DNA of 64,000 bases, from contig NC_089277.1 of NCBI RefSeq assembly GCF_963678975.1, positions 20,491,440 to 20,555,439 of the forward strand, in the 5' to 3' direction. Of this stretch, positions 1-64,000 are shown piece by piece. Every line of letters begins with the position of its first letter. Positions within the stretch are counted from its first letter, which is position 1. The translations under genes and the position numbers were made by a program. The notes beneath the pieces are model-generated. The model searched no databases. It saw only the letters and a program-made list of their open reading frames with translations, and was not told where the DNA came from. The DNA comes from Dysidea avara (lineage: Eukaryota; Porifera; Demospongiae; Dictyoceratida; Dysideidae).

Positions 1-131
1 AAGCAGCTTACAATTACAATACAAACTACCAGCATACCCTATCACTCAAGAAAACAAGGCACGAACGCATGTTAGCTACAAGTGAAACATGCGTTCACAC
101 TTGTCGCCTTATAATAACAATATGACGTGAC

Positions 132-3100
132 GTGGTGAACATGGCGTCTCCTCATCGCCCTCAAGAGCAATATGCTAAACCGCCGCCGTGTTGGCCACGT
201 TTGGATGACATTCTTCGTAACCGTTTAGCCTGGCTACACCACTCGATCGGCAGGGATGTGTTGAGTCCTGCTGAAGGTGCTGGAGAGTTTTCTCACATTG
301 TGAGTGACCTTCTATTGGAGTATGAAGTGATAACTTTGCCAACCTGTAACGGACGCCATCGTCCTCGTAGAATGGAAACAATTTTGAAGAACCTTACTGA
401 CATGAAGAACGCTTCTCGTAGACATATGGAGGGCGATGACGGGAATTTTATTACACTGGTGCGAACGCACAATAAAGTTTTAAAATGTCATCGCCGCCAG
501 CAAATCACTAGGGAAATGTGTAAGAATGAGCAGGAGTTCCGAAAGAATCCCTGGAAGTATGTTCACAAGAAGTTACAACCATCTGATAATCCTGATCCAT
601 CTTTCGATCATAGCTCTGCTACCAGTTACTTTAAGGAAACTTACTCTGATAGTACAGTTACTTACAACAAATTACCGGATTGGACCCATGAATTTATACC
701 TGATTGTGATCCGTCATTATTCAACACAGAGAAGATCACTCCTGGATTAGTGAAATCTACATTGAAACACTGCTCTATGCAGTCTGCTCCAGGAATGGAT
801 GGCATCACCTATTATCATCTCTACCACCTTCCGTCAAGTCATCATTTCATGGCTACCCTGTTTAATAAATTACTTGAGACAGGAACTGCTCCACCTAGCT
901 GGGGAGTTGCCCGGTTAAGGCTTATTCATAAATCTGGTGATACCAGTGATCCATCTCACTTCCGTCCAATTGCCCTTACCTGTGTGGTGGGGAAGTTATT
1001 CCATAAGATTCTGAGCCGCCATCTTGAGATTTACTTGAGAGCAAACAATGTTATAGATACTAGTATCCAGAAGGGTTTTGTTTCTGGCTTGCAGGGCGTG
1101 TTTGAGTACATATACTCTCTATCTGCTATCATGGAGGATGCTTTGACAAATAGAAAGCCACTGATGATGACTTTCCTCGATTTGAAGAATGCTTTCGGCT
1201 CTGTATCCCACCAACTGATTTTCAATATGCTGGAAGCAGTAAAAGTGCCACCTTCTTTTAAAGATTACGTTCAATCCTTTTATTCACAGTTGTTTGTCAT
1301 CGTTAAGGGTAATTCTTGGGAAACAGACCAGATACCTTTTAAACGAGGTGTTTTTCAGGGAGACACACTCTCTCCTATAATCTTCCTACTTGTGTTCAAC
1401 CCTGTTCTCAAGCTAGCAGAGTCATTGAACTCCTCCTACGGCTATCAGTTTCAGTTGAAGATCAAGGACACTGAGATGCTTCCACCTGTTGGTACCTATG
1501 TGTATATAAAATGGACTGAGGACAATGGAGAATTGCCAGGACGGTACAAAGCTTATGTTGATGAGTACTACACAGATGGATCTTGTAAAATTGTGTACAG
1601 TGAAGATAATGGACAAGTGGTATATGAAACAGTTGATCTCAATAGGACGCAGTGGCTACCCTGTTCTAAAAGAGCTAGGAAATTCGTTCCTCTTGAGACA
1701 GATCCGGTCACCAGTAAAGCTAAATGGAGGCCTTCATTGAAAGTAGTTAACTCCAGTGGGCATTCAGTGATGGGTTATGCTGATGATGTTACGTTGGTTT
1801 CTGATAACTTTGATATACATGTTAGTGTTCTTCAAACAGTTGACCGTAGAGCATGTGACCTGGATCTATCTTTCAAACCTGTGAAGTGTATATCGTACCT
1901 ATTCGACGGCTATAAGTGTTTGCAGAAAGGAATAGTTCTATCTAAAGGTGTTACAAGGTCAATTACTGAAGGCGGTACAAAGTTTTTGGGAAAGCTCATT
2001 GGTGTATCATTAAGTGCTACAAAGAGATCTGCTAATAAACGTATGGTAGGCCGGATAACAGAATTACTATCAGCTACTGACACCCTGCGCATACGTGGAG
2101 AATACAAACTTTGGATTTATCGAAACTACATTTTATCACTGTTGCGTTTCCACCTTAGTGTGGATGCAGTTACACCTACTGCCATATCGAAGATGGAGTC
2201 TATGGCTACTCGCTACTTGAAAAGATGGCTACATCTACCAAGAAGTGCAACACGTGTAGTCCTTTATTACCCGGGGATATGCTGTCCAAGTGTATCTAAT
2301 GTTACAAGGGCGGCCAAGATTAGCTTGTTGTCATGTATCAGTGCTTCCTCAGACCCTAAGTTCCAAGAGCTAGGTGTGCATCTACATTTAGGGGAAGAAT
2401 TTCTGCAATTTCAGGATTGTGATTATTCCATCCTATCTACAGCCAGGAAGCAACTCTCTTCATTACCTACTGCGAGATCATTGTATGTGACAGCTAAGAC
2501 TCAGCTACTTAGCGAGGTTAAATCTACCTCTGAGGATCACCTTCAAACACTTTCTGTTCAGTGCAAGTTTGCAGACTCTGCCGAGCTTGAGACCTCTTGT
2601 CGAACTTGGAACCGATTGCTATCCAGTATGCATCCTGGTCAACTGTCGTTTCTTTTGCGGGCGGCTTCGGACACTCTGCCAACTGCCATGAATTTGCGAA
2701 GGTGGAATATACAATGTCATGCAAAATGTGTACTTTGTGATTCCTCACGTCCGACTACTGCTCATGTCTTGGGGGGTTGCCCGATTGCGTTATCTCAGGA
2801 AAGGTACACTTATCGACATGATTTAGTCATTCAGTCTTTGGTTGACAGTTTCATCAGGGTTTACATTGACTTGCCCTATATCCGGGTTTATGCTGACCTT
2901 CCTAACTTGCGAGCCAGTGAGTCACCCCCATCTACACTTCCACCTAATGTGATTGTGACCCCCTTTAGACCAGACATTGTTATCCATAATACCGTCACTT
3001 CTAGTATACTTTTATTTGAACTGACATGTCCATTGGACAGTGGCCACCATCTTGAGCAGGCTAGATCCCGCAAACAAAATAAGGCTGAATACCACCAAAT

Positions 3101-3338
3101 TCTATCAGAGCTAGATCGGTTAAATGTTACCAACTTTTATGAGACTCTTGAGATCAGCGTTTTAGGTCACTTCCAGCAATTTTCAGTCGCTAACACTTAC
3201 AATGTACTACATTTTATTGATAAGGACATCAATATCACAAGGTCACTGGTTCGACGGATGCTGGATGATGCCTCGAAGGTTTGTATGACTGCATCCCAGA
3301 GGATTTTTATGGCAAGGGATTGCCGAGAGTGGTTGTGA
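132..3338 (+). CDS. RLE-type retrotransposon polyprotein (reverse transcriptase + endonuclease)
   Basis: The 1,068-residue protein would copy the element's RNA into DNA at a nicked target. The palm motif FLDLKNAF is near residue 347, QGDTLSPIIF near 409 and the catalytic YADD near 550. A knuckle of the form C-x2-C...H-x4-C lies near residues 865-885, and the endonuclease signature RPDIVIHN...FELTCP lies near 945-970, as in RLE elements. The first ATG at 132 is followed by an in-frame ATG at 141 in better context (aacATGG), so translation may start at either. The region before the RT has no zinc finger or Myb domain of the kind R2 carries. The oddity is about 94 residues (roughly 442-535) between the QGD and YADD motifs that do not belong to a normal RT. 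The frame has no stops or frameshifts and is probably functional. Confidence 0.9.
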   Translation: MVNMASPHRPQEQYAKPPPCWPRLDDILRNRLAWLHHSIGRDVLSPAEGAGEFSHIVSDLLLEYEVITLPTCNGRHRPRRMETILKNLTDMKNASRRHMEGDDGNFITLVRTHNKVLKCHRRQQITREMCKNEQEFRKNPWKYVHKKLQPSDNPDPSFDHSSATSYFKETYSDSTVTYNKLPDWTHEFIPDCDPSLFNTEKITPGLVKSTLKHCSMQSAPGMDGITYYHLYHLPSSHHFMATLFNKLLETGTAPPSWGVARLRLIHKSGDTSDPSHFRPIALTCVVGKLFHKILSRHLEIYLRANNVIDTSIQKGFVSGLQGVFEYIYSLSAIMEDALTNRKPLMMTFLDLKNAFGSVSHQLIFNMLEAVKVPPSFKDYVQSFYSQLFVIVKGNSWETDQIPFKRGVFQGDTLSPIIFLLVFNPVLKLAESLNSSYGYQFQLKIKDTEMLPPVGTYVYIKWTEDNGELPGRYKAYVDEYYTDGSCKIVYSEDNGQVVYETVDLNRTQWLPCSKRARKFVPLETDPVTSKAKWRPSLKVVNSSGHSVMGYADDVTLVSDNFDIHVSVLQTVDRRACDLDLSFKPVKCISYLFDGYKCLQKGIVLSKGVTRSITEGGTKFLGKLIGVSLSATKRSANKRMVGRITELLSATDTLRIRGEYKLWIYRNYILSLLRFHLSVDAVTPTAISKMESMATRYLKRWLHLPRSATRVVLYYPGICCPSVSNVTRAAKISLLSCISASSDPKFQELGVHLHLGEEFLQFQDCDYSILSTARKQLSSLPTARSLYVTAKTQLLSEVKSTSEDHLQTLSVQCKFADSAELETSCRTWNRLLSSMHPGQLSFLLRAASDTLPTAMNLRRWNIQCHAKCVLCDSSRPTTAHVLGGCPIALSQERYTYRHDLVIQSLVDSFIRVYIDLPYIRVYADLPNLRASESPPSTLPPNVIVTPFRPDIVIHNTVTSSILLFELTCPLDSGHHLEQARSRKQNKAEYHQILSELDRLNVTNFYETLEISVLGHFQQFSVANTYNVLHFIDKDINITRSLVRRMLDDASKVCMTASQRIFMARDCREWL
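1455..1735 (+). other. Tudor-like module inserted inside the reverse transcriptase palm
   Basis: Between the conserved QGDTLSP block and the YADD block the protein carries an extra stretch that includes PPVGTYVYIKWTEDNGELPG, then KAYVDEYYTDGSCKIVY, then ETVDLNRTQWLP. Short beta-type segments, a conserved aromatic/acidic pattern and the closing VDL..xxW are what Tudor/Agenet-type barrels look like. The domain name is an inference from pattern only. The frame is maintained through the insert and the RT motifs resume on the far side, so it is part of the enzyme rather than a disruption. Confidence 0.6.
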
Positions 3339-3490
3339 TAATGTACTTGTAATTTAATATTTTTGTTTTGTTTTGTAATTGTTGTTTTTGTTTGTAATTG
3401 TAATTACTTTTCTCCCTTGCCATGCCCACGTTGGTATCACTTGATCACCAGCCTTGTGGTCGCATGTGACCGAGGGTTACTGAATTTGTA

Positions 3491-4799
3491 AATGTATATA
3501 CATGTATGATGGTTTCAACAACTTACTTTTAGACTAATTCACGCTAGTGTAACTCTTGATCCATCAGCCAATCATTTGCTAACACTTCAGTGACGATTTT
3601 AAAGTAAAAAACACGCTGCTCTTCCTCGTGTTCTCTGGCACAAAACACAGGCGCTTAACACGGATACTACAAGTATGCGTAGTAATGCCAATTATGATGC
3701 AACGGCCGCATGTGGTTTCTGGGCTGGCACTTATACGGCTTCAAATATCAGCGAGCACCCTTAAAGTGCATCTCAGCATGTGGAAATTGCAAAGGAATTA
3801 CATGCAAGAATTGCATTGATGATGGAGAGTCTGGAGAAGACCCAGACATTCACTTATGAGGCAATAGACATTATTAAACTAGTCCTTAAGAAATACACGA
3901 GTTATAAAAATAATTTATACCAACTAATAATAATAATGAGTGAATGTGGTCTTTTCATCAATTTCAGGAGTGATTAAAAGATTGCAATGTATACATATTT
4001 AACCACATGATTTGCTGTACTAACAGCAAATCAACCATTTTCAAATAAGGTCATAGATAATAAGTTTTTGTTGCATACACAACATGTGTTGTTATTGGCT
4101 GACTGACTAACAGACATGTCAGATAGGTGAGCCTATTATGCTTTTGAGTAATGCTCCAAAATTTCCTCTATTATGCTCCCATTGTGCCCAGTTCTGTCCA
4201 ATCATGCTCCAAGTATACTCATATAGAATTATTTCTTGAATACTCTATTAGAGTATGTATGTAATACATCTTTTAATGTTCTATTACAGTAAGATATTTC
4301 AACATTCAATGCCTGTTCTAGAGTGATACGACCTTTAGCTTGTCTTTCCTTCACAAGTAGCCATAAATCTGCATTTGCACACTATCCCATTCTGCATCAT
4401 GTAAAATATGTGGAGCTTCAGCTTCTCTGATAACCAATGCACAAAAATTTGTTCCTATTACACTAGCATTATGAGGGCTGGCTACTGTAAATCAGGAAAA
4501 TTCATTGTCAAAAATTTTCGTCACTGGTTGCATCAACGAAAATTAGAACGACAAATTATTTTTAACTAAAATAATTTGTGCATACAGATAATACCATAGG
4601 CTTGTGACATTTGTACTTATGAGAGTCACAGGATAAAATTATTTGAATTTGAGGGTGTTTATAATGTGATCCATACCGGCCTGTAACACTAGCCAACTTA
4701 GAATAACAGTTCTATACAGGCATGTAACAATTTTACTACCTGTAGCAAGCAATTCACAGGCCATAAAGTAACGCATACATGTCTGTATTAAGTAACAAT
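3491..4799. other. No recognisable gene
   Basis: AT-rich sequence with short open frames that match nothing I recognise. Motifs of the type CTATTAGAGTA recur here and elsewhere in the window (near 11.5, 16.7, 19.1 and 28.4 kb), indicating scattered old repeat fragments. Confidence 0.5.
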
Positions 4800-6365
4800 A
4801 TAAACACTTTTTTAAGGGACCACTACTTCCCTCAGTTCACTAGAAACAAACAAATTTTATGGTACACTTTACACCAGGCATGCCAAATTAAACTGTACAA
4901 CTCCCACTGTACACTAAACCACTTGGTTACACCTCTAAGTAAACACTATGGGATAACAATCTTAACTATGTTATTGTGTTTACATAAATGAAACCACAAG
5001 TATTTATTACAAAGCAAACCACAAATTATGTTAGAAGCAGCCTTAACAAGTAGTTGGCCACAAATAAAGCATCTTATATACCAGTGTAACAATGTATGAA
5101 ACTATGTAGTTTATAATGTCTTCTTACTGAGTGGTCATCATCACAGCTGGTTTCTTCAAATTTATCATAATTCAGGTTAACGCGTGTGTATATACACACA
5201 TGAGAGTACTAAATCTCCTATGTTTACCTGCAAAGCTTCTTCAAAACAAAAGGCCTTTAGGGCACTTGTGATTCCTATTCTGGATTATGCAAGTACTGTG
5301 TGGAATCCACACACTCATAAGAACTCCAGTGCCCTTGAACGAGAACAAAACCGTGGTGCTCGCTGGATTTGTGGCAGCACATTTTGTCCTAGGACCTATA
5401 AATGGTCTAAATCATCTTAGGAATGCTGTGCAGAGCTATCATGGCCATCTCTTTCCACCCGACGTAAATATCTGTCATTGACTATTATCTATGATATTCT
5501 TCACCATCATATATCTCTAAAGTTTAATGATTACTTCACTTTTTCTTCTGCTGCCTCTACCAGATCACACTCACTGTCTATTCTATGTAAGCAGTCATCC
5601 ATAAACTCTTACCGTTACTCCTTTTTTGTGAACAGTGTTTTCTGGTGGAACTCCATCCCATTTGACAATCTGTCTACTACACGCCGCACTACTTTTAGGT
5701 GAATGCTTTACAATTTTGTTTCTGGTTAAGTCATGTATGTTTTTAATGTAAAATTTTTTATTTCACTGTACTGTAATTGTCTTTGTAATGTATCCTTAGT
5801 TCATTGGTTTTGTATTGTATCGTTTTTGTAGGTGGTACTCATATAGGCATATTTGCCTTTTGTATTCACCTTACCTTTTGGTTAAACAAATTAAAATTAA
5901 ATTTAAATTAAATTAAATTGAATGGATAACACCACACATCTGAAAACCACCAGTCGTCTTATAATGTAACTTTCAACTGGAATATAAATGAAACATCCCT
6001 ATTCTAAAGAGAAAACTTCACTGGTCATGTGATAATTCCACAATAGTGTGTAAATAATCTGGCCATCCCAAAAATGAAGCCTTTTTGGATGTGTCCATTT
6101 CAAGATAAACACATCATACTATAAAATGCACAATAGAAGGGGCAATTGGAAACAATGGAAATGGAAACTGGAACGGAAAACAAATATAATGGAAATGGTC
6201 AAATATTGTCATATAAATGCACCCCATGCAGAGTAAAACTCTTTAGTGGCCACCTCTTAAAGACCACATTCTTACAAAGACCACCTCTGTACAAAGACCA
6301 TATTGTAGTTACATCTCAAAAATGGGTAATCCATACTTATACATAAATAAATCACTTCTTGGTCA
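4800..6365. repeat. Tandemly duplicated block, copy 1
   Basis: This block starts near the words aagggaccactacttccctc and is repeated directly as 6,366-7,885 with high identity. Copy 1 is interrupted by a LINE fragment (about 5,205-5,917) that is absent from copy 2, so copy 2 gives the empty site. Confidence 0.8.
5205..5917 (+). pseudogene. CR1/L2-like LINE, 5'-truncated and frameshifted 3' end
   Basis: Translations of two frames match the C-terminal end of CR1/L2-type reverse transcriptases. One frame gives RALVIPILDYASTVWNPHTH, the usual region after the RT fingers. A second frame, from about 5,478, gives YLSLTIIYDILHH-like sequence and ends with FWWNSIPFDNL. The two halves are in different frames, so it is dead. 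It ends in an ATTTAAATTAAATTAAA-type tail typical of these elements. Comparison with the empty site near 7,450 places the insertion between cacacatga and gaatggataac. Confidence 0.72.
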
Positions 6366-7885
6366 ACTTTTGTAAGGAACCACTACTTCCCTCAGTTCAC
6401 TAGAAACAGACAAATTTTATGGTACACCTTACAAGACATGCCAAATTAAACTGTATTACACTAAACCACTTGGTTACGGGTAGTTGGAAAAGGCAGATAC
6501 AGTTGGACGCGGACACGGACACGGACATTTTCAAAAAGCACTTTTACATTTATGTAACAGTTATTTTTCATACCTAACGCTGTTTTTACAGCAGTCTTCA
6601 CTTCCAGACCCAGGCGTCGATCTTTTCATAGCGAATATCCATTTATAAGCGCACGTGCGAAGGACTGGACCAGCACTCAACAGCATGCCAAAGACCATAT
6701 AGTGTTATACATATGCTCTAAAGTCTAATACAGAGTTATATAGTTGTAGAGATTAGCTTGTATGCCCCATGCAACTTAGCTTAGCAGGCCAAATCCACAA
6801 TTTTACGTCTTTCAGTATAAGGCGCAGGCGCTTATACCGAGTGTTGAGGGTTTCAAAGACCTGGCCTACAAGATTACGTTGGGACATGCTACATTAATCT
6901 CTGTGACTCTAAATTAGATTTCTAGAGCACGTATACAACACTATAATGGTCTTTAGAGTGCTAGTCTATCCTTCACACGTGCGCTTATAAATGGATAAGC
7001 GCTATGAAAAAGTCGACGCCTGGGTCTGGAAGCGAAGACTGCTGTAAAAACAGCGTTAGGTATGAAAAATAACTGTTATATAAATGTAAAAGTGCTTTTT
7101 GAAAATGTCCGTGTCCGTGTCCGCGTCCGTGTCCGACCGTATCCGCCTTTTCTAACTACCCCTTGGTTACACCTCTAAGTAAACACTATGGGGTAACAAT
7201 CTTAACTATGTTATTTTGTTTACATAAATGAAACCACGAAGTATTTATTACACAGCAAACCACAAATTATGCTAGAAGCAACCTTAACAAGTGGTTGGCC
7301 ACAAATAAAGCATCTCATAAACCAGTGTTACAATGTATGAAACTACATAGCTTATAATGTCTTCTTACTGCATGATCATCATCACAGCTGGTTTATCTTC
7401 AAATTTATCACACTTCAGGTGTAACGTGTGTGTATATACATACACACATGAATGGATAACACCAAACATCTGAAAACCGCCAGTCGTCTTATAATGTACA
7501 TTTCAACTGGGATATAAATGAAACATCCCTATTCTAAAGAGAAAACTTCACTGGTCATGTGATAATTCCACAATAGTGTGTAAATAATCTGGCCAACCCA
7601 AAAATGAAGCCTTTGGGTGTGTCCATTTCAAGATAAACACATCATACTATAAAATTAACAATAGCAGGGGCAATTGGAAACAATGGAAATGGAAACCAGA
7701 ATGGAAAACAAAAATGGAAATGGTCAAATTGTCATGTAAATGCATCCCATGCAGAGTAAGACCCTTTAGTGGCCACCTCTTAAAGACCACAAAGACCACC
7801 TCTGTACAAAGACCACATTGTAGTTACACCTCTCAAAGATGGCTAAGGCATACTTATACATAAATAAACCACTTCATGGTTGCCT
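6366..7885. repeat. Tandemly duplicated block, copy 2
   Basis: Direct duplicate of 4,800-6,365. It lacks the LINE fragment but is interrupted by a hAT-like MITE at 6,478-7,162. The different insertions date both events after the duplication. Confidence 0.8.
6478..7162. mobile_element. hAT-like foldback MITE with TTGGTTAC target duplication
   Basis: The 685-bp element begins GGGTAGTTGGAAAAGGC and ends with the inverted complement, with arms extending about 190 bp including GGACACGGACAC-type repeats. The 8 bp TTGGTTAC flank both ends, and copy 1 of the surrounding duplication (4,920s) shows the uninterrupted site. An 8-bp duplication is the hAT hallmark. The core has no coding capacity. Confidence 0.88.
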
Positions 7886-7950
7886 TTATAAAAGACCACC
7901 CTCTTTACAAAGACCACCCTCTTTACAAAGACCACTCTTTCACATTGTTA
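7885..7950. repeat. Short tandem AAAGACCACC-type repeat
   Basis: Three near-identical copies of a unit reading roughly CTCTTTACAAAGACCACC. Similar wording occurs in the surrounding MITE-like blocks (near 6,250, 8,240 and 11,890). Confidence 0.6.
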
Positions 7951-7954
7951 AGTT

Positions 7955-8450
7955 CCAAACATCTATATCATAACAGCTAGAAAAGGCTATATAGGTTCTC
8001 AAGGTCACCACTTCCTTTATGAGACCTCATTTTTCTTTGATACAGTAGGTCATAGTGTACTACAGTAGCTTACAGACTTCCTTTGCATGGACTATTTTAT
8101 ATGACACACTCTGGTACAAACTAAGTGATACAGATAACCATAATGACTTGAGTGAAGTGTGGACCAAAATATGGGAGATGACATTGACCCCTTTCTATAA
8201 GTCATGAAATATACATTTGGAGCTTACCAAATATTACCATGTAAAGAGGTGGTCTTTGTAAAGAAGTGGTCTCTATAAAAGTTGACCATAAAGTGGTCCA
8301 ATCTTTTAGATCATTAGCTAAGTATGTCTTAACTGTCTTTAGAACAATGTGGTCTTCAAGACATGACCATTAAGTGAGGTTTTTACTGTAGGTTACATAT
8401 ATACATACAACAATTTGACCAATTCCATTTTCCATCCCACTATCAAGTCA
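7955..8450. repeat. Dispersed repeat, copy 1 (second copy 11,605-12,095)
   Basis: The block from aaacatctatatcataacag to the tttccatccca region recurs at 11,605-12,095 in the same orientation with small differences. It contains GTGGTCTTTGTAAAGA phrases and ends in GTGAGGTTTTTACTGTA, resembling one end of a Tc1/mariner-type MITE. No coding potential is seen. Confidence 0.75.
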
Positions 8451-8869
8451 GGGGAATGGAAATTGGAAGTACTCGGGGGTGTCTCGAGGCAAATACAGTA
8501 CTCGGCTTCGCCTCATGCTGTATTAGACTCCTGACGCACCCCTTCGTACTGTATTTTCCATACACATACGCGGTGGTGCTTTACCTATAACTTATTGTAC
8601 TTTGGGTGAAAAGATGAAAGTGAAAACTATACTTTTATTTACATATTGTACACCTTTTAAAGGCCACGGGTGTGCTGCATATTCTAACAGTGCTGTATTT
8701 GTCCAAGAGTGCTGTATTCTTCCTTTGATCTAATACAGCACAGTCTACACCACAATCCCAAACAGTAAACAATGTACCCACAATATGTAGTAAGCTATGA
8801 TACCATTCCTTTTTCTAAACCAAGAGTACAAAAAGACAATATGGAGTTACAAACTACGTTTTCCTTCCT

Positions 8870-9330
8870 AAGTCAACAACAGGGTATACAGTACAAAACC
8901 TGTAAAAATCATGAAGGTACAATCACTAGCTGTCTATTTAACACAAAGATTGATAGTACAGTTGCTAAATGTTCCAGAGAGATTTGGCTGAGTAGTACCA
9001 CTACTAGACTGAGTAGAACTAGAATGAGCTCAACAATGACCTCAAAATTGCAGGAGAATATTGTGATCCGTCAGTCCATCTCTATGAAGTATTGGCATAA
9101 CCACTTGCACAGTAGCTCAGGATCTTGACTTTCTAGTAACTCAGCTGGTACAGGATCATCAGGTATATTCGCTGATCAATTTGACGCTCATTCCTGATAG
9201 CCCAATTAGAATTTGCCCGAGTATTTGCAGGGATTACTCCTTTGGTAGCCTCTTCACGTTTAGGAGAACTCACTGGAGCAATGAAACAACTAAAATTAAC
9301 ACTATTAGTACAATCTTTCATAGGTTCTGT
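8870..9330 (-). pseudogene. Possible Crypton/DUF3504-like tyrosine recombinase remnant
   Basis: Read on the minus strand, this stretch gives PANTRANSNWAIRN followed in another frame by DPELLCKWLCQYFIEM. These resemble the N-terminal part of Crypton-derived recombinase-like proteins (the KIAA1958/ZMYM/QRICH1 type, where a 'P..T...N.WA...F.EW' block precedes a 'LCRFV.E.R' helix). Frames are broken and no catalytic region is seen. The assignment rests on short motifs from memory and could be wrong. Confidence 0.35.
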
Positions 9331-11604
9331 AGCTGTTTTCTTCTCAGTTGCCTTCCTCTCTCACTCCCTTTTTGTTCGAAGCAATAACTGCACTTTCTTG
9401 GTTACTGAACTATGCTCAGCATTGCTCTCACCGCTCAACATAGCCTGAGAAGTGCTACCATACTCAGATTGCATGTCTGGTAAACTTGATAATCACTCTG
9501 TCATATCACTAGTCAAATCACCCAGTTCGCTATTAGTTCCCCCATTTTACTGACCCCAAATGCTGCAGCCACACTTCGCTAATTCCTAGATCAAACTGTT
9601 CAATAAATACCGGGTTTCCATTTGATAAGTGAAGGGCTAACAACAGGCAGATCACTACAACTTCTTGCCATTTCCTTTCGTTCACATCGTAAATAAGTGA
9701 ATAGTTACACCAGTCCAACCAGTTTACCCAGTACAATAAACCAGTTAAAGCACCGCATTTTCTTGTGCACTATGAAAAAAATAGCACTTGGGCATGGTAA
9801 TATGGTACAAGACAAAATGTTAGTCTATCAATCACGCCATTTCCATATTGCACTCGCGGTGGTACTTTAACCAGTATAAGTTGTTAACTTGATGTTTTAT
9901 TTACTTGAGATAGCCACTTGCCTATGGGTATACACCATTGTATTGAGAAGTATGCAGTAGGTGAAACATATTTGAAAGCATTCAAAGATTGCTGGTTCAG
10001 ATAAGATCTCTCATTACATGTACAAACTTGCAGCTAGAAACGACTGCAGTTTCAAGACAGTCCAGTTTGCCAGATGGCTTCCTGATTCAATTGTGCCATT
10101 TTTACCTTTAAAATGTGCGGAGAGCCCTGGGGAAAAAATTGTACCTTTTTCAGTTTTAAGCACTGTGCATGCCAAAGTAGCTAATTCCAACCCAACAAAC
10201 TATATATTTCTGAGATCAACAATCAAAACTCTATCTATTGAGCATATAAAAAAAATGTTTCCAAAATATAAAAATCGGGCTGGATTGCCTACTAATAGTA
10301 TTGCTGCTGAAATTATAGTTGATATGCACCTGCCATTGTCATCTGTCACAAACAACATTTCTCTCAATATCCACAGACACACTGTATCCTTATTCAGTAC
10401 ACAATGCAACATACCGTAGATTCCCAAAAATTTTGGCATCTCTAAATATTCGACACTCCTCGTGCTTTGAACACAATGTGTTCTAAATTTCAGCAAGCAC
10501 AAGGAAGTTTCTACTTATAAGTGCACTAATTTTTCGGCACTTGGAGTACTACATAACGAAGGTCTCTTGAGTACTGAGGATTCCCAGTGATCTCACATAA
10601 TATGCCACCTCGATGCTGGATGAAGTACCAAGTGTGAAATTGTTCAGGGAACGTGTCCAACGATATCATCGTGTCCAGACATCACGGCTACCTCAACTGA
10701 AACTATGTTTGTTTCTGTTCACAGAATAAAATCGCTCCTGGCCCCACATCTCCTTGTAACACGATACACTCTCAGATAACACTTTGTTAAATCATGGAAC
10801 ACTTTATGCAGCATCTGGTAGCGAGATTTAATTAATTATCACGAGATAGTTTAATAACATTATTGATTGTGGTTTCTATTTTATCTTGTTGAAATCCTTA
10901 ATATCACGTCTGGGTGATTGCATTCAAAAGCGATGTAGTAATGACATTAATCATCCCTCCTGGATAATGTATACTGACTGGTGGTTTGGCTTTCTCTTGC
11001 TCGTGTGAAGGCCAGTTTGAAGGTAGGCTTGAGTCTATTAAGCTCCAAAATTTGCCTATTATGCTTTTTGGCATTTCCCCAATTTTCTGACTATTATGCT
11101 TGTTTTTCATGCTTTTCAGAAATGCATTATGTTTTATTTTGTGTTTTTTTCTTTGTGCAGAATAGTTTTTCATATAATAGAATGTAAAATTATGGAGAAG
11201 TTTCACTTCAACTGCAACATACAAATAATAACACTAGTTTGAAAAGGGGATGTGCTCCATAGTTAGTAGACATATTAGAGCAGGGGGTAGTCTGTCAGAA
11301 GCTAAAGACATGACATTTTATTGTTTGTAGTTTTGTATGCAAATAATTATGTATAAAATATTATACATGGTTTCTGATTGATCTTCTGAGTTCTAGCAAT
11401 TGGTATTCAAAGGACAGCAACTGCTCAGTATAATATGCATGTGACTCGCATTTGCAAAGAACTTAGTAGCCTCTTGCATGGGGATAAACACTTAAATGGT
11501 TCTCATTCTTTCTGTCGCATGCGATGACTGTTCTATTAGAGTGTTTGACTGTTCTATTAGAGAATCTCGATCTTTTTGCCATATCTTCCTGGTTTGATAT
11601 TAAC
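9331..11604. other. No recognisable gene
   Basis: AT-rich DNA. The longest open frame (10,018-10,419, plus) has no motif I recognise. The phrase CGCGGTGGTRCTTTAACC is shared by 8,570 and 9,850, marking fragments of the same repeat. Confidence 0.4.
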
Positions 11605-12095
11605 CCCAAACATCTATATCATAACAGCTAGAAAAGGCTAGGCTCTCAAGGTCACCACCTCCTTTATGAGACTTTGATACAGTAGATCATAGTGTACTAC
11701 AGTAGCTATATACACTTCACTTGCGTGGACTATTTTTGTATGACACATTCTGGTACAAACTAAGTGGTACAGATAGCCAGGTGACTTGAGTGAAGTGTGG
11801 ACCAAAATATGGGATATGACATTGACCCCTTTCTATAAGTCATGAAATGCACATTTGGAGCTTACCAAATATTACCATGTAATGAGGTGGTCTTTGTAAA
11901 GAAGTAGTCTTTATAAAAGGTGACCATAAAGTGGTCTAATCTTTTAGATCATTAAGTATGTCTTAGCTGTCTTTAGAACAATGTGGTATTTAAGACGTGA
12001 CTATTAAGTGAGGTTTTTGCTCTAGGATACACACATACATACAAGAACTTGACCATTTCAATTTTTCATCCACTGTTTCCAATTACCCCAGTACA
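11605..12095. repeat. Dispersed repeat, copy 2 of the 7,955-8,450 block
   Basis: Same block as 7,955-8,450 with several small deletions. It has no open frame of note. Confidence 0.75.
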
Positions 12096-13297
12096 ATAGA
12101 AGCATCAGCACGTTGGAATTGCAATGAGTACATATTCTGTTCCACTGCACCAGAAAAATCCAGTTACAGCAGTGAAACTGTCAAAGCTTGACAGAGCAAA
12201 CTTGATCCCCCAAGCAAAACAGTAAATTAATCACGTCACTATATCATTGTGTCCAGTACCACTTGTGCCTTTTCAATAAATGCTACTACCTTAAAGGGCA
12301 TGACAAACTTATTCAGACATCACATCCCACAAACCAAGTAGTGGGGGAGGAGTCCACTTCTTGAAATACATAAATATAATTTTAATGACCTGTGAGATTT
12401 CAGAATCACCTAAAACAAATTAAGTACATGGTCAATCTTGACTTTACAAGGGGTGGTACTCCATTGCATTGTCCTCACTCAAAGCATTTAAAGATAATGC
12501 CTTGACTTCTACTAAAAAAATAAAATTATACAACCAAGTACTAAAGATAATACGAAATGCAGTTAAAATTACGTCATAAATAAATAATAAATAATTTTCT
12601 CGAAAACTACAAGGTCTAAAGACATGAACTAACTGGGGATAGATTCGCCTGTGAATGAAGGCACAAACGTATAATCTTTGCTCCTGTTCGTGTTGATGGC
12701 TTGACCATATGTATAATTCTATATAATGCCCAGTACCACACCCTTGCTTAATTATTTACAGATTGCAGGAAGGAGAAGATTAGCGATGCCAGAAGCCACT
12801 TTACATGTAAACAAGATTACAAGTAAGTTTTTATGTTTGTAACATCTCAAGTCTCCATGCCAGCTGCCAGTGGATTCATTGACGTAAATAAACAATACAA
12901 GAAAACATTAAAACATATGCCGTGCTCTTTACAATACAGTTACATATAAAATACAAATAAACAATTTTGTCTTGTGCAGCTGGCATGGTGAAATTCCTTT
13001 GTGTTGGTGTCAGGCAATTCAATACATGCTTAATCTTTTTTGCCTTCACCTGGCCTACTAGGTTCTGGCTGGCTTGGCTGTCTTCCTTTATCTGGTTCAT
13101 CTGGCTTGCATACTCCTACAGTATTGTGTAGCTATCTCCTGAAAGTTGTATATGCATAATTATAGTGTGTCACCCATCACTGTGCCATTGCTACACCACT
13201 GATGAACCCTATGTAGCTCTAGTTGATGTTGATATTCCGTGTTGTATATTCACAAAATTTGACCTATTTTTTGAACTTTGAAACTTCATAACTTTTT
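12096..13297. other. No recognisable gene
   Basis: AT-rich intergenic sequence. I see no exon with convincing splice sites and no clear repeat structure. Confidence 0.4.
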
Positions 13298-14030
13298 AAA
13301 CCAGGCGCACACCCACAGCCGGCCGAAGGCCGGCTGTGGGCGTGCGCCTAGTTTACTGTAATTGTTTCCGTAAAAGTGTGTGTGTGTACCTATCTATCTA
13401 CCTATCTACCTATGTTTGTCCGTACGCACCCACGTGAGCAAAATAGTTTAATAACGGTGAAAGCAGCTTTTACGTAAGAAGTAAAAGTGAAATGAAGTCT
13501 GTATTAAACTTCTGCACAGGTGAACTTTGCTTTGAGGTGGTTTCTTTTCGGCGGACTGAAATACGGGTGTGGTGACTTTCCTCAGACTACCTTCCCCTTG
13601 AGGTTTTCAGGCATTTAGCAACTGAAAAACAACGGTGCAGGCCTTGTACACTGCCAGGAATAGCCTATCGCTTCGAGTTGAAAGGGGGCGTATCCTTTAC
13701 GTACGCGAACAAAAATGAAGAGCAGCTTTGAGGCTTTGTCGAGAGAATTTGTGGGAAAAAACACGTTAGTCACACTATAAAACAGTTTAGAAGATAGTTT
13801 TGTGCGTAATATGTTGGTAAAAGCGGTTTATTTAACAAACGCTTCCTTAGCAGTGCATAGCAACGTAATTGAATGAACTACGAATATTTCATGAATTACG
13901 AGAAATAGCTAATTATATTATTGCACAACCCAAACTACCATATTGTAATACATAGTTGGTTAATTCATAGTAGTATATACTGTCTATAGTTATTCCAGAT
14001 GAGTTAGCTAGCTGCATGGCGCCTGGTTTT
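13298..14030. mobile_element. Non-coding inverted-repeat element with AACCAGGCGC ends, copy 1
   Basis: The unit opens with AAACCAGGCGC and closes with GGCGCCTGGTTTTT, an inverted terminal pair. Just inside the left end is a GC-rich hairpin (CCCACAGCCGGC / GCCGGCTGTGGG) followed by a TACCTATCTA microsatellite. The same element occurs at 33,788-34,517 (nearly full) and 57,810-58,376 (5'-truncated). Flanking TA dinucleotides would fit a Tc1/mariner-like origin but are weak evidence. Confidence 0.72.
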
Positions 14031-14302
14031 TAGAAGTAGCACAACATCAACTTGTTAATCATGTTGTAAATTTGCCTGAAATTTACCATGGGTATAGCTA
14101 CAGGTATAGTATCCGAGTGCATTCTGATACTAAAAGCAAGTTAATCAGTGTAAGGACCCAAGTATTGTTTGCTGGTATGTAAAATGTGTGGAAAAGATAC
14201 CTTTTCATAAATCCGGTCACATATGCTTACATGCTGTTAGATTATTGGTTACACCAATGTGATTTAGACTATGGTATGGCTCATTTACAGGTTTACTAAA
14301 TC

Positions 14303-14562
14303 ACTTAGTCACCTGACATGTTCATTTAGTCACCTGACATGTTCATTTAGTCACCTGACATGCTCACTTAGTCACCTGACATGCTCATTTAGTCACCTGA
14401 CATGCTCATTTAGTCACCTGACATGCTCATTTAGTCACCTGACATGCTCATTTAGTCACCTGACATGCTCATTTAGTCACCTGACATGCTCATTTAGTCA
14501 CCTGACATGCTCATTTAGTCACCTGACATGCTCATTTAGTCACCTACACATGTTCATTTAGT
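14303..14562. repeat. 21-bp minisatellite, about 12 copies
   Basis: The unit TCACCTGACATGCTCATTTAG is repeated head to tail with only C/T changes until a variant last copy. Its length is a multiple of three and it contains no stop in one frame, so an open frame of SHLTCSF heptads runs through it. I regard this as a by-product of the repeat and not as a gene. Confidence 0.95.
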
Positions 14563-14864
14563 AACCCGCCCTCGAGCAATTTTGTACATGATAAATAATT
14601 GTAACACAGAAGGCACACTGCAGTACTTGATATACTGTAATGGTCTTCTTCTTCGTGTTGCACAAATAATTCTAGACAAATCGTAGACTAAACCGGCATA
14701 TGTACTGTAGCTCTAGCCATTATTTTGGTTACCGGTCGAATAATTATTTTTGTAGGCACTGTAAGGACTTCAGGAAGAAACCGTTCTGTTGTTCTGCATT
14801 GCTCTTTCACCCCACACTCATGCTCTAGCTATTAAGGTATGTACTTTAAAACATAGTCTAAATA

Positions 14865-15001
14865 AGTTAGATACCATGGGAACTAAGCGATTTAGTAACC
14901 ACTCTGGCCCTTAGTAGCACCCTCACTGCGCTCAGGATGCTACATCCTTACGCCATTGGGGTTACTAAATTGCTTAGTACCCTTGGCCTTGGTGTCTAAC
15001 T
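14865..15001. mobile_element. Small palindromic MITE
   Basis: About 137 bp with arms AGTTAGATACC...ACTAAGCGATTTAGTAACC on the left and the matching inverted sequence on the right. The loop contains CCTCACTGCGCTCAGGATGC. There is no coding capacity. Confidence 0.7.
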
Positions 15002-16793
15002 ATTATTTAATAATTCTGATTCGAGTTCCAACATCACCAGATTCTAGTCTTGCCAGGCAGTCTCAGGGGCAAGACTAACCAGACCCCTCAGTAGGGCTAT
15101 GTATTGTGGTGTTTAAAGGTGGGTGGAACTGACATACACACTAGTTAAAGTACCACAGCAAGTGCAATATAAAAAATATAGCAGGTCAAGAGACAAACAT
15201 AGCATGAGGTGAAGCCAAGTGCTATATGTGGAGCATAGCCAAACCAGAGTGTTACGTATATGTTCTGTAGTGCACGGGCTGTGAGAAACTAGTATGTACA
15301 CATGATTAGCCACAAAAGGTGATCACATGACATGTGATACATACATCAGATCCACAATTCACTTAGTAGTGAGACTGGAGGATGAGAACAACTGAGGAAA
15401 GTTAGCTACAGTGTATGTGAGCAATGGACAGCTTGTACAGCTATCCACTTGTTGTTTTCGAGTGCTTCCATCAATTTGACAAAGTTGAAAACTTTAACTG
15501 ATATGAAGGGGCTATTACAATGATGGACAGTTTAGTTTAGTGAACAATATTAAATAAGGCTGTGGAGTGAAATCACAAACATTTGTGAGGGTAGCCATTA
15601 ATTTGTTGTTAACTGCTATGGTAACGTTGTTGACAGCTTTGTTAGTGGGTGTGATTGTGGTCATTCCAGTGTCACTGTGGGTCGCGTTTATGGTTGCATC
15701 ACATTTACACAAAGTGGTAGTTGGAAAAGGCGGATACAGTCGGATGCGGACACAGACAATTTCAAAAATTACATTTATACAAGTTATTTTTCATACCTAA
15801 TGCTGTTTTTACAGCAGTCTTCGCTTCCAGACCCAGGCTTCGATCTTGTCACAGTGCTTATCCATATATAATATAAGCACAGGTGCGAAGGATAGACTAG
15901 CACTCTATAAAGACCATAATCAAAAGGTACGGTCATACCATTTAAGTAGGAATCCAGGTGAAATTTTCGAGCGCCGCCAAAAATTCCACCTTTAAAAATC
16001 ATTCTAGAGATATCTTACGAGACGAATATCACCTTTACAGAATAGTACTAGTCCATATAGTACATAAAACAGCATTAAATACAACAAAATGCTTACAGGT
16101 GGCCGGATATAATTTTTTTTAAATCTCCAAAACTTGAATTTTAGCCTCACTGCCTCACTGACCACAGTCGCAAGGCTACAGGCCAAACAAAGCAGCACAC
16201 GGCAACCACTTTACGCCACAATAACAAACTCACCAGTGGGATGTGCCTTTTGGGGTCCGACAAGTGTGTGCCCTCTGCACCTTGTCTTTTCTTTTATCTT
16301 CAATCAGGCTGCTTGCCTTCTTCTTCATCCAACGAAACCATATCGAGGCATTAATTTTCTGTATCAACACTTTTTTTAAACAGCATAATAGACGCAACAA
16401 GACTATTTAAGGCGCTTAGGCTACGCTACTGTACAGAGGAATAGATTATATTCCTTACTGATATAATCTATGACGGAGGGTACTGTACGGAGGTACTGGT
16501 ACTAGATAGCTTCTCGATAGGTCACAAGATCATGTCCATTCTTCATTCTACGCATTATCCATCTATCGATTGAAACCACGATGATACACCCTTTTGTACT
16601 AGCTGTATTTCAGTGACCACACCTTCAATTTGGAAGGCTGACTCAACATACTCTATAATCGATTGAAGCCAAGCCCCTTTTGGGCAAGCACACGTCTTGC
16701 AGGCTGCCTTGAGATACTCTAACACAGCAGTCACCCTAATAGAACAGTCACATGTTTATAGCTAGCTGTATGCCTTAACAAAAAACTAAACTA

Positions 16794-17071
16794 ACTAGTA
16801 TATTAAAAATTATAAATTTAAAAATAAAGTAGGAATCCAAGCGATAAAAACTAGTGAAACAAGAGAAGAACAATGGTAGCTATTACAGCATAGCTCAGTG
16901 GAAAATTCCTACTTTGGCATTGAACACAAAACAATGGCTATACCACGCCAAAGTAGGGATTTCCCACCGAGCTATGCTGTAATAGCTACCATCGTTCTTC
17001 TCTTGTTTCACTAATTTTATCGCTTGGATTCCTACTTTTATTTTTAAATTTATAATTTTTAATATACTAGT
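16794..17071. mobile_element. Near-perfect palindromic MITE nested in the 15.7-18.2 kb element
   Basis: Two arms of about 130 bp, beginning CTAGTATATTAAAAATTATA and including AGTAGGAATCCAAGCGATAA, are inverted copies with very few mismatches around a short loop. The ends carry TA dinucleotides. The high arm identity implies recent insertion. Confidence 0.85.
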
Positions 17072-17548
17072 ATTACAGTGTTGTATGCGTGCTCTAGAAA
17101 TCTAATTCAGGGTCACAGAGATTAATCTGGCATGTTTCAACCTAATCTCATAGGCCAGGTCCTTGAAACCCTCAACACTCGGTATAAGCACCTGCGCCTT
17201 ATACTAAAAGGATTAAGATTGTGGATTTAGCCTGCTAAGCTAAGTTCATGGGGCATACAAGCTGATCTCTACAACTATATAACTCTGTATTAGACTTTAG
17301 AGCATGTGTACAACACTATAATATGGTCTTTAGAATGCTGTGGAGTGCTGGTCTAGTCGTTCGTACATGCGCTTATAAATGGATAAGGCTACTCCAACTA
17401 AATGCTCTGTTTCCCATCCACCGCCCGTATCTGATTACTGTCAGCTCAAAATATTCCATTATTCCGCATTCTTCCATTATTTTCCGGTTATTCTTGCATT
17501 CTGTACAGGTTCAGTAAAGCCATCTTGTAACAGTGTTAGCTCCCATGC

Positions 17549-17841
17549 AAGGGGGTGTCACTCCCATAGATTCTGTACAACGATATGCGACCGGGGTTAA
17601 AGCAAAAGGTCAATGAACAAAGCCAATTTTCCAGAGGACAACGGTCAAGCTGTTTTCTTAGCATGGTCAAAGCTGCACGAGTAAGTAGTGCACGAAAATA
17701 TAGCGAAAATAAACAGTACCAGGTCAGTGGCCAAGACAAAATTTCGAAGAAAGTCAATGGTCAAAGACGAAAATCGATTTTGACCGGCTTTGACCACGGT
17801 CGCAGATCGTAGTACAGTGCCTATTGGAGTGACACCCCCTT
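17549..17841. mobile_element. MITE with 16-bp AAGGGGGTGTCACTCC termini
   Basis: 293 bp bounded by AAGGGGGTGTCACTCC and its exact inverted complement. The interior is GC-richer than the surroundings and has several GGTCAA / TTGACC phrases. The target duplication is unclear. Confidence 0.75.
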
Positions 17842-18665
17842 GCCATGTCAGCAGTGCCACGTTGGTGTTATTTTGCAACTTAAAAGGAAGGTATAAGCTT
17901 AAGCATGCTTTTATACAGCTTTTTACAGTTGTGCCAGACTAATAATGACTGAAAAGGCTGCCAATTTTATAATGGAATAATGGAAATGGACCGCCCGCCA
18001 GCCTGAGCTCAGGACGGGAAACAGAGAATTTATTAGGAGTGGCCTAAGCGCTATGACAAGATCGATTCCTGGGTCTGGAAGCGAAGACTACTGTAAAAAC
18101 AGCGTTAGGTATGAAAAATAATTGTTGTATAAATGTAAAAGTCCTTTTTGAAAATGTCTGTGTCCGTGTCCGTGTCCGCGTCCGACCTTATCCGCCTTTT
18201 CCAACTACCCCACACAAAGTGTGCTTCATTGCCATACAAGGACAGATTTTTGATGGACAAATACACTTTAGCATATTATGGAATATAAAACACACTTCCT
18301 CTTAGATGATATCGATACATCAAAAGAATAACACCGACTGCGCATATATACGGACTTACACGTGCTGTATGTATTTGTGTGAGTTACACTACGTATTTAA
18401 AGTACCTCCTTTTTCGCCATATTATTTCATCAAGAGCTATTTTTGTGCGAGAGTTCTCTGCCTCTGTCTCGGCCTCGGTAGAGAAACGCCACGCCTTAAA
18501 TGATCACGTGATTTCACTTCCCATTAGATAAAAGGGCGGCCGCGCCAGAGAATAGCCTTTCCAATTGCACGTAGTTGTCGATCCATAACTCCATAACTTG
18601 ACAATTGAACATGACAGCGCCCTGAACTTTGATACTCGGAACACAGCACTATGGTTTGGTGCATG

Positions 18666-18924
18666 TGCACACTTTATTAATCGAACGAAAAAATTAATGA
18701 TCAATTAAGCGTAGACGGCGCAAACGCTTGCCATACACTTCTTTTGCACAGAAAGAAGTGTATGGCAAGCTAGATGGCCTGTCCTTAGCTCGAGTGGTGA
18801 GTTATTGCTCGAGCCGCATTTGCTCCCCATACTTTTGTATGGAACTTCCGGTTGTAAGTCACCGTTGAGTTTTGCGCCGTCTACGCTTAATTAATCATTT
18901 TTCGTTGGAGTAATAAAGTGTGCA
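18666..18924. mobile_element. Foldback MITE with TGCACACTTTATTA termini
   Basis: The ends are TGCACACTTTATTA and its inverted complement, followed inward by ATTAAGCGTAGACGGCGCAA in both arms. A second, perfect hairpin (GCCATACACTTCTTT and complement) sits inside the left arm near 18,729-18,767. Confidence 0.8.
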
Positions 18925-19197
18925 TATTGTCTATGATGATCAGTATATTAAAAACATGACGAGTTATGGTTAGGCCATCATTTATTGTATTGCTTGTTTC
19001 ACATCATCCAATGGAAGAAAAACTGATGCTGGCAGGAGGTTATTATTGGTTATTAATGATATACTTTTCAGTCTCTGAATGCTCTATTAGAGTATCTTGA
19101 TCTTGAAAGCTGTCAGGACTGCATGTACACCCATGCACCCTACTAATCAAGAGTGGAGGCACTTCCACCCTAATTCTGCTATGTTTATGCACAGTTA

Positions 19198-19782
19198 ATG
19201 CATTTACCTCAAACCTTGGTCACTCTGTGCCTCCTTCTATCACAAAATGGTGCTTTTCACATGATCTTTAAACAGACCTTTTCGGATATTTCTGTAGATT
19301 CATTTACATGTTTATACAAATCAATAGTACGTCCTATTTTAGAATATGGTAACTTGGTTTGGGGACCTTACTATAAAACAGACATCCAAAAATTAGAAAA
19401 AATCCAACGGAAAGCAACTAGAATGATCAAATCTATAAGAAATCTTGACTACGAGGAACGATTGAAAGTACTTAACTTGCCATCATTACATTATAGACGT
19501 TATAGAGGTGACATGATTGCTGTCTACAATATGCTACATGATAAGTATGATATAGACCATTCTGATTTTTTTACTTTTTCACCCATTACCCATACCAGAG
19601 GTCATACATTTAAGCTATTTAAATATTTTTCAAGAACAGATGCCAGGAAATATTTTTTTACAAGAAGAGTTGTTGAACCATGGAATAATTTACCCCAAGA
19701 AGTAGCATGTGCAGCATCAGTTGATGATTTTAAGAAATTGATTGACCAATATTCATCTAACATTATGTATAAATGTATGTAA
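19198..19782 (+). pseudogene. CR1/L2-like LINE, 3' portion with open C-terminal reverse transcriptase frame
   Basis: The 194-residue frame is the C-terminal region of a CR1/L2-type reverse transcriptase. SIVRPILEYGNLVWGPY is the conserved segment after the thumb, followed by KLEKIQRKATRMIKS, LPSLHYRRYRGDMIAVYNML and, near the end, EPWNNLPQEV. The catalytic palm (YADD) is absent because the copy is 5'-truncated. The first residues up to about nucleotide 19,260 probably lie outside the element. The frame is undamaged, so insertion was fairly recent, but the fragment cannot encode a working enzyme. Confidence 0.82.
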
Positions 19783-19880
19783 TTAGTCTACTTGTACTTT
19801 TTTTACCTGTTGATCAGGTGTAACAGGCTGTTTAGCCTTATAAATTACCTGTAATAAATAATAATAATAATAATAATCTA
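19783..19880 (+). repeat. 3' tail of the LINE with TAA microsatellite
   Basis: After the stop codon there is a short 3' untranslated stretch ending in about eight TAA/TAAT units, the microsatellite-type tail usual for CR1/L2 elements instead of poly(A). Confidence 0.75.
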
Positions 19881-21188
19881 TAATCAAATAATTAAAATTT
19901 AGTGTGGCTGCCTAAAAATTGATGTGAGCGGTGATGGGAAACAAGAAATTGATAAAAATAGCCTTATAGTAAACATGGGAATTTGGAAAGGCTATAAGGC
20001 CCCTTTTCACAGATCCAGTCACATATTTCTTGATTCTCGTCACCCAGTGGATCAAAAACTGATGCAGTGATTATTGATTATTGACTATAGAGTTGATGCT
20101 GCAGTTATGAAGAGCAGAGCTCACTGATGATATTAAGTTATAAAATACTTGAGCCATGCCTCTTTAGTGTGTAAACTTTACTGCCAACACAGATTTGTGA
20201 GCTTAATTCCAACTATTCAAATAGTTGAAATTCAATTATCCAATAGCATTTCTCACGTTTACAGGTTGCCACTGTGTTCACACAATCAAAAATCTTAGGT
20301 AATGTGTGTATAGCAGTGCATATGTGCAGCTTTAAATTCATCTCATTTTTTTAGCTAGGCCCACTTTTGCTATAAATTTTGAGTAGTGCAATACTGGAGA
20401 ATGTATTATAGCACATATTTTCACAGTAAGTTCACTATACATAAACAAGTGTTAATGACGAGAATGACAATACAGCATGGTGTCCTGTAATACCTGCCAT
20501 TTCATAATACCATCACCTACTCTACACTTTGATCTTGTTATTTCAGTTTCTGACTACTCCATTACAGTGTCTCGATCTTGAAAGCTGCCAGGATACACCC
20601 TGTTGAACAAGAGTGGAGGGACTTCCACCCTCCTATATACACAGCTAATTAGTGGCTGATGCAATTACATTAATACTTATAGTTACTCTGTTTGCTTTAA
20701 ACATCCTACTGATGGTTTTCCTTTCAGAGCACCAGACTGTCTATTTTAGCAGCACAACTGAATATTCACAATAAATAAGAACAGCACATAGCTACAGTGC
20801 ATTAGGAACCTTATACAAGGTTATGTATCGAAAAACTTTTACTAGATACTCTAATAGACCAGTCAGGTGTATTAGCAGTCAAACTGCTCTAACAGATCAG
20901 CATAATAATGAGTTTTTTCAATGTTTAGTGAATATTTAGCCGTTTGGATTATTACATTACCTGGCCAGTAAATATAGTGATTAAGGTTTTGAGACCTTAT
21001 AGACTAAAGGGAATCAAGCATGGAAACAGTTTATCACTCATAAAATCATGAATCTAGAAGCATTTTTATGTACATAATTTGCCAGTAGCTGGGGTTGCCT
21101 TCAGACTCCCACACCTATAACTTACTACCAAATTTGGTAACCACCTTGGAAAATCCTGGATATGCTGATGCATTGCACTATAGCAGGC
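19881..21188. other. No recognisable gene
   Basis: The segment near 20,545-20,640 repeats wording found near 19,080-19,170 (GATCTTGAAAGCTG.CAGGA ... CAAGAGTGGAGG), so fragments of one repeat flank the LINE end. Nothing coding is seen. Confidence 0.4.
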
Positions 21189-22299
21189 ACAGTGGTGGAT
21201 CTAGAGAAGGATTTAAGTAGTTTTGACAGAAACCCCTCCAAAGTTTCACTTTCAAAAAAAAATGATTCTGGCTGAATAAGCCATTTTCTGTTGTAAATCG
21301 CTCTTTATCATAACACTAACATTTAACTTATATACAGAATGTGTTCGTTGTCATCTCTGAGCCCAACAAGATAAATGGTATTATAATATCTATGATCAAA
21401 TTAGAGTTGCACCGATAATCGGTTGAATAATCGGTAACAGCCGATATAAGGTGATTTTGCAAGTATCGGTATCGGCTACAAAGAGGAAGTTATTTGCCGA
21501 TAACCTAAACCCACAATCAATCATTAACGACAGTAATAAACATGTGACAGTATTGAGTGAATGCAGTGGTAAGTGGTAAACATTTATTTGCTGTACCTGT
21601 TTATAACTATTTAGGCTTGTTTATGTGTGAATAGTGTGGCTGCAAGGCTATAATAGGCTGTGTATATTTATCGGCCGCCCACGCAATCACTATTTGGAAA
21701 GGGTCTGGAATCCCACCAAAACTCCGTTTGAGAAGCTGACTTAGGTGTTTTATAACTACTTGGCTTTCATTTCCATGTAAGGGGTTAGTGGCACACTGGT
21801 AGCAAACATTGTAGAATTGGCCGCCCACGCAAGTAATTAAATTATTTCAACTAATGTTATACACGCACATAAACTTTAGATGATTTTTGCTCCTTCTCCC
21901 CTGACCTACAGAATAGAAGAATATCGGTAAATATCGGCATATCGGCTACAGGAATGAGTGAAATATCGGTATCGGTAAAAGTGAAAATATGTATATCGGT
22001 GCAACACTAGATCAAATGCACAAGTAGCTTGCTTACTCGATAATTATTTTCAAGCGTTTGTTGCTGCATGAGTAAAATGAAAGAGAAGAGACCCTGATGA
22101 GAACTTAAAGTAAGGAAAAACACAATGTCATTACATTTCTTGATTTTTTGAGCAAGTAGAAGGATGTCTAAATGGTAGCACAATAGTGTAACAACATAGC
22201 TAGCTAATGTTAATGTTATACTAGCTCATTTACAAAGGCATTATGAAAAATATAAAACACCTCCCAGAAACCATTTTTTGAAAATCCTAGATCTGTCAC
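21189..22299. mobile_element. Outer inverted-repeat element interrupted by a hAT-like MITE
   Basis: CAGTGGTGGATCTAGAGAAGG on the left is matched in inverted form by CCTAGATCTGTCACTG on the right. Sequence inside both ends (AAACCCCTCC... / ...CCTCCCAGAAACC) has weak further similarity. A 608-bp MITE occupies the middle. A related fragment is at 40,322-40,529. Confidence 0.4.
21402..22009. mobile_element. 608-bp hAT-like MITE, copy 1, target duplication GATCAAAT
   Basis: The termini are TAGAGTTGCACCGATAATCGG and its counterpart TATATCGGTGCAACACTA. GATCAAAT stands immediately on both sides (21,394-21,401 and 22,010-22,017). A second copy of exactly the same length lies inverted at 27,275-27,882 with near-complete identity. 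Repeated TATCGG / CCGATA motifs fill the subterminal regions. No transposase is encoded. Confidence 0.93.
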
Positions 22300-22367
22300 T
22301 GGTGCATGCAATTATAGAGCACCCTGCCCCTAATTGATTTATTTCTATCTATCAAGACTACGATCAC

Positions 22368-22603
22368 TGCTTGAAGGTTCTTAGTTTACTAATTTGTTAA
22401 GATGCCTTACTGTAGTTATACTGATAGTAAAGTGTCAGTAAACTTAAGTATATGGAACATAATTGTTTTAATAAGTTTTAAACTCTCAGTAAAACATCAG
22501 TGAATGCGGGTTTACTGAAAAACTACTAAAATAACAAACAATTAACTGTTCCATATACTGGGGATATACCACTGTAGTAAACTAAGATACTTCAAGCAGT
22601 GGA
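22368..22603. mobile_element. Degenerate palindromic MITE
   Basis: GATCACTGCTTGAAGGTTCTTAGTTTACT at the left is approximately inverted at the right (AGTAAACTAAGATACTTCAAGCAGTGG). The arms have diverged and the centre is AT-rich. Confidence 0.55.
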
Positions 22604-23425
22604 TGGTATTATACAATCTTTTATGGACACAGAAATTAATAGACGTGACAAGCTTGTACATACCATTTTTGTGTATTTAGTTGCCTTCATATCTGCAATT
22701 GTTGTTACTCTGGGAAAGAAAAGAACAAGAAGAGAATCAAAGGTAAATTTTCATAGAATAGACATAATTCCATTCAAATAAAATTGTATCATGTTTGTAT
22801 ATAGTGGAGTGACCTTTGTAATTGTCACTCTAGTGCTATATAAACTATTCAAATACCATACCAACCACTGTGACCAAACTAAACTAAAAATAGATTTTAA
22901 TACACCAATTATAAACTCTCTTGTCATTACAATATGATGCAGGCTACTAGAAAGCTGTTGGTACATGTTGTGTTAACAGCTAATACTAGTACAAAACACT
23001 TATTGATGTTTTGTCCTCAGGCTACACTCTTGGAACCAGAAGAGAGTAAATTCTCAGCAGCAATTTCACTTGAGCAGTTTTCTGTGTATGATTTACCAGA
23101 TTCCGATGGTAAGGATGCGTGAATGCATTGTATATAGATCACATGATGCTAAAATTCACCTACACCTTATGCACACACTGGCACAAGGGCATAAACCACC
23201 AAGGGGAATCAGACCATTAGAGATCTTTAGTGGATACAAGGCCTTTTCTCAAATCCAACGAAACCTTTCCTATAATTTTTCTTAAGCTATTTTCCAGCTG
23301 TGTTAATAATTCAACAATGTATTACTGCAATTGGTATGTATGTACAACAGGTGTAACAGGTATGTGGCAGTTGGTTCAGAAAGACTGCCATGATGCTCGA
23401 CCTGTTCGTTACTTGTTTAGAAAGT
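22604..23425 (+). other. Possible exons of an unidentified gene
   Basis: Three short stretches look exon-like on the plus strand. One ends near 22,742 and contains a hydrophobic run, TIFVYLVAFISAIVVTLG. One (about 23,022-23,108) is bounded by tcctcAG and GTaagg and reads ATLLEPEESKFSAA and onward. One, ending near 23,425, contains MWQLVQKDCHDARPVRYLF before a GTgaga. They do not form a protein family I recognise, and their phases were not reconciled. They may be remnants. Confidence 0.2.
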
Positions 23426-23455
23426 GAGACGACAAAAGTACATTGACACATATTT

Positions 23456-23660
23456 GTGACTGAATTTTGGAAAATCAACTATATGGGCGCATTTGACCTA
23501 TTTGTTAATGGTTGTAAGCCATTCTCAATACCTTAAATTACAAGAACATTCTTGAAATATTTTTAAAACTGTGCCCTGCTCTTATTAGCAACCCACTAAA
23601 CATGAAAATTCTAATTATTTCACACACGCCCATATGGGTGATTTTCCAAAATTCAGTCAC
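23456..23660. mobile_element. MITE with GTGACTGAATTTTGGAAAAT termini
   Basis: 205 bp with perfect 22-bp inverted ends; the arms remain partly similar further inward (ATATGGGCG / CGCCCATAT). There is no coding content. Confidence 0.8.
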
Positions 23661-26606
23661 ATTTATGCATTCCAATCATCTTTAGTGAAAAGAATGAAAT
23701 TCTTCAAATCATCAGAGAGAAAAGTAAGTACCCACCATAAAGTCACTCAGCTATGATCCCATCAATAATGTACAAAATAACATTTTATATGTATATATTT
23801 TTATGTTATCATTATATTATGCAATAGCCACTTTGTGACATACATGGATGTTTTTACTCTTGGATTACAGGGTTGTTTTTACAGCAAAATGGGTCAGTCA
23901 GTAGGCAAAAAGAAGAAAAACTCCCTGAATCTATGTGCATACACGCTGAGCACAAGCTACGTACATGGTTTGTTTCACTCAAGGTCATACATATTTGAAA
24001 GTTGCAGCTCATGTGCTTACAAGATAGGGTCGGTTGGGTCCAAGCAATAATTTTCCAAATAGGTATGGCCTTATGAATTCAACGAGTTCTTTTAATACTG
24101 TACCTTTTGCTGCAACCACAATGGTCAGAAAAAAATCCCATACATATTATGAACACAAATAACTATTAAATTATGAATCATTTAAAATTCATGTAGTTGC
24201 TGATAGATGCCAAACAGTCCTTTAGCAAGATTCTCTCTGTCGAGAACTGCCACGCTCATTTGGTTACCAATTTGCTGTACTTGATTCAGAATACTCTAAC
24301 AAGAAAATAACACTTGTAAATCTGTTAAGACACATTTAAGTCAGTCAGTATAATTTACTTAACACTCTATACTTACTAATGATCACTCACCTGTAGTTGA
24401 CTTCTCATCTGTAACGTGCAGCTTAAAAATGATGGGGTATCTCAATGAAAAGATTAGCAAAGCAACTGTGCAATTAAAATCTAATAATTTGGCTATGATT
24501 ACCTTTAATCTCTCAAAGATGGCTACTCTTAATTCACAAATGAAAGAAGGTGAGTTAGTCAAAAGGTTAACAACTACAGTGTTCTTGAATGGTTTTATAC
24601 AAATAAGCAACAGCTGAGTCACCAGCCTTATATAGCAATCATGGAAGAATCTTGGAATGTTAACTGGCCTTTACCCATCCTTCTGCAAGAAAACAAATTA
24701 TTTGTCATTGAAACGTCATTGGTACTGATGCCATCTTCCCACTTTCTCAAAGAATGTTTACTCACTCTCAAGCAACCTTTTACAGTGCAAGCTGAAGAAT
24801 GTGGCAGGTTTTTGTCTGAAACTTTCACAAATTTCAGTACATCAAACATCTCCTAGCTGTTTCAATACTACACTAATACCCACAGGAGCTCTAGTACCAT
24901 TAGGAATATGATATAGTATACATTTGATGCAAAATGGTACTCTTTTCTGCTACCTTCATTAAATGAGTGATAGTATTGCCTTCATTAAGGTGTGGTAAAC
25001 GGAAGAAGAGTTGGTGATGAAACTTGGGGAACGTAAAGCACACACATATATACCAATCATCAGAAAGTATTAGAGTTCCATGATAAGTCGACTGCAGCTC
25101 AACACCAATGTCCTTGCAGTATACTTTCGGTAGCAACTGCCACGTAAACAGACACTCTCCGAAGCTGCCAATTCCAACATTTAAGTCATGAAAAAGTGCC
25201 ATAACATTATTCACTTCTTTTATCGAAGTTTCTGTAACCTTCAAGTTATCTTTTAACCCATCAACTTTCTTTGAAATCTCACACTTGAGTTACCACCTTT
25301 TGTAAGTCATTTCCTTTTTAGGCAGAATAGTCTGTCAAGTATGATTCATCAATAGTATAAATGTGGCCAACAAAGTCTGACTACAAAAATGTCCACAATT
25401 GCTTGCTCAAGAGATAATAGCAAATGTAACTTCAATTCACTAGTACAAGAACTGGTATCACACATAGGTACAGGGACTTACACAATGCCACATCTGGACC
25501 AAAGAAAGATACTAAAAGATGATTATAAACCAATGTACTTGCTGAGCCAGCCACACAACAACTTGAATAAATAACTAACATTGAAGAACAATTAAATTCA
25601 CTTGTTATAGTAAAGTTATGAAAATACTCTGATGATGAAGAAGCATTGTAACCATTAATGCAAGTAGCACTTTTGCTCTTGGGTAAGATTTTTGATTGTA
25701 AACTTAACAGTAGAATATTTCCACCCAATAACAATGCATTAGGAGTATACAGGCTACAGTAAACCATGTTATCACTGTGCAGTGAGGCTCAACATTGATG
25801 GACTGAGGTGGGTTCCGATCTGACTCAGTATCAGGCGATCCTAGCAAGGATTCAAAACTGTCTTCTTGTGGTCCACCTTTTGGGACCTACATGTAGTAAG
25901 CATAAATAAGCAGTATATATGGCAGTACATAACACTTACAGTGAAACCTCAACCATTAGGTGGATCCAGGAGCTTGGAAAAAATGGCATTCAGGTGGAGT
26001 AGGGACAAAAATATTAAAATTTTTATCAAATGAAGACTCCTTTGGTGGGTGTGCACATGCACTAAAGAGAAATGATGTGCAAGACATGAAAGTTTGTAAG
26101 CAAGATTCTTGCACGGAAAGTCTCACTTTTCTTGCAAGATCTTGCAAGTCACTATGCAGTCTTCAAAGAATCTTGCAATTCATTTCTCCCTGGGTAGATA
26201 TGACCAATAAAATAAACTACTGCTTTAATAGTGGAAAGTTAAAAGATGTTGTGAGAGCTATTTTAAACACATCTTTTTGTAATAGCTTTCTGTTTAAAAA
26301 GCCAGGTAATCATCTGCGCTGTACCACACTGTACTTCTGCTTAAGGTGCTGAAGACTGACAGATAATGAGCAGTGCTTACAGAAATCTATAACTATACCC
26401 TATATTATTCTAATAAAACAGTGTACAACCTTTATCAGAAATATTATTCTATAGATCCTCATTGTATTCTTGCAGAGGAGCTTCAGCATAGAAAATAACT
26501 CAGTGCCTATTGTGCTAACATTATGCTTGCCACTTTTAGGTAAACAAACCAATAGAATAATAGACTGGTACAAATGATAGCCATTTTGTTCTTGCACATA
26601 ATCATA
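23661..26606. other. Unassigned region with open stretches on both strands
   Basis: Minus-strand frames at 24,900-25,244 and 24,628-24,849 and plus-strand frames at 24,429-24,617 and 25,960-26,352 overlap or oppose one another. None shows a family motif I know. The minus-strand pair (FGECLFTWQLLPKVYCK near 25,140; ACTVKGCLRVSKHSLRKWED near 24,760) reads most like protein but is frameshifted, so a decayed gene is possible. A fragment of the CAGTGAAACCTC MITE end lies near 25,940. Confidence 0.25.
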
Positions 26607-27907
26607 TAGTATAGCAGCGTAGCCCCCAAAATTGGCAATATTGTGCACTTTTCATAAAGCCATGAAACTTTCCACACAAATAGTAGTCCTCAATACATGT
26701 ATTTTTAGATATAGTGCCATTGCTGATTTGACCTTTGGTGACCTTTAGGGCCATTTTTGTATAGAAAATTGATCATTTTTGTCTTTAACTCCCTGAGGCA
26801 GTAATTAACTTGTTAAAACATAGTACCAAACAAAAGATCTTGCTAAAAGAAACAACTTGGTTTTTATTTGAAGTCAATAGGTGATTTCATTACAAAGTTA
26901 TGATCATTTTTATTAGCTGCAAAATTCGATATTCTGCCCTCCAGGTGTGAATTACCTGTGGGCAGATTGCACATAAATTTACCAAATTTTGCAACAAATA
27001 AAAATGATCATTACTTTGTAATGAAATTACCTATTGACTTCAAATAAAAACCAAGTTGTTTCTTTCAGCAAGTTCTCTTGTTTGGTATGTACCATGTTTT
27101 TTTAACAAGTTAATCATTGCCTTAGGGAGTTAAAGACAAAAATGATCACAAAATGGCCGTAAAGGTCACCAAAGATCAAATCAGCGATGGAAATATATTT
27201 AAAATTACATGTATTGAGGGCTACTATTTATGTGGAAAGTTTCACGGTTCTTTGAAAAAGTGCATGATTTTTTGTAGTGTTGCACCGATATACATATTTT
27301 CACTTTTACCGATACCGATATTTCACTCATTCCTGTAGCCGATATGCCGATATTTACCGATATTCTTCTATTCTGTAGGTCAGGGGAGAAGGAGCAAAAA
27401 TCATCTAAAGTTTATGTGCGTGTATAACATTAGTTGAAATAATTTAATTACTTGCGTGGGCGGCCAATTCTACAATGTTTGCTACCAGTGTGCCACTAAC
27501 CCCTTACATGGAAATGAAAGCCAAGTAGTTATAAAACACCTAAGTCAGCTTCTCAAACGGAGTTTTGGTGGGATTCCAGACCCTTTCCAAATAGTGATTG
27601 CGTGGGCGGCCGATAAATATACACAGCCTATTATAGCCTTGCAGCCACACTATTCACACATAAACAAGCCTAAATAGTTATAAACAGGTACAGCAAATAA
27701 ATGTTTACCACTTACCACTGCATTCACTCAATACTGTCACATGTTTATTACTGTCGTTAATGATTGATTGTGGGTTTAGGTTATCGGCAAATAACTTCCT
27801 CTTTGTAGCCGATACCGATACTTGCAAAATCACCTTATATCGGCTGTTACCGATTATTCAACCGATTATCGGTGCAACTCTAATTTTTTGGTTGTGCCGC
27901 TATACTA
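26607..27907. mobile_element. Foldback element with a hAT-like MITE inserted in its right arm
   Basis: Arms of about 300 bp start TAGTATAGCAGCGTAGCCCC and end in the inverted equivalent GCCGCTATACTA. The two arms share long inverted stretches such as AACAACTTGGTTTTTATTTG, and the centre near 26,940 is AT-rich. The MITE at 27,275-27,882 splits the right arm just before the terminal 25 bp, so the foldback is older than the MITE. Confidence 0.82.
27275..27882. mobile_element. 608-bp hAT-like MITE, copy 2, target duplication ATTTTTTG
   Basis: This is the inverted twin of 21,402-22,009, of identical length. ATTTTTTG occurs on both sides (27,267-27,274 and 27,883-27,890). The two copies are nearly identical, including a 73-codon open stretch that I do not consider a gene. 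Confidence 0.93.
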
Positions 27908-30000
27908 ATAATTGGTACGATACTTATAATAACAGTAGTAATAGCCCAATATATATAACAATAATACAATCAGTACAGCAGTATAGTTTTCATTGTGAGC
28001 CTTAGATTCTAGCCTTACGGTAGTCCCTAGTACTGTGACACCATACTGGGTAAACCAATTAACTGGCCAGTACGTTGTTGCAGTTTTCTTTTGTTTTTTT
28101 GTTGCATAACCGGATTACTGATTCCTAAGATATTTGCTCAAAATGTATGTTTTGGGTACTTTTCTCAATGTTAACATTGATAAGGATTCTGCTATTGGTA
28201 TGATCACTTGGTGCCTATTACTTTGGCCACTGTAAGGACAATCTGACAAACTGTATTACAAATTTTAAGGCTACATAATTTACATGCTAGGTACGGCATA
28301 AAAATTGCAGGAAATTAAATTTTGTTAACTGGATAGCCAACAGTTTGTGAGATTCTGTGAAACAGTTTCACAGTTCTAGTAGTTCCTCACACTTTTTATA
28401 TAGGTGTGTGAAATGTATGTTCTATTAGAGTAGTTAAGTGAAATGAGCATTCTAGGACGCAAGAGTCCAAGGAGGATGGTGTGGTTACACTGTTATTAAT
28501 TCCCCTTATAGGTCTGCTAGATAGCTAGTGTAATAGGCCAGTAGACAATGAGTGGTACTACAGGTAACCAAGGTATCGCCATAATATTACACTAACTTGA
28601 TTTCAGTCAACACTTGATCCAGTGATAAAGATCGACAAAACTCTTCCATCCACTAAGCAAATTATCACAGTGGTTGATGAAGTACTACAGCACAACACAG
28701 TGGCCAGAAACAACAAAGTGGCCTAACAAAATAATAATATCATGAGGTAAACACTGTGTGACTGACCAATAACCCTGGCAATATATTTTCAATTGTTAAG
28801 CACCTGCATACACAAAACTAAATGAAGGTTGGCCGTGTTTCATTATTTCTGATCTCAAAGAAGTGTTTTGAATGAATTCAACATGAACACCTCATATTGA
28901 TGACAAATATTCTAAAGGTCCCATACTGTACATGTCAATGCATCCCAGAGCCCTTACAAACATTCTTAGTACCACACATTCCTTCAAACATCTCACACAA
29001 TGTTTGGGTACACAATTGAATTGCAAGTCACAGGGATATGACGTGTGACCAATCTCCTATGAACATGAACTATCCTTTTTGGTGGTTACAAAGAAATCGC
29101 TCCTTAAGTCACAACTAGAAATAATTTAAGTAAGTGCTGTAGGTTGATTTGTAGCTGCAGTCAAAGTCTTGACTGGGCAAAATTTCACTTTGTCTTGTGG
29201 CTTAACTGAACTGTCTATTAGTGTTTACCTGTGACTGTACTCACTTTAGGAGTTTCTCTACTACCATTTTATTCCCTGATTTCCTATGTGCTTGTAATTT
29301 AGTATAATTTCTTGATGTGTGCTACCAACAGCTATGGAAGAAAAAATCTTTACAATCACACTACTGTCTGTGGGAGCTTTGAAACATCTCATGATTGGAG
29401 ATTCTTACATCATGTGAGTTGTGTATAATTGGCTTTTAATACGTATAGTTTCGATTGTGGATTTTAACTCTTCATCTGATCTTGACCGTTAAGTGATTTT
29501 GTGGCTTTGACCATTGACACCATTGCAGATCTACCTACTGTGTGACATCCTTTTATCGGACATGATTCACAATGAATGCACACTTTTTTCTCAGCACACA
29601 GGGATCCAGCCACACTAATAGCTGCAAACAAGAAGGCTATGTTGTTGTGTGCAATTTGGCTTAATGTTGATAATGTAATTATGGGTACACAATACTCACA
29701 ACCCCTTTACCAGATGAACTCTAGTCGAGCCCGCAGCCATTATTAATCATCCAGTAGCAATGGCACTGAGAAAGTTACAGGATCATGTCTGTTAGTGCAT
29801 ATGGTTAGTGATAAGCCTCACTCTTCGCACGTCGAGTTACATGTCCACAGTAGGCTTTACCGCTCACTGCAGCTCACCCAGCACCATTTACGCCCACACA
29901 CCAGTTTCTAACATTGCAAAAAATGCGGACTTCCAGTTCGAAATTTTGAGTATCCACGTTTCTTTTGGGAAAGTTGCAAAGAGAGCAAGTGTGAGCATTT
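27908..30000. other. No secure gene
   Basis: One candidate terminal exon at 28,607-28,726 (plus) follows a good acceptor (tgatttcAG) and reads DPVIKIDKTLPSTKQIITVV before a stop. No upstream partner exon in phase was found, so it is not called as a gene. Confidence 0.3.
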
Positions 30001-30027
30001 GTTGCACTAGCTACAACAGCCGCCAAG

Positions 30028-30042
30028 ATGCCTCGTATTATG
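30028..30042 (+). pseudogene. CDC5L: Candidate CDC5L first-exon start (MPRIM), truncated
   Basis: ATGCCTCGTATTATG reads MPRIM, the usual beginning of CDC5L proteins, and is preceded by gccgccaag, a good initiation context. The conserved continuation (IKGGVWRNTE), which holds the first Myb tryptophan, does not follow. The frame instead runs NLDQS and stops. I find the missing piece nowhere between here and exon 2. Five residues are few, so the identification depends on the downstream exons. Confidence 0.4.
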
Positions 30043-30200
30043 AATTTGGACCAAAGTTGAGGTATAGACCTTATTCATTTAGAACAGTAAGCGCCCTCTG
30101 ATGTCACGCGAAGCCATACAAGGGTTCCTATTTACCATGGTGATTGCTTTTCGGACGCCATTTTGAGTTCTAAAACTGGGCGAGCACAACGGTTGCTATC

Positions 30201-30345
30201 ATGTTACCATAGTTATGGTACTGCAAATGGCGAATTTGGCGGAGAATTGTGATGTTACTATGGTTTTGGTACTGCAAATGGCGAATTTGGCGGAGAATTG
30301 TGATGTTACTATGGTTTTGGTACTGCAAATGGCGGATATTGGCGG
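30201..30345. repeat. 51-bp tandem repeat, about 2.8 copies
   Basis: The unit contains GGTACTGCAAATGGCGAATT and TGGCGGAGAATTGTGATGTT. It lies between the candidate CDC5L start and the large inverted repeat. Confidence 0.85.
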
Positions 30346-31372
30346 ACAACTCCTTCGCAACGGGTTATAACCGCTATGAAATTAATTCAGTGAATAAGGT
30401 CTATAGTAGGGTCCGCAACGTGAAATTTCGACCTCCCGAGAATCAACTACCAAACCACCCACAAATGCTAGGCTAGGTACCACTTAGAAAACGCCAGATT
30501 GGTGTTATTTTTCATTAACGTCTTGTCGTGCAAATCGGCGAATATGCTTACAAATTACGAGATTTTTTGCTATATCTTCAAGTAAATGTCTTTTAAAGCT
30601 ATAATATGCACTCTCAACCTTTCTTACTAACTGTACTCTAAACTAAAACCATCAGTGGCTGCATTGTCTGGAGCGATTTCCAGCCGCAGCATCGCGAAAA
30701 TGAAATTTCGGACTCGAAAAAAGTTTCGATGCCACTGAAGCACACAGTAGCGATGCCAAAGTAACCCTCCCAGGTCAAACTGGTCTGGCATGGGTCCAAC
30801 TACTACCACGCCAAATATCATGGAATTCCAAAATTGTTTGCCATCTGGCTGAGCTCGACGGATGTCAAAAATTCGTCTAAAATGCCGATTTTATTCACTG
30901 ACGGGAACCTTTGCTAGCCAGATGTGCTAGTTTACTTCTCAAAAGCTTACTAGACCCATAGCCAGTAGCTTTCATTCATAGTGTTGGTCTGGCAGCTCTT
31001 CTAGCGACCTCAAAAACCGATAAATGCCGATATCCACGAATTTTGCCGATATCGACCAATTTACACTGCATTAAAGAAATCTTGCACATCAAACGTGATG
31101 CTTTGCCTCTCTAAAGTCATGCTGCATCCTTGTTTAGTTATATTCGTCCATAGGGTGGCACTGGCGGCTCTCTTATCGAGGCCAAAATCCATCAAAATGC
31201 CCATCTCACCATTTGTCATCAGTTTTAGGAAGTTTTACATGTCAAACATGCTGGTTTACCTCTCTACATCCTTGCTGGACCATTCAATCACCTTCGTCTG
31301 TGTAGGCACCTTTCTTCAGTCCCTTGAAAACGTCAGAGCACGCCAATTGAGCGCAATTATCAATACCAGTTA

Positions 31373-31820
31373 GGCCATACCTACTGGATCTTATGTTGCG
31401 CGGGCAAAACCTCAGAAAATTTGGGTAGGTAGGTCGATTTGATAATGATAATAATAATTAGTACATAATAGAAAATTAAAGTATTATGAACCATACAAAA
31501 AGAGCAACAACTACAAAAAACGTTAATGAAACATATAGGGTGTTCTGCAGCACCATAATATATTGCTGTACAATGAATCAAACCTCTTGAATATAAGAAC
31601 TATTTCGTTTGGAGTATCTTCACCATTAAAGCTCAACCTTTTGAAGAGTTTAATCCCTAGAGGAGCCTGGTTATCCCAATAGCTGATTTTCACTAGCACA
31701 TACGAGATTGACCATCTTGGAACACGTGATCCTATATCACATGATTATCATTATCATTTCAGGTCATGAAAAAAGACAGTCGGTCGGGCCCGTGCAACAT
31801 AAAATCCAATAGGTATGGCC
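31373..31820. mobile_element. Harbinger-like MITE with TTA target duplication
   Basis: The termini are GGCCATACCTACTGGATCTT and its inverted counterpart, with TTA on both sides. The unsplit right arm of the surrounding inverted repeat shows the empty site with a single TTA (CCACTTACTGC near 32,450, read on the minus strand as GCAGTAAGTGG). A 3-bp TTA duplication fits the PIF/Harbinger superfamily. The interior has no transposase. Confidence 0.8.
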
Positions 31821-32147
31821 TTAATGCTTATTTTGTTACATTGATTCCACGCAAAAATGACAGGAAAACCAGCAGAAATGTAATAGAGCGAAAATGGAGT
31901 TAGTCTAGCTCTAAATATTGTACTCTACAGGTTTATACAAATGATTGCCGAAATGAAAATTCCGATTATCAAAAACCACAATCGAAATTTCCATTCGTGT
32001 AGAGTTCCGAAGGGTGGATATTTTAAACTAGACTAATTCCAGTTGGGTTATGTAATATTTCTGCTGGATTTTCGTGGAATCAATGAAACAAAATAAGCAG
32101 TAAGTGGTATTGATGGTTGCGCCCAATTGGCGTGCTCTGACATTTTC

Positions 32148-32347
32148 NNNNNNNNNNNNNNNNNNNNNNNNNNNNNNNNNNNNNNNNNNNNNNNNNNNNN
32201 NNNNNNNNNNNNNNNNNNNNNNNNNNNNNNNNNNNNNNNNNNNNNNNNNNNNNNNNNNNNNNNNNNNNNNNNNNNNNNNNNNNNNNNNNNNNNNNNNNNN
32301 NNNNNNNNNNNNNNNNNNNNNNNNNNNNNNNNNNNNNNNNNNNNNNN
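32148..32347. other. Assembly gap, 200 Ns, probably an overlap rather than missing sequence
   Basis: The 150 bp before the gap (31,998-32,147) and the 150 bp after it (32,348-32,497) are the same except for one A/G difference. The flanking contigs therefore overlap and the true gap length may be negative. Confidence 0.9.
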
Positions 32348-33470
32348 TGTAGAGTTCCGAAGGGTGGATATTTTAAACTAGACTAATTCCAGTTGGGTTA
32401 TGTAATATTTCTGCTGGATTTTCGTGGAATCAATGAAACAAAATAAGCAGTAAGTGGTGTTGATGGTTGCGCCCAATTGGCGTGCTCTGACATTTTCAAG
32501 AAACTGAAGAAAGGTGCCTACACAGACGAAGGTGATTGAAATGTCCAGCAAGGATGCAGAGAGGTAAACCAGCATGTTTGACTTGTAAAACTTCCTAAAA
32601 CTGATGACAAATGGTGAGATGGGCATTTTGATGGATTTTGGCCTCGATAAGAGAGCCGCCAGTGCCACCCTATGGACGAATATAACTAAACAAGGATGCA
32701 GCATGACTTTAGAGAGGCAAAGCATCACGTTTGATGTGCAAGATTTCTTTAATGCAGTGTAAATTGGTCGATATCGGCAAAATTCGTGGATATCGGCATT
32801 TGTCGTTTTTGAGGTCGCTAGAAGAGCTGCCAGACCAACCCTATGAATGAAAGCTACTGGCTATGGGTCTAGTAAGCTTTTGAGAAGTAAACTAGCACAT
32901 CTGGCTAGCAAAGGTTCCCGTCAGTGAATAAAATCGGCATTTTAGACGAATTTTTGACATCCGTCGAGCTCAGCCAGATGGCAAACAATTTTGGAATTCC
33001 ATGATATTTGGTGTGGTAGTAGTTGGACCCATGCCAGACCAGTTTGACCTGGGAGGGTTACTTTGGCATCGCTACTGTGTGTTTCAGTGGCATCGAAACT
33101 TTTTTCGAGTCCGAAATTTCATTTTCGCGATGCTGCGGCTGGAAATCGCTCCAGACAATGCAGCCACTGATGGTTTTAGTTTAGAGTACAGTTAGTAAGA
33201 AAGGTTGAGAGTGCATATTATAGCTTTAAAAGACATTTACTTGAAGATATAGCAAAAAATCTCGTAATTTGTAAGCATATTCGCCGATTTGCACGACAAG
33301 ACGTTAATGAAAAATAACACCAATCTGGCGTTTTCTAAGTGGTACCTAGCCTAGCATTTGTGGGTGGTTTGGTAGTTGATTCTCGGAGGTCGAAATTTCA
33401 CGTTGCGGACCCTATCTATAGGAATACGGTCTACAGTAGCGCGTGTATTTAAATCTGTTTTACTGTTTAG

Positions 33471-33575
<105 letters not shown>

Positions 33576-33787
33576 TGAGCAATAATTAGAACGGTTGGCA
33601 AAACTGTCACTAGTAACATAGGGGCTTACACACAGGTATTTACTGTAGATAGATGTGTGACCACAGTCTAAGTCACAGGTGAAGGCCACCAAATTTGTGC
33701 CAAGTTAATGGTCAAGGATGAAAATTTGCTACCCACAGTTGAATTTCTCAGTATAAATTCTATCATACATTGGAAAAGACTATTTTT

Positions 33788-34517
33788 AAACCAGGCGCAC
33801 GCCCACAGCCGGCTGTGGGCGTGCGCCTGGTTTACTGAAATTGTTTTCGTAAAAGTGTGTGTGTGTACCTATCTATCTACCTATGTTTGTCCGTACGCAC
33901 CCACATGAGCAAAATCATTTAATAACGGTAAAAGCAGCTTTTACATAAGAAGTAAAAGTGAAATGAAGTCTGTATTAAACTTCTGCACAGGTGAACTTTG
34001 CTCTGAGGTGGTTTCTTTTCGGCGGACTGAAATACGGGTGTGGTGACTTTCCTCAGACTACCTTCCCCTTGAGGTTTTCACATTTAGCAACTGAAAAACA
34101 ACGGTGCAGGCCTCGTATACTGCCAGGAATAGCCTATCGCTTCGAGTTGAAAGGGGGCGTATCCCTTACGTACGCGAAAGAAAATGAAGAGCAGCTTTGA
34201 GGCTTTGTCGAGAGAATTCGTGGGAAAAAAATACGTTAGTCACACTATAAAACAGTTTAAAAGATAGTTTTGTGTGTAATATGTTGGTAAAAGCGGTTTA
34301 TTTAACAAACGCTTCCTTAGCAGTGCATAGCAACGTAATTGAACGAATTACGAATATTTCATGAATTACGAAATACGAGAATTAGCTAATAATATTATTG
34401 CACAACCCAAAACTACCCTATTGTAAAGTAGTAATACATAGTTGGTTAATTCATAGTAGTATATACTGCCTATAGTTAATTCCAGATGAGTTAGCTAGCT
34501 GCATGGCGCCTGATTTT
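33788..34517. mobile_element. AACCAGGCGC inverted-repeat element, copy 2
   Basis: A nearly full-length copy of 13,298-14,030, sitting in the intron between CDC5L exons 2 and 3. The hairpin near its left end is shortened, and the microsatellite has fewer units. Confidence 0.72.
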
Positions 34518-34724
34518 TAGAAGTAGCACAACATCAACTTGTTATTCAACATTTTGGTGAATGGTAGAGCATGTCCTGTTGTAGTTGGTTTTGGTTACAA
34601 TAGGGTGTAGGGAGTTAGAGCATTTATAATTTTTGTAATGAGGGAAGTTTCCAGTGAGGTGGAATTTGAGTATGGGCAATTGTGCAAATTAGTGTTTCTG
34701 TATATTACACTGTGTTCTTGACAG

Positions 34725-34755
34725 GTATGAGTGGCTTGATCCCAGCATTAAAAAG
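34725..34755 (+). pseudogene. CDC5L: CDC5L exon 3
   Basis: A 31-base exon between cttgacAG and GTgagt. With the preceding TG it completes Trp and reads YEWLDPSIKK, the linker between Myb repeats. Confidence 0.88.
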
Positions 34756-34815
34756 GTGAGTACCAATAGTCATTATATGTACAGTATGCTACACAGTACA
34801 CATCTCATAATTTAA

Positions 34816-34818
<3 letters not shown>

Positions 34819-34871
<53 letters not shown>
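34819..34871. repeat. (CA)n microsatellite
   Basis: About 26 uninterrupted CA units in the intron before exon 4. Confidence 0.98.
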
Positions 34872-34873
<2 letters not shown>

Positions 34874-34930
34874 TATACCACACAAAGCTTTCTGTAAACA
34901 CATATAATTGTAACCTATCACTTTTTATAG

Positions 34931-35062
<132 letters not shown>

Positions 35063-35612
35063 TAAGTTAACTGTGTTATCTTGTTTATCCATATAGCAAA
35101 ATAACTAGCATTAACAAGAATTTTTTTTGATGGTTTAAAAATTCTTGTATGATAATTTGTCAATCAAAAATTTACAAGGTACTGTTTAGTATTTCTCTGG
35201 TGTAGTGTATGTCATATTGTAAAGTATTGAGATTGGGAGAATAGGTTGTAAAGTGCTATTATCCTAAGACACAACTGTTAGGTGTCATACCGTCTGAGAT
35301 CAAGGTTGGGTCATGGTAAATATGTACCCCATCATCTATAATATAAGTTTGGCTGGTATATTTAGTGATATGTACCAACTTAACTGGTCCATCCAAGCTG
35401 AATTACCATCCCAATCACTAACTGGCCATAGCTTGATACTATGAGTTAGTGGAAAGGAATAAATGGGAAGGGACATGGAGAGGGGATAAAATTATCCGGT
35501 GCTACACTCAGCTAGCTAGGTTGTGATCCTCAGACCCCAATCCTGTAATACTTAAATGTCAGCCTAAGTCCCAAAAGGATCCACGGTGCAATATTGTCAT
35601 TGGCACCTTTAA

Positions 35613-36290
<678 letters not shown>

Positions 36291-36292
36291 TA

Positions 36293-36680
36293 CAGTGAAA
36301 CCTGTCTAATCAGGTCACTGCATAAAGAGGTCACCTGTCTAAACTGGCCATTATAAAAATCCCCCCCCCCCCATGTGCTACTGTACGCAAGGAAATTTTG
36401 ACGCAAGAAAATTTTATGAATTCAGACTTCAGCAGATTCGACGAATAAAATGTTGACGAAAATCAAGAAATTGTATGCAAAACCTGTACTTTTAAGGGCT
36501 CTTATAAACATTTGATGAATTTAAATTAGACGAATTAAACCGATTTGTCAAATTTTTTTGACGTCAAAATTTCTTTGCGTACGGTATCTGTGTACAAAGT
36601 GACCTGCTTAATGCAGCCACCTCCTTAATAAGGTCAGAAAATTTTGTCCCTATGATGACCGGAATAGACAGGTTTCACTG
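36293..36680. mobile_element. Tc1/mariner-type MITE (CAGTGAAACCTG termini, TA duplication)
   Basis: The ends CAGTGAAACCTGTCTA and TAGACAGGTTTCACTG are each flanked by TA, the mariner target. A C-run lies in the left arm, and the interior has a second inverted pair built around GACGAA / TTCGTC-like words. Confidence 0.85.
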
Positions 36681-37439
36681 TAATTTCTTGAACAGTCTGG
36701 ACAAGCAAGTGCGTGAAAGTGGGATCCCTGGCGTGAGTGAGCCATGCATGCCAAGCCTCTTCCACTGGGGATTTGGATCTTTTGGTGTCACCCAGATGCT
36801 GTAAATAAAGCACCCCTACCTGTGTCAGGAATATTGGGAGCTTTGTATCCACTACTTCCATCTCCTATAGCCTCTGAGGTACTTAGTGGTGGCGGAGGTT
36901 CCTCTGGACTATACTATAATGGCCTAGTAAAACACTAAAGCTGTACCATTAACACATACCCCCAGTGTTGGAATTGTAATGCACAATGACTGACTCCAAA
37001 AATACTAGCTGGTCTTTTAAGCTTCAATACTACCAGCACATAGATAACTACTCTTTAAGAAATGTGATCTTTTCTGTGGCACTGAAATTTGGCCTGCTGC
37101 CAGATCGAGGTCAAACCCCAGTTGTTCCACGGTATGCCACTAGTCCACACTTGCTTGCTTGTTTGGCCTTTCCTCATCTTCAATCCCATCATAAAGGTAC
37201 AGAAGGGCCTGGAGTCCCTGCGTTCGTCATTACTTAACAAAGTTTAGTGAATGCATAGCAGGCTGTAGGCCCTAGGTACCTGCAGGCTGACCTCACCATA
37301 CTTCTGTCTTAACCTGCCAAGATAGATCATTACTACCCTAATTATTTGGTAATTACAGTCTTATTAGTTCCACAAGTATACGCTATGCATACAGTACACA
37401 TATTATCCGTACCACTCTCGTACATTGTACTATTATTAT

Positions 37440-38090
37440 GTTAAAGGACAGCGATGATTGGCTGGGCAGAACCCGAATGTGACCTACCTGGAAACAAGGT
37501 CCCAGTGGTCTACCTGTATTGGCCACCTCCCTAGGTGGTAGTAGCAAAGGCACTGGGGGAGGGGGACCCATACACATCTGAGTTCATTGTGTATGGTGGT
37601 GGTGTGATAGTGGCTCTGGTACATATGGCCTTTTACTGGGCGCCTGAAAGTTGATGTTGGCCTTCCTTATACTGATTCCTGCCGACTGGTCTGCATTTAC
37701 CATCTTTTTCTGGCTTTCCTTACTTGACATCAAATCATTACGTGCGTACTGTATGCTGTAACTACACTCCAGCTGTTTTCTGACTTGGTTAGGCAGATAT
37801 GCTTTTAACGTATAGCCAAAGCTTCTTCCAACTATTTTCTATGGAATCTTTGGTGCAATCTTGCTGAGTTGCTGTACAGCCACAGCAAGGTGGTCCTGCA
37901 TATTTTCATTGAATGCATTTCATGATCCTTATGGCGGAACTCATAGGGCTGGTCACGCTTCACCTTGTGCAACATGCGTCCAGTAGTTTCAACCAGGTTC
38001 TCCTTCGTGGTGGCTACTTTCCCCTCTAACAGATACAGGTTTTTGTCGAGGTTCTTGCTAGCCACTTTCTGGACTCTTTCTTTTTTTCTC
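37440..38090 (-). pseudogene. Possible gag-like remnant of a DIRS-type element
   Basis: On the minus strand, PYEFRHKDHE is followed in a shifted frame by FNENMQDHLAVAVQQLSKIA and then a proline-rich stretch, which resembles the first ORF of DIRS-type retroelements. The frames are broken and the match is by pattern memory only. It could be another decayed gene. Confidence 0.3.
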
Positions 38091-38189
38091 AGTAGTAGAT
38101 ATCGTGAATATACATACATGTATATAATTATTATTATTATTACTAGGACTGCGTCACATACAACCAAGTACATACACCAACATTGCAAC

Positions 38190-38602
38190 TAGGGCTGAGC
38201 AATAGTATCGATAGTGCGATATATCGCGATAGTAAATCACTATCGTTATCGCGATAGTAGGGATATCACTATCGTGATAGTTATGATAAGCTCAGATCTG
38301 CATTAAAATTGTATCAACAACCCTTCTATACTGTTTTTACAGTTGGTATTACCAGCTTTCTTACAAATTAGTGGCCTGTAAAAGCTTTACCAAAAGTCCA
38401 TATTCATTGGCCACCCACACAGTTAATTAACAAATGTCCTGTGCATGCAAAATAACTTTCTATATGACTGCAAATCATAGCTATACAACTAAGACTTTGT
38501 TAAGAGCAAAGTGTTTCATAAACTATCGGGATAGTATTCACTATCGTGATATTTAATGAGTAACTATCGTGATAGTAAATTTTTTACTATCGCTCAGCAC
38601 TA
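38190..38602. mobile_element. hAT-like MITE, target duplication ATTGCAAC
   Basis: 413 bp with termini TAGGGCTGAGCAATAGT and ACTATCGCTCAGCACTA. ATTGCAAC lies immediately on both sides (38,182-38,189 and 38,603-38,610). CTATCG / CGATAG repeats crowd both ends. Confidence 0.92.
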
Positions 38603-38802
38603 ATTGCAACCTACCCATTGGACAAGTATAAATTAACAGTGCCGTAGGCAGCACTCAGAGCAGTGTGTGTGTACCAGTGGAAATGATACACATGCATACA
38701 TACACAGGCAAGGGAGTTTAACTGGCATCAGAAAACCACAATACTAAAACACAACGTACACAAAAACAAGTTAAGTTAGCTATATTGAAAGTAACTATAT
38801 AT

Positions 38803-39130
38803 TAGTGCTGAAAGGAATAGCAATATTTACTATTCGAATAGTTGTGAACAAAACAACCAAATATTCGATTATTCTTTGAGCTTATACTTCTATTGAATAA
38901 GCACTGAAACCTTTTGTTAGGGAGCAGGGTAAAGCCTAACAGCTATTTCTATCTTTCCTAAAATAGAATTTTTACAGTGTAGATACATCACAATCTTAAG
39001 TTTCAAGGCTGGCTTTTCCATCTGAATACAGTGTACAAAGTGCTAACGATTATTCGAATAGTGTGTTAACGAGCCGAATAGTGTCATACCGACCGATTAG
39101 TCAAATAACCGAATATTCGTTTCAGCACTA
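38803..39130. mobile_element. hAT-like MITE, target duplication CTATATAT
   Basis: 328 bp with termini TAGTGCTGAAAGGAATAG and CGAATATTCGTTTCAGCACTA, flanked by CTATATAT on both sides (38,795-38,802 and 39,131-39,138). ATTCGAATA motifs fill the subterminal regions. Confidence 0.92.
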
Positions 39131-39570
39131 CTATATATTGTAGGTGTGACTTGTCTTTGAAGATGACTCAGCAGTGAAGTGAGGCTATGCAGAACAAGGG
39201 ACATGGTGAAGGCACAATTAGCAATTGATCTCAATCAAGCCAATATGGCACAACAGACTCTGTTGTAACTAGAGGCCACTGGTGATGTGCCAGTATATCA
39301 GTGGCATGGCATTGGCACAGTGATCACAGTCTATAATATTATGCATACAGCCATGCACAGCATACAGGAGATAGTTACACATTGTTGTATATGCAGCACT
39401 GCATCAGCTTCTTGATTAGTTATTATACAGACTCACAGTAGAGTAGTAGTTAAGCCAAAATAATTCTAGCTGCTAGCAAACCAGATGAAGGATGAAGATG
39501 TATAATACAACTATGGTACAAGTTTTACATTACTCATTACCTTGTTGTTCCAGCTGGTTGTTTACCAGTG

Positions 39571-39635
39571 CATCAGCTGGTATCCCAACTGGTCATCAGC
39601 TGGTATCCCAACTGGTCATCAGCTGGTAGTTCACT
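39571..39635. repeat. 23-bp tandem repeat
   Basis: About 2.7 units of AGCTGGTATCCCAACTGGTCATC. Confidence 0.8.
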
Positions 39636-40321
39636 GCATGACGCCTGGAGCGCATAACCTGCATATAAAATACACAGTTACAAACATTTAAACACACTTT
39701 TAATGTTGTTGTTTATGTGTAAGGTGGCCTCTGGCTCTGTTGTAGTCACTCTACAGATATTTACCAATCTTCTCCTTTGAGCAATCTGTAATTAAACAAG
39801 GGTGTGGTGCTGGGCGTTATATAGAATAACACATACGGTAAAATCATCAGCATGAACAGGCGTACTTATTATACGGTTGTGTCTTCATTCACAGGCAAAT
39901 CTATCCCCACATAGTTTATGTCTCTAGGCCTCGTAGTTTTCTCAAACATTATTTATTTATTCATTCATTCATTATTAATGGCATAATTTTAACTGCATTT
40001 CGTATTATCTTTAGTACTTGGTTGTATAACTAGGACTGCGTCACATACAACCAAGTACATACACCAACGTGACAGCCCCCTGGTGAGGCTATTAGGTGGT
40101 GAAGGTACGATCCCCAAATCAACTCAATATGTCACAGTAGTGACAGATGCAACACAATAGTGGCATCATAACTAAAGGCCACCAGTAGCTAAGTGCCAGT
40201 ACATCATTGGTATGGTAATGGCACAGTGATGTGTACACAGTATATTTAATTATGTATACAAAATGTACAGGAGAGAACTATACATTATTGCAGTATTGTT
40301 ACATTATAGACAACATCAACA

Positions 40322-40529
40322 GATAATAGTGGTGGATCTAGAAATTTTCAGAGAGGGTTTCATTTCAAAGGCTAAAGTATGAAGTTTTTCACCAGTACAG
40401 AGTCCTTCCATAACACACATAGCAATTTTATCACTCACACGACGACTCGTCAATAAATTTGGGGCGTGCACTATTTTCAGAGGGGGTTTCAGCTGAAACC
40501 ATTGCAACCCCCCTGTATCCGCCACTGGA
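40322..40529. mobile_element. Probable MITE with GTGGTGGATCTAGAA / TATCCGCCAC ends
   Basis: The ends form an imperfect inverted pair, and sequence inside (GAGAGGGTTTCA / GAGGGGGTTTCAGCTGAAACC) is also mirrored. It is related to the outer element at 21,189-22,299. The remainder of 39,640-41,060 shows nothing else I recognise beyond mariner-like GGTCACTATAATGTGG phrases near 40,960-41,050. Confidence 0.4.
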
Positions 40530-41065
40530 TAAAAATTGTTAGCCAATATACAGTACAGTATCAACATCAACTAGAGTTAAATAAGGGTCATCAGTGGCTG
40601 TCTGTTAACAGAAACTTCACATTTTATCGTCCTGGGTAGAATACAGAATGAATAGACATCTCATTCCATACCTGGTCAACAACTTAATAACACCACAGCT
40701 GGTGGCCACGGCAAATCAGTTGTGAAGATTTAGTCAGTACGGATTTGTATTCCAATAAATTGTGGCAGATGTTAGACTTAGATGTGGCTCCTACTACTAC
40801 TACAATGTTTGTGTGAATTGGTTGGTTTGAAAAAGTAATTATACAAAAGCTGTCTTAATTACATTACACAAGCTATGAATTAGCTGCTGCTCCCCTTCAG
40901 TCCATGAGTCCACGAGTCAATGAATCCAGGCCGCAGAATAGATTAGGCCCTTGAAATGGTCACTATAATGTGGTGGTCTTATTAATGTGGTCATGAAGTA
41001 CACCTTAGCTATGTGGACTTACTTGACATGGTCACTGTAATGAGGTGGTTTAATTTTTCGTTACA

Positions 41066-41249
41066 GGGTCAAGAAGTACTACTGTAAAGGGAATCAACAA
41101 ATAGATTATAATGCAGAGATCCCATTTGAGAAGAAGCCTGTTCCAGGGTTTGTGATACCTCTGAAGAAACTGTTAAAAATGAAGAGCCTAACTTCAAGAA
41201 GATGAAATGTTCAGATGTCGATGGTGTAAGAAGAAATGCTGAAGGGGAG
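41066..41249 (+). pseudogene. CDC5L: CDC5L exon encoding DYNAEIPFEKKP, frameshifted
   Basis: After ttcgttacAG the exon reads IDYNAEIPFEKKPVPGF in one frame, and the continuation CDTSEETVKNEEPNF is in the next frame. One T seems to be missing at gggtttgtgat. The donor is GTgaat. Confidence 0.82.
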
Positions 41250-41273
41250 GTGAATTTGTATGTGGGGTACAGG

Positions 41274-41372
41274 TATATTATGTTAGTCACGGGGTACTGA
41301 TGTGTATTAGTCATGGGGTACTTGTGTTTTAGTCACAGGGTACTGGTGTTTTAGTCATGGGGTGCTAGAATA
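41274..41372. repeat. About four copies of a 23-24 bp GGGGTACT..TTAGTCA unit
   Basis: Phrases of the form TTAGTCAYGGGGTACTGGTG follow one another with small length changes, just inside the intron after the frameshifted exon. Confidence 0.75.
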
Positions 41373-41394
41373 TTATAGTGTACTATGTATGTTA

Positions 41395-42486
41395 GGGGTG
41401 GTCCACAATTTTCTGCTTTTTCGCGAGCGTACAAACTGTACGCTGGGGGGGGGGGGTAAAACTGCATGTACGCTTTTTTTAAATGTCGATCACGTGAGTT
41501 GGCGAGAAATCCGAATGTAGTGATAAGGCTCTAGTAGTAAATGTCTACTGCTACATATTCAGTGTCCAATTATAAACGGTGGACTGAAGCAAACTGATGC
41601 TGTTAATGCATGGGCCCAAGCCAACACATGATTGGATGAAATTGTGCTTCAGCGAACTCTGGAAAGCAGTAGTGTAGCTAAGGTTAGCTACCAATGAAAA
41701 GCTTTTTAAAGGAAAGGAAAGGAAAGATAAAGCTCATTGAATCTACAGGTAAGACGGTTATCAGCGTGATAACACACACTACAGGCTTTATATACTTTTA
41801 TAACAGCACTTACTTTTCTTTCTCCTTAGTCTTAGCCTAGCAATTAACACTGATAAACAGTTACAACTGAATAGCTTGTACTACACTGCTTGTTGCTTTT
41901 GTTTTTTACCTGCAGAAAGTGTTGTTGTGGGTTTAGGAATACTGTTGGGTATGGGAGGCTGGATTATGTGGGTACTAATTTGTTTACACTACATAGTTGT
42001 GGTAGTTGTGGGTTGCCTATAGAGAAAACCTGTCTCTGCAAAGTATACCCACAACTCCTGACTCCAGTCCACCTTAGACTATGGTGAATACCCAACAAAC
42101 TAGTACTACTGTTGCAACTGCCAGTTTTGGGATGGTTTTGTACCGTATGAACACGTTGAAGATAGTCAAGAACTGTTTCTATGATGTGTAGCTATGTACA
42201 CATTTGCAAATGTGCATCAGGTACTAATGCCTACTGTGTGTAGGAATGTTTCTTCCAGGGTATATATCAGCATCAAAAGCATCAAAATGATAAGATGCCT
42301 AAAAGACAAAACAAATACCATACATGAATTTGCAATATTAAAAAAGTATCCATGTGTTTGTTCTGCTTTACAATACATCAATATGTCAACATTTATATAG
42401 TACGCTTTAGGCTGGGGGGGGGGGGTTAGAAAAAAGAGTACTCTTTTTGTATGCTCGCTAAAAAGCAGAAAATTGTGGACCACCCC
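41395..42486. mobile_element. Harbinger-like element, GGGGTGGTCCACAATTTTCT termini, TTA duplication
   Basis: 1.09 kb bounded by GGGGTGGTCCACAATTTTCT and its inverted complement, with TTA on each side (41,392-41,394 and 42,487-42,489). Both arms also share a G-run next to a GTACGC word. The centre has short open frames only. Because the tip together with TTA is partly palindromic, the superfamily is a tentative call. Confidence 0.75.
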
Positions 42487-42543
42487 TTAGTTATTGGGTA
42501 CTAATAGAAACTTGTTTATTGTGCTGTCATCTGTACACTTTAG

Positions 42544-42623
42544 AAAGAACGTCAAAAAGACAAGTTGAAGCAGAAGAAAAGGAAAGAATCTGATTTACCT
42601 GCAGCAGTAATGCAAATGAACAA
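42544..42623 (+). pseudogene. CDC5L: CDC5L exon (KERQKDK...KESDLPAAVMQ)
   Basis: Between cactttAG and GTatgt. It reads KERQKDKLKQKKRKESDLPA, matching the basic segment of CDC5L. It ends in phase 2, compatible with the next exon at 55,779. The intron that follows hosts the 10.9-kb transposon. Confidence 0.85.
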
Positions 42624-42730
42624 GTATGTAATGTGTGCATGTCTGTAGACTTGTGATACTTGTAAATTATCCTGTGTTTGCTTTATTTCTGTGGTGGTTT
42701 TGCATCCTTGATTGTCACTATTTTGTCAAA

Positions 42731-42763
42731 AACACAGTGGAATTAATTTTGTCATAGTCCAAT
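42731..42763. repeat. Left terminal inverted repeat of the 10.9-kb element
   Basis: 33 bases that are the exact inverted complement of 53,596-53,628. The outward flank is gtCAAA. Confidence 0.95.
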
Positions 42764-43061
42764 TTAATTGCCATAAAACTGCATGAAATTGCTTGTCCAA
42801 CCAAAATACATAAACACTTTTTGTGAAAATTCTTGAGGGGTATTCAAGGAATTGTCAAAAACTACTGATCGCTTTTAATGATGCTTACTGTTATACTGAA
42901 ATTCTTGAGTACCCTGGTTAAAACCATTGCAGATATTGTCAGATTCTTGAGAGTGCATGCTTAGAAAAATAGTATTTTCTTGAGTCCCTAGTAAAATTGA
43001 TTCAGAGTTAACCTAGATCCTTGTGAGCTATTCTGTCCAAAATACCTAAATGTTTTAGTCC

Positions 43062-43225
43062 CAAGTTGAACGGACTATAAATTTAAGTCCTTTGTTTCAA
43101 CTCGGGACTCAAATTTGAGTCCTGTATTGAAACAAAGGACTCAAATTTGAGTCCCGTGTTGAAACAAAGGACTCAAATTTGAGTCCCTAGTTGAAACAAA
43201 GGACTCAAATTTGAGTCCCCAGTTG
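43062..43225. repeat. Left subterminal array of GGACTCAAATTTGAGTCC palindromes
   Basis: Four good copies plus a degenerate first copy, spaced by GTTGAAACAAA at about 34-bp intervals. Each core is an 18-bp perfect palindrome, suited to a symmetric DNA-binding protein. Confidence 0.92.
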
Positions 43226-43882
43226 AAACAATACAACAGTACAGTTCCAATAAGCATATTTTGACAACTACGTACAGACAGCATGAAACAGAATCAGCGA
43301 ACTACATACAGTAGTCTAACAACTAGGTACAGACAGCATGAAACAAAAACAGTGAAAAGTGCATAGCTTAATTGTCACTACGTAATTGTTGGTAAGCCAA
43401 CTTCAATTTCTCTCTTGTAGCAGCTAGAAGTCTACTACTAGCACTAAGAACAATTGGAAATAGTATAGCACTTATGGGCACCCTCTCTTTCCAAGTTTCT
43501 CCTCTTCTTTGCTTCCACAATTTCCAGGGCTCATGGTAGGCACCTACCATCCACTCAACCTCTACCTCCTCAGAATTATTCCCTGGAGTAGTAGTTACTT
43601 TCCCAATTTGAGGTTCCTCTTCCTCATATTGTTGCAAGTAGCATGCAACAATGGCACCTGACTCTATAGCTGAAGCTGTCTCAACTGGTATAGGCACATC
43701 ACTAGAAGAGACAGCATTGTCTGTGGTTGTCTCCGTATGTCTCACTGTTATCTAGAAAACATGTATACATATACCTATGTAAATACTTTTATAACACTTT
43801 CAGTCAGTAATACAATATGGTTCAAAAGCAGCCTAAAAATAAATTACTAAACCTTATGTTTAGACATTACAATTACAATTAC

Positions 43883-44188
43883 TTGTTTGGGGGTAGCTGT
43901 TTCCTTTGCAACCAATGATGAAGTTTCACGGCTAACACCTTGTTCGCTGCTTTCTTGCTGCTGAGATGAGAGAACAGCAGTTCTGTGAAGAACAGGTAGC
44001 TCCCACTTCAATGAATTTGAGCTGGTTAACATCACAGGATTAGCTTCTTTAAAATGTTCCCAGTTTTCACGAGCAGACAATGATAAATATGGCATGTACT
44101 TGGGGAGATCTTGATAAAAACGATTAAGGTCAACCTTCTCACAGCTAGGCACAACCTGAGCTCCCTCGTTAGTAACATCAGGAGTACC
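43883..44188 (-). pseudogene. Exon 6 of the LPVGHTHEDID gene
   Basis: Exactly 102 codons between tatactgcAG and GTaatt, in phase 0 at both ends. It reads FYQDLPKYMPYLSLSARENW, a segment without a recognised domain. Confidence 0.75.
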
Positions 44189-44396
44189 CTGCAGTATATA
44201 ACAAGTTGACTACATCTAAAAAACCAGGCTTACAGTTAATATAGTAACCACTAAACTACCTACTGCAATGCAACTGCGTAATTAGCATTTCATTAATTAC
44301 AAAATTGTAATTCATTAATTACCGAGTTTGTTTAGCCTATTTTTAAATTGAAATTCTTAGTCCAAAACCCATAGGCTGCTCTTGCTTTCCGCTCTC

Positions 44397-44455
44397 GTAT
44401 GAAGCGGACAGGTATGAAGCGGACAGGTATGAAGCGGACAGGTATGAAGCGGAAA
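44397..44455. repeat. 15-bp tandem repeat
   Basis: About four units of TATGAAGCGGACAGG in the intron between exons 5 and 6. Confidence 0.9.
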
Positions 44456-45170
44456 CGACAAGGGTGAACAGGATATGGTTAGGCTAACATCAACAAACAT
44501 ACTGTAATCAAGTGCTGCCCTGTACCATCTGGAAGCCATGAATCTGAAGAAAACTGCTTGTAATGCATTTCCACCTATAATTGTATTTAGTTATATACAT
44601 GATGTAAACCTGAAGCAACAACTGCACAACATGTATACCTTAGACGACTTCTTTGTGAACCTGAAAGCATGATACTTTGAATGATGTTCTACTTTTCCTA
44701 GGAAAGGCTTCATCCATTCTTTGAAGTCCCACACACCTTCCAATATTTGAGCCTCAGGGTTGGACTTGTAGCTGGCATGAATTTTCTGCACAAGATCTAT
44801 CAAAACCATAATAATGTGTATGTATATAGTACAAAAATTGAGCTTCTGCTAATACAGACCTGGCAAAGATTCACAACCACTTTGCCGAATGGCATCAGAG
44901 ATTTTTGAAAACAACTGGTCAATGTCCTCATGCGTGTGACCCACTGGCAAAAAGTTGACTTGTACCTACAATTAGAAAGAATCAAAACACAGGTAATCAT
45001 ATGTATAACAAATTTTGGTCTAACAGAATCTTCCATGTTTGTTACTGTTTACACACATACAGTAGATATACAGTGTATTATTCACATGTACAATCCTATG
45101 TACCAACAGCTAACTAAAATGTGTAGCACATTATAATCAATTTAGGTCCATACCAGTGAGAAGTAAATAC

Positions 45171-45585
45171 CTTGCGAAAGATCTCCAACTGAACAAGAAT
45201 AGCACAAAATGTCAAGACATACTTATTCTTGTTTTCTCTGCACGTATTGTCCATTTGGATGTAAAACACCTTGGGTAAAGCATTAGTTGTTAGAAAATTT
45301 ATCAAGGAATTCATGATGACTGTTATTGTCATGTTGCTATCATGGGGGTACTGAATGAGATCAATATAGCTATACACCAACTTCCCCGCTGGAGCTTTAG
45401 TGTGCAGAATCACTCCAGTGACATGGGTCCGAAGACGCCAAAGCGAAGATGTAGACTTTGAAATCAATTTAGTGTTTGGGAGGTTGGTTTTCGATTGGTC
45501 CATCCCATCCACTATGATTGTCAGGTACTTGTCGGGCGATGAACGTGACTTCTCTCGGTGGGAGTGGTACTTCTTACGTTCACAT
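45171..45585 (-). pseudogene. Exon 3 of the LPVGHTHEDID gene (first two catalytic-type Asp residues)
   Basis: Open without lesions from the acceptor catgtgcAG to the donor GTattt. It holds the TIIVDGMDQSK and QMDNTCRENKNKY blocks. Its first base completes the codon left in phase 2 by exon 2. Confidence 0.82.
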
Positions 45586-46804
45586 CTGCACATGAAGAAA
45601 GGAAACATCACTTAAGGTACACACCTAAACTCCAATATGTACAATCAGGAGCTTATAAGCGCCAAAGGCTTGACCTTATCAACACCAATCATCACCAACC
45701 AACAGTTCTCTATCATCAGTAGAGGATAAATTTGATCAAAAGTGAACTTGACACAGTGTACTTGTACAGGGTATACTAGAGTTGGACAATCTCTTCCTTT
45801 TCTAAATTATGAACTCTTGGTACAATTTAACCCATAAAACAGTGCAAGTTTTCACCCTTCAATGGCATACACTATAATAGAAGTTTGTTAAACCTCAGAA
45901 ACATGTACAGTACATGTAAAAATGCACATATTGTGCCTGGACGTATTGTAAAAATCCATTCACTGGACTGGACTGGAACACTGGACTGGACTCAAATATT
46001 CTTAGTCCAAATATTTTTCCAAGTAAATTTGCTGATGGCTACCAAAGATTTGTGTCTCATCGAGTGATTTTCTTTTATTTAAATTAACTGAACATATTGA
46101 TCATTTGCCAAGGGGCACATGCAAGTTAGCAACAAAGGGCTGTAGGGTAAAAATAATTTCCATGTCAATAAGAAAACCCACCATATATATATATATATAG
46201 TGAATTCATGCTATACCAGTGTACAGTGCAGATTTCACCAGGATATGTAGTATAGCTTGAGGACAAAATACAACAACTTAGGTACAGTGTATAAAAGAAT
46301 TAAAGCCGCAAATGAAATAATTGCTGAATACTTAGCAGGAAGTATCCCTTTTTGACCCACGTATGTACGTGTATATTGCAACAAGGTACCCAAGACAGCT
46401 AGTGGTGGACAGCTAAATTATTGTTGTTGAGAAATTTCTAGGAACAAACACTAAGTAAGTGCATATATGGCAATGGCACTATGGAGAACAAAAGCAGTCG
46501 TGTGAACTGGAATTCTGATTATGTTCTGAGATTTTGTGTATAAACAAATGATAAATACTTGTTAGGACAAGCATGAGTAATTCTTGTTGCCTTCATCAAT
46601 AGTGAGCAAAAATAGTCTGAGTCCAGTAGTCCAGGTGAATGGATACACGCAAAAATGATGACAATTGGGCTGATTGTGAAAGAAGGTATAATATATATTT
46701 ACACACACATATTCTATCAACATAATATATATGCTTATGCACGTTCATCAATGTACTGTAAATACTCAGTTCAAGTGGAAATTATAACAATTTGATGTAT
46801 ACCG

Positions 46805-48076
46805 CTATGGATTCAAAAAAGGATGTTGCAAAGCATGGCTAGCTGTGATTCGTGTAAATGGATTCAAGTCCAGACACTTTTCTAACAAATCATAGGCTAC
46901 AGCAGGAGCAAAGTCAGGAGTATGTTTGTATGATCCTTCGAATATTGATGGAGGAAACTGTTCTGCAAATTCAAGTAGCTGAGAATGGTCTGTAGCAAAC
47001 TGAACTGCATTCAGTCTATCAGGAACATTTTCTACCTTACACTGTGTACCAGCATTTGTATCTTTGAGCAAAGCTGATCGACTCTGTCTTAAAGTTTCAC
47101 AAAGGTGTGATAGATTTTGTGGATAGATAGTTGGTGAACATGTGAATTCTTTGTGCAAACACTTGGCAACACTCGTACTTTTTTCTGAGCCAAACAGAGT
47201 AGTAATTTCCATCATAGCTATGAGGTCACTGGGAGCCTTAAAAAATGGATATTTACAGCTCAAAAGACAAAGAAAAATTACTCCAGCAGACCAAATGTCT
47301 ATAGCAGTTGTTTGCTGAGGATACTTCAACAGAACTTCAGGTGCCCTGAAGCCTGGTGTGCCACTTCTTGCTGATACTTGGGGTGGACGTTGACAACATG
47401 TGCGGCAGATTTCATTTGTGTGATGTTCACACCTATTATGTCTTACTGAAAGAGTCATCTTAGCATCAATCTGAGCAAGTCCAAAGTCTATCAATCTAAA
47501 TTTCCTCTTCTTGCAGTTATATAGGCAGTTACTTGGTTTTATGTCACGATGTATGATTCCTAGTTCATGCACCGCAACCAAAGCTGTAAACAAGGCCTTC
47601 ATATAATCTTGAATTTCATTTAGAGTGAGGGTGGAAACATAATTTCTGAAAGAATCGTGTTCAAAGAATGGCTTTACTAAAGCAACGTGACTGTTATAGC
47701 GCACAAAAGTTTCTAGTGAAACAACATTATTGCAATCATTTAAAAGTAAAAGGCACTTGATTTCTTTTTCTATTCTTTGAGGGGCACATGTAGGAAGGAT
47801 ATACTTCAATGCATACAGGGTGCTTGGACATTCTCGCAAGGAAGCTAGAAAAACACGACCGAATGTACCTTGTGCAATTTTGGATTTAATATTAAAAGTT
47901 GATTGAATTATTGGAATTTGATTAATGAGACTTTTGTTGCAACCACAAGAGAAGATTCCTTTTGTAGTGGCCACACAAGAACACTGATTATCTGATGGCA
48001 TCACACAGGGCAAAACATTCTCACTACAATTAAAAACAAAACAGAAGGGTGTATGACGATGCACATACACTAACAA
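46805..48076 (-). CDS. CDC7: CDC7-type serine/threonine kinase, intact and intronless, carried in the transposon
   Basis: CDC7, with its activator DBF4, phosphorylates MCM helicase subunits to fire replication origins. The 423-residue frame has the glycine loop AQGTFGRV (68-75), ATP lysine in YALKYI (91), HRDIKPSN (176-183), DFGLAQ (197-202), RSGTPGFRAPEVL (237-249) and DIWSAGVIF. A Cys-containing segment before GTPGFRAPE and the C-terminal NPFTRITASHALQHPF match CDC7 rather than other kinases. The large insert between DFG and APE of vertebrate CDC7 is short here. The first ATG is at 48,076, but Met26 (MPSDNQCSC) is the likelier start, because an acceptor (tttaattgtAG) lies between them. It has no introns and no lesions, and sits between exons 2 and 3 of the transposase-like gene on the same strand. 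No poly(A) tail is visible. Whether it is a captured host gene or a divergent paralogue needs a tree. Confidence 0.9.
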   Translation of the reverse strand: MLVYVHRHTPFCFVFNCSENVLPCVMPSDNQCSCVATTKGIFSCGCNKSLINQIPIIQSTFNIKSKIAQGTFGRVFLASLRECPSTLYALKYILPTCAPQRIEKEIKCLLLLNDCNNVVSLETFVRYNSHVALVKPFFEHDSFRNYVSTLTLNEIQDYMKALFTALVAVHELGIIHRDIKPSNCLYNCKKRKFRLIDFGLAQIDAKMTLSVRHNRCEHHTNEICRTCCQRPPQVSARSGTPGFRAPEVLLKYPQQTTAIDIWSAGVIFLCLLSCKYPFFKAPSDLIAMMEITTLFGSEKSTSVAKCLHKEFTCSPTIYPQNLSHLCETLRQSRSALLKDTNAGTQCKVENVPDRLNAVQFATDHSQLLEFAEQFPPSIFEGSYKHTPDFAPAVAYDLLEKCLDLNPFTRITASHALQHPFLNP

Positions 48077-48088
48077 AATATAACTTAC

Positions 48089-48210
48089 TCCACTCGGTCA
48101 GTGTGTTGTTTCAGCATCTCCTTAAGTTGTGCTTGCTTAGACTTGTCTAAACAATTTTTGCGCTCCAACTTGATCTTCACACATATGTCGCATTTGGCAA
48201 ATCTATTTTG
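48089..48210 (-). pseudogene. Exon 2 of the LPVGHTHEDID gene
   Basis: Bounded by cttcatgtAG and GTaagt. It reads NRFAKCDICVKIKLERKNC and ends QHTDRV in phase 2. That phase fits exon 3 of the same gene (45,585) and also the acceptor in front of the kinase. Confidence 0.8.
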
Positions 48211-48322
48211 CTACATGAAGACACAAAACATAACTCAATTATGCAGGGACAAAAAGAAGATACAAGAACCTAGCACTTCAGATATTATGTGTCCACCAAT
48301 GCATATACATACAAACACTCAC

Positions 48323-49183
48323 TTCTGGTATCACCACATTAGAAAACTTGTCATTCCAAACTTTGTAAAACATGCTGATCCCAAGCACACCTTCCCGTAA
48401 ACTTCCTCTGGACTCCATGTCACTGCAGTATCTGTGATAATTAAATGTCTTTCTGTGTTTCCCAGCAAGGGAGGTGTATCTGATTCTTATCTGGCATCCG
48501 GTCACCGATCACATTAAAGTACCTGTCCATCCACGCCACAGCTGCTTCAGTCTTTGTGTTCTGTCTCTTTTTGCCGGAGTTTCCGTGCTCTAAAGCCGTA
48601 GTCCTGTCATGAAATAAAATCTGACTTTGCATCCGTTGTATTTTACGATGGGAAACAGAAAAGAGTTTGCACCAAGCTCTTTGGCAAACTTCCCTTCCAG
48701 CAACAAAGAATTTGGTTGCAATCGCCCCCTTGGTGCTTTCAGAGCTATTCTCACGGAGCTTGTTGAATAGCCACTTCTTTCGGTCAGTGCTCCTTTTGCA
48801 TTGGTCATACTCACTTTTATATGACATGACATTCTGTACTGTCAGGTGACGAAGACAGCAGTTGTCACAGCACGCGGATACCAACAGTTTTCCTATCTTT
48901 GCCAATTCCTCGTCTACATTATCCTCCCCACAACTCTCATCACTAAGCGAGCAATCGCTGAATGTTCTGTTATCATCGTTAGAGGGTTGGCACACAGATC
49001 GAAGGAGCCTCGCATATCTTCAGATGGGAAAAGGTATTCTCCTTCGCAGGCGTACTCACTAACAGTTTCATCTTCGCTAGGAAATATCCCATCCTGTCCG
49101 CTGGAATATCCATCTAATTCTTCTTCATCGCCAAGCGCATCTTCGCGACAACGTTTTCTTCGCGGTGATCCGCAGTCGGCCAT
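48323..49183 (-). pseudogene. Exon 1 of the LPVGHTHEDID gene, with two frame changes
   Basis: It starts MADCGSPRRKRCREDA with a basic patch, followed by an acidic stretch. The frame shifts by one near 48,990 into CQPSNDDNRTFSDCSLSD, and again near 48,455 between WETQKDI and YHRYCSDM. It ends FSNVVIPE before GTgagt. The middle contains AVAWMDRYFNVIGDRMPDKN. Confidence 0.75.
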
Positions 49184-49294
49184 TTCAACACGTGTTTCAG
49201 GTCAAGTTCGTTTGTGATCATGTGAAATTTCATGATCACGTGATATTTCAGAATGAACTCCACTGGACTCGGCTAGACTTGCTTCGCAATCGCC
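49184..49294. promoter_or_regulatory. Compact bidirectional promoter between head-to-head genes
   Basis: Only 111 bp separate the two start codons. The stretch has the symmetric words TTTCATGATCACGTGATATT and GATCATGTGAAATTTCATGATC, including a CACGTG-overlapping palindrome. No TATA box is evident. Promoter function is inferred from position. Confidence 0.55.
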
Positions 49295-50057
49295 ATGACT
49301 CGTCCGAAACGTTGGTTCCTCAAGAAAGATGGGGAAACGTCTGTGGTGATCAAGAACGTCGATGGTTTGATTAAAAAACCAAATGCAGCGCGACCACTTG
49401 GGAAGATTATTCAGGTACGTAACTAGCCACGTAGTTATGACATTTTCGTGTAATGCCATGTATTCAATACTTTATTTTGTCTGAAGCTGAAATATAGTCT
49501 TGGTGCACATTAATAAAATATTAACTCGTGTTTATTGGTGGATTAAAGTAACTTATTGTTTCAGGCAATGGCTGCAGCTCCTGGAAAGTATTCGGAAAAC
49601 TCTATTGAGGTATAAAGTTGTTGTTTGTTTACCTTTGTATTATGTACACTTCATTTTCCCACTTTTAGTTCAAATGTGTCAATGGCCGCATTGTCTTGGC
49701 ATTGAATTATCACCAGTGGAATACTTCCCTCATTGCAGAGATTATGCCCTTTGATGATTTCATTCATGAAGTCAATGGATTAGTTGGAGAAGTTATGGAT
49801 GCCACTTTGACCACCCCCGTTATCACCGAAAGAAGTGAACAGCCTGGTACATCAACTTCTAGTGCATCTCCGAGAACCCCAACTATCCGGAAAAGAAGTC
49901 AGCAAGTGACATTGCAATCACCATCGAAGAGGTGCAAACACATCACGGACATCATCGATGAAGATATTGAAAGGCACAAGAAAGGTACCTTGTTATACTA
50001 TTTTAAGGTGCATTCCAAAGGGACTACTTATTTTCAAGAGCTAAGAATGTAGATCAT

Positions 50058-50533
50058 TAAATGTGACCAGATTTATAAAAAGGTACCGAATCTACACAAA
50101 AATCAAAATCGATTCAACTTTTCACTGCCAATCAATAGGTGTACTCTTAGGCTATTGATTTCGATTTCCACACCATTTCTACCCTACCCAGTCTGCTTTC
50201 TTGAGCCGTGTTTCTGGGCACTGTACAAATCAAGGGCTGTGCTCTGGCACCCTGGGACAGCACCGTCGTAGCTGGGGACTGTGTTAAAGGTGGGAAGAAC
50301 CAAGAAGAGTTGGCTTGAAGCTTGCTAAGCTCATTTGAAGGTGTGTGAAGAGCTCCCACTGGACTCAATTTGTGCCAGTGACCTTTACTCGTCTTTTCCC
50401 TCCATTTATTGCTCCTATAAGTAGCTCACCCACCTCCCCTATTCTACCACTTGTAATATTATTACACCTCAAAAAAATCTCACCAGAAAGTTCAAATGTG
50501 CAGATTCGGTACCTTTTCGCTAATCGGGTCACA
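50058..50533. mobile_element. MITE inside an intron of the ParB-like gene
   Basis: TGTGACCAGATTTATAAAAA followed by GGTACCGAATCTACAC is mirrored by GTGCAGATTCGGTACCTTTT and CGGGTCACA at the right. The centre is unrelated and GC-richer. It is nested in the 10.9-kb transposon. Confidence 0.75.
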
Positions 50534-51410
50534 AATCTTGTTATTGTATATGTCACTTTTCAAGGCCTCTGTCGATAATCTATCATATATGCAATCAACC
50601 TTGTGCAACATGAAGCAGGATGTTTGTTATACACTCTATAATGTATGTAAATATGTTGGCCTTTTAATTCTGTTTATGGTGCTATGTATTACTCATCCAG
50701 GTCTGTTTAGGATTCCCGTATCTCAGCTTGTTGAACCTCCACGGGACTCACGATTACTCAGAGAGACTGACAAAGTTTTTGTCAAAAATTTGAAAACCAA
50801 GATGCTCTCCGACCCCTCAGCTCCAGGAGCTACCCCGATGGCTGTGTTATGTAAAGATGTGTCCTTCTCAGCTTTTAATGAAAAACACGTCAATGTTTAC
50901 AAGTATGAAGTACTTGGTGGTATGCACAGCTTCCTGGCCAAGTATGACCTAATGAAGGATTACCCTGAAAATCCGTTCTTCAGTGAGGCTTTAGCTGAAG
51001 TATACATTGATTTATCCGATGAGCAAGCGTTAAGGCTGGCTCAACGTCACAATGCAAACTCTCACTATATCCACAAAATTACACACAGGGATTTGGTATG
51101 TACATATGTTTTGTGTTCTTATGTAGAGTACTATGTGCATGCATGTACGTATGTCATTCTTGTGTTTTAATTTAAACTTGCCTGGTTAAGTGAAGTTAGT
51201 TGCTTAAACTGTTTGTTTGCATGCAAGTCTGCCTATTGTTAGTATTGAATGCGTGTCGAGCCAGATTATACAGACTGTCATGACAAGAGAGTAGCGGTGA
51301 GACACCAGTGCCGACTGTTGAATGGAAAGAATCGTGTAAAAAGGCAATTATACCTGATGTAAGTAAACTGTCTTATCAAAAGCTATTCTTGAATATGATC
51401 TATTGTATAG

Positions 51411-52031
51411 GACATTTCAGCTACACACCGTGACGCCATCCTTCACCAGGCATCATTGTCTAAGGATGTTTGGACTTTGGCTACGGAAGTAATGAATGCT
51501 TTTGAAAAGGGAAAATTAAAGGATCAGAAATTAAAGACAGCTGGATTGGCCAAACCCGAATTTAAGCAACAGTACTTAGCTCCTATTAGATGCCTGGAAA
51601 ATGCTGAACAGACACTACTTCTCACTCGGTGTAAGAACAAAGAGATTTCTTTGGCAGAACTAAAGAAAGAAGCAAACTCATTCAAACAACTGGCCACACT
51701 GAAGAAAAACTTTGTTAAGCTGACCAACTCGACAAGCTGGGATGATGCTGTAGCTAAATTTCCTCTTTTTGCATGTGAGGTGGAGCTAAGGAAATTTACT
51801 TTGTTGGACCTTAGCAAGGGGATTCCTTCTTCATTCGTTGACTTCTGTAAACGAGCCAAATTATCCAAAGATACTGCTGGCAGTGGTGTAAACCACCAGG
51901 CTTTTGTACAGCATGGCAAGGTGGTTGGATTCACTATTAAGGAGAAGCCTTCTGAGCTTTGTGGTGCTGTGATAACCAACAGCTTTGTAGGATTTCAAGG
52001 AGCAGACATGATTATTATACCCATTAAACCA
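51411..52031 (+). pseudogene. Exon 6 of the ParB-like gene
   Basis: A 207-codon open exon between tattgtatAG and GTaagt, in phase 0 at both ends. It is helical, with VWTLATEVMNAFEKGKLKD early and DFCKRAKLSKDTAG later. It ends GADMIIIPIKP where an active methylase would carry D-P-P-Y. Confidence 0.78.
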
Positions 52032-52638
52032 GTAAGTGGTTGTTTCTTTAGTTACCTACCTTGTAACCTTTTATCTTTAAAGGGATCCAGCAGTGAAGAA
52101 ATTGAAAGCATCTCTTATACTGCCAAAGAGATAAACACAGTGGCAGGGCTCTATACGTATATTGTATTGGGTATCTGCGAGCCAGAGGCATTTCCAATGA
52201 TAAAGGCTGTCTGGGGAGGCATATTTTCATTTGTGGAAACCCTTTTCTTTGCTGAAGAGTCTACCAGCAGATCAGGTTACTTTGAAAATTTAGAGAGAAT
52301 TTGTGTGTATTGAATTAGCTTATATCAGTTACCATTTTGCTTGTCAATTGTCAACTTATGGTGTATACTCTTTTCAAGGTAATTCACTTGAGCTTGACAA
52401 GTGTGTGTCAGTGGCTATGCTGGGATTTCAATCTGTTGATGATACTGCCAGGGCTAATCAGTTCATGTTCAAGGAAGGTGAAAGCAAGAAGAATTTTTAC
52501 TGTGGGGACCATTCAGGACTGTGCGAATATCTATTGGAACATTTTTGTCCTCCTACTGGAACTGTATTAGATATGTCATGTGATCCAGCAGGTATGTATG
52601 TACTCATACAGCTATATCATATGCATTTGTTGTTAATA

Positions 52639-52771
52639 CAGTGGAGCCTCTCTAAGATGGACATTATTAGAATTTATTGTTGTTCTTTGTAAAGTTGTGT
52701 CCTTACTTCAGGGGTTTATAAAGTATAGAGGCTGTCCTCAATTCAGGGGTGTCCTTTAAGAGGGTCCACTG
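52639..52771. mobile_element. Tc1/mariner-type MITE in the last intron of the ParB-like gene
   Basis: 133 bp, ends CAGTGGAGCCTCTCTAAGA and GAGGGTCCACTG, with TA on each side. It is nested in the 10.9-kb transposon. Confidence 0.8.
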
Positions 52772-53006
52772 TACACGTAATCTAAACCTTCATTGGTTGT
52801 ATACAAAGGAATCTTATTATGTAGGTGTCATGGCGGTCACTGCACTTAAGATGGAGCGCAATACTGTTGCTATCTTAGAAAATGATGAATGTTGTGCTTC
52901 TGTCTTTGGGAAGCTAACACTTGTTGCAAGTTAACTGACTTAATCAACTTGATAACTAGCATACAATTTCTTTTTGGTGTCAATCGTGTGTTTTATTGTA
53001 TGCTAT

Positions 53007-53262
53007 TTAGGGTCTCAAATTTGAGTCCTCTGTTTAACTGAGGGTCTCAAATGTGAGTCCTCTGGTTCAACTGGAGTGTCCAATTTGAGTCCTGGTTCAA
53101 CTAAGGTCTCAAATTTGAGTCCTCTGGTTCAACTAAGGTCTCAAATTTGAGTCCTCTGGTTCAACTAAGGTCTCAAATTTGAGTCCTCTGGTTCAACTAA
53201 GGTCTCAAATTTGAGTCCTCTAGTTCAACTAAGGTCTCAAATTTGAGTCCTCTGGTTTGTGT
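53007..53262. repeat. Right subterminal array of TCTCAAATTTGAGTCC units
   Basis: About eight units spaced by TCTGGTTCAACTAAGG at about 31-bp intervals. The CTCAAATTTGAG core is the same palindrome as in the left array. The two arrays lie at similar distances from their respective ends. Confidence 0.92.
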
Positions 53263-53595
53263 TCAGATTGTGGGATAGTAAATTGCGTTGAATTCTTGAG
53301 TCAGTGTCTGAATGCATTGACTGTTTTCTGGAGTCCCCGGTTCACAGGTAGAGGAACATGTGCATTTCTTTGAGATTAGCACTGATGGATTTTGCTATAT
53401 TTTTGAGTACCCTGTTCTACCAATGTCTGTAATTAATGAATCTCTTGAGTCCTGCATTCAGCAACAGCTTTGACTTAAATGACTTTTAATGGTTGTCAGA
53501 AAGTTTCCTTGATTTCTTGAGAGAACACTACTTTGATTGTGCTTAATTCTTGAGTGATTTTCTCAATAAAATAGCCTTTTTTATTAAAAAAATAG

Positions 53596-53628
53596 ATTGG
53601 ACTATGACAAAATTAATTCCACTGTGTT
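53596..53628. repeat. Right terminal inverted repeat of the 10.9-kb element
   Basis: Exact inverted complement of 42,731-42,763. The outward flank is CAAAcc. Confidence 0.95.
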
Positions 53629-53992
53629 CAAACCTCTCTGTAAACCATTACTTTGTGTTTGTTTGTAATAGTGACTGATAGTCTGATACTCTGTTGAAAT
53701 GTAAAGGCTTTTCTATAGGCTGTTTCTGTAGTAGTTAACCTGAGAACATTGTTAAAGGAAGTATGATAGTTGCTTTCTCTTTTACTCTGTCTAGGGAGTA
53801 TGCACATTGCCTGATGCATGTGAAATGACATCATACCTGCTCCTGTGACTGTTAGCCACATAACCAGTGTGGAGAAGAAAAGGTATACAGTAGGTCACCA
53901 GTAAAAGACAAAAATGTTTTATATACTACATCCTTTGTGAAATATTTCCAAACCTTGAATAGTACTGTATCATACAGTACGATAGTAACTGT

Positions 53993-55122
53993 ATAGTAGG
54001 GACCACAAAGGAGTAGGCGTGGCCCACGGAATAATATCACCCAAAAATCAGCCTCAATTTTCCCTTACGACAATGAGGCAGTATTGGTGAGGTAAAACTA
54101 AGCCCAAACAAGCTTTCAGATCGACCCGAAACGCTTTCAACAAGTTGCTACGGAATTTTAATATTTTTTTATTCAACGGAATTTTCTACTGACTGACTGA
54201 CTGATTGACTGACTGACTGACTGACTGACTGACTGACTGACTGATGCCTTCAGACAAGCGTAACTCGATAACAGCTAAGGCTACGGGCTTGATCTTTTCA
54301 CTGTTCAACGTCGCTTCAGCTCGACAGGTGCCTTTTGGCATACCGCAGTATGTACAATGCATTCTTCATGGACTTACCAGTGTCCTCCTTTGTGTCCCAT
54401 TCATCTTTGCTGACAGGGAAAGGTGTCGAGTTGGCGCAAGCACATGATGGCTTCCCTTCGAAACGGAAATCGTCCGTATTTTTCATCATGGCTATTTTGA
54501 TATGCAGAGGTGGTTTTCAAACAGTTCTTGATTCGTACTGCCGTGTAATGGATTGAACATAGCCGACAGTGAAGCGTAATGGATACTTCACTTTTCAGAC
54601 AATAATTAATATGATTGGGGGGGCACGGCACGATTTCTTTCTTTTGGTATGCGTGGATTGTGGAGGTACTTTTCGAAAAGTTCTTAATTCGAAATGCTGT
54701 GTAACGGGTTGAACATAGCTGACAACGAAGCGTAATGGATACTTCACTTTTCACACGATAATTGATATAGCTGGGGCGCGCGGTGCCTTTTCAGATGCGG
54801 TATGCATGGGTTCACCAGTCATAATAAAATTATTTACAAAAAAAGTTCACAAGCAAGTACACGAAAAAATTTGGAATTTTTAACTAGAGTAGGGACCATA
54901 GCACATCGATAAAAAGTACTGAAACAAGTTGGAGCAGTCCATGATATTAAATCACTAAAACAATAAGAAGTGTTATATCCCTACTGTGCATTTCCGTTAT
55001 GGTATCTTGAGCACAGTAGGGATATAACGCTTCTTATTGTTTTACAGTGATTTAATATCATGGACTGCTCCAACTTGTTTCCGTACTTTTTATCGATGTG
55101 CTATGGTCCCTACTCTAGTTGA
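53993..55122. mobile_element. Non-coding element of the AGTAGGGACCA family, copy 1
   Basis: It begins ATAGTAGGGACCACAAAGG and ends with TGGTCCCTACTCTA, an inverted pair. It includes a (CTGA)n run at about 54,186-54,243, and the stretch MPSDKRNSITAKATG-like in translation recurs in copy 2 and partly at 55,230-55,440. Its right 245 bp is a palindrome of its own. Confidence 0.65.
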
Positions 55123-55127
55123 AAATT
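54884..55127. mobile_element. Palindromic MITE at the right end of copy 1
   Basis: Arms of about 105 bp starting CTAGAGTAGGGACCATAGCA, including AACAATAAGAAG, around a short loop. A second copy occurs at 57,256-57,455. Confidence 0.82.
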
Positions 55128-55229
55128 CCTATTTTTTTTGTGTACTTGTGTATATTAGATTATGGAGGTTTGGGCTTTCTCACTAAACTAGAATCAGTCT
55201 CACAACACCTTCATGGTGTCCCACCATTT

Positions 55230-55560
55230 GATGTCACTTCAGCTTGACAGGTGCCTTTTGGCATACCACAGTACATACAATGCATGCTTCATGGACTTAC
55301 TTTTGTCCTCTTTTGTGTCCCTTTTATCTTTGCTTACAGTGCAAGGTGTCAATTTGTAATAGTGCCACATGATGGCTTCCCTATGTTTGTATCAGGTGTT
55401 GTCCGAGATTGGTGTTGTCCGAGATTGTTGTTGTGACTGGATTGATTGCAGAGGTCCTTCTCGTAGTGTTCTTCCTTCACTGTGTAACAGGCTGAACATA
55501 GTTGAAAACAAAATGTAAGGCCACTTCGCTATTTCAGTAATTGGTAGTTGGGGCGAGTGA
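55230..55560. repeat. Third, diverged copy of part of the AGTAGGGACCA element
   Basis: CTTGACAGGTGCCTTTTGGC and the following 150 bp match 54,310-54,470 and 56,860-57,000. It is 5'-truncated. Confidence 0.6.
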
Positions 55561-55562
55561 GG

Positions 55563-55733
55563 TTTGATTAGGGATCAAAGAAATAAAAAGTAGTGATACT
55601 AGGGAGGCTGTCTACACCTACCTGAAGAAACGCTAGTGGACATTTAGGGATTTAATGTCCACTAGTATATCTTAGGTGTATGGGCAGCCTCCCTTGTTTC
55701 ACTACTTTTCATTACTTTCTAATTGAGGTTAAA
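55563..55733. mobile_element. Palindromic MITE (GATTAGGGATCA type), copy 1
   Basis: The arms contain AAGTAGTGATACTAGGGAGG and GCTGTCTACACCTA, inverted on the right as TAGGTGTATGGGCAGCCTCC. A second member lies at 63,661-63,846. Confidence 0.7.
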
Positions 55734-55778
55734 AACCCTAGTTCTTGTAATGATTAAGAAGTCTTGTAATGTTTGTAG

Positions 55779-56022
55779 GGCACATAACCTGGATGCTAAG
55801 AAGCATAGCAAGCTAGTTCTCCCAGCATCATAGATATCAGATTCAGAGCTAGAAGAGGTGGTCAAGTTGGGCATGACTAGTGAGAAGTCTAGACTACTAG
55901 CTGAAGACACAAGAGACAGTGAGATGGCTACACAAGATCTACTAGCTAGCTACTCAGTCACTCCACAAATCACTCCAGCCAGGACCCCCAGAACACCAGC
56001 AGCTCAAGATGTTATATTACAG
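55779..56022 (+). pseudogene. CDC5L: CDC5L exon with an internal TAG
   Basis: After tgtttgtAG it reads HSKLVLPAS, then TAG at 55,831, then ISDSELEEVVKLGMTSEKSR and, at the end, ARTPRTPAAQDVILQ. Other CDC5L proteins have Gln before ISDAEL, so a C-to-T change (CAG to TAG) explains the stop. The donor is GTatgc. Confidence 0.88.
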
Positions 56023-56067
56023 GTATGCATTGTTTTTAAATGGTAATTCCATATGTGCATTTTGTAC

Positions 56068-56233
56068 GAAGCACAAAATTTACTTGCACTACAAAATGTT
56101 GCAACATCATTGAAGGGAGAAGAGAACACACCACTACATGAAATGAGTTTTGAAGGAGCCATGCCAAAGAGGCAGGCAGTTCAAACCCCTAATGTTGTTA
56201 TTGGAACTCTCTACAGAACACCTCAGGCTGAGG
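56068..56233 (+). pseudogene. CDC5L: CDC5L exon with a damaged splice acceptor
   Basis: [20 protein letters not shown] and [10 protein letters not shown], then [18 protein letters not shown]. It should start right after an AG, but the sequence reads tttgtAC. The donor GTaagc is intact. Confidence 0.85.
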
Positions 56234-56570
56234 GTAAGCATAACGTTTGTGACCGTCTCAGCAAAAAACCGCTTATTTCACACAAGCATGTGCTTTGGTA
56301 ATTTAAACTTAGTGAAATTATGCATGCTACAAAGGAAAAAGTATGTAACTTGAGCCATTACTCAGAGAGGGAAGACTCAAACCGATTAAAACTATACAGT
56401 ATACGGTATTATTAGCCTGCTCATGGATAGTTTAAAAATCGTTATTGTAGCTCCAACAGTACACATGTCACATGTGTTTGTTTACAATATGATAGACATA
56501 AACAAGATTGTCGTCACAATACTGCCTTCATACCTAACACTAGACATCATACAGTACAATAGTAACTGTA

Positions 56571-57448
56571 TAGTAGGGACCACAAAGGAGTAGGCATGGT
56601 CAACAAAATATTATCACCCAAAAAACAGCCTCTATTTCTATTTTCCCTGATGACGATGAGGCAGTACTGGTTAGGTAAAACTGAGCCCAAACAAGCTTTC
56701 AGATCAACCCGAAACACTTTCAACAAGTTGCTACAGAATTTTAAAAATAATTTATTTAATGGAATTTTCTAGTGACTGATTGACTGATGCCTTCACACAA
56801 GCGTAACTCGATAACGGCTAAGGCTACGAGCTTGATTTTTTCACTCTTCCACGTCGCTTCAGCCCGACAGGTGCCTTTTGGCATACCGCAGTACGTACAA
56901 TGCATTCTTCATGGACTTACCAGTGTCCTCATTTGTGTCTCATTCATCTTTGCTGATAGCGAAAAGTGTTGATTTGGTGATAGCACGTGATGGCTTCCCT
57001 TCATAACGGAAATTGTCCGTATTTGTCATAGTAGCTATTTTGATAGCAGAGGTGCTTTTCGAACAGTTCTTGATTCAAAATGCTGCGTGACAGGTAGAAC
57101 AAAGCTGACAATGAAGTGTAATGGACACTTCACTTTTCAGACGATAATTGAGGCACGCTGTGCCATTTCAGATGCAGTATACGTGGGTTCACCACCGAGT
57201 CATAATTATTTACAAAAAAAAGTTAACAAACAAGTATACGCAAAAATTGGAATTTTCAACTAGAGTAGGGACCATAGCACATTGATAAAAAGCACTGAAA
57301 CAAGTTGGAGTAGTGCATGATATTAAATCACAGTAACATGAGCACAGTAGGGATATAACACTTCTTATTGTTTTACTGTGATTTAATATCGTGAACTACT
57401 CCAACTTGTTTCAGTGCTTTTTATCGATGTGCTATGGTCCCTACTGTA
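56571..57448. mobile_element. Non-coding element of the AGTAGGGACCA family, copy 2
   Basis: Same layout as 53,993-55,122 (left end, CTGACTGATTGACTGATG region, right palindrome), with internal deletions. It lies in the intron after the damaged-acceptor exon. Confidence 0.65.
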
Positions 57449-57809
57449 GTTGAAAATTCCAAAATTTTCTGTATACTTGTTAGGAAGAGCAAGGAAATCG
57501 ATTTGTAGAGCAACTATTCTTGAATAAACTACAGGCTCTTACATTTGCAATCATAACTTCCATTTGTATTAATCTATAGCATTGGAATTGGCTTAAAATG
57601 TCACCATGGATTGGAAAATCAACCTTGTAGTCCTGTAGTCACTTGCACATGTATGATTCCAAAGCTATGTACCACAATAGGCTGAAACTATAGGTATGGT
57701 GATACATTCCTTGGACACTAGAAACAATGCTGAGAAAGGGAAGTTGTGGTGCAAACTAGGTGGGTTTTAGCTGAGACGGTCACGTTTGTTCATGTATCAC
57801 ACAGTTAAT

Positions 57810-58376
57810 TGTTGTGAGCAAAATCAGTTAAAAGCAGTGTTTACATGTAAGAAGTAAAAGCAAAATGAAGTCTGTATTAACTTACATACTGGTAAACTTT
57901 GTGGTTTCTTTTCGGCAGTCTGAAATAAGGGTATGGCAACTCTCCTCAGACTTCGTGAATTACCTTCCCTTCGGTTTTTACAGGCATTTAACAATTGAGA
58001 AATAACAGTGCAGGCCTCATAGACTATCAAGAATAGCCTATCCCTTCAGTTGGAAAGGGGGCGTATCCCAAACATACGCAAATGAAGAACAGCTTCGAGG
58101 CTTTGTCAAGAGAATTTGTGGGGGAAAAAGCACAATAGTCAAACTATAAAACAGTTTAGAAGATACTTCTGTGCGTAATATGTTGTTAAAAGAGGTTTAT
58201 TTAACAAGTGCTTCCTTAGCAGTGCATAGCAACGCAATTGAAAAATTACAAAATTTTCATGAATTATGAAATCCGAGAATTACAGTAAATTAATTATGCA
58301 TTATTGCACAACGTAATAAATAATACATAGTTGGTTAATTCCAGATGAGTTAGCTGGCTGCATGGCACCTGGTTTA
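57810..58376. mobile_element. AACCAGGCGC element, 5'-truncated copy 3
   Basis: Matches the right two thirds of 13,298-14,030 from TAAAAGCAGTG onward and ends CATGGCACCTGGTTT. It has diverged more than the other copies. Confidence 0.6.
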
Positions 58377-58439
58377 TAGAAATAGCACAACATCAACTTG
58401 TTAAATCTTGACGTACAATGTGTATGCTGCACTCTCCCA

Positions 58440-58833
58440 TCTCCCAAGTGTTTTGATCAGGGAGCATCAAGCTGCTGTTGTTGCTGTCCCTATCTGGAAA
58501 CTATATTCCATATACCTCTGAGAGTCCATCCCCATTTTCCATATTGCAGCCACTAAGCACTCCCAGGTAAGCAAACTGTCCTTTGCAAACCGAAAGTAAA
58601 TGGCCCCTTGTGGGGGGGCCTCTCTTCACCATGTATGCCAGGATTGCCATACAGGGCATAGGTGTCGTGCCCAAAAGCACTGTCACCCCTTTCCTGAAAG
58701 AGCCAGTCTTTGAAGCCTTAATCCTCACTGTGAGTCCATTGTGTTGTCAACCCTCACATCACCAGATGATAAATGAACTTCTGCATTATATTTACAATTC
58801 ACTGGGACTACTGTTTTGCCTGAGCAGAGGAAA

Positions 58834-58880
<47 letters not shown>

Positions 58881-60850
58881 TTCCCTTAGCATAACAGACC
58901 CTTTTCAATACATGTGAATTCTCTGGGATTATTGGTAGTCTTGCCCGACTCTGTCCGGTTGCTCTTTTGTTTTTTAAGTCTTTAATGACAAACTCTAGTT
59001 GCGATATTCCAGCAATTTTATAGTCCTCAAAACCCAAGGGTGTATCGTGCTGCTGACAGGTAGTTGTTGACAGTTCCTGCCGATAGCCCCTCGTAAAGAA
59101 GCACCACGAAATCTGCCAAATTGGATTCCACCATTAGGAAGAGACTTAAAACCAAACTTACAGCAAAAATCTAGATATCACTTACTCCCTGACTTTATAT
59201 GTTCTTTCAGTAGATTTTGCTTTTCCTCCCAAAACACTTTCCTCTCGCTCGCAAGGGGAGTCACTGTAAATACTTGACCACCTACCCTGTAGCCAATGTT
59301 TGCTCCATACTGCCTGGTTACCGATGCATCCATCTAGATCTTGCAATTGACCTGCTATGGCTCGTATTCCCTCAGCATTGGCACTCCATTCCAAGACTGT
59401 ATGTACATTGCCCACCACATTAGATCTAATTGCACTGGTACATTAAAGTGAATATGTCAGTACACAGCTAGTTTCTGATACAAGTGTCGTAAGAACGTCT
59501 TTCCTGATCTCACCACTTTACATGCATAAGCTAGCTTTCCCACTAAGGATTCCATAGCATGACTCTTTGCATTTCAGTCTGGGATTAAGTTCATTGTACT
59601 TCCATTGCTATTGAGTCCAATTCAAATCCCACAAATGTCAGACAGGATGTTGGACCCTCCAACATATTCATGGCTATCTGTAAATCTAGTTCATCAAAGG
59701 TGAGCTCCACAGGCTGAGTACTCAGTACTGCCCACTAGAAGAAAATTATCTAAGTGATGAATCACAAATTTTACTCCTTGCTGTCTTAATTAGCACCCAC
59801 ACCACTGCATCAGCAAGGGTGGTGAAAATCTTGGTGCCAAACAAAGTCCAAAGAGGCGTTGTCATGTCAATGAAACCTTAATAGCATTCCCAAAAGCTAC
59901 CAGTCTTGTGGATGGATAGGGACATTTCTGTAAGTATGTTGGACATTTTGATCTTTGCATTATGACCTTGCCTTGCTACTTTTCAGGCTACATTGTCAAC
60001 CTTGACATACTGGAGGAGCATATTTCAGAGTCTACTCCATCAAGGGAAGGACAAATCTACTATGAATCGCCATTTACCTGGTGTTCCCTTAGGATTCACC
60101 CTGAACCGGATTGAGCCCGATGGGGTGGACCAATGACCTTGCCTGTATTGCTGGCCTCATGTTCTTACTAGCTGCATGGCTTACAGTCATTCTTATAGTT
60201 GAACCCAATCTGAATCCCTCTCAAATATAGTCCCTGAACTGGTGGTCCGCATGACGCGTGAGTGCTTGCTCCCACATTTCTCGGTTATAACGCCTGTCAT
60301 CCATGTGGATACCATCCTGTGTTCTTGTGGTTGACAAACATCTAGTTAACACAAGTCTCTGATGTCATCTGTAGCAATGATCATTAGCTGTTTTCATTGC
60401 CTATACTGTTATGTGTGCAAACTTTATTGTCAAATGGCCCCTTGTCCTTCTTACCGGAGTGCCAGCCCTTGCAATTCGTCCTACTCAATTTCCTTTTATT
60501 TACCCTACACTATTGTGATGTGTGCTATGATGCTGACCCCTGATACCCAACAGACATTCTCCAATTACCAATTATTCACAATTTTATTAACAGAAATTAT
60601 GAAATTGGTTGCCCTAAATCATTTGTCACGTGATTTTTTTCTTTACGAGGGGCACACTGTTGCTGGTGATTTCCTCCACAACTATTGCATACATGGGTGT
60701 GGTGGCAATGTGGAGAACGGCACTGTTCTCATTCCAGGATCTGTCCACCTCTCCTGAGGGTGGTAATTGCCTAACTGCAATTCTTGGTTATGAGCCCTAT
60801 ACCTGTGTGCCTCTGTCCTCTGCCTCTTAAAGTGAGGCTACCTAACAATG
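58440..60850 (-). pseudogene. Decayed DIRS-type retroelement (zinc knuckle, RT, RNase H, tyrosine recombinase)
   Basis: Read on the minus strand, the pieces come in DIRS order. A Cys/His knuckle (VCNSCGGNHQQQC) lies near 60,700. RT motif 1 (NPKGTPGKWRFIVDL) is near 60,080, LFGLCLAPRFSP near 59,860, and HHLDNFLLVG near 59,750, where an active copy would read Y-x-D-D. An RNase H-like stretch follows around 59,650-59,400. The tyrosine recombinase region gives LEFVIKDLKNKRATGQSRAR near 58,970 and LRIKASKTGSFRKGVTVLLG near 58,700. Many stops and frameshifts break it. A (CA)n run interrupts the recombinase. It lies in a CDC5L intron, opposite in sense. Confidence 0.72.
58838..58877. repeat. (CA)n microsatellite
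   Basis: About 20 CA units inside the decayed DIRS recombinase. Confidence 0.97.
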
Positions 60851-61407
60851 AAGTTTTATACAGTACCTTGTAGCTGTAGTAGACAACTTGTGGTTCTCAG
60901 GATACCAAAGGTGGCAAATAAAAACATACAACTATTTGTAACTGCAGTCACTTTAAAATTGGAAGCAGTAATACACCCTGCTATATGTGTGAACCATAGT
61001 TGCTACATGATTGCCATCTTGTATTGGCTGTGCATATTAGTAATTGGATTTGGGATGACTTTTGGAGCTAATTCTTTGGCATAAGGTGGTACAAGCCTTA
61101 AAACAATCACATAGCTGGGTTTATTCTTGCAAAACATTTGGCTTCTTGCTCAGCTGCATGACCAGTGGTGATGGGTCTGGCTAATGATCATGTCTCACTG
61201 ATAGTTTCATTGGTATCACAGGTTGTACTGGGCAGTTGTAGTGGTCTCACTGGTAATAATGTCATTGACATGTTTTATTGATATCAATCTGACTGATAGC
61301 TCTTCACCTGTAATCTCATTATTTTTAACTCAGCCATACTGGTACAATATGCAGCTAAAGTTTTCCCAGTTTTCTTGTCCCCAATACACTGCTTGTCTAC
61401 ACCACAG

Positions 61408-61504
61408 GAGCTACTAACAGAAGAACACCCTGATCAAGATGATGTGATCACTCCAGATGCTGCTGAACTGGATGAGGAGAACATCAGAAGACTACAAGAG
61501 AAAG
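61408..61504 (+). pseudogene. CDC5L: CDC5L exon (acidic, ELDEENIRRLQEK)
   Basis: Between accacAG and GTaaat. It reads LTEEHPDQDDVITPDAAELD, corresponding to the acidic region before the helical C-terminal part. Phase 1 at the end fits the next exon. Confidence 0.75.
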
Positions 61505-61558
61505 GTAAATATTAGTGTCTGCAGTAATATGTAATACCTTTTATCTATTGCCTTACAG

Positions 61559-61683
61559 AGAAGCAAGACTTTTTACTGCGGTCTCAAGCAGTACAGAGAT
61601 CATTACCTCATCCTAATGATGTCAACACTACCATATTACGAGGAGCTGTTCATCCTGATCAGAAGATAAAGTCACTGTATGAG
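61559..61683 (+). pseudogene. CDC5L: CDC5L exon (QAVQRSLPHPNDVNTTILR)
   Basis: After ccttacAG. QAVQRSLPHPNDVNTTILRG corresponds to the AVQKDLPRPSEVNETILR block of other CDC5L proteins. It ends SLYE before GTatgt. Confidence 0.85.
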
Positions 61684-62704
61684 GTATGTGTTTGTAGTGT
61701 GAGACCAGCCAATAAACGATGGGTGTCACTGGGGCTCAGTGGATATTTAGATAACACTTTAAAAGTGATGTACATTGTTTTGTAAGATTTCTTGGCGAAG
61801 TAGCAAAAAAAAAGGCTGTTACCTGCACTTATCAAGAGGCTGTTTCAAAATAATAAAGTACATTTTGCCGTGTAAATAAATTTTCGGTAAAGAAATGTGC
61901 AAACCCTTTACATATCTTTATAAAATGATCCATAACTTGATGGTGGTTGTTCCTATCACCTTACAACAAGTTCCGTTTGATCAGTGTGTAGTTGTAGGCT
62001 AAGTTACCCCACTTAGTGTCACCGTGTGTGCCCATATTGTGTAACCATGCATTTTTGCTAAAGTTCTTTGTTGGTGTAAGGGTTGAAGCTTACACAAAGT
62101 GCTATCTGAATACCCACTGAGCCCAAGTGAACCCCATGGTTTGCTGGTTTTGTACTTGTGATTATTGAGCCTACCAAATACAATTAAATCTGTGGTGTAC
62201 AACACATGCCCCACCTCCTCTGTAACTAGTGTTCACTGATATCAGGCCTTAAATTAATGTGATATCAGGCGGACAACAGACAAAATCTGCACAAAATCCA
62301 CACAAATAGCATGTCTGCACATAATTAGGTTTGGACAGACACACATGACCTTGCAAAACCAATAGTGGTACCATAAAAGCTGATGTGTACATGTTTGTTT
62401 GTAGTGCTAACAATAACTGCCACTTGGTTACTAGGAGATACTACATTTCCCAAACCAAGGATTTACCAATGCCACCTCCCCTGTGTGTACTGCTATCACC
62501 AACAGCTGTAATGACCACAGCCTGGTGATATATTGCAGCTATGTGGTTGTATTTAACCTCAAAACTTTCAACGGAAACTCCCTATTCCAATTCCAGCAGT
62601 GCATATACAATGCTCCTCTAGCTCATGTCTGTACAATTTGACTCTATGTCTGTACATTTGTGAATATGTAAGGACATTTATCCTCGACACCTTAAAAATT
62701 AAAT
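61684..62704. other. Intron sequence, nothing recognised
   Basis: No coding match or clear repeat boundary is seen apart from short poly-A and AT-rich runs. Confidence 0.4.
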
Positions 62705-63297
62705 TAAGGCCTGGATATGCATTTTTTTTACATTTGCCAATACCAATTATTTGCCTATTCCTGCAACCGATATGCCGATATTTACCGATATTCTTCAGAA
62801 CAGAGGAGGAGGAGCAGAAGATCACCTAAAGTTTATGTGTATAAACTGCATTTGTAATGTTAATGTAATTAATTGCGTGGGCGGCCGACTTTTACAATGT
62901 TTTATACAGTTTTGCTACTATCTCCTTTCATGGAAAAGGAAGCCAAGTAGTTATAAAACAGCTAAGCCAGCTTATCAAACAGTGTTTTTAGTGGGACTAC
63001 AGACCCTTTGTGAAGAGTGATCAACTATTGTGTGGGCAGCCAATAAGTATACACAGGCTATTATAGCCTTGTAACCGTACTTGTGCAAACAAACAAGCCA
63101 AAACAGTTACAGCAAACCACTTACTGCTACATTCACCACGTTCTTTACTTTCACCTGTTCATTGCCGTCAATTTAACAATTGATTGTGGGTTTCGGTTAA
63201 TCGGCAAATTATTTCCGCTTCATAACCAATACCGATACTTGTAGAATTAGCTAACATCGGTTGTTACCGATAATTCAACCAATTATCGGTGCAACAC
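62705..63297. mobile_element. Old, diverged relative of the 608-bp hAT-like MITE
   Basis: CGATATGCCGATATTTACCG near 62,770, TTGCGTGGGCGGCC near 62,873 and the right end TTATCGGTGCAACACTA match 27,275-27,882 in the same orientation. The left tip is eroded. It is much more diverged than the twin copies, so the family has been active over a long time. Confidence 0.75.
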
Positions 63298-63357
63298 TAT
63301 CTGTAACATGTCTAGAACAGATGAGGTACCAGTGTACATAATATTGTGTACTTGTAG

Positions 63358-63528
63358 GCAGAGAAACTGATCAAAAAGGAGATGCTGCACATGTTACATT
63401 ATGAACTGGCCAACTTCCCTACCCCACAAGCTGGTAGTACTGCCAAACACAAGGCTGCTATAGAGAAGGCCAAACAGGTACTAGATGAGAAGCCTTATGA
63501 AGTGATATCACTGGAGGATATGCAAACG
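63358..63528 (+). pseudogene. CDC5L: CDC5L exon (LIKKEMLHMLHYELANFP)
   Basis: Between tacttgtAG and GTaaaa, 57 codons in phase 0. EKLIKKEMLHMLHYELANFP is the conserved C-terminal helix block. There is no lesion in this exon. Confidence 0.88.
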
Positions 63529-63660
63529 GTAAAACACTACTGTATGGCTAGTACTTGGTTAGTGTAAATGATTTGATTGTATATTGAGTGTAAATAAAGA
63601 TACATTGTCTATGGATGAACCCTTTATATTGCATCGTTAACAAGTATAAGGAATTTTAAA

Positions 63661-63846
63661 TTCGATTAGGGATCATAGGGAAAAAGTAGGGAAACAAGGG
63701 AAGTCGCCTACACCTGCAGATATACTAGTAAACGTTTAATACCTACTTCCCAACGGCCATGACTTGAATTAGGATTAATTGTTCAGTAGTATATCAGCAG
63801 GTGTAGGCGACCTCCTTTTTTATCTATGATCCCTTAAAATTCCTAA
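63661..63846. mobile_element. Palindromic MITE (GATTAGGGATCA type), copy 2
   Basis: GATTAGGGATCATAGGGAAA with GTCGCCTACACCTGC is mirrored by GCAGGTGTAGGCGACCTCC and ATGATCCCTTAAAATTCC. Confidence 0.75.
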
Positions 63847-63881
63847 TTTTTCCTTATACTTGTTTGTTTACTTTTTTGTAG

Positions 63882-64000
63882 GTTGGTGAACTCATGCATA
63901 CCGCATCAAAGAAAAGGATAGCACCAGAGTTAATGTTTTTGCCTGAACGCACTCTCCAACTATCAATTACTGCAGGCATTACTGACTTGAAAGTGAAGTG
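63882..64000 (+). pseudogene. CDC5L: CDC5L exon, cut by the window end
   Basis: After cttttttgtAG it reads VGELMHTASKKRIAPELMFL and continues to the end of the window. Similarity to the matching part of other CDC5L proteins (GELSSEAYNQVWEE..LYLP) is weaker than in the previous exon. Confidence 0.6.

Follow-up and report, generated by a model that had tools for sequence, protein, structure and literature searches.

A recently mobile 10.9-kb DNA transposon in the sponge Dysidea avara with a likely DUF7869 transposase and a CDC7-like kinase

The window, a stretch of 64,000 nucleotides from Dysidea avara (NC_089277.1, 20,491,440 to 20,555,439), contains an element of 10.9 kb at 42731-53628 whose 33-bp inverted ends match perfectly and are flanked on either side by CAAA. 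A repeat search defined the left (42731..42763, + strand) and right (53596..53628, - strand) terminal inverted repeats within arms of 39 nt (42731-42769 and 53590-53628), which are 95% complementary and identical over the outermost 33 nt. These ends and the CAAA outside them (42727..42730 and 53629..53632) had been reported in the preliminary description; they are confirmed by the repeat search and by the matching ends of a second copy. A scan of window positions 40001-56000 for AAC..GTT ends (14 nt, at most 2 mismatches, spacing of 3-16 kb, exact 4-bp flanking repeat required) yielded a single pair, that of the element. CACAGTG sits two bases inside the element end, a likeness to CMC/Transib. 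Matching arrays inside both ends were also described correctly. Their period is 32 bp, with 4.0 copies on the left (43105..43231), including the palindrome GGACTCAAATTTGAGTCC in the unit, and 7.8 copies on the right (53011..53257). For one hand-picked unit of each array, the inverted-repeat score was reached by 0 of 300 shuffles on the left and by 25 of 300 on the right.

Gene 1 (43368..49183, - strand) is a multi-exon gene, supported by a Pfam match and comparison with the sister copy. The N-terminal exon region (approximately 48494..49183) has homologues in two other element families, termed families 2 and 3. A further exon contains the segment FAKCDIC (48089..48210, start read by eye). The exon at 45171..45585 (end by eye) covers the first half of DUF7869 and has two catalytic-like aspartates in VDGMDQ and MDN; the third catalytic-like motif, GHTHEDID, is located in a separate exon (44850..44965, borders by eye). 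The DUF7869 exon matches Pfam PF25273 (E 1.7e-34), and its sequence has no significant relative in the PDB (best E 0.15). A partial structure model (pLDDT 68), with the third motif outside it, has an RNase H-like order of strands and helices. The 50 Foldseek rows shown consist mostly of Argonaute PIWI, RNase H1, Mos1, Metnase and RuvC, with unrelated folds interspersed; all matches are weak, the best having E 0.02 and none reaching 1e-3. The third motif was found in 15 of 30 DUF7869 loci cut out of the genome. Its D is retained in 15/15, and the E is replaced by A in L025 and by S in L036; the motif takes the form GHTLED in two loci that overlap. In the other 15 loci, many of them partial or stop-containing, the motif is absent from view. 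A search with six short peptides, suited to close relatives, confirmed no close relative of the DUF7869 exon in viral and bacterial/archaeal contigs. The motifs and the weak partial fold match are compatible with an RNase H-like DDD enzyme.

A CDC7-like kinase is encoded by one open exon (46808..48023, - strand). Its best PDB match is 4f99 (E 1.1e-84), and the four top-ranked entries among the 60 rows listed are CDC7. Three genes had been proposed for the element. The DUF7869 gene, noted earlier for its LPVGHTHEDID motif, and the kinase are present, but instead of lying next to the DUF7869 gene, the kinase is nested in one of its introns. Its acceptor is in frame and located 65 nt past the gene 1 donor. 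The donor of the FAKCDIC exon is in phase with both acceptors, that of the DUF7869 exon and that of the kinase exon. The kinase exon would be spliceable as an alternative last exon of the transposase gene, and with one donor in frame to either exon, the element could make a fusion of the transposase N-terminal part and the kinase. The likely host CDC7 comprises five separate matches (C9:25831030-25837202), and the transposon kinase is a single exon. It is most likely a passenger acquired later, probably as a retrocopy inserted into the transposase intron. Between the window copy and the second copy, the kinase has 3 synonymous and 7 other differences, too few to judge purifying selection.

Gene 3 (49295..52933, + strand, outer borders by eye) is divergent from gene 1 and looks like a ParB-like part followed by a methyltransferase-like part. 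The exon at 50700..51098, which has a homologue in family 2, is presumably ParB-like, as read from its sequence pattern. The middle exon (51411..52034, + strand) was the query for the genome-wide count of gene 3. The methyltransferase-like exon (52378..52590, + strand), searched jointly with the next exon, matched a PHROG annotated as methyltransferase (E 0.014) and PHROGs of unknown function (E 0.0004 and 0.017). Pfam matches supporting ParB or methyltransferase and PDB matches were not found for gene 3, the structure model of the ParB-like exon failed to provide a ParB fold, and a gene 3 exon had no match in phage records. The + strand gene does look ParB/methyltransferase-like, as in the preliminary reading, though no Pfam model backs this.

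The second copy is located on another contig. It is 10,724 bp long and 98.9% identical (10,444 of 10,558 aligned sites), shares the ends and is flanked by GTAA/GTAA. For the window copy, two paralogous empty sites (C6:20864192 and C6:21283396) have one CAAA each. The junction itself is ungapped; gaps of 1 and 4 nt are near it. The second copy is inserted in a satellite array. Of the 15 unoccupied matches to CCATGTAA in this array, 13 have the sequence CCATGTAACTGGGTAA and represent empty sites with one GTAA. Single CAAA and GTAA at the empty sites identify a transposon that duplicates 4 bp of its target. The window copy flanks are duplicated elsewhere on C6, which would suit a segmental duplication with inverted ends by chance. 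The 60-base flanks of the two copies differ, and both copies have empty sites with a single 4-bp repeat; these observations refute this explanation, to which we assign a negligible probability. The element is a genuine, recently mobile 10.9-kb transposon, as had been proposed for a multigene unit with terminal inverted repeats. Only two full copies of the family were found, and in each, parts of genes 1 and 3 are missing that the sister retains. The window copy misses 10 bp at 48995 in the N-terminal exon of gene 1, which causes a frame shift, and 70 bp near 51245 in gene 3. Because both full copies have gaps in these genes, no intact gene set is shown for the family. Solo copies or short derivatives may exist beyond the reach of the similarity search used.

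A genome search with the DUF7869 exon gave 38 matches, which merged into 29 loci. Family 2, with a DUF7869 48% identical to that of the window family, also has AAC...GTT ends and 4-bp flanking repeats. Its copy on C12 is 11,355 bp long with exact CAAC/CAAC flanks, and its copy on C3 has AGCA/AGCT flanks with one mismatch. Terminal inverted repeats are thus accompanied by a duplication of constant length in two families: of the four copies read at both ends, two per family, three have an exact 4-bp repeat and the fourth a one-base mismatch. The left end of family 3 starts with AAC; within the stretches fetched, no right end matched it. A family 2 left end on C11 has no DUF7869 match nearby. This terminus without the gene is probably a deletion derivative. 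The closest relative, with a 70% identical DUF7869, is located on C8. Its ends were not recognised in the 18 kb scanned, since four candidates with 4 mismatches are within the range of five shuffles (0-6). The ends of a relative on C2 were in neither of the two stretches fetched.

The two core genes are linked. Sixteen of the 29 DUF7869 loci have a gene 3 match within 30 kb, in divergent orientation in 16/16, and the number of such pairings never exceeded 2 in 2000 uniform random placements; the 16 pairs are non-independent, several being copies of one family. At the other 13 loci, gene 3 was not matched within 30 kb. Gene 3 is equally widespread, with 30 loci, 14 of them without a DUF7869 match within 30 kb. 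This distribution would suit a DUF7869 protein that is cargo in an element moved by gene 3 or by a transposase from elsewhere. We consider this improbable: the gene 3 pieces searched had no recombinase-like match, and DUF7869 has the RNase H-like order and motifs. DUF7869 is likely the transposase, as had been suggested for the LPVGHTHEDID family, in view of the families with AAC..GTT ends, the motifs and the partial fold. The dispersed near-identical loci would explain the abundance of the family, in line with the earlier proposal.

The element is very probably a cut-and-paste DNA transposon with a 4-bp duplication, a DUF7869 transposase, a ParB/methyltransferase-like accessory and a CDC7-like passenger. 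The DUF7869 protein would most likely be a DDD-type transposase of RNase H fold that cuts the AAC...GTT ends. The product of gene 3, a recurrent accessory, probably binds element DNA and may modify it as well; its candidate sites are the subterminal palindrome arrays. For DUF7869, a Pfam family of unknown function, the ends, the 4-bp duplication and the empty sites back a likely function. What is most unusual about the element is its kinase passenger; in the single literature collection searched, no CDC7-carrying transposon was met, and one listed paper names CDC7 once (PMC3411249). A more speculative and rather unlikely reading is that a CDC7-like, origin-firing kinase was captured as an alternative last exon of the transposase, that the N-terminal fusion ties transposition to replication and that the ParB-like protein acts on the palindrome arrays. 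The fusion could bring an S-phase kinase to the element ends. If true, transposition would be coupled to replication through the fused kinase. The replication kinase lies within an intron of the transposase gene, and the splice signals there would join the two, so that a possible coupling of transposition to the cell cycle becomes directly testable.

Sola elements have DDD transposases and 4-bp duplications. The likeness to Sola1 would lie in the 4-bp duplication and the DDD-like motifs. With the divergent ParB/methyltransferase-like gene, these features match descriptions of Sola, and the earlier view that the element fits no superfamily was not upheld. Sola, and Sola1 in particular, is the leading candidate by description, since the excerpted account of Sola1-1_Ec32 of Ectocarpus places a gene with ParB-like and methyltransferase parts opposite its transposase (PMC12477816). 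Somewhat favoured is the view that DUF7869 corresponds to the known Sola1 transposase, which would make the element an ordinary member of Sola1 carrying unusual cargo. The Ectocarpus arrangement, the DDD-like motif and the 4-bp duplication, seen at two insertions and checked against empty sites, argue for it, as does an excerpt of a bivalve survey in which Sola1, with a mean of 5,445 bp, is among the longest DDE/D elements (PMC10294476). We give a clearly lower probability to DUF7869 elements being a separate superfamily, distinct from Sola and all others. The DUF7869 exon lacking a significant PDB sequence relative, AAC..GTT ends in two families with an AAC start in the third, and the words DUF7869 and GHTHEDID not being found in the literature searched point this way. 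However, the same features are compatible with Sola, and the literature silence is weak, as the founding Sola description fell outside the single collection searched. A new superfamily is not shown.

Other transposons, described here from excerpts of the sources, share some features with the element. KDZ (Kyakuja-Dileera-Zisupton) elements are also large and have accessory genes, but their duplications of 7 bp (Kyakuja) and 8 bp (Zisupton) differ from the 4 bp found here, and KDZ was rejected (PMC12730594, PMC12477816). CMC/Transib enzymes (EnSpm, Chapaev, RAG-like) have C(2)C and H(3-4)H between the second D and the last catalytic residue (PMC12730594). Given the chosen third residue, CxxC and Hx(3-4)H were unseen by eye in the 39 residues from MDN to HED, and CMC/Transib was rejected. 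Academ (AcademX) shares duplications of 3-4 bp but has helicase and nuclease enzymes, for which the exons scanned here had no Pfam match above the cut-off (PMC10045372). Sola2-Fanzor composites resemble the element in the 4-bp duplication, short terminal inverted repeats and passenger genes; they differ by another passenger and by AT-rich AWWT duplications, compared with CAAA, GTAA and CAAC here (PMC3627910). For Sola1, the excerpted account mentions no CDC7 passenger or subterminal palindrome arrays, whereas the large size and a ParB/methyltransferase-like gene on the strand opposite to the transposase are shared (PMC12477816). According to the same excerpt, ParB/methyltransferase accessories occur in transposons of brown, green and red algae (PMC12477816), and such a putative accessory is now found in an early animal.

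The element at 42731-53628 of the window (10,898 bp) is a genuine multigene DNA transposon that moved recently. The outermost 33 bases at either terminus are perfect inverted repeats, CAAA lies directly outside the left and right termini, and 32-bp tandem arrays with palindromes are located inside both ends; these features of the preliminary description were read again in the sequence. In a local scan of 16 kb, the element's own ends were the single pair bordered by an exact 4-bp repeat. When the 550.8-Mb genome was queried with a 61-nt end, by a method able to miss repeats, four places were found: the two window ends plus both termini of a second copy on contig C15 (C15:12471073-12481796; 10,724 bp). 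The two copies, together family 1, are identical at 10,444 of 10,558 aligned sites and have dissimilar outer flanks (60 bases compared outside either end). Copy 2 is housed by a satellite array and has GTAA on both sides. In the 19 kb around it, 13 of 15 unoccupied CCATGTAA matches run on as CTGGGTAA, with a single GTAA. A 99-nt query that fused both flanks of the window copy over one CAAA detected two paralogous sites elsewhere on its contig that lack the insertion: C6:20864192 (98%) and C6:21283396 (95%). Both have GTCAAACC at the junction; the former has a 1-nt gap shortly left of it and the latter a 4-nt gap to the right. The preliminary description had proposed a search for an orthologous empty site; unoccupied sites, paralogous for the window copy and in the satellite array for copy 2, were found. 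The two insertions, both backed by empty-site controls, establish a 4-bp target duplication.

The flanks of the window element (42400-42730 and 53633-53900) are part of a low-copy repeat. Its other occurrences on this contig number at least five (C6:20864192, C6:21283396, C6:16412691, C6:16624402 and C6:16672715); in two of them both flanks match along the 99-nt joined query. A 15-bp minisatellite at 44397-44453 has 3.8 copies in the window element and is 30 bp shorter in copy 2.

Gene 1 is encoded on the minus strand. Its exon at 45171-45585 matches the Pfam family DUF7869 (PF25273, E 1.7e-34). Searching the genome with this exon turned up 38 matches, 29 loci once merged, and several loci are near-identical and scattered across contigs. 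Thirty loci were cut out for reading, and most of their readable exons have GMDQxKxNxP and a strand whose last residues are DN. Fifteen of the 30 loci showed GHTHxD(I/V)DQ, including two overlapping loci that read GHTLED. The aspartate after the glutamate is kept in all 15 motif-bearing loci; the glutamate itself is replaced by Ala or Ser in two. Second and third aspartates are separated by 39 residues, with the splice read from the sequence. The window exon was aligned with 14 genomic relatives, and the fold model built from these 15 sequences had a mean pLDDT of 68.4 and a pTM of 0.65. The modelled order is helix, strand, helix, strand, strand, helix, strand, helix. Beyond the first helix this is the RNase H order, if the helix that separates strands 1 and 2, modelled with low confidence, is set aside. 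The first aspartate is located within strand 1, the second at the end of strand 4. With an E cut-off of 10 Foldseek returned 646 matches, of which none reached 1e-3. Among 50 of the 646, the best were Argonaute PIWI domains, RNase H1, the Mos1 and Metnase transposases and RuvC, all RNase H-like; lower down, unrelated folds were mixed in (glucokinase, a phosphatase and others). The preliminary description suggested this LPVGHTHEDID protein as the transposase. Motifs and partial fold make this likely, and by inference we take DUF7869 to be a DDD transposase.

The middle exon of gene 3, on the plus strand, matches 31 genome places (30 loci merged). Gene 3 lies within 30 kb at 16 of 29 DUF7869 loci, and all 16 pairs are divergent. 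Uniform random placement gave at most 2 pairs in 2000 trials, to be read with the fact that the 16 pairs are not independent, some being copies of one family. The other 13 loci had no gene 3 match within 30 kb; at one, on C8, a separate search recovered a 36-residue gene 3 piece. The divergent pairing therefore identifies transposase plus gene 3 as the recurrent core of this element type. Gene 3 has no Pfam or PDB match. Its ParB part is presumed from a sequence pattern, and its methyltransferase-like end has weak PHROG matches only. An 18-bp unit, TGATCACGTGAAATTTCA, stands twice in tandem at 49215-49250, in the short gap separating genes 1 and 3. It is present in both copies and is a possible shared promoter element. 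Each copy lacks stretches present in the other. In the window copy, 10 bp are absent from the N-terminal exon of gene 1 and 70 bp from the border of a gene 3 exon; copy 2 lacks 207 bp of gene 1, together with 53 bp and 2 bp at exons of gene 3. Another dispersed set of DUF7869 loci (C4:14803419, C1:29892562, C2:43204228) has one TAA per copy in the matched frame and no gene 3 match within 30 kb.

Two further families carry DUF7869. Family 2 comprises two loci in elements on C3 and C12, 48% identical to family 1 DUF7869. Aligned piecewise, the two elements share 98-99% identity, and the C3 element contains additional DNA. The C12 element (11,355 bp) has the ends AACTGATT...AATCAGTT, with 16 of 17 terminal bases paired. 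On C11 there is a third family 2 left end, with gene 3 at a distance of about 2 kb, no DUF7869 match near and no right end in the single stretch examined; it is probably a deletion derivative. Family 3 (C1:44092675 to beyond 44130930, C6:910936 and C7:29202158) is 38% identical to family 1 DUF7869. Its C1 and C6 copies have a left border in common, AACAATCTC, preceded by different flanks, and from there match at 97.5% identity over 24.7 kb; the C7 locus has the same DUF7869 and gene 3 matches. About 38 kb separate the left border from the end of the gene 3 match. Family 3 thus looks larger than families 1 and 2 and may exceed 38 kb per copy, a minimum that assumes DUF7869 and gene 3 in one element. 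The expectation that DUF7869 copies are bounded by inverted repeats and a constant-length duplication agrees with the C12 element, which has CAAC on both sides, but the C3 copy is flanked by AGCA and AGCT, one mismatch, and the right end of family 3 was not found in the stretches searched. A C2 relative showed no element likeness at two guessed places sampled.

Tandem arrays with a 32-34-bp period occur near both family 1 ends, 0.8 kb from the family 2 left end and 0.7 kb from the family 3 left border; a second family 3 array, 20-24 kb in, is internal. One hand-picked unit per array was scored for inverted repeats against 300 shuffles. The score beat the shuffles for the left array of family 1 (0 of 300) and for the left (1) and internal (2) arrays of family 3, and did not for the right array of family 1 (25) and for family 2 (73).

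The most unusual point of the element is its CDC7-like passenger with an alternative splice phase. CDC7 structures lead the kinase matches by a wide margin (4f99, E 1.1e-84), as first described. Full-length matches genome-wide are confined to the two family 1 elements; a decayed piece adjoins the closest DUF7869 relative, on C8. The likely host CDC7 gene shows up as five separate matches (C9:25831030-25837202). The single-exon form of the transposon kinase suggests a retrocopy. The family 2 element, the C3 stretch and 32 kb of family 3 were searched as well and contained no kinase match. The kinase therefore probably entered the lineage that includes family 1 and C8. It shares the strand of gene 1 and is flanked by exons of that gene. 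The gene 1 donor at 48089 is in phase with the kinase acceptor, 65 nt on, and with the DUF7869 exon acceptor, 2,503 nt on; copy 2 retains both in-frame options. From the reading frames, this donor is predicted to splice alternatively into the kinase or the DUF7869 exon.

Regarding known superfamilies, KDZ and CMC/Transib fail the tested features. CACAGTG, the heptamer of V(D)J signals and Transib ends, occurs at 42733-42739, two bases into the element end. We take it as coincidence, since the target duplication is 4 here and 5 in Transib. The candidate superfamily is probably Sola1, an assignment by likeness of features: duplication length, a DDD-like motif and a divergent accessory gene all point to Sola.
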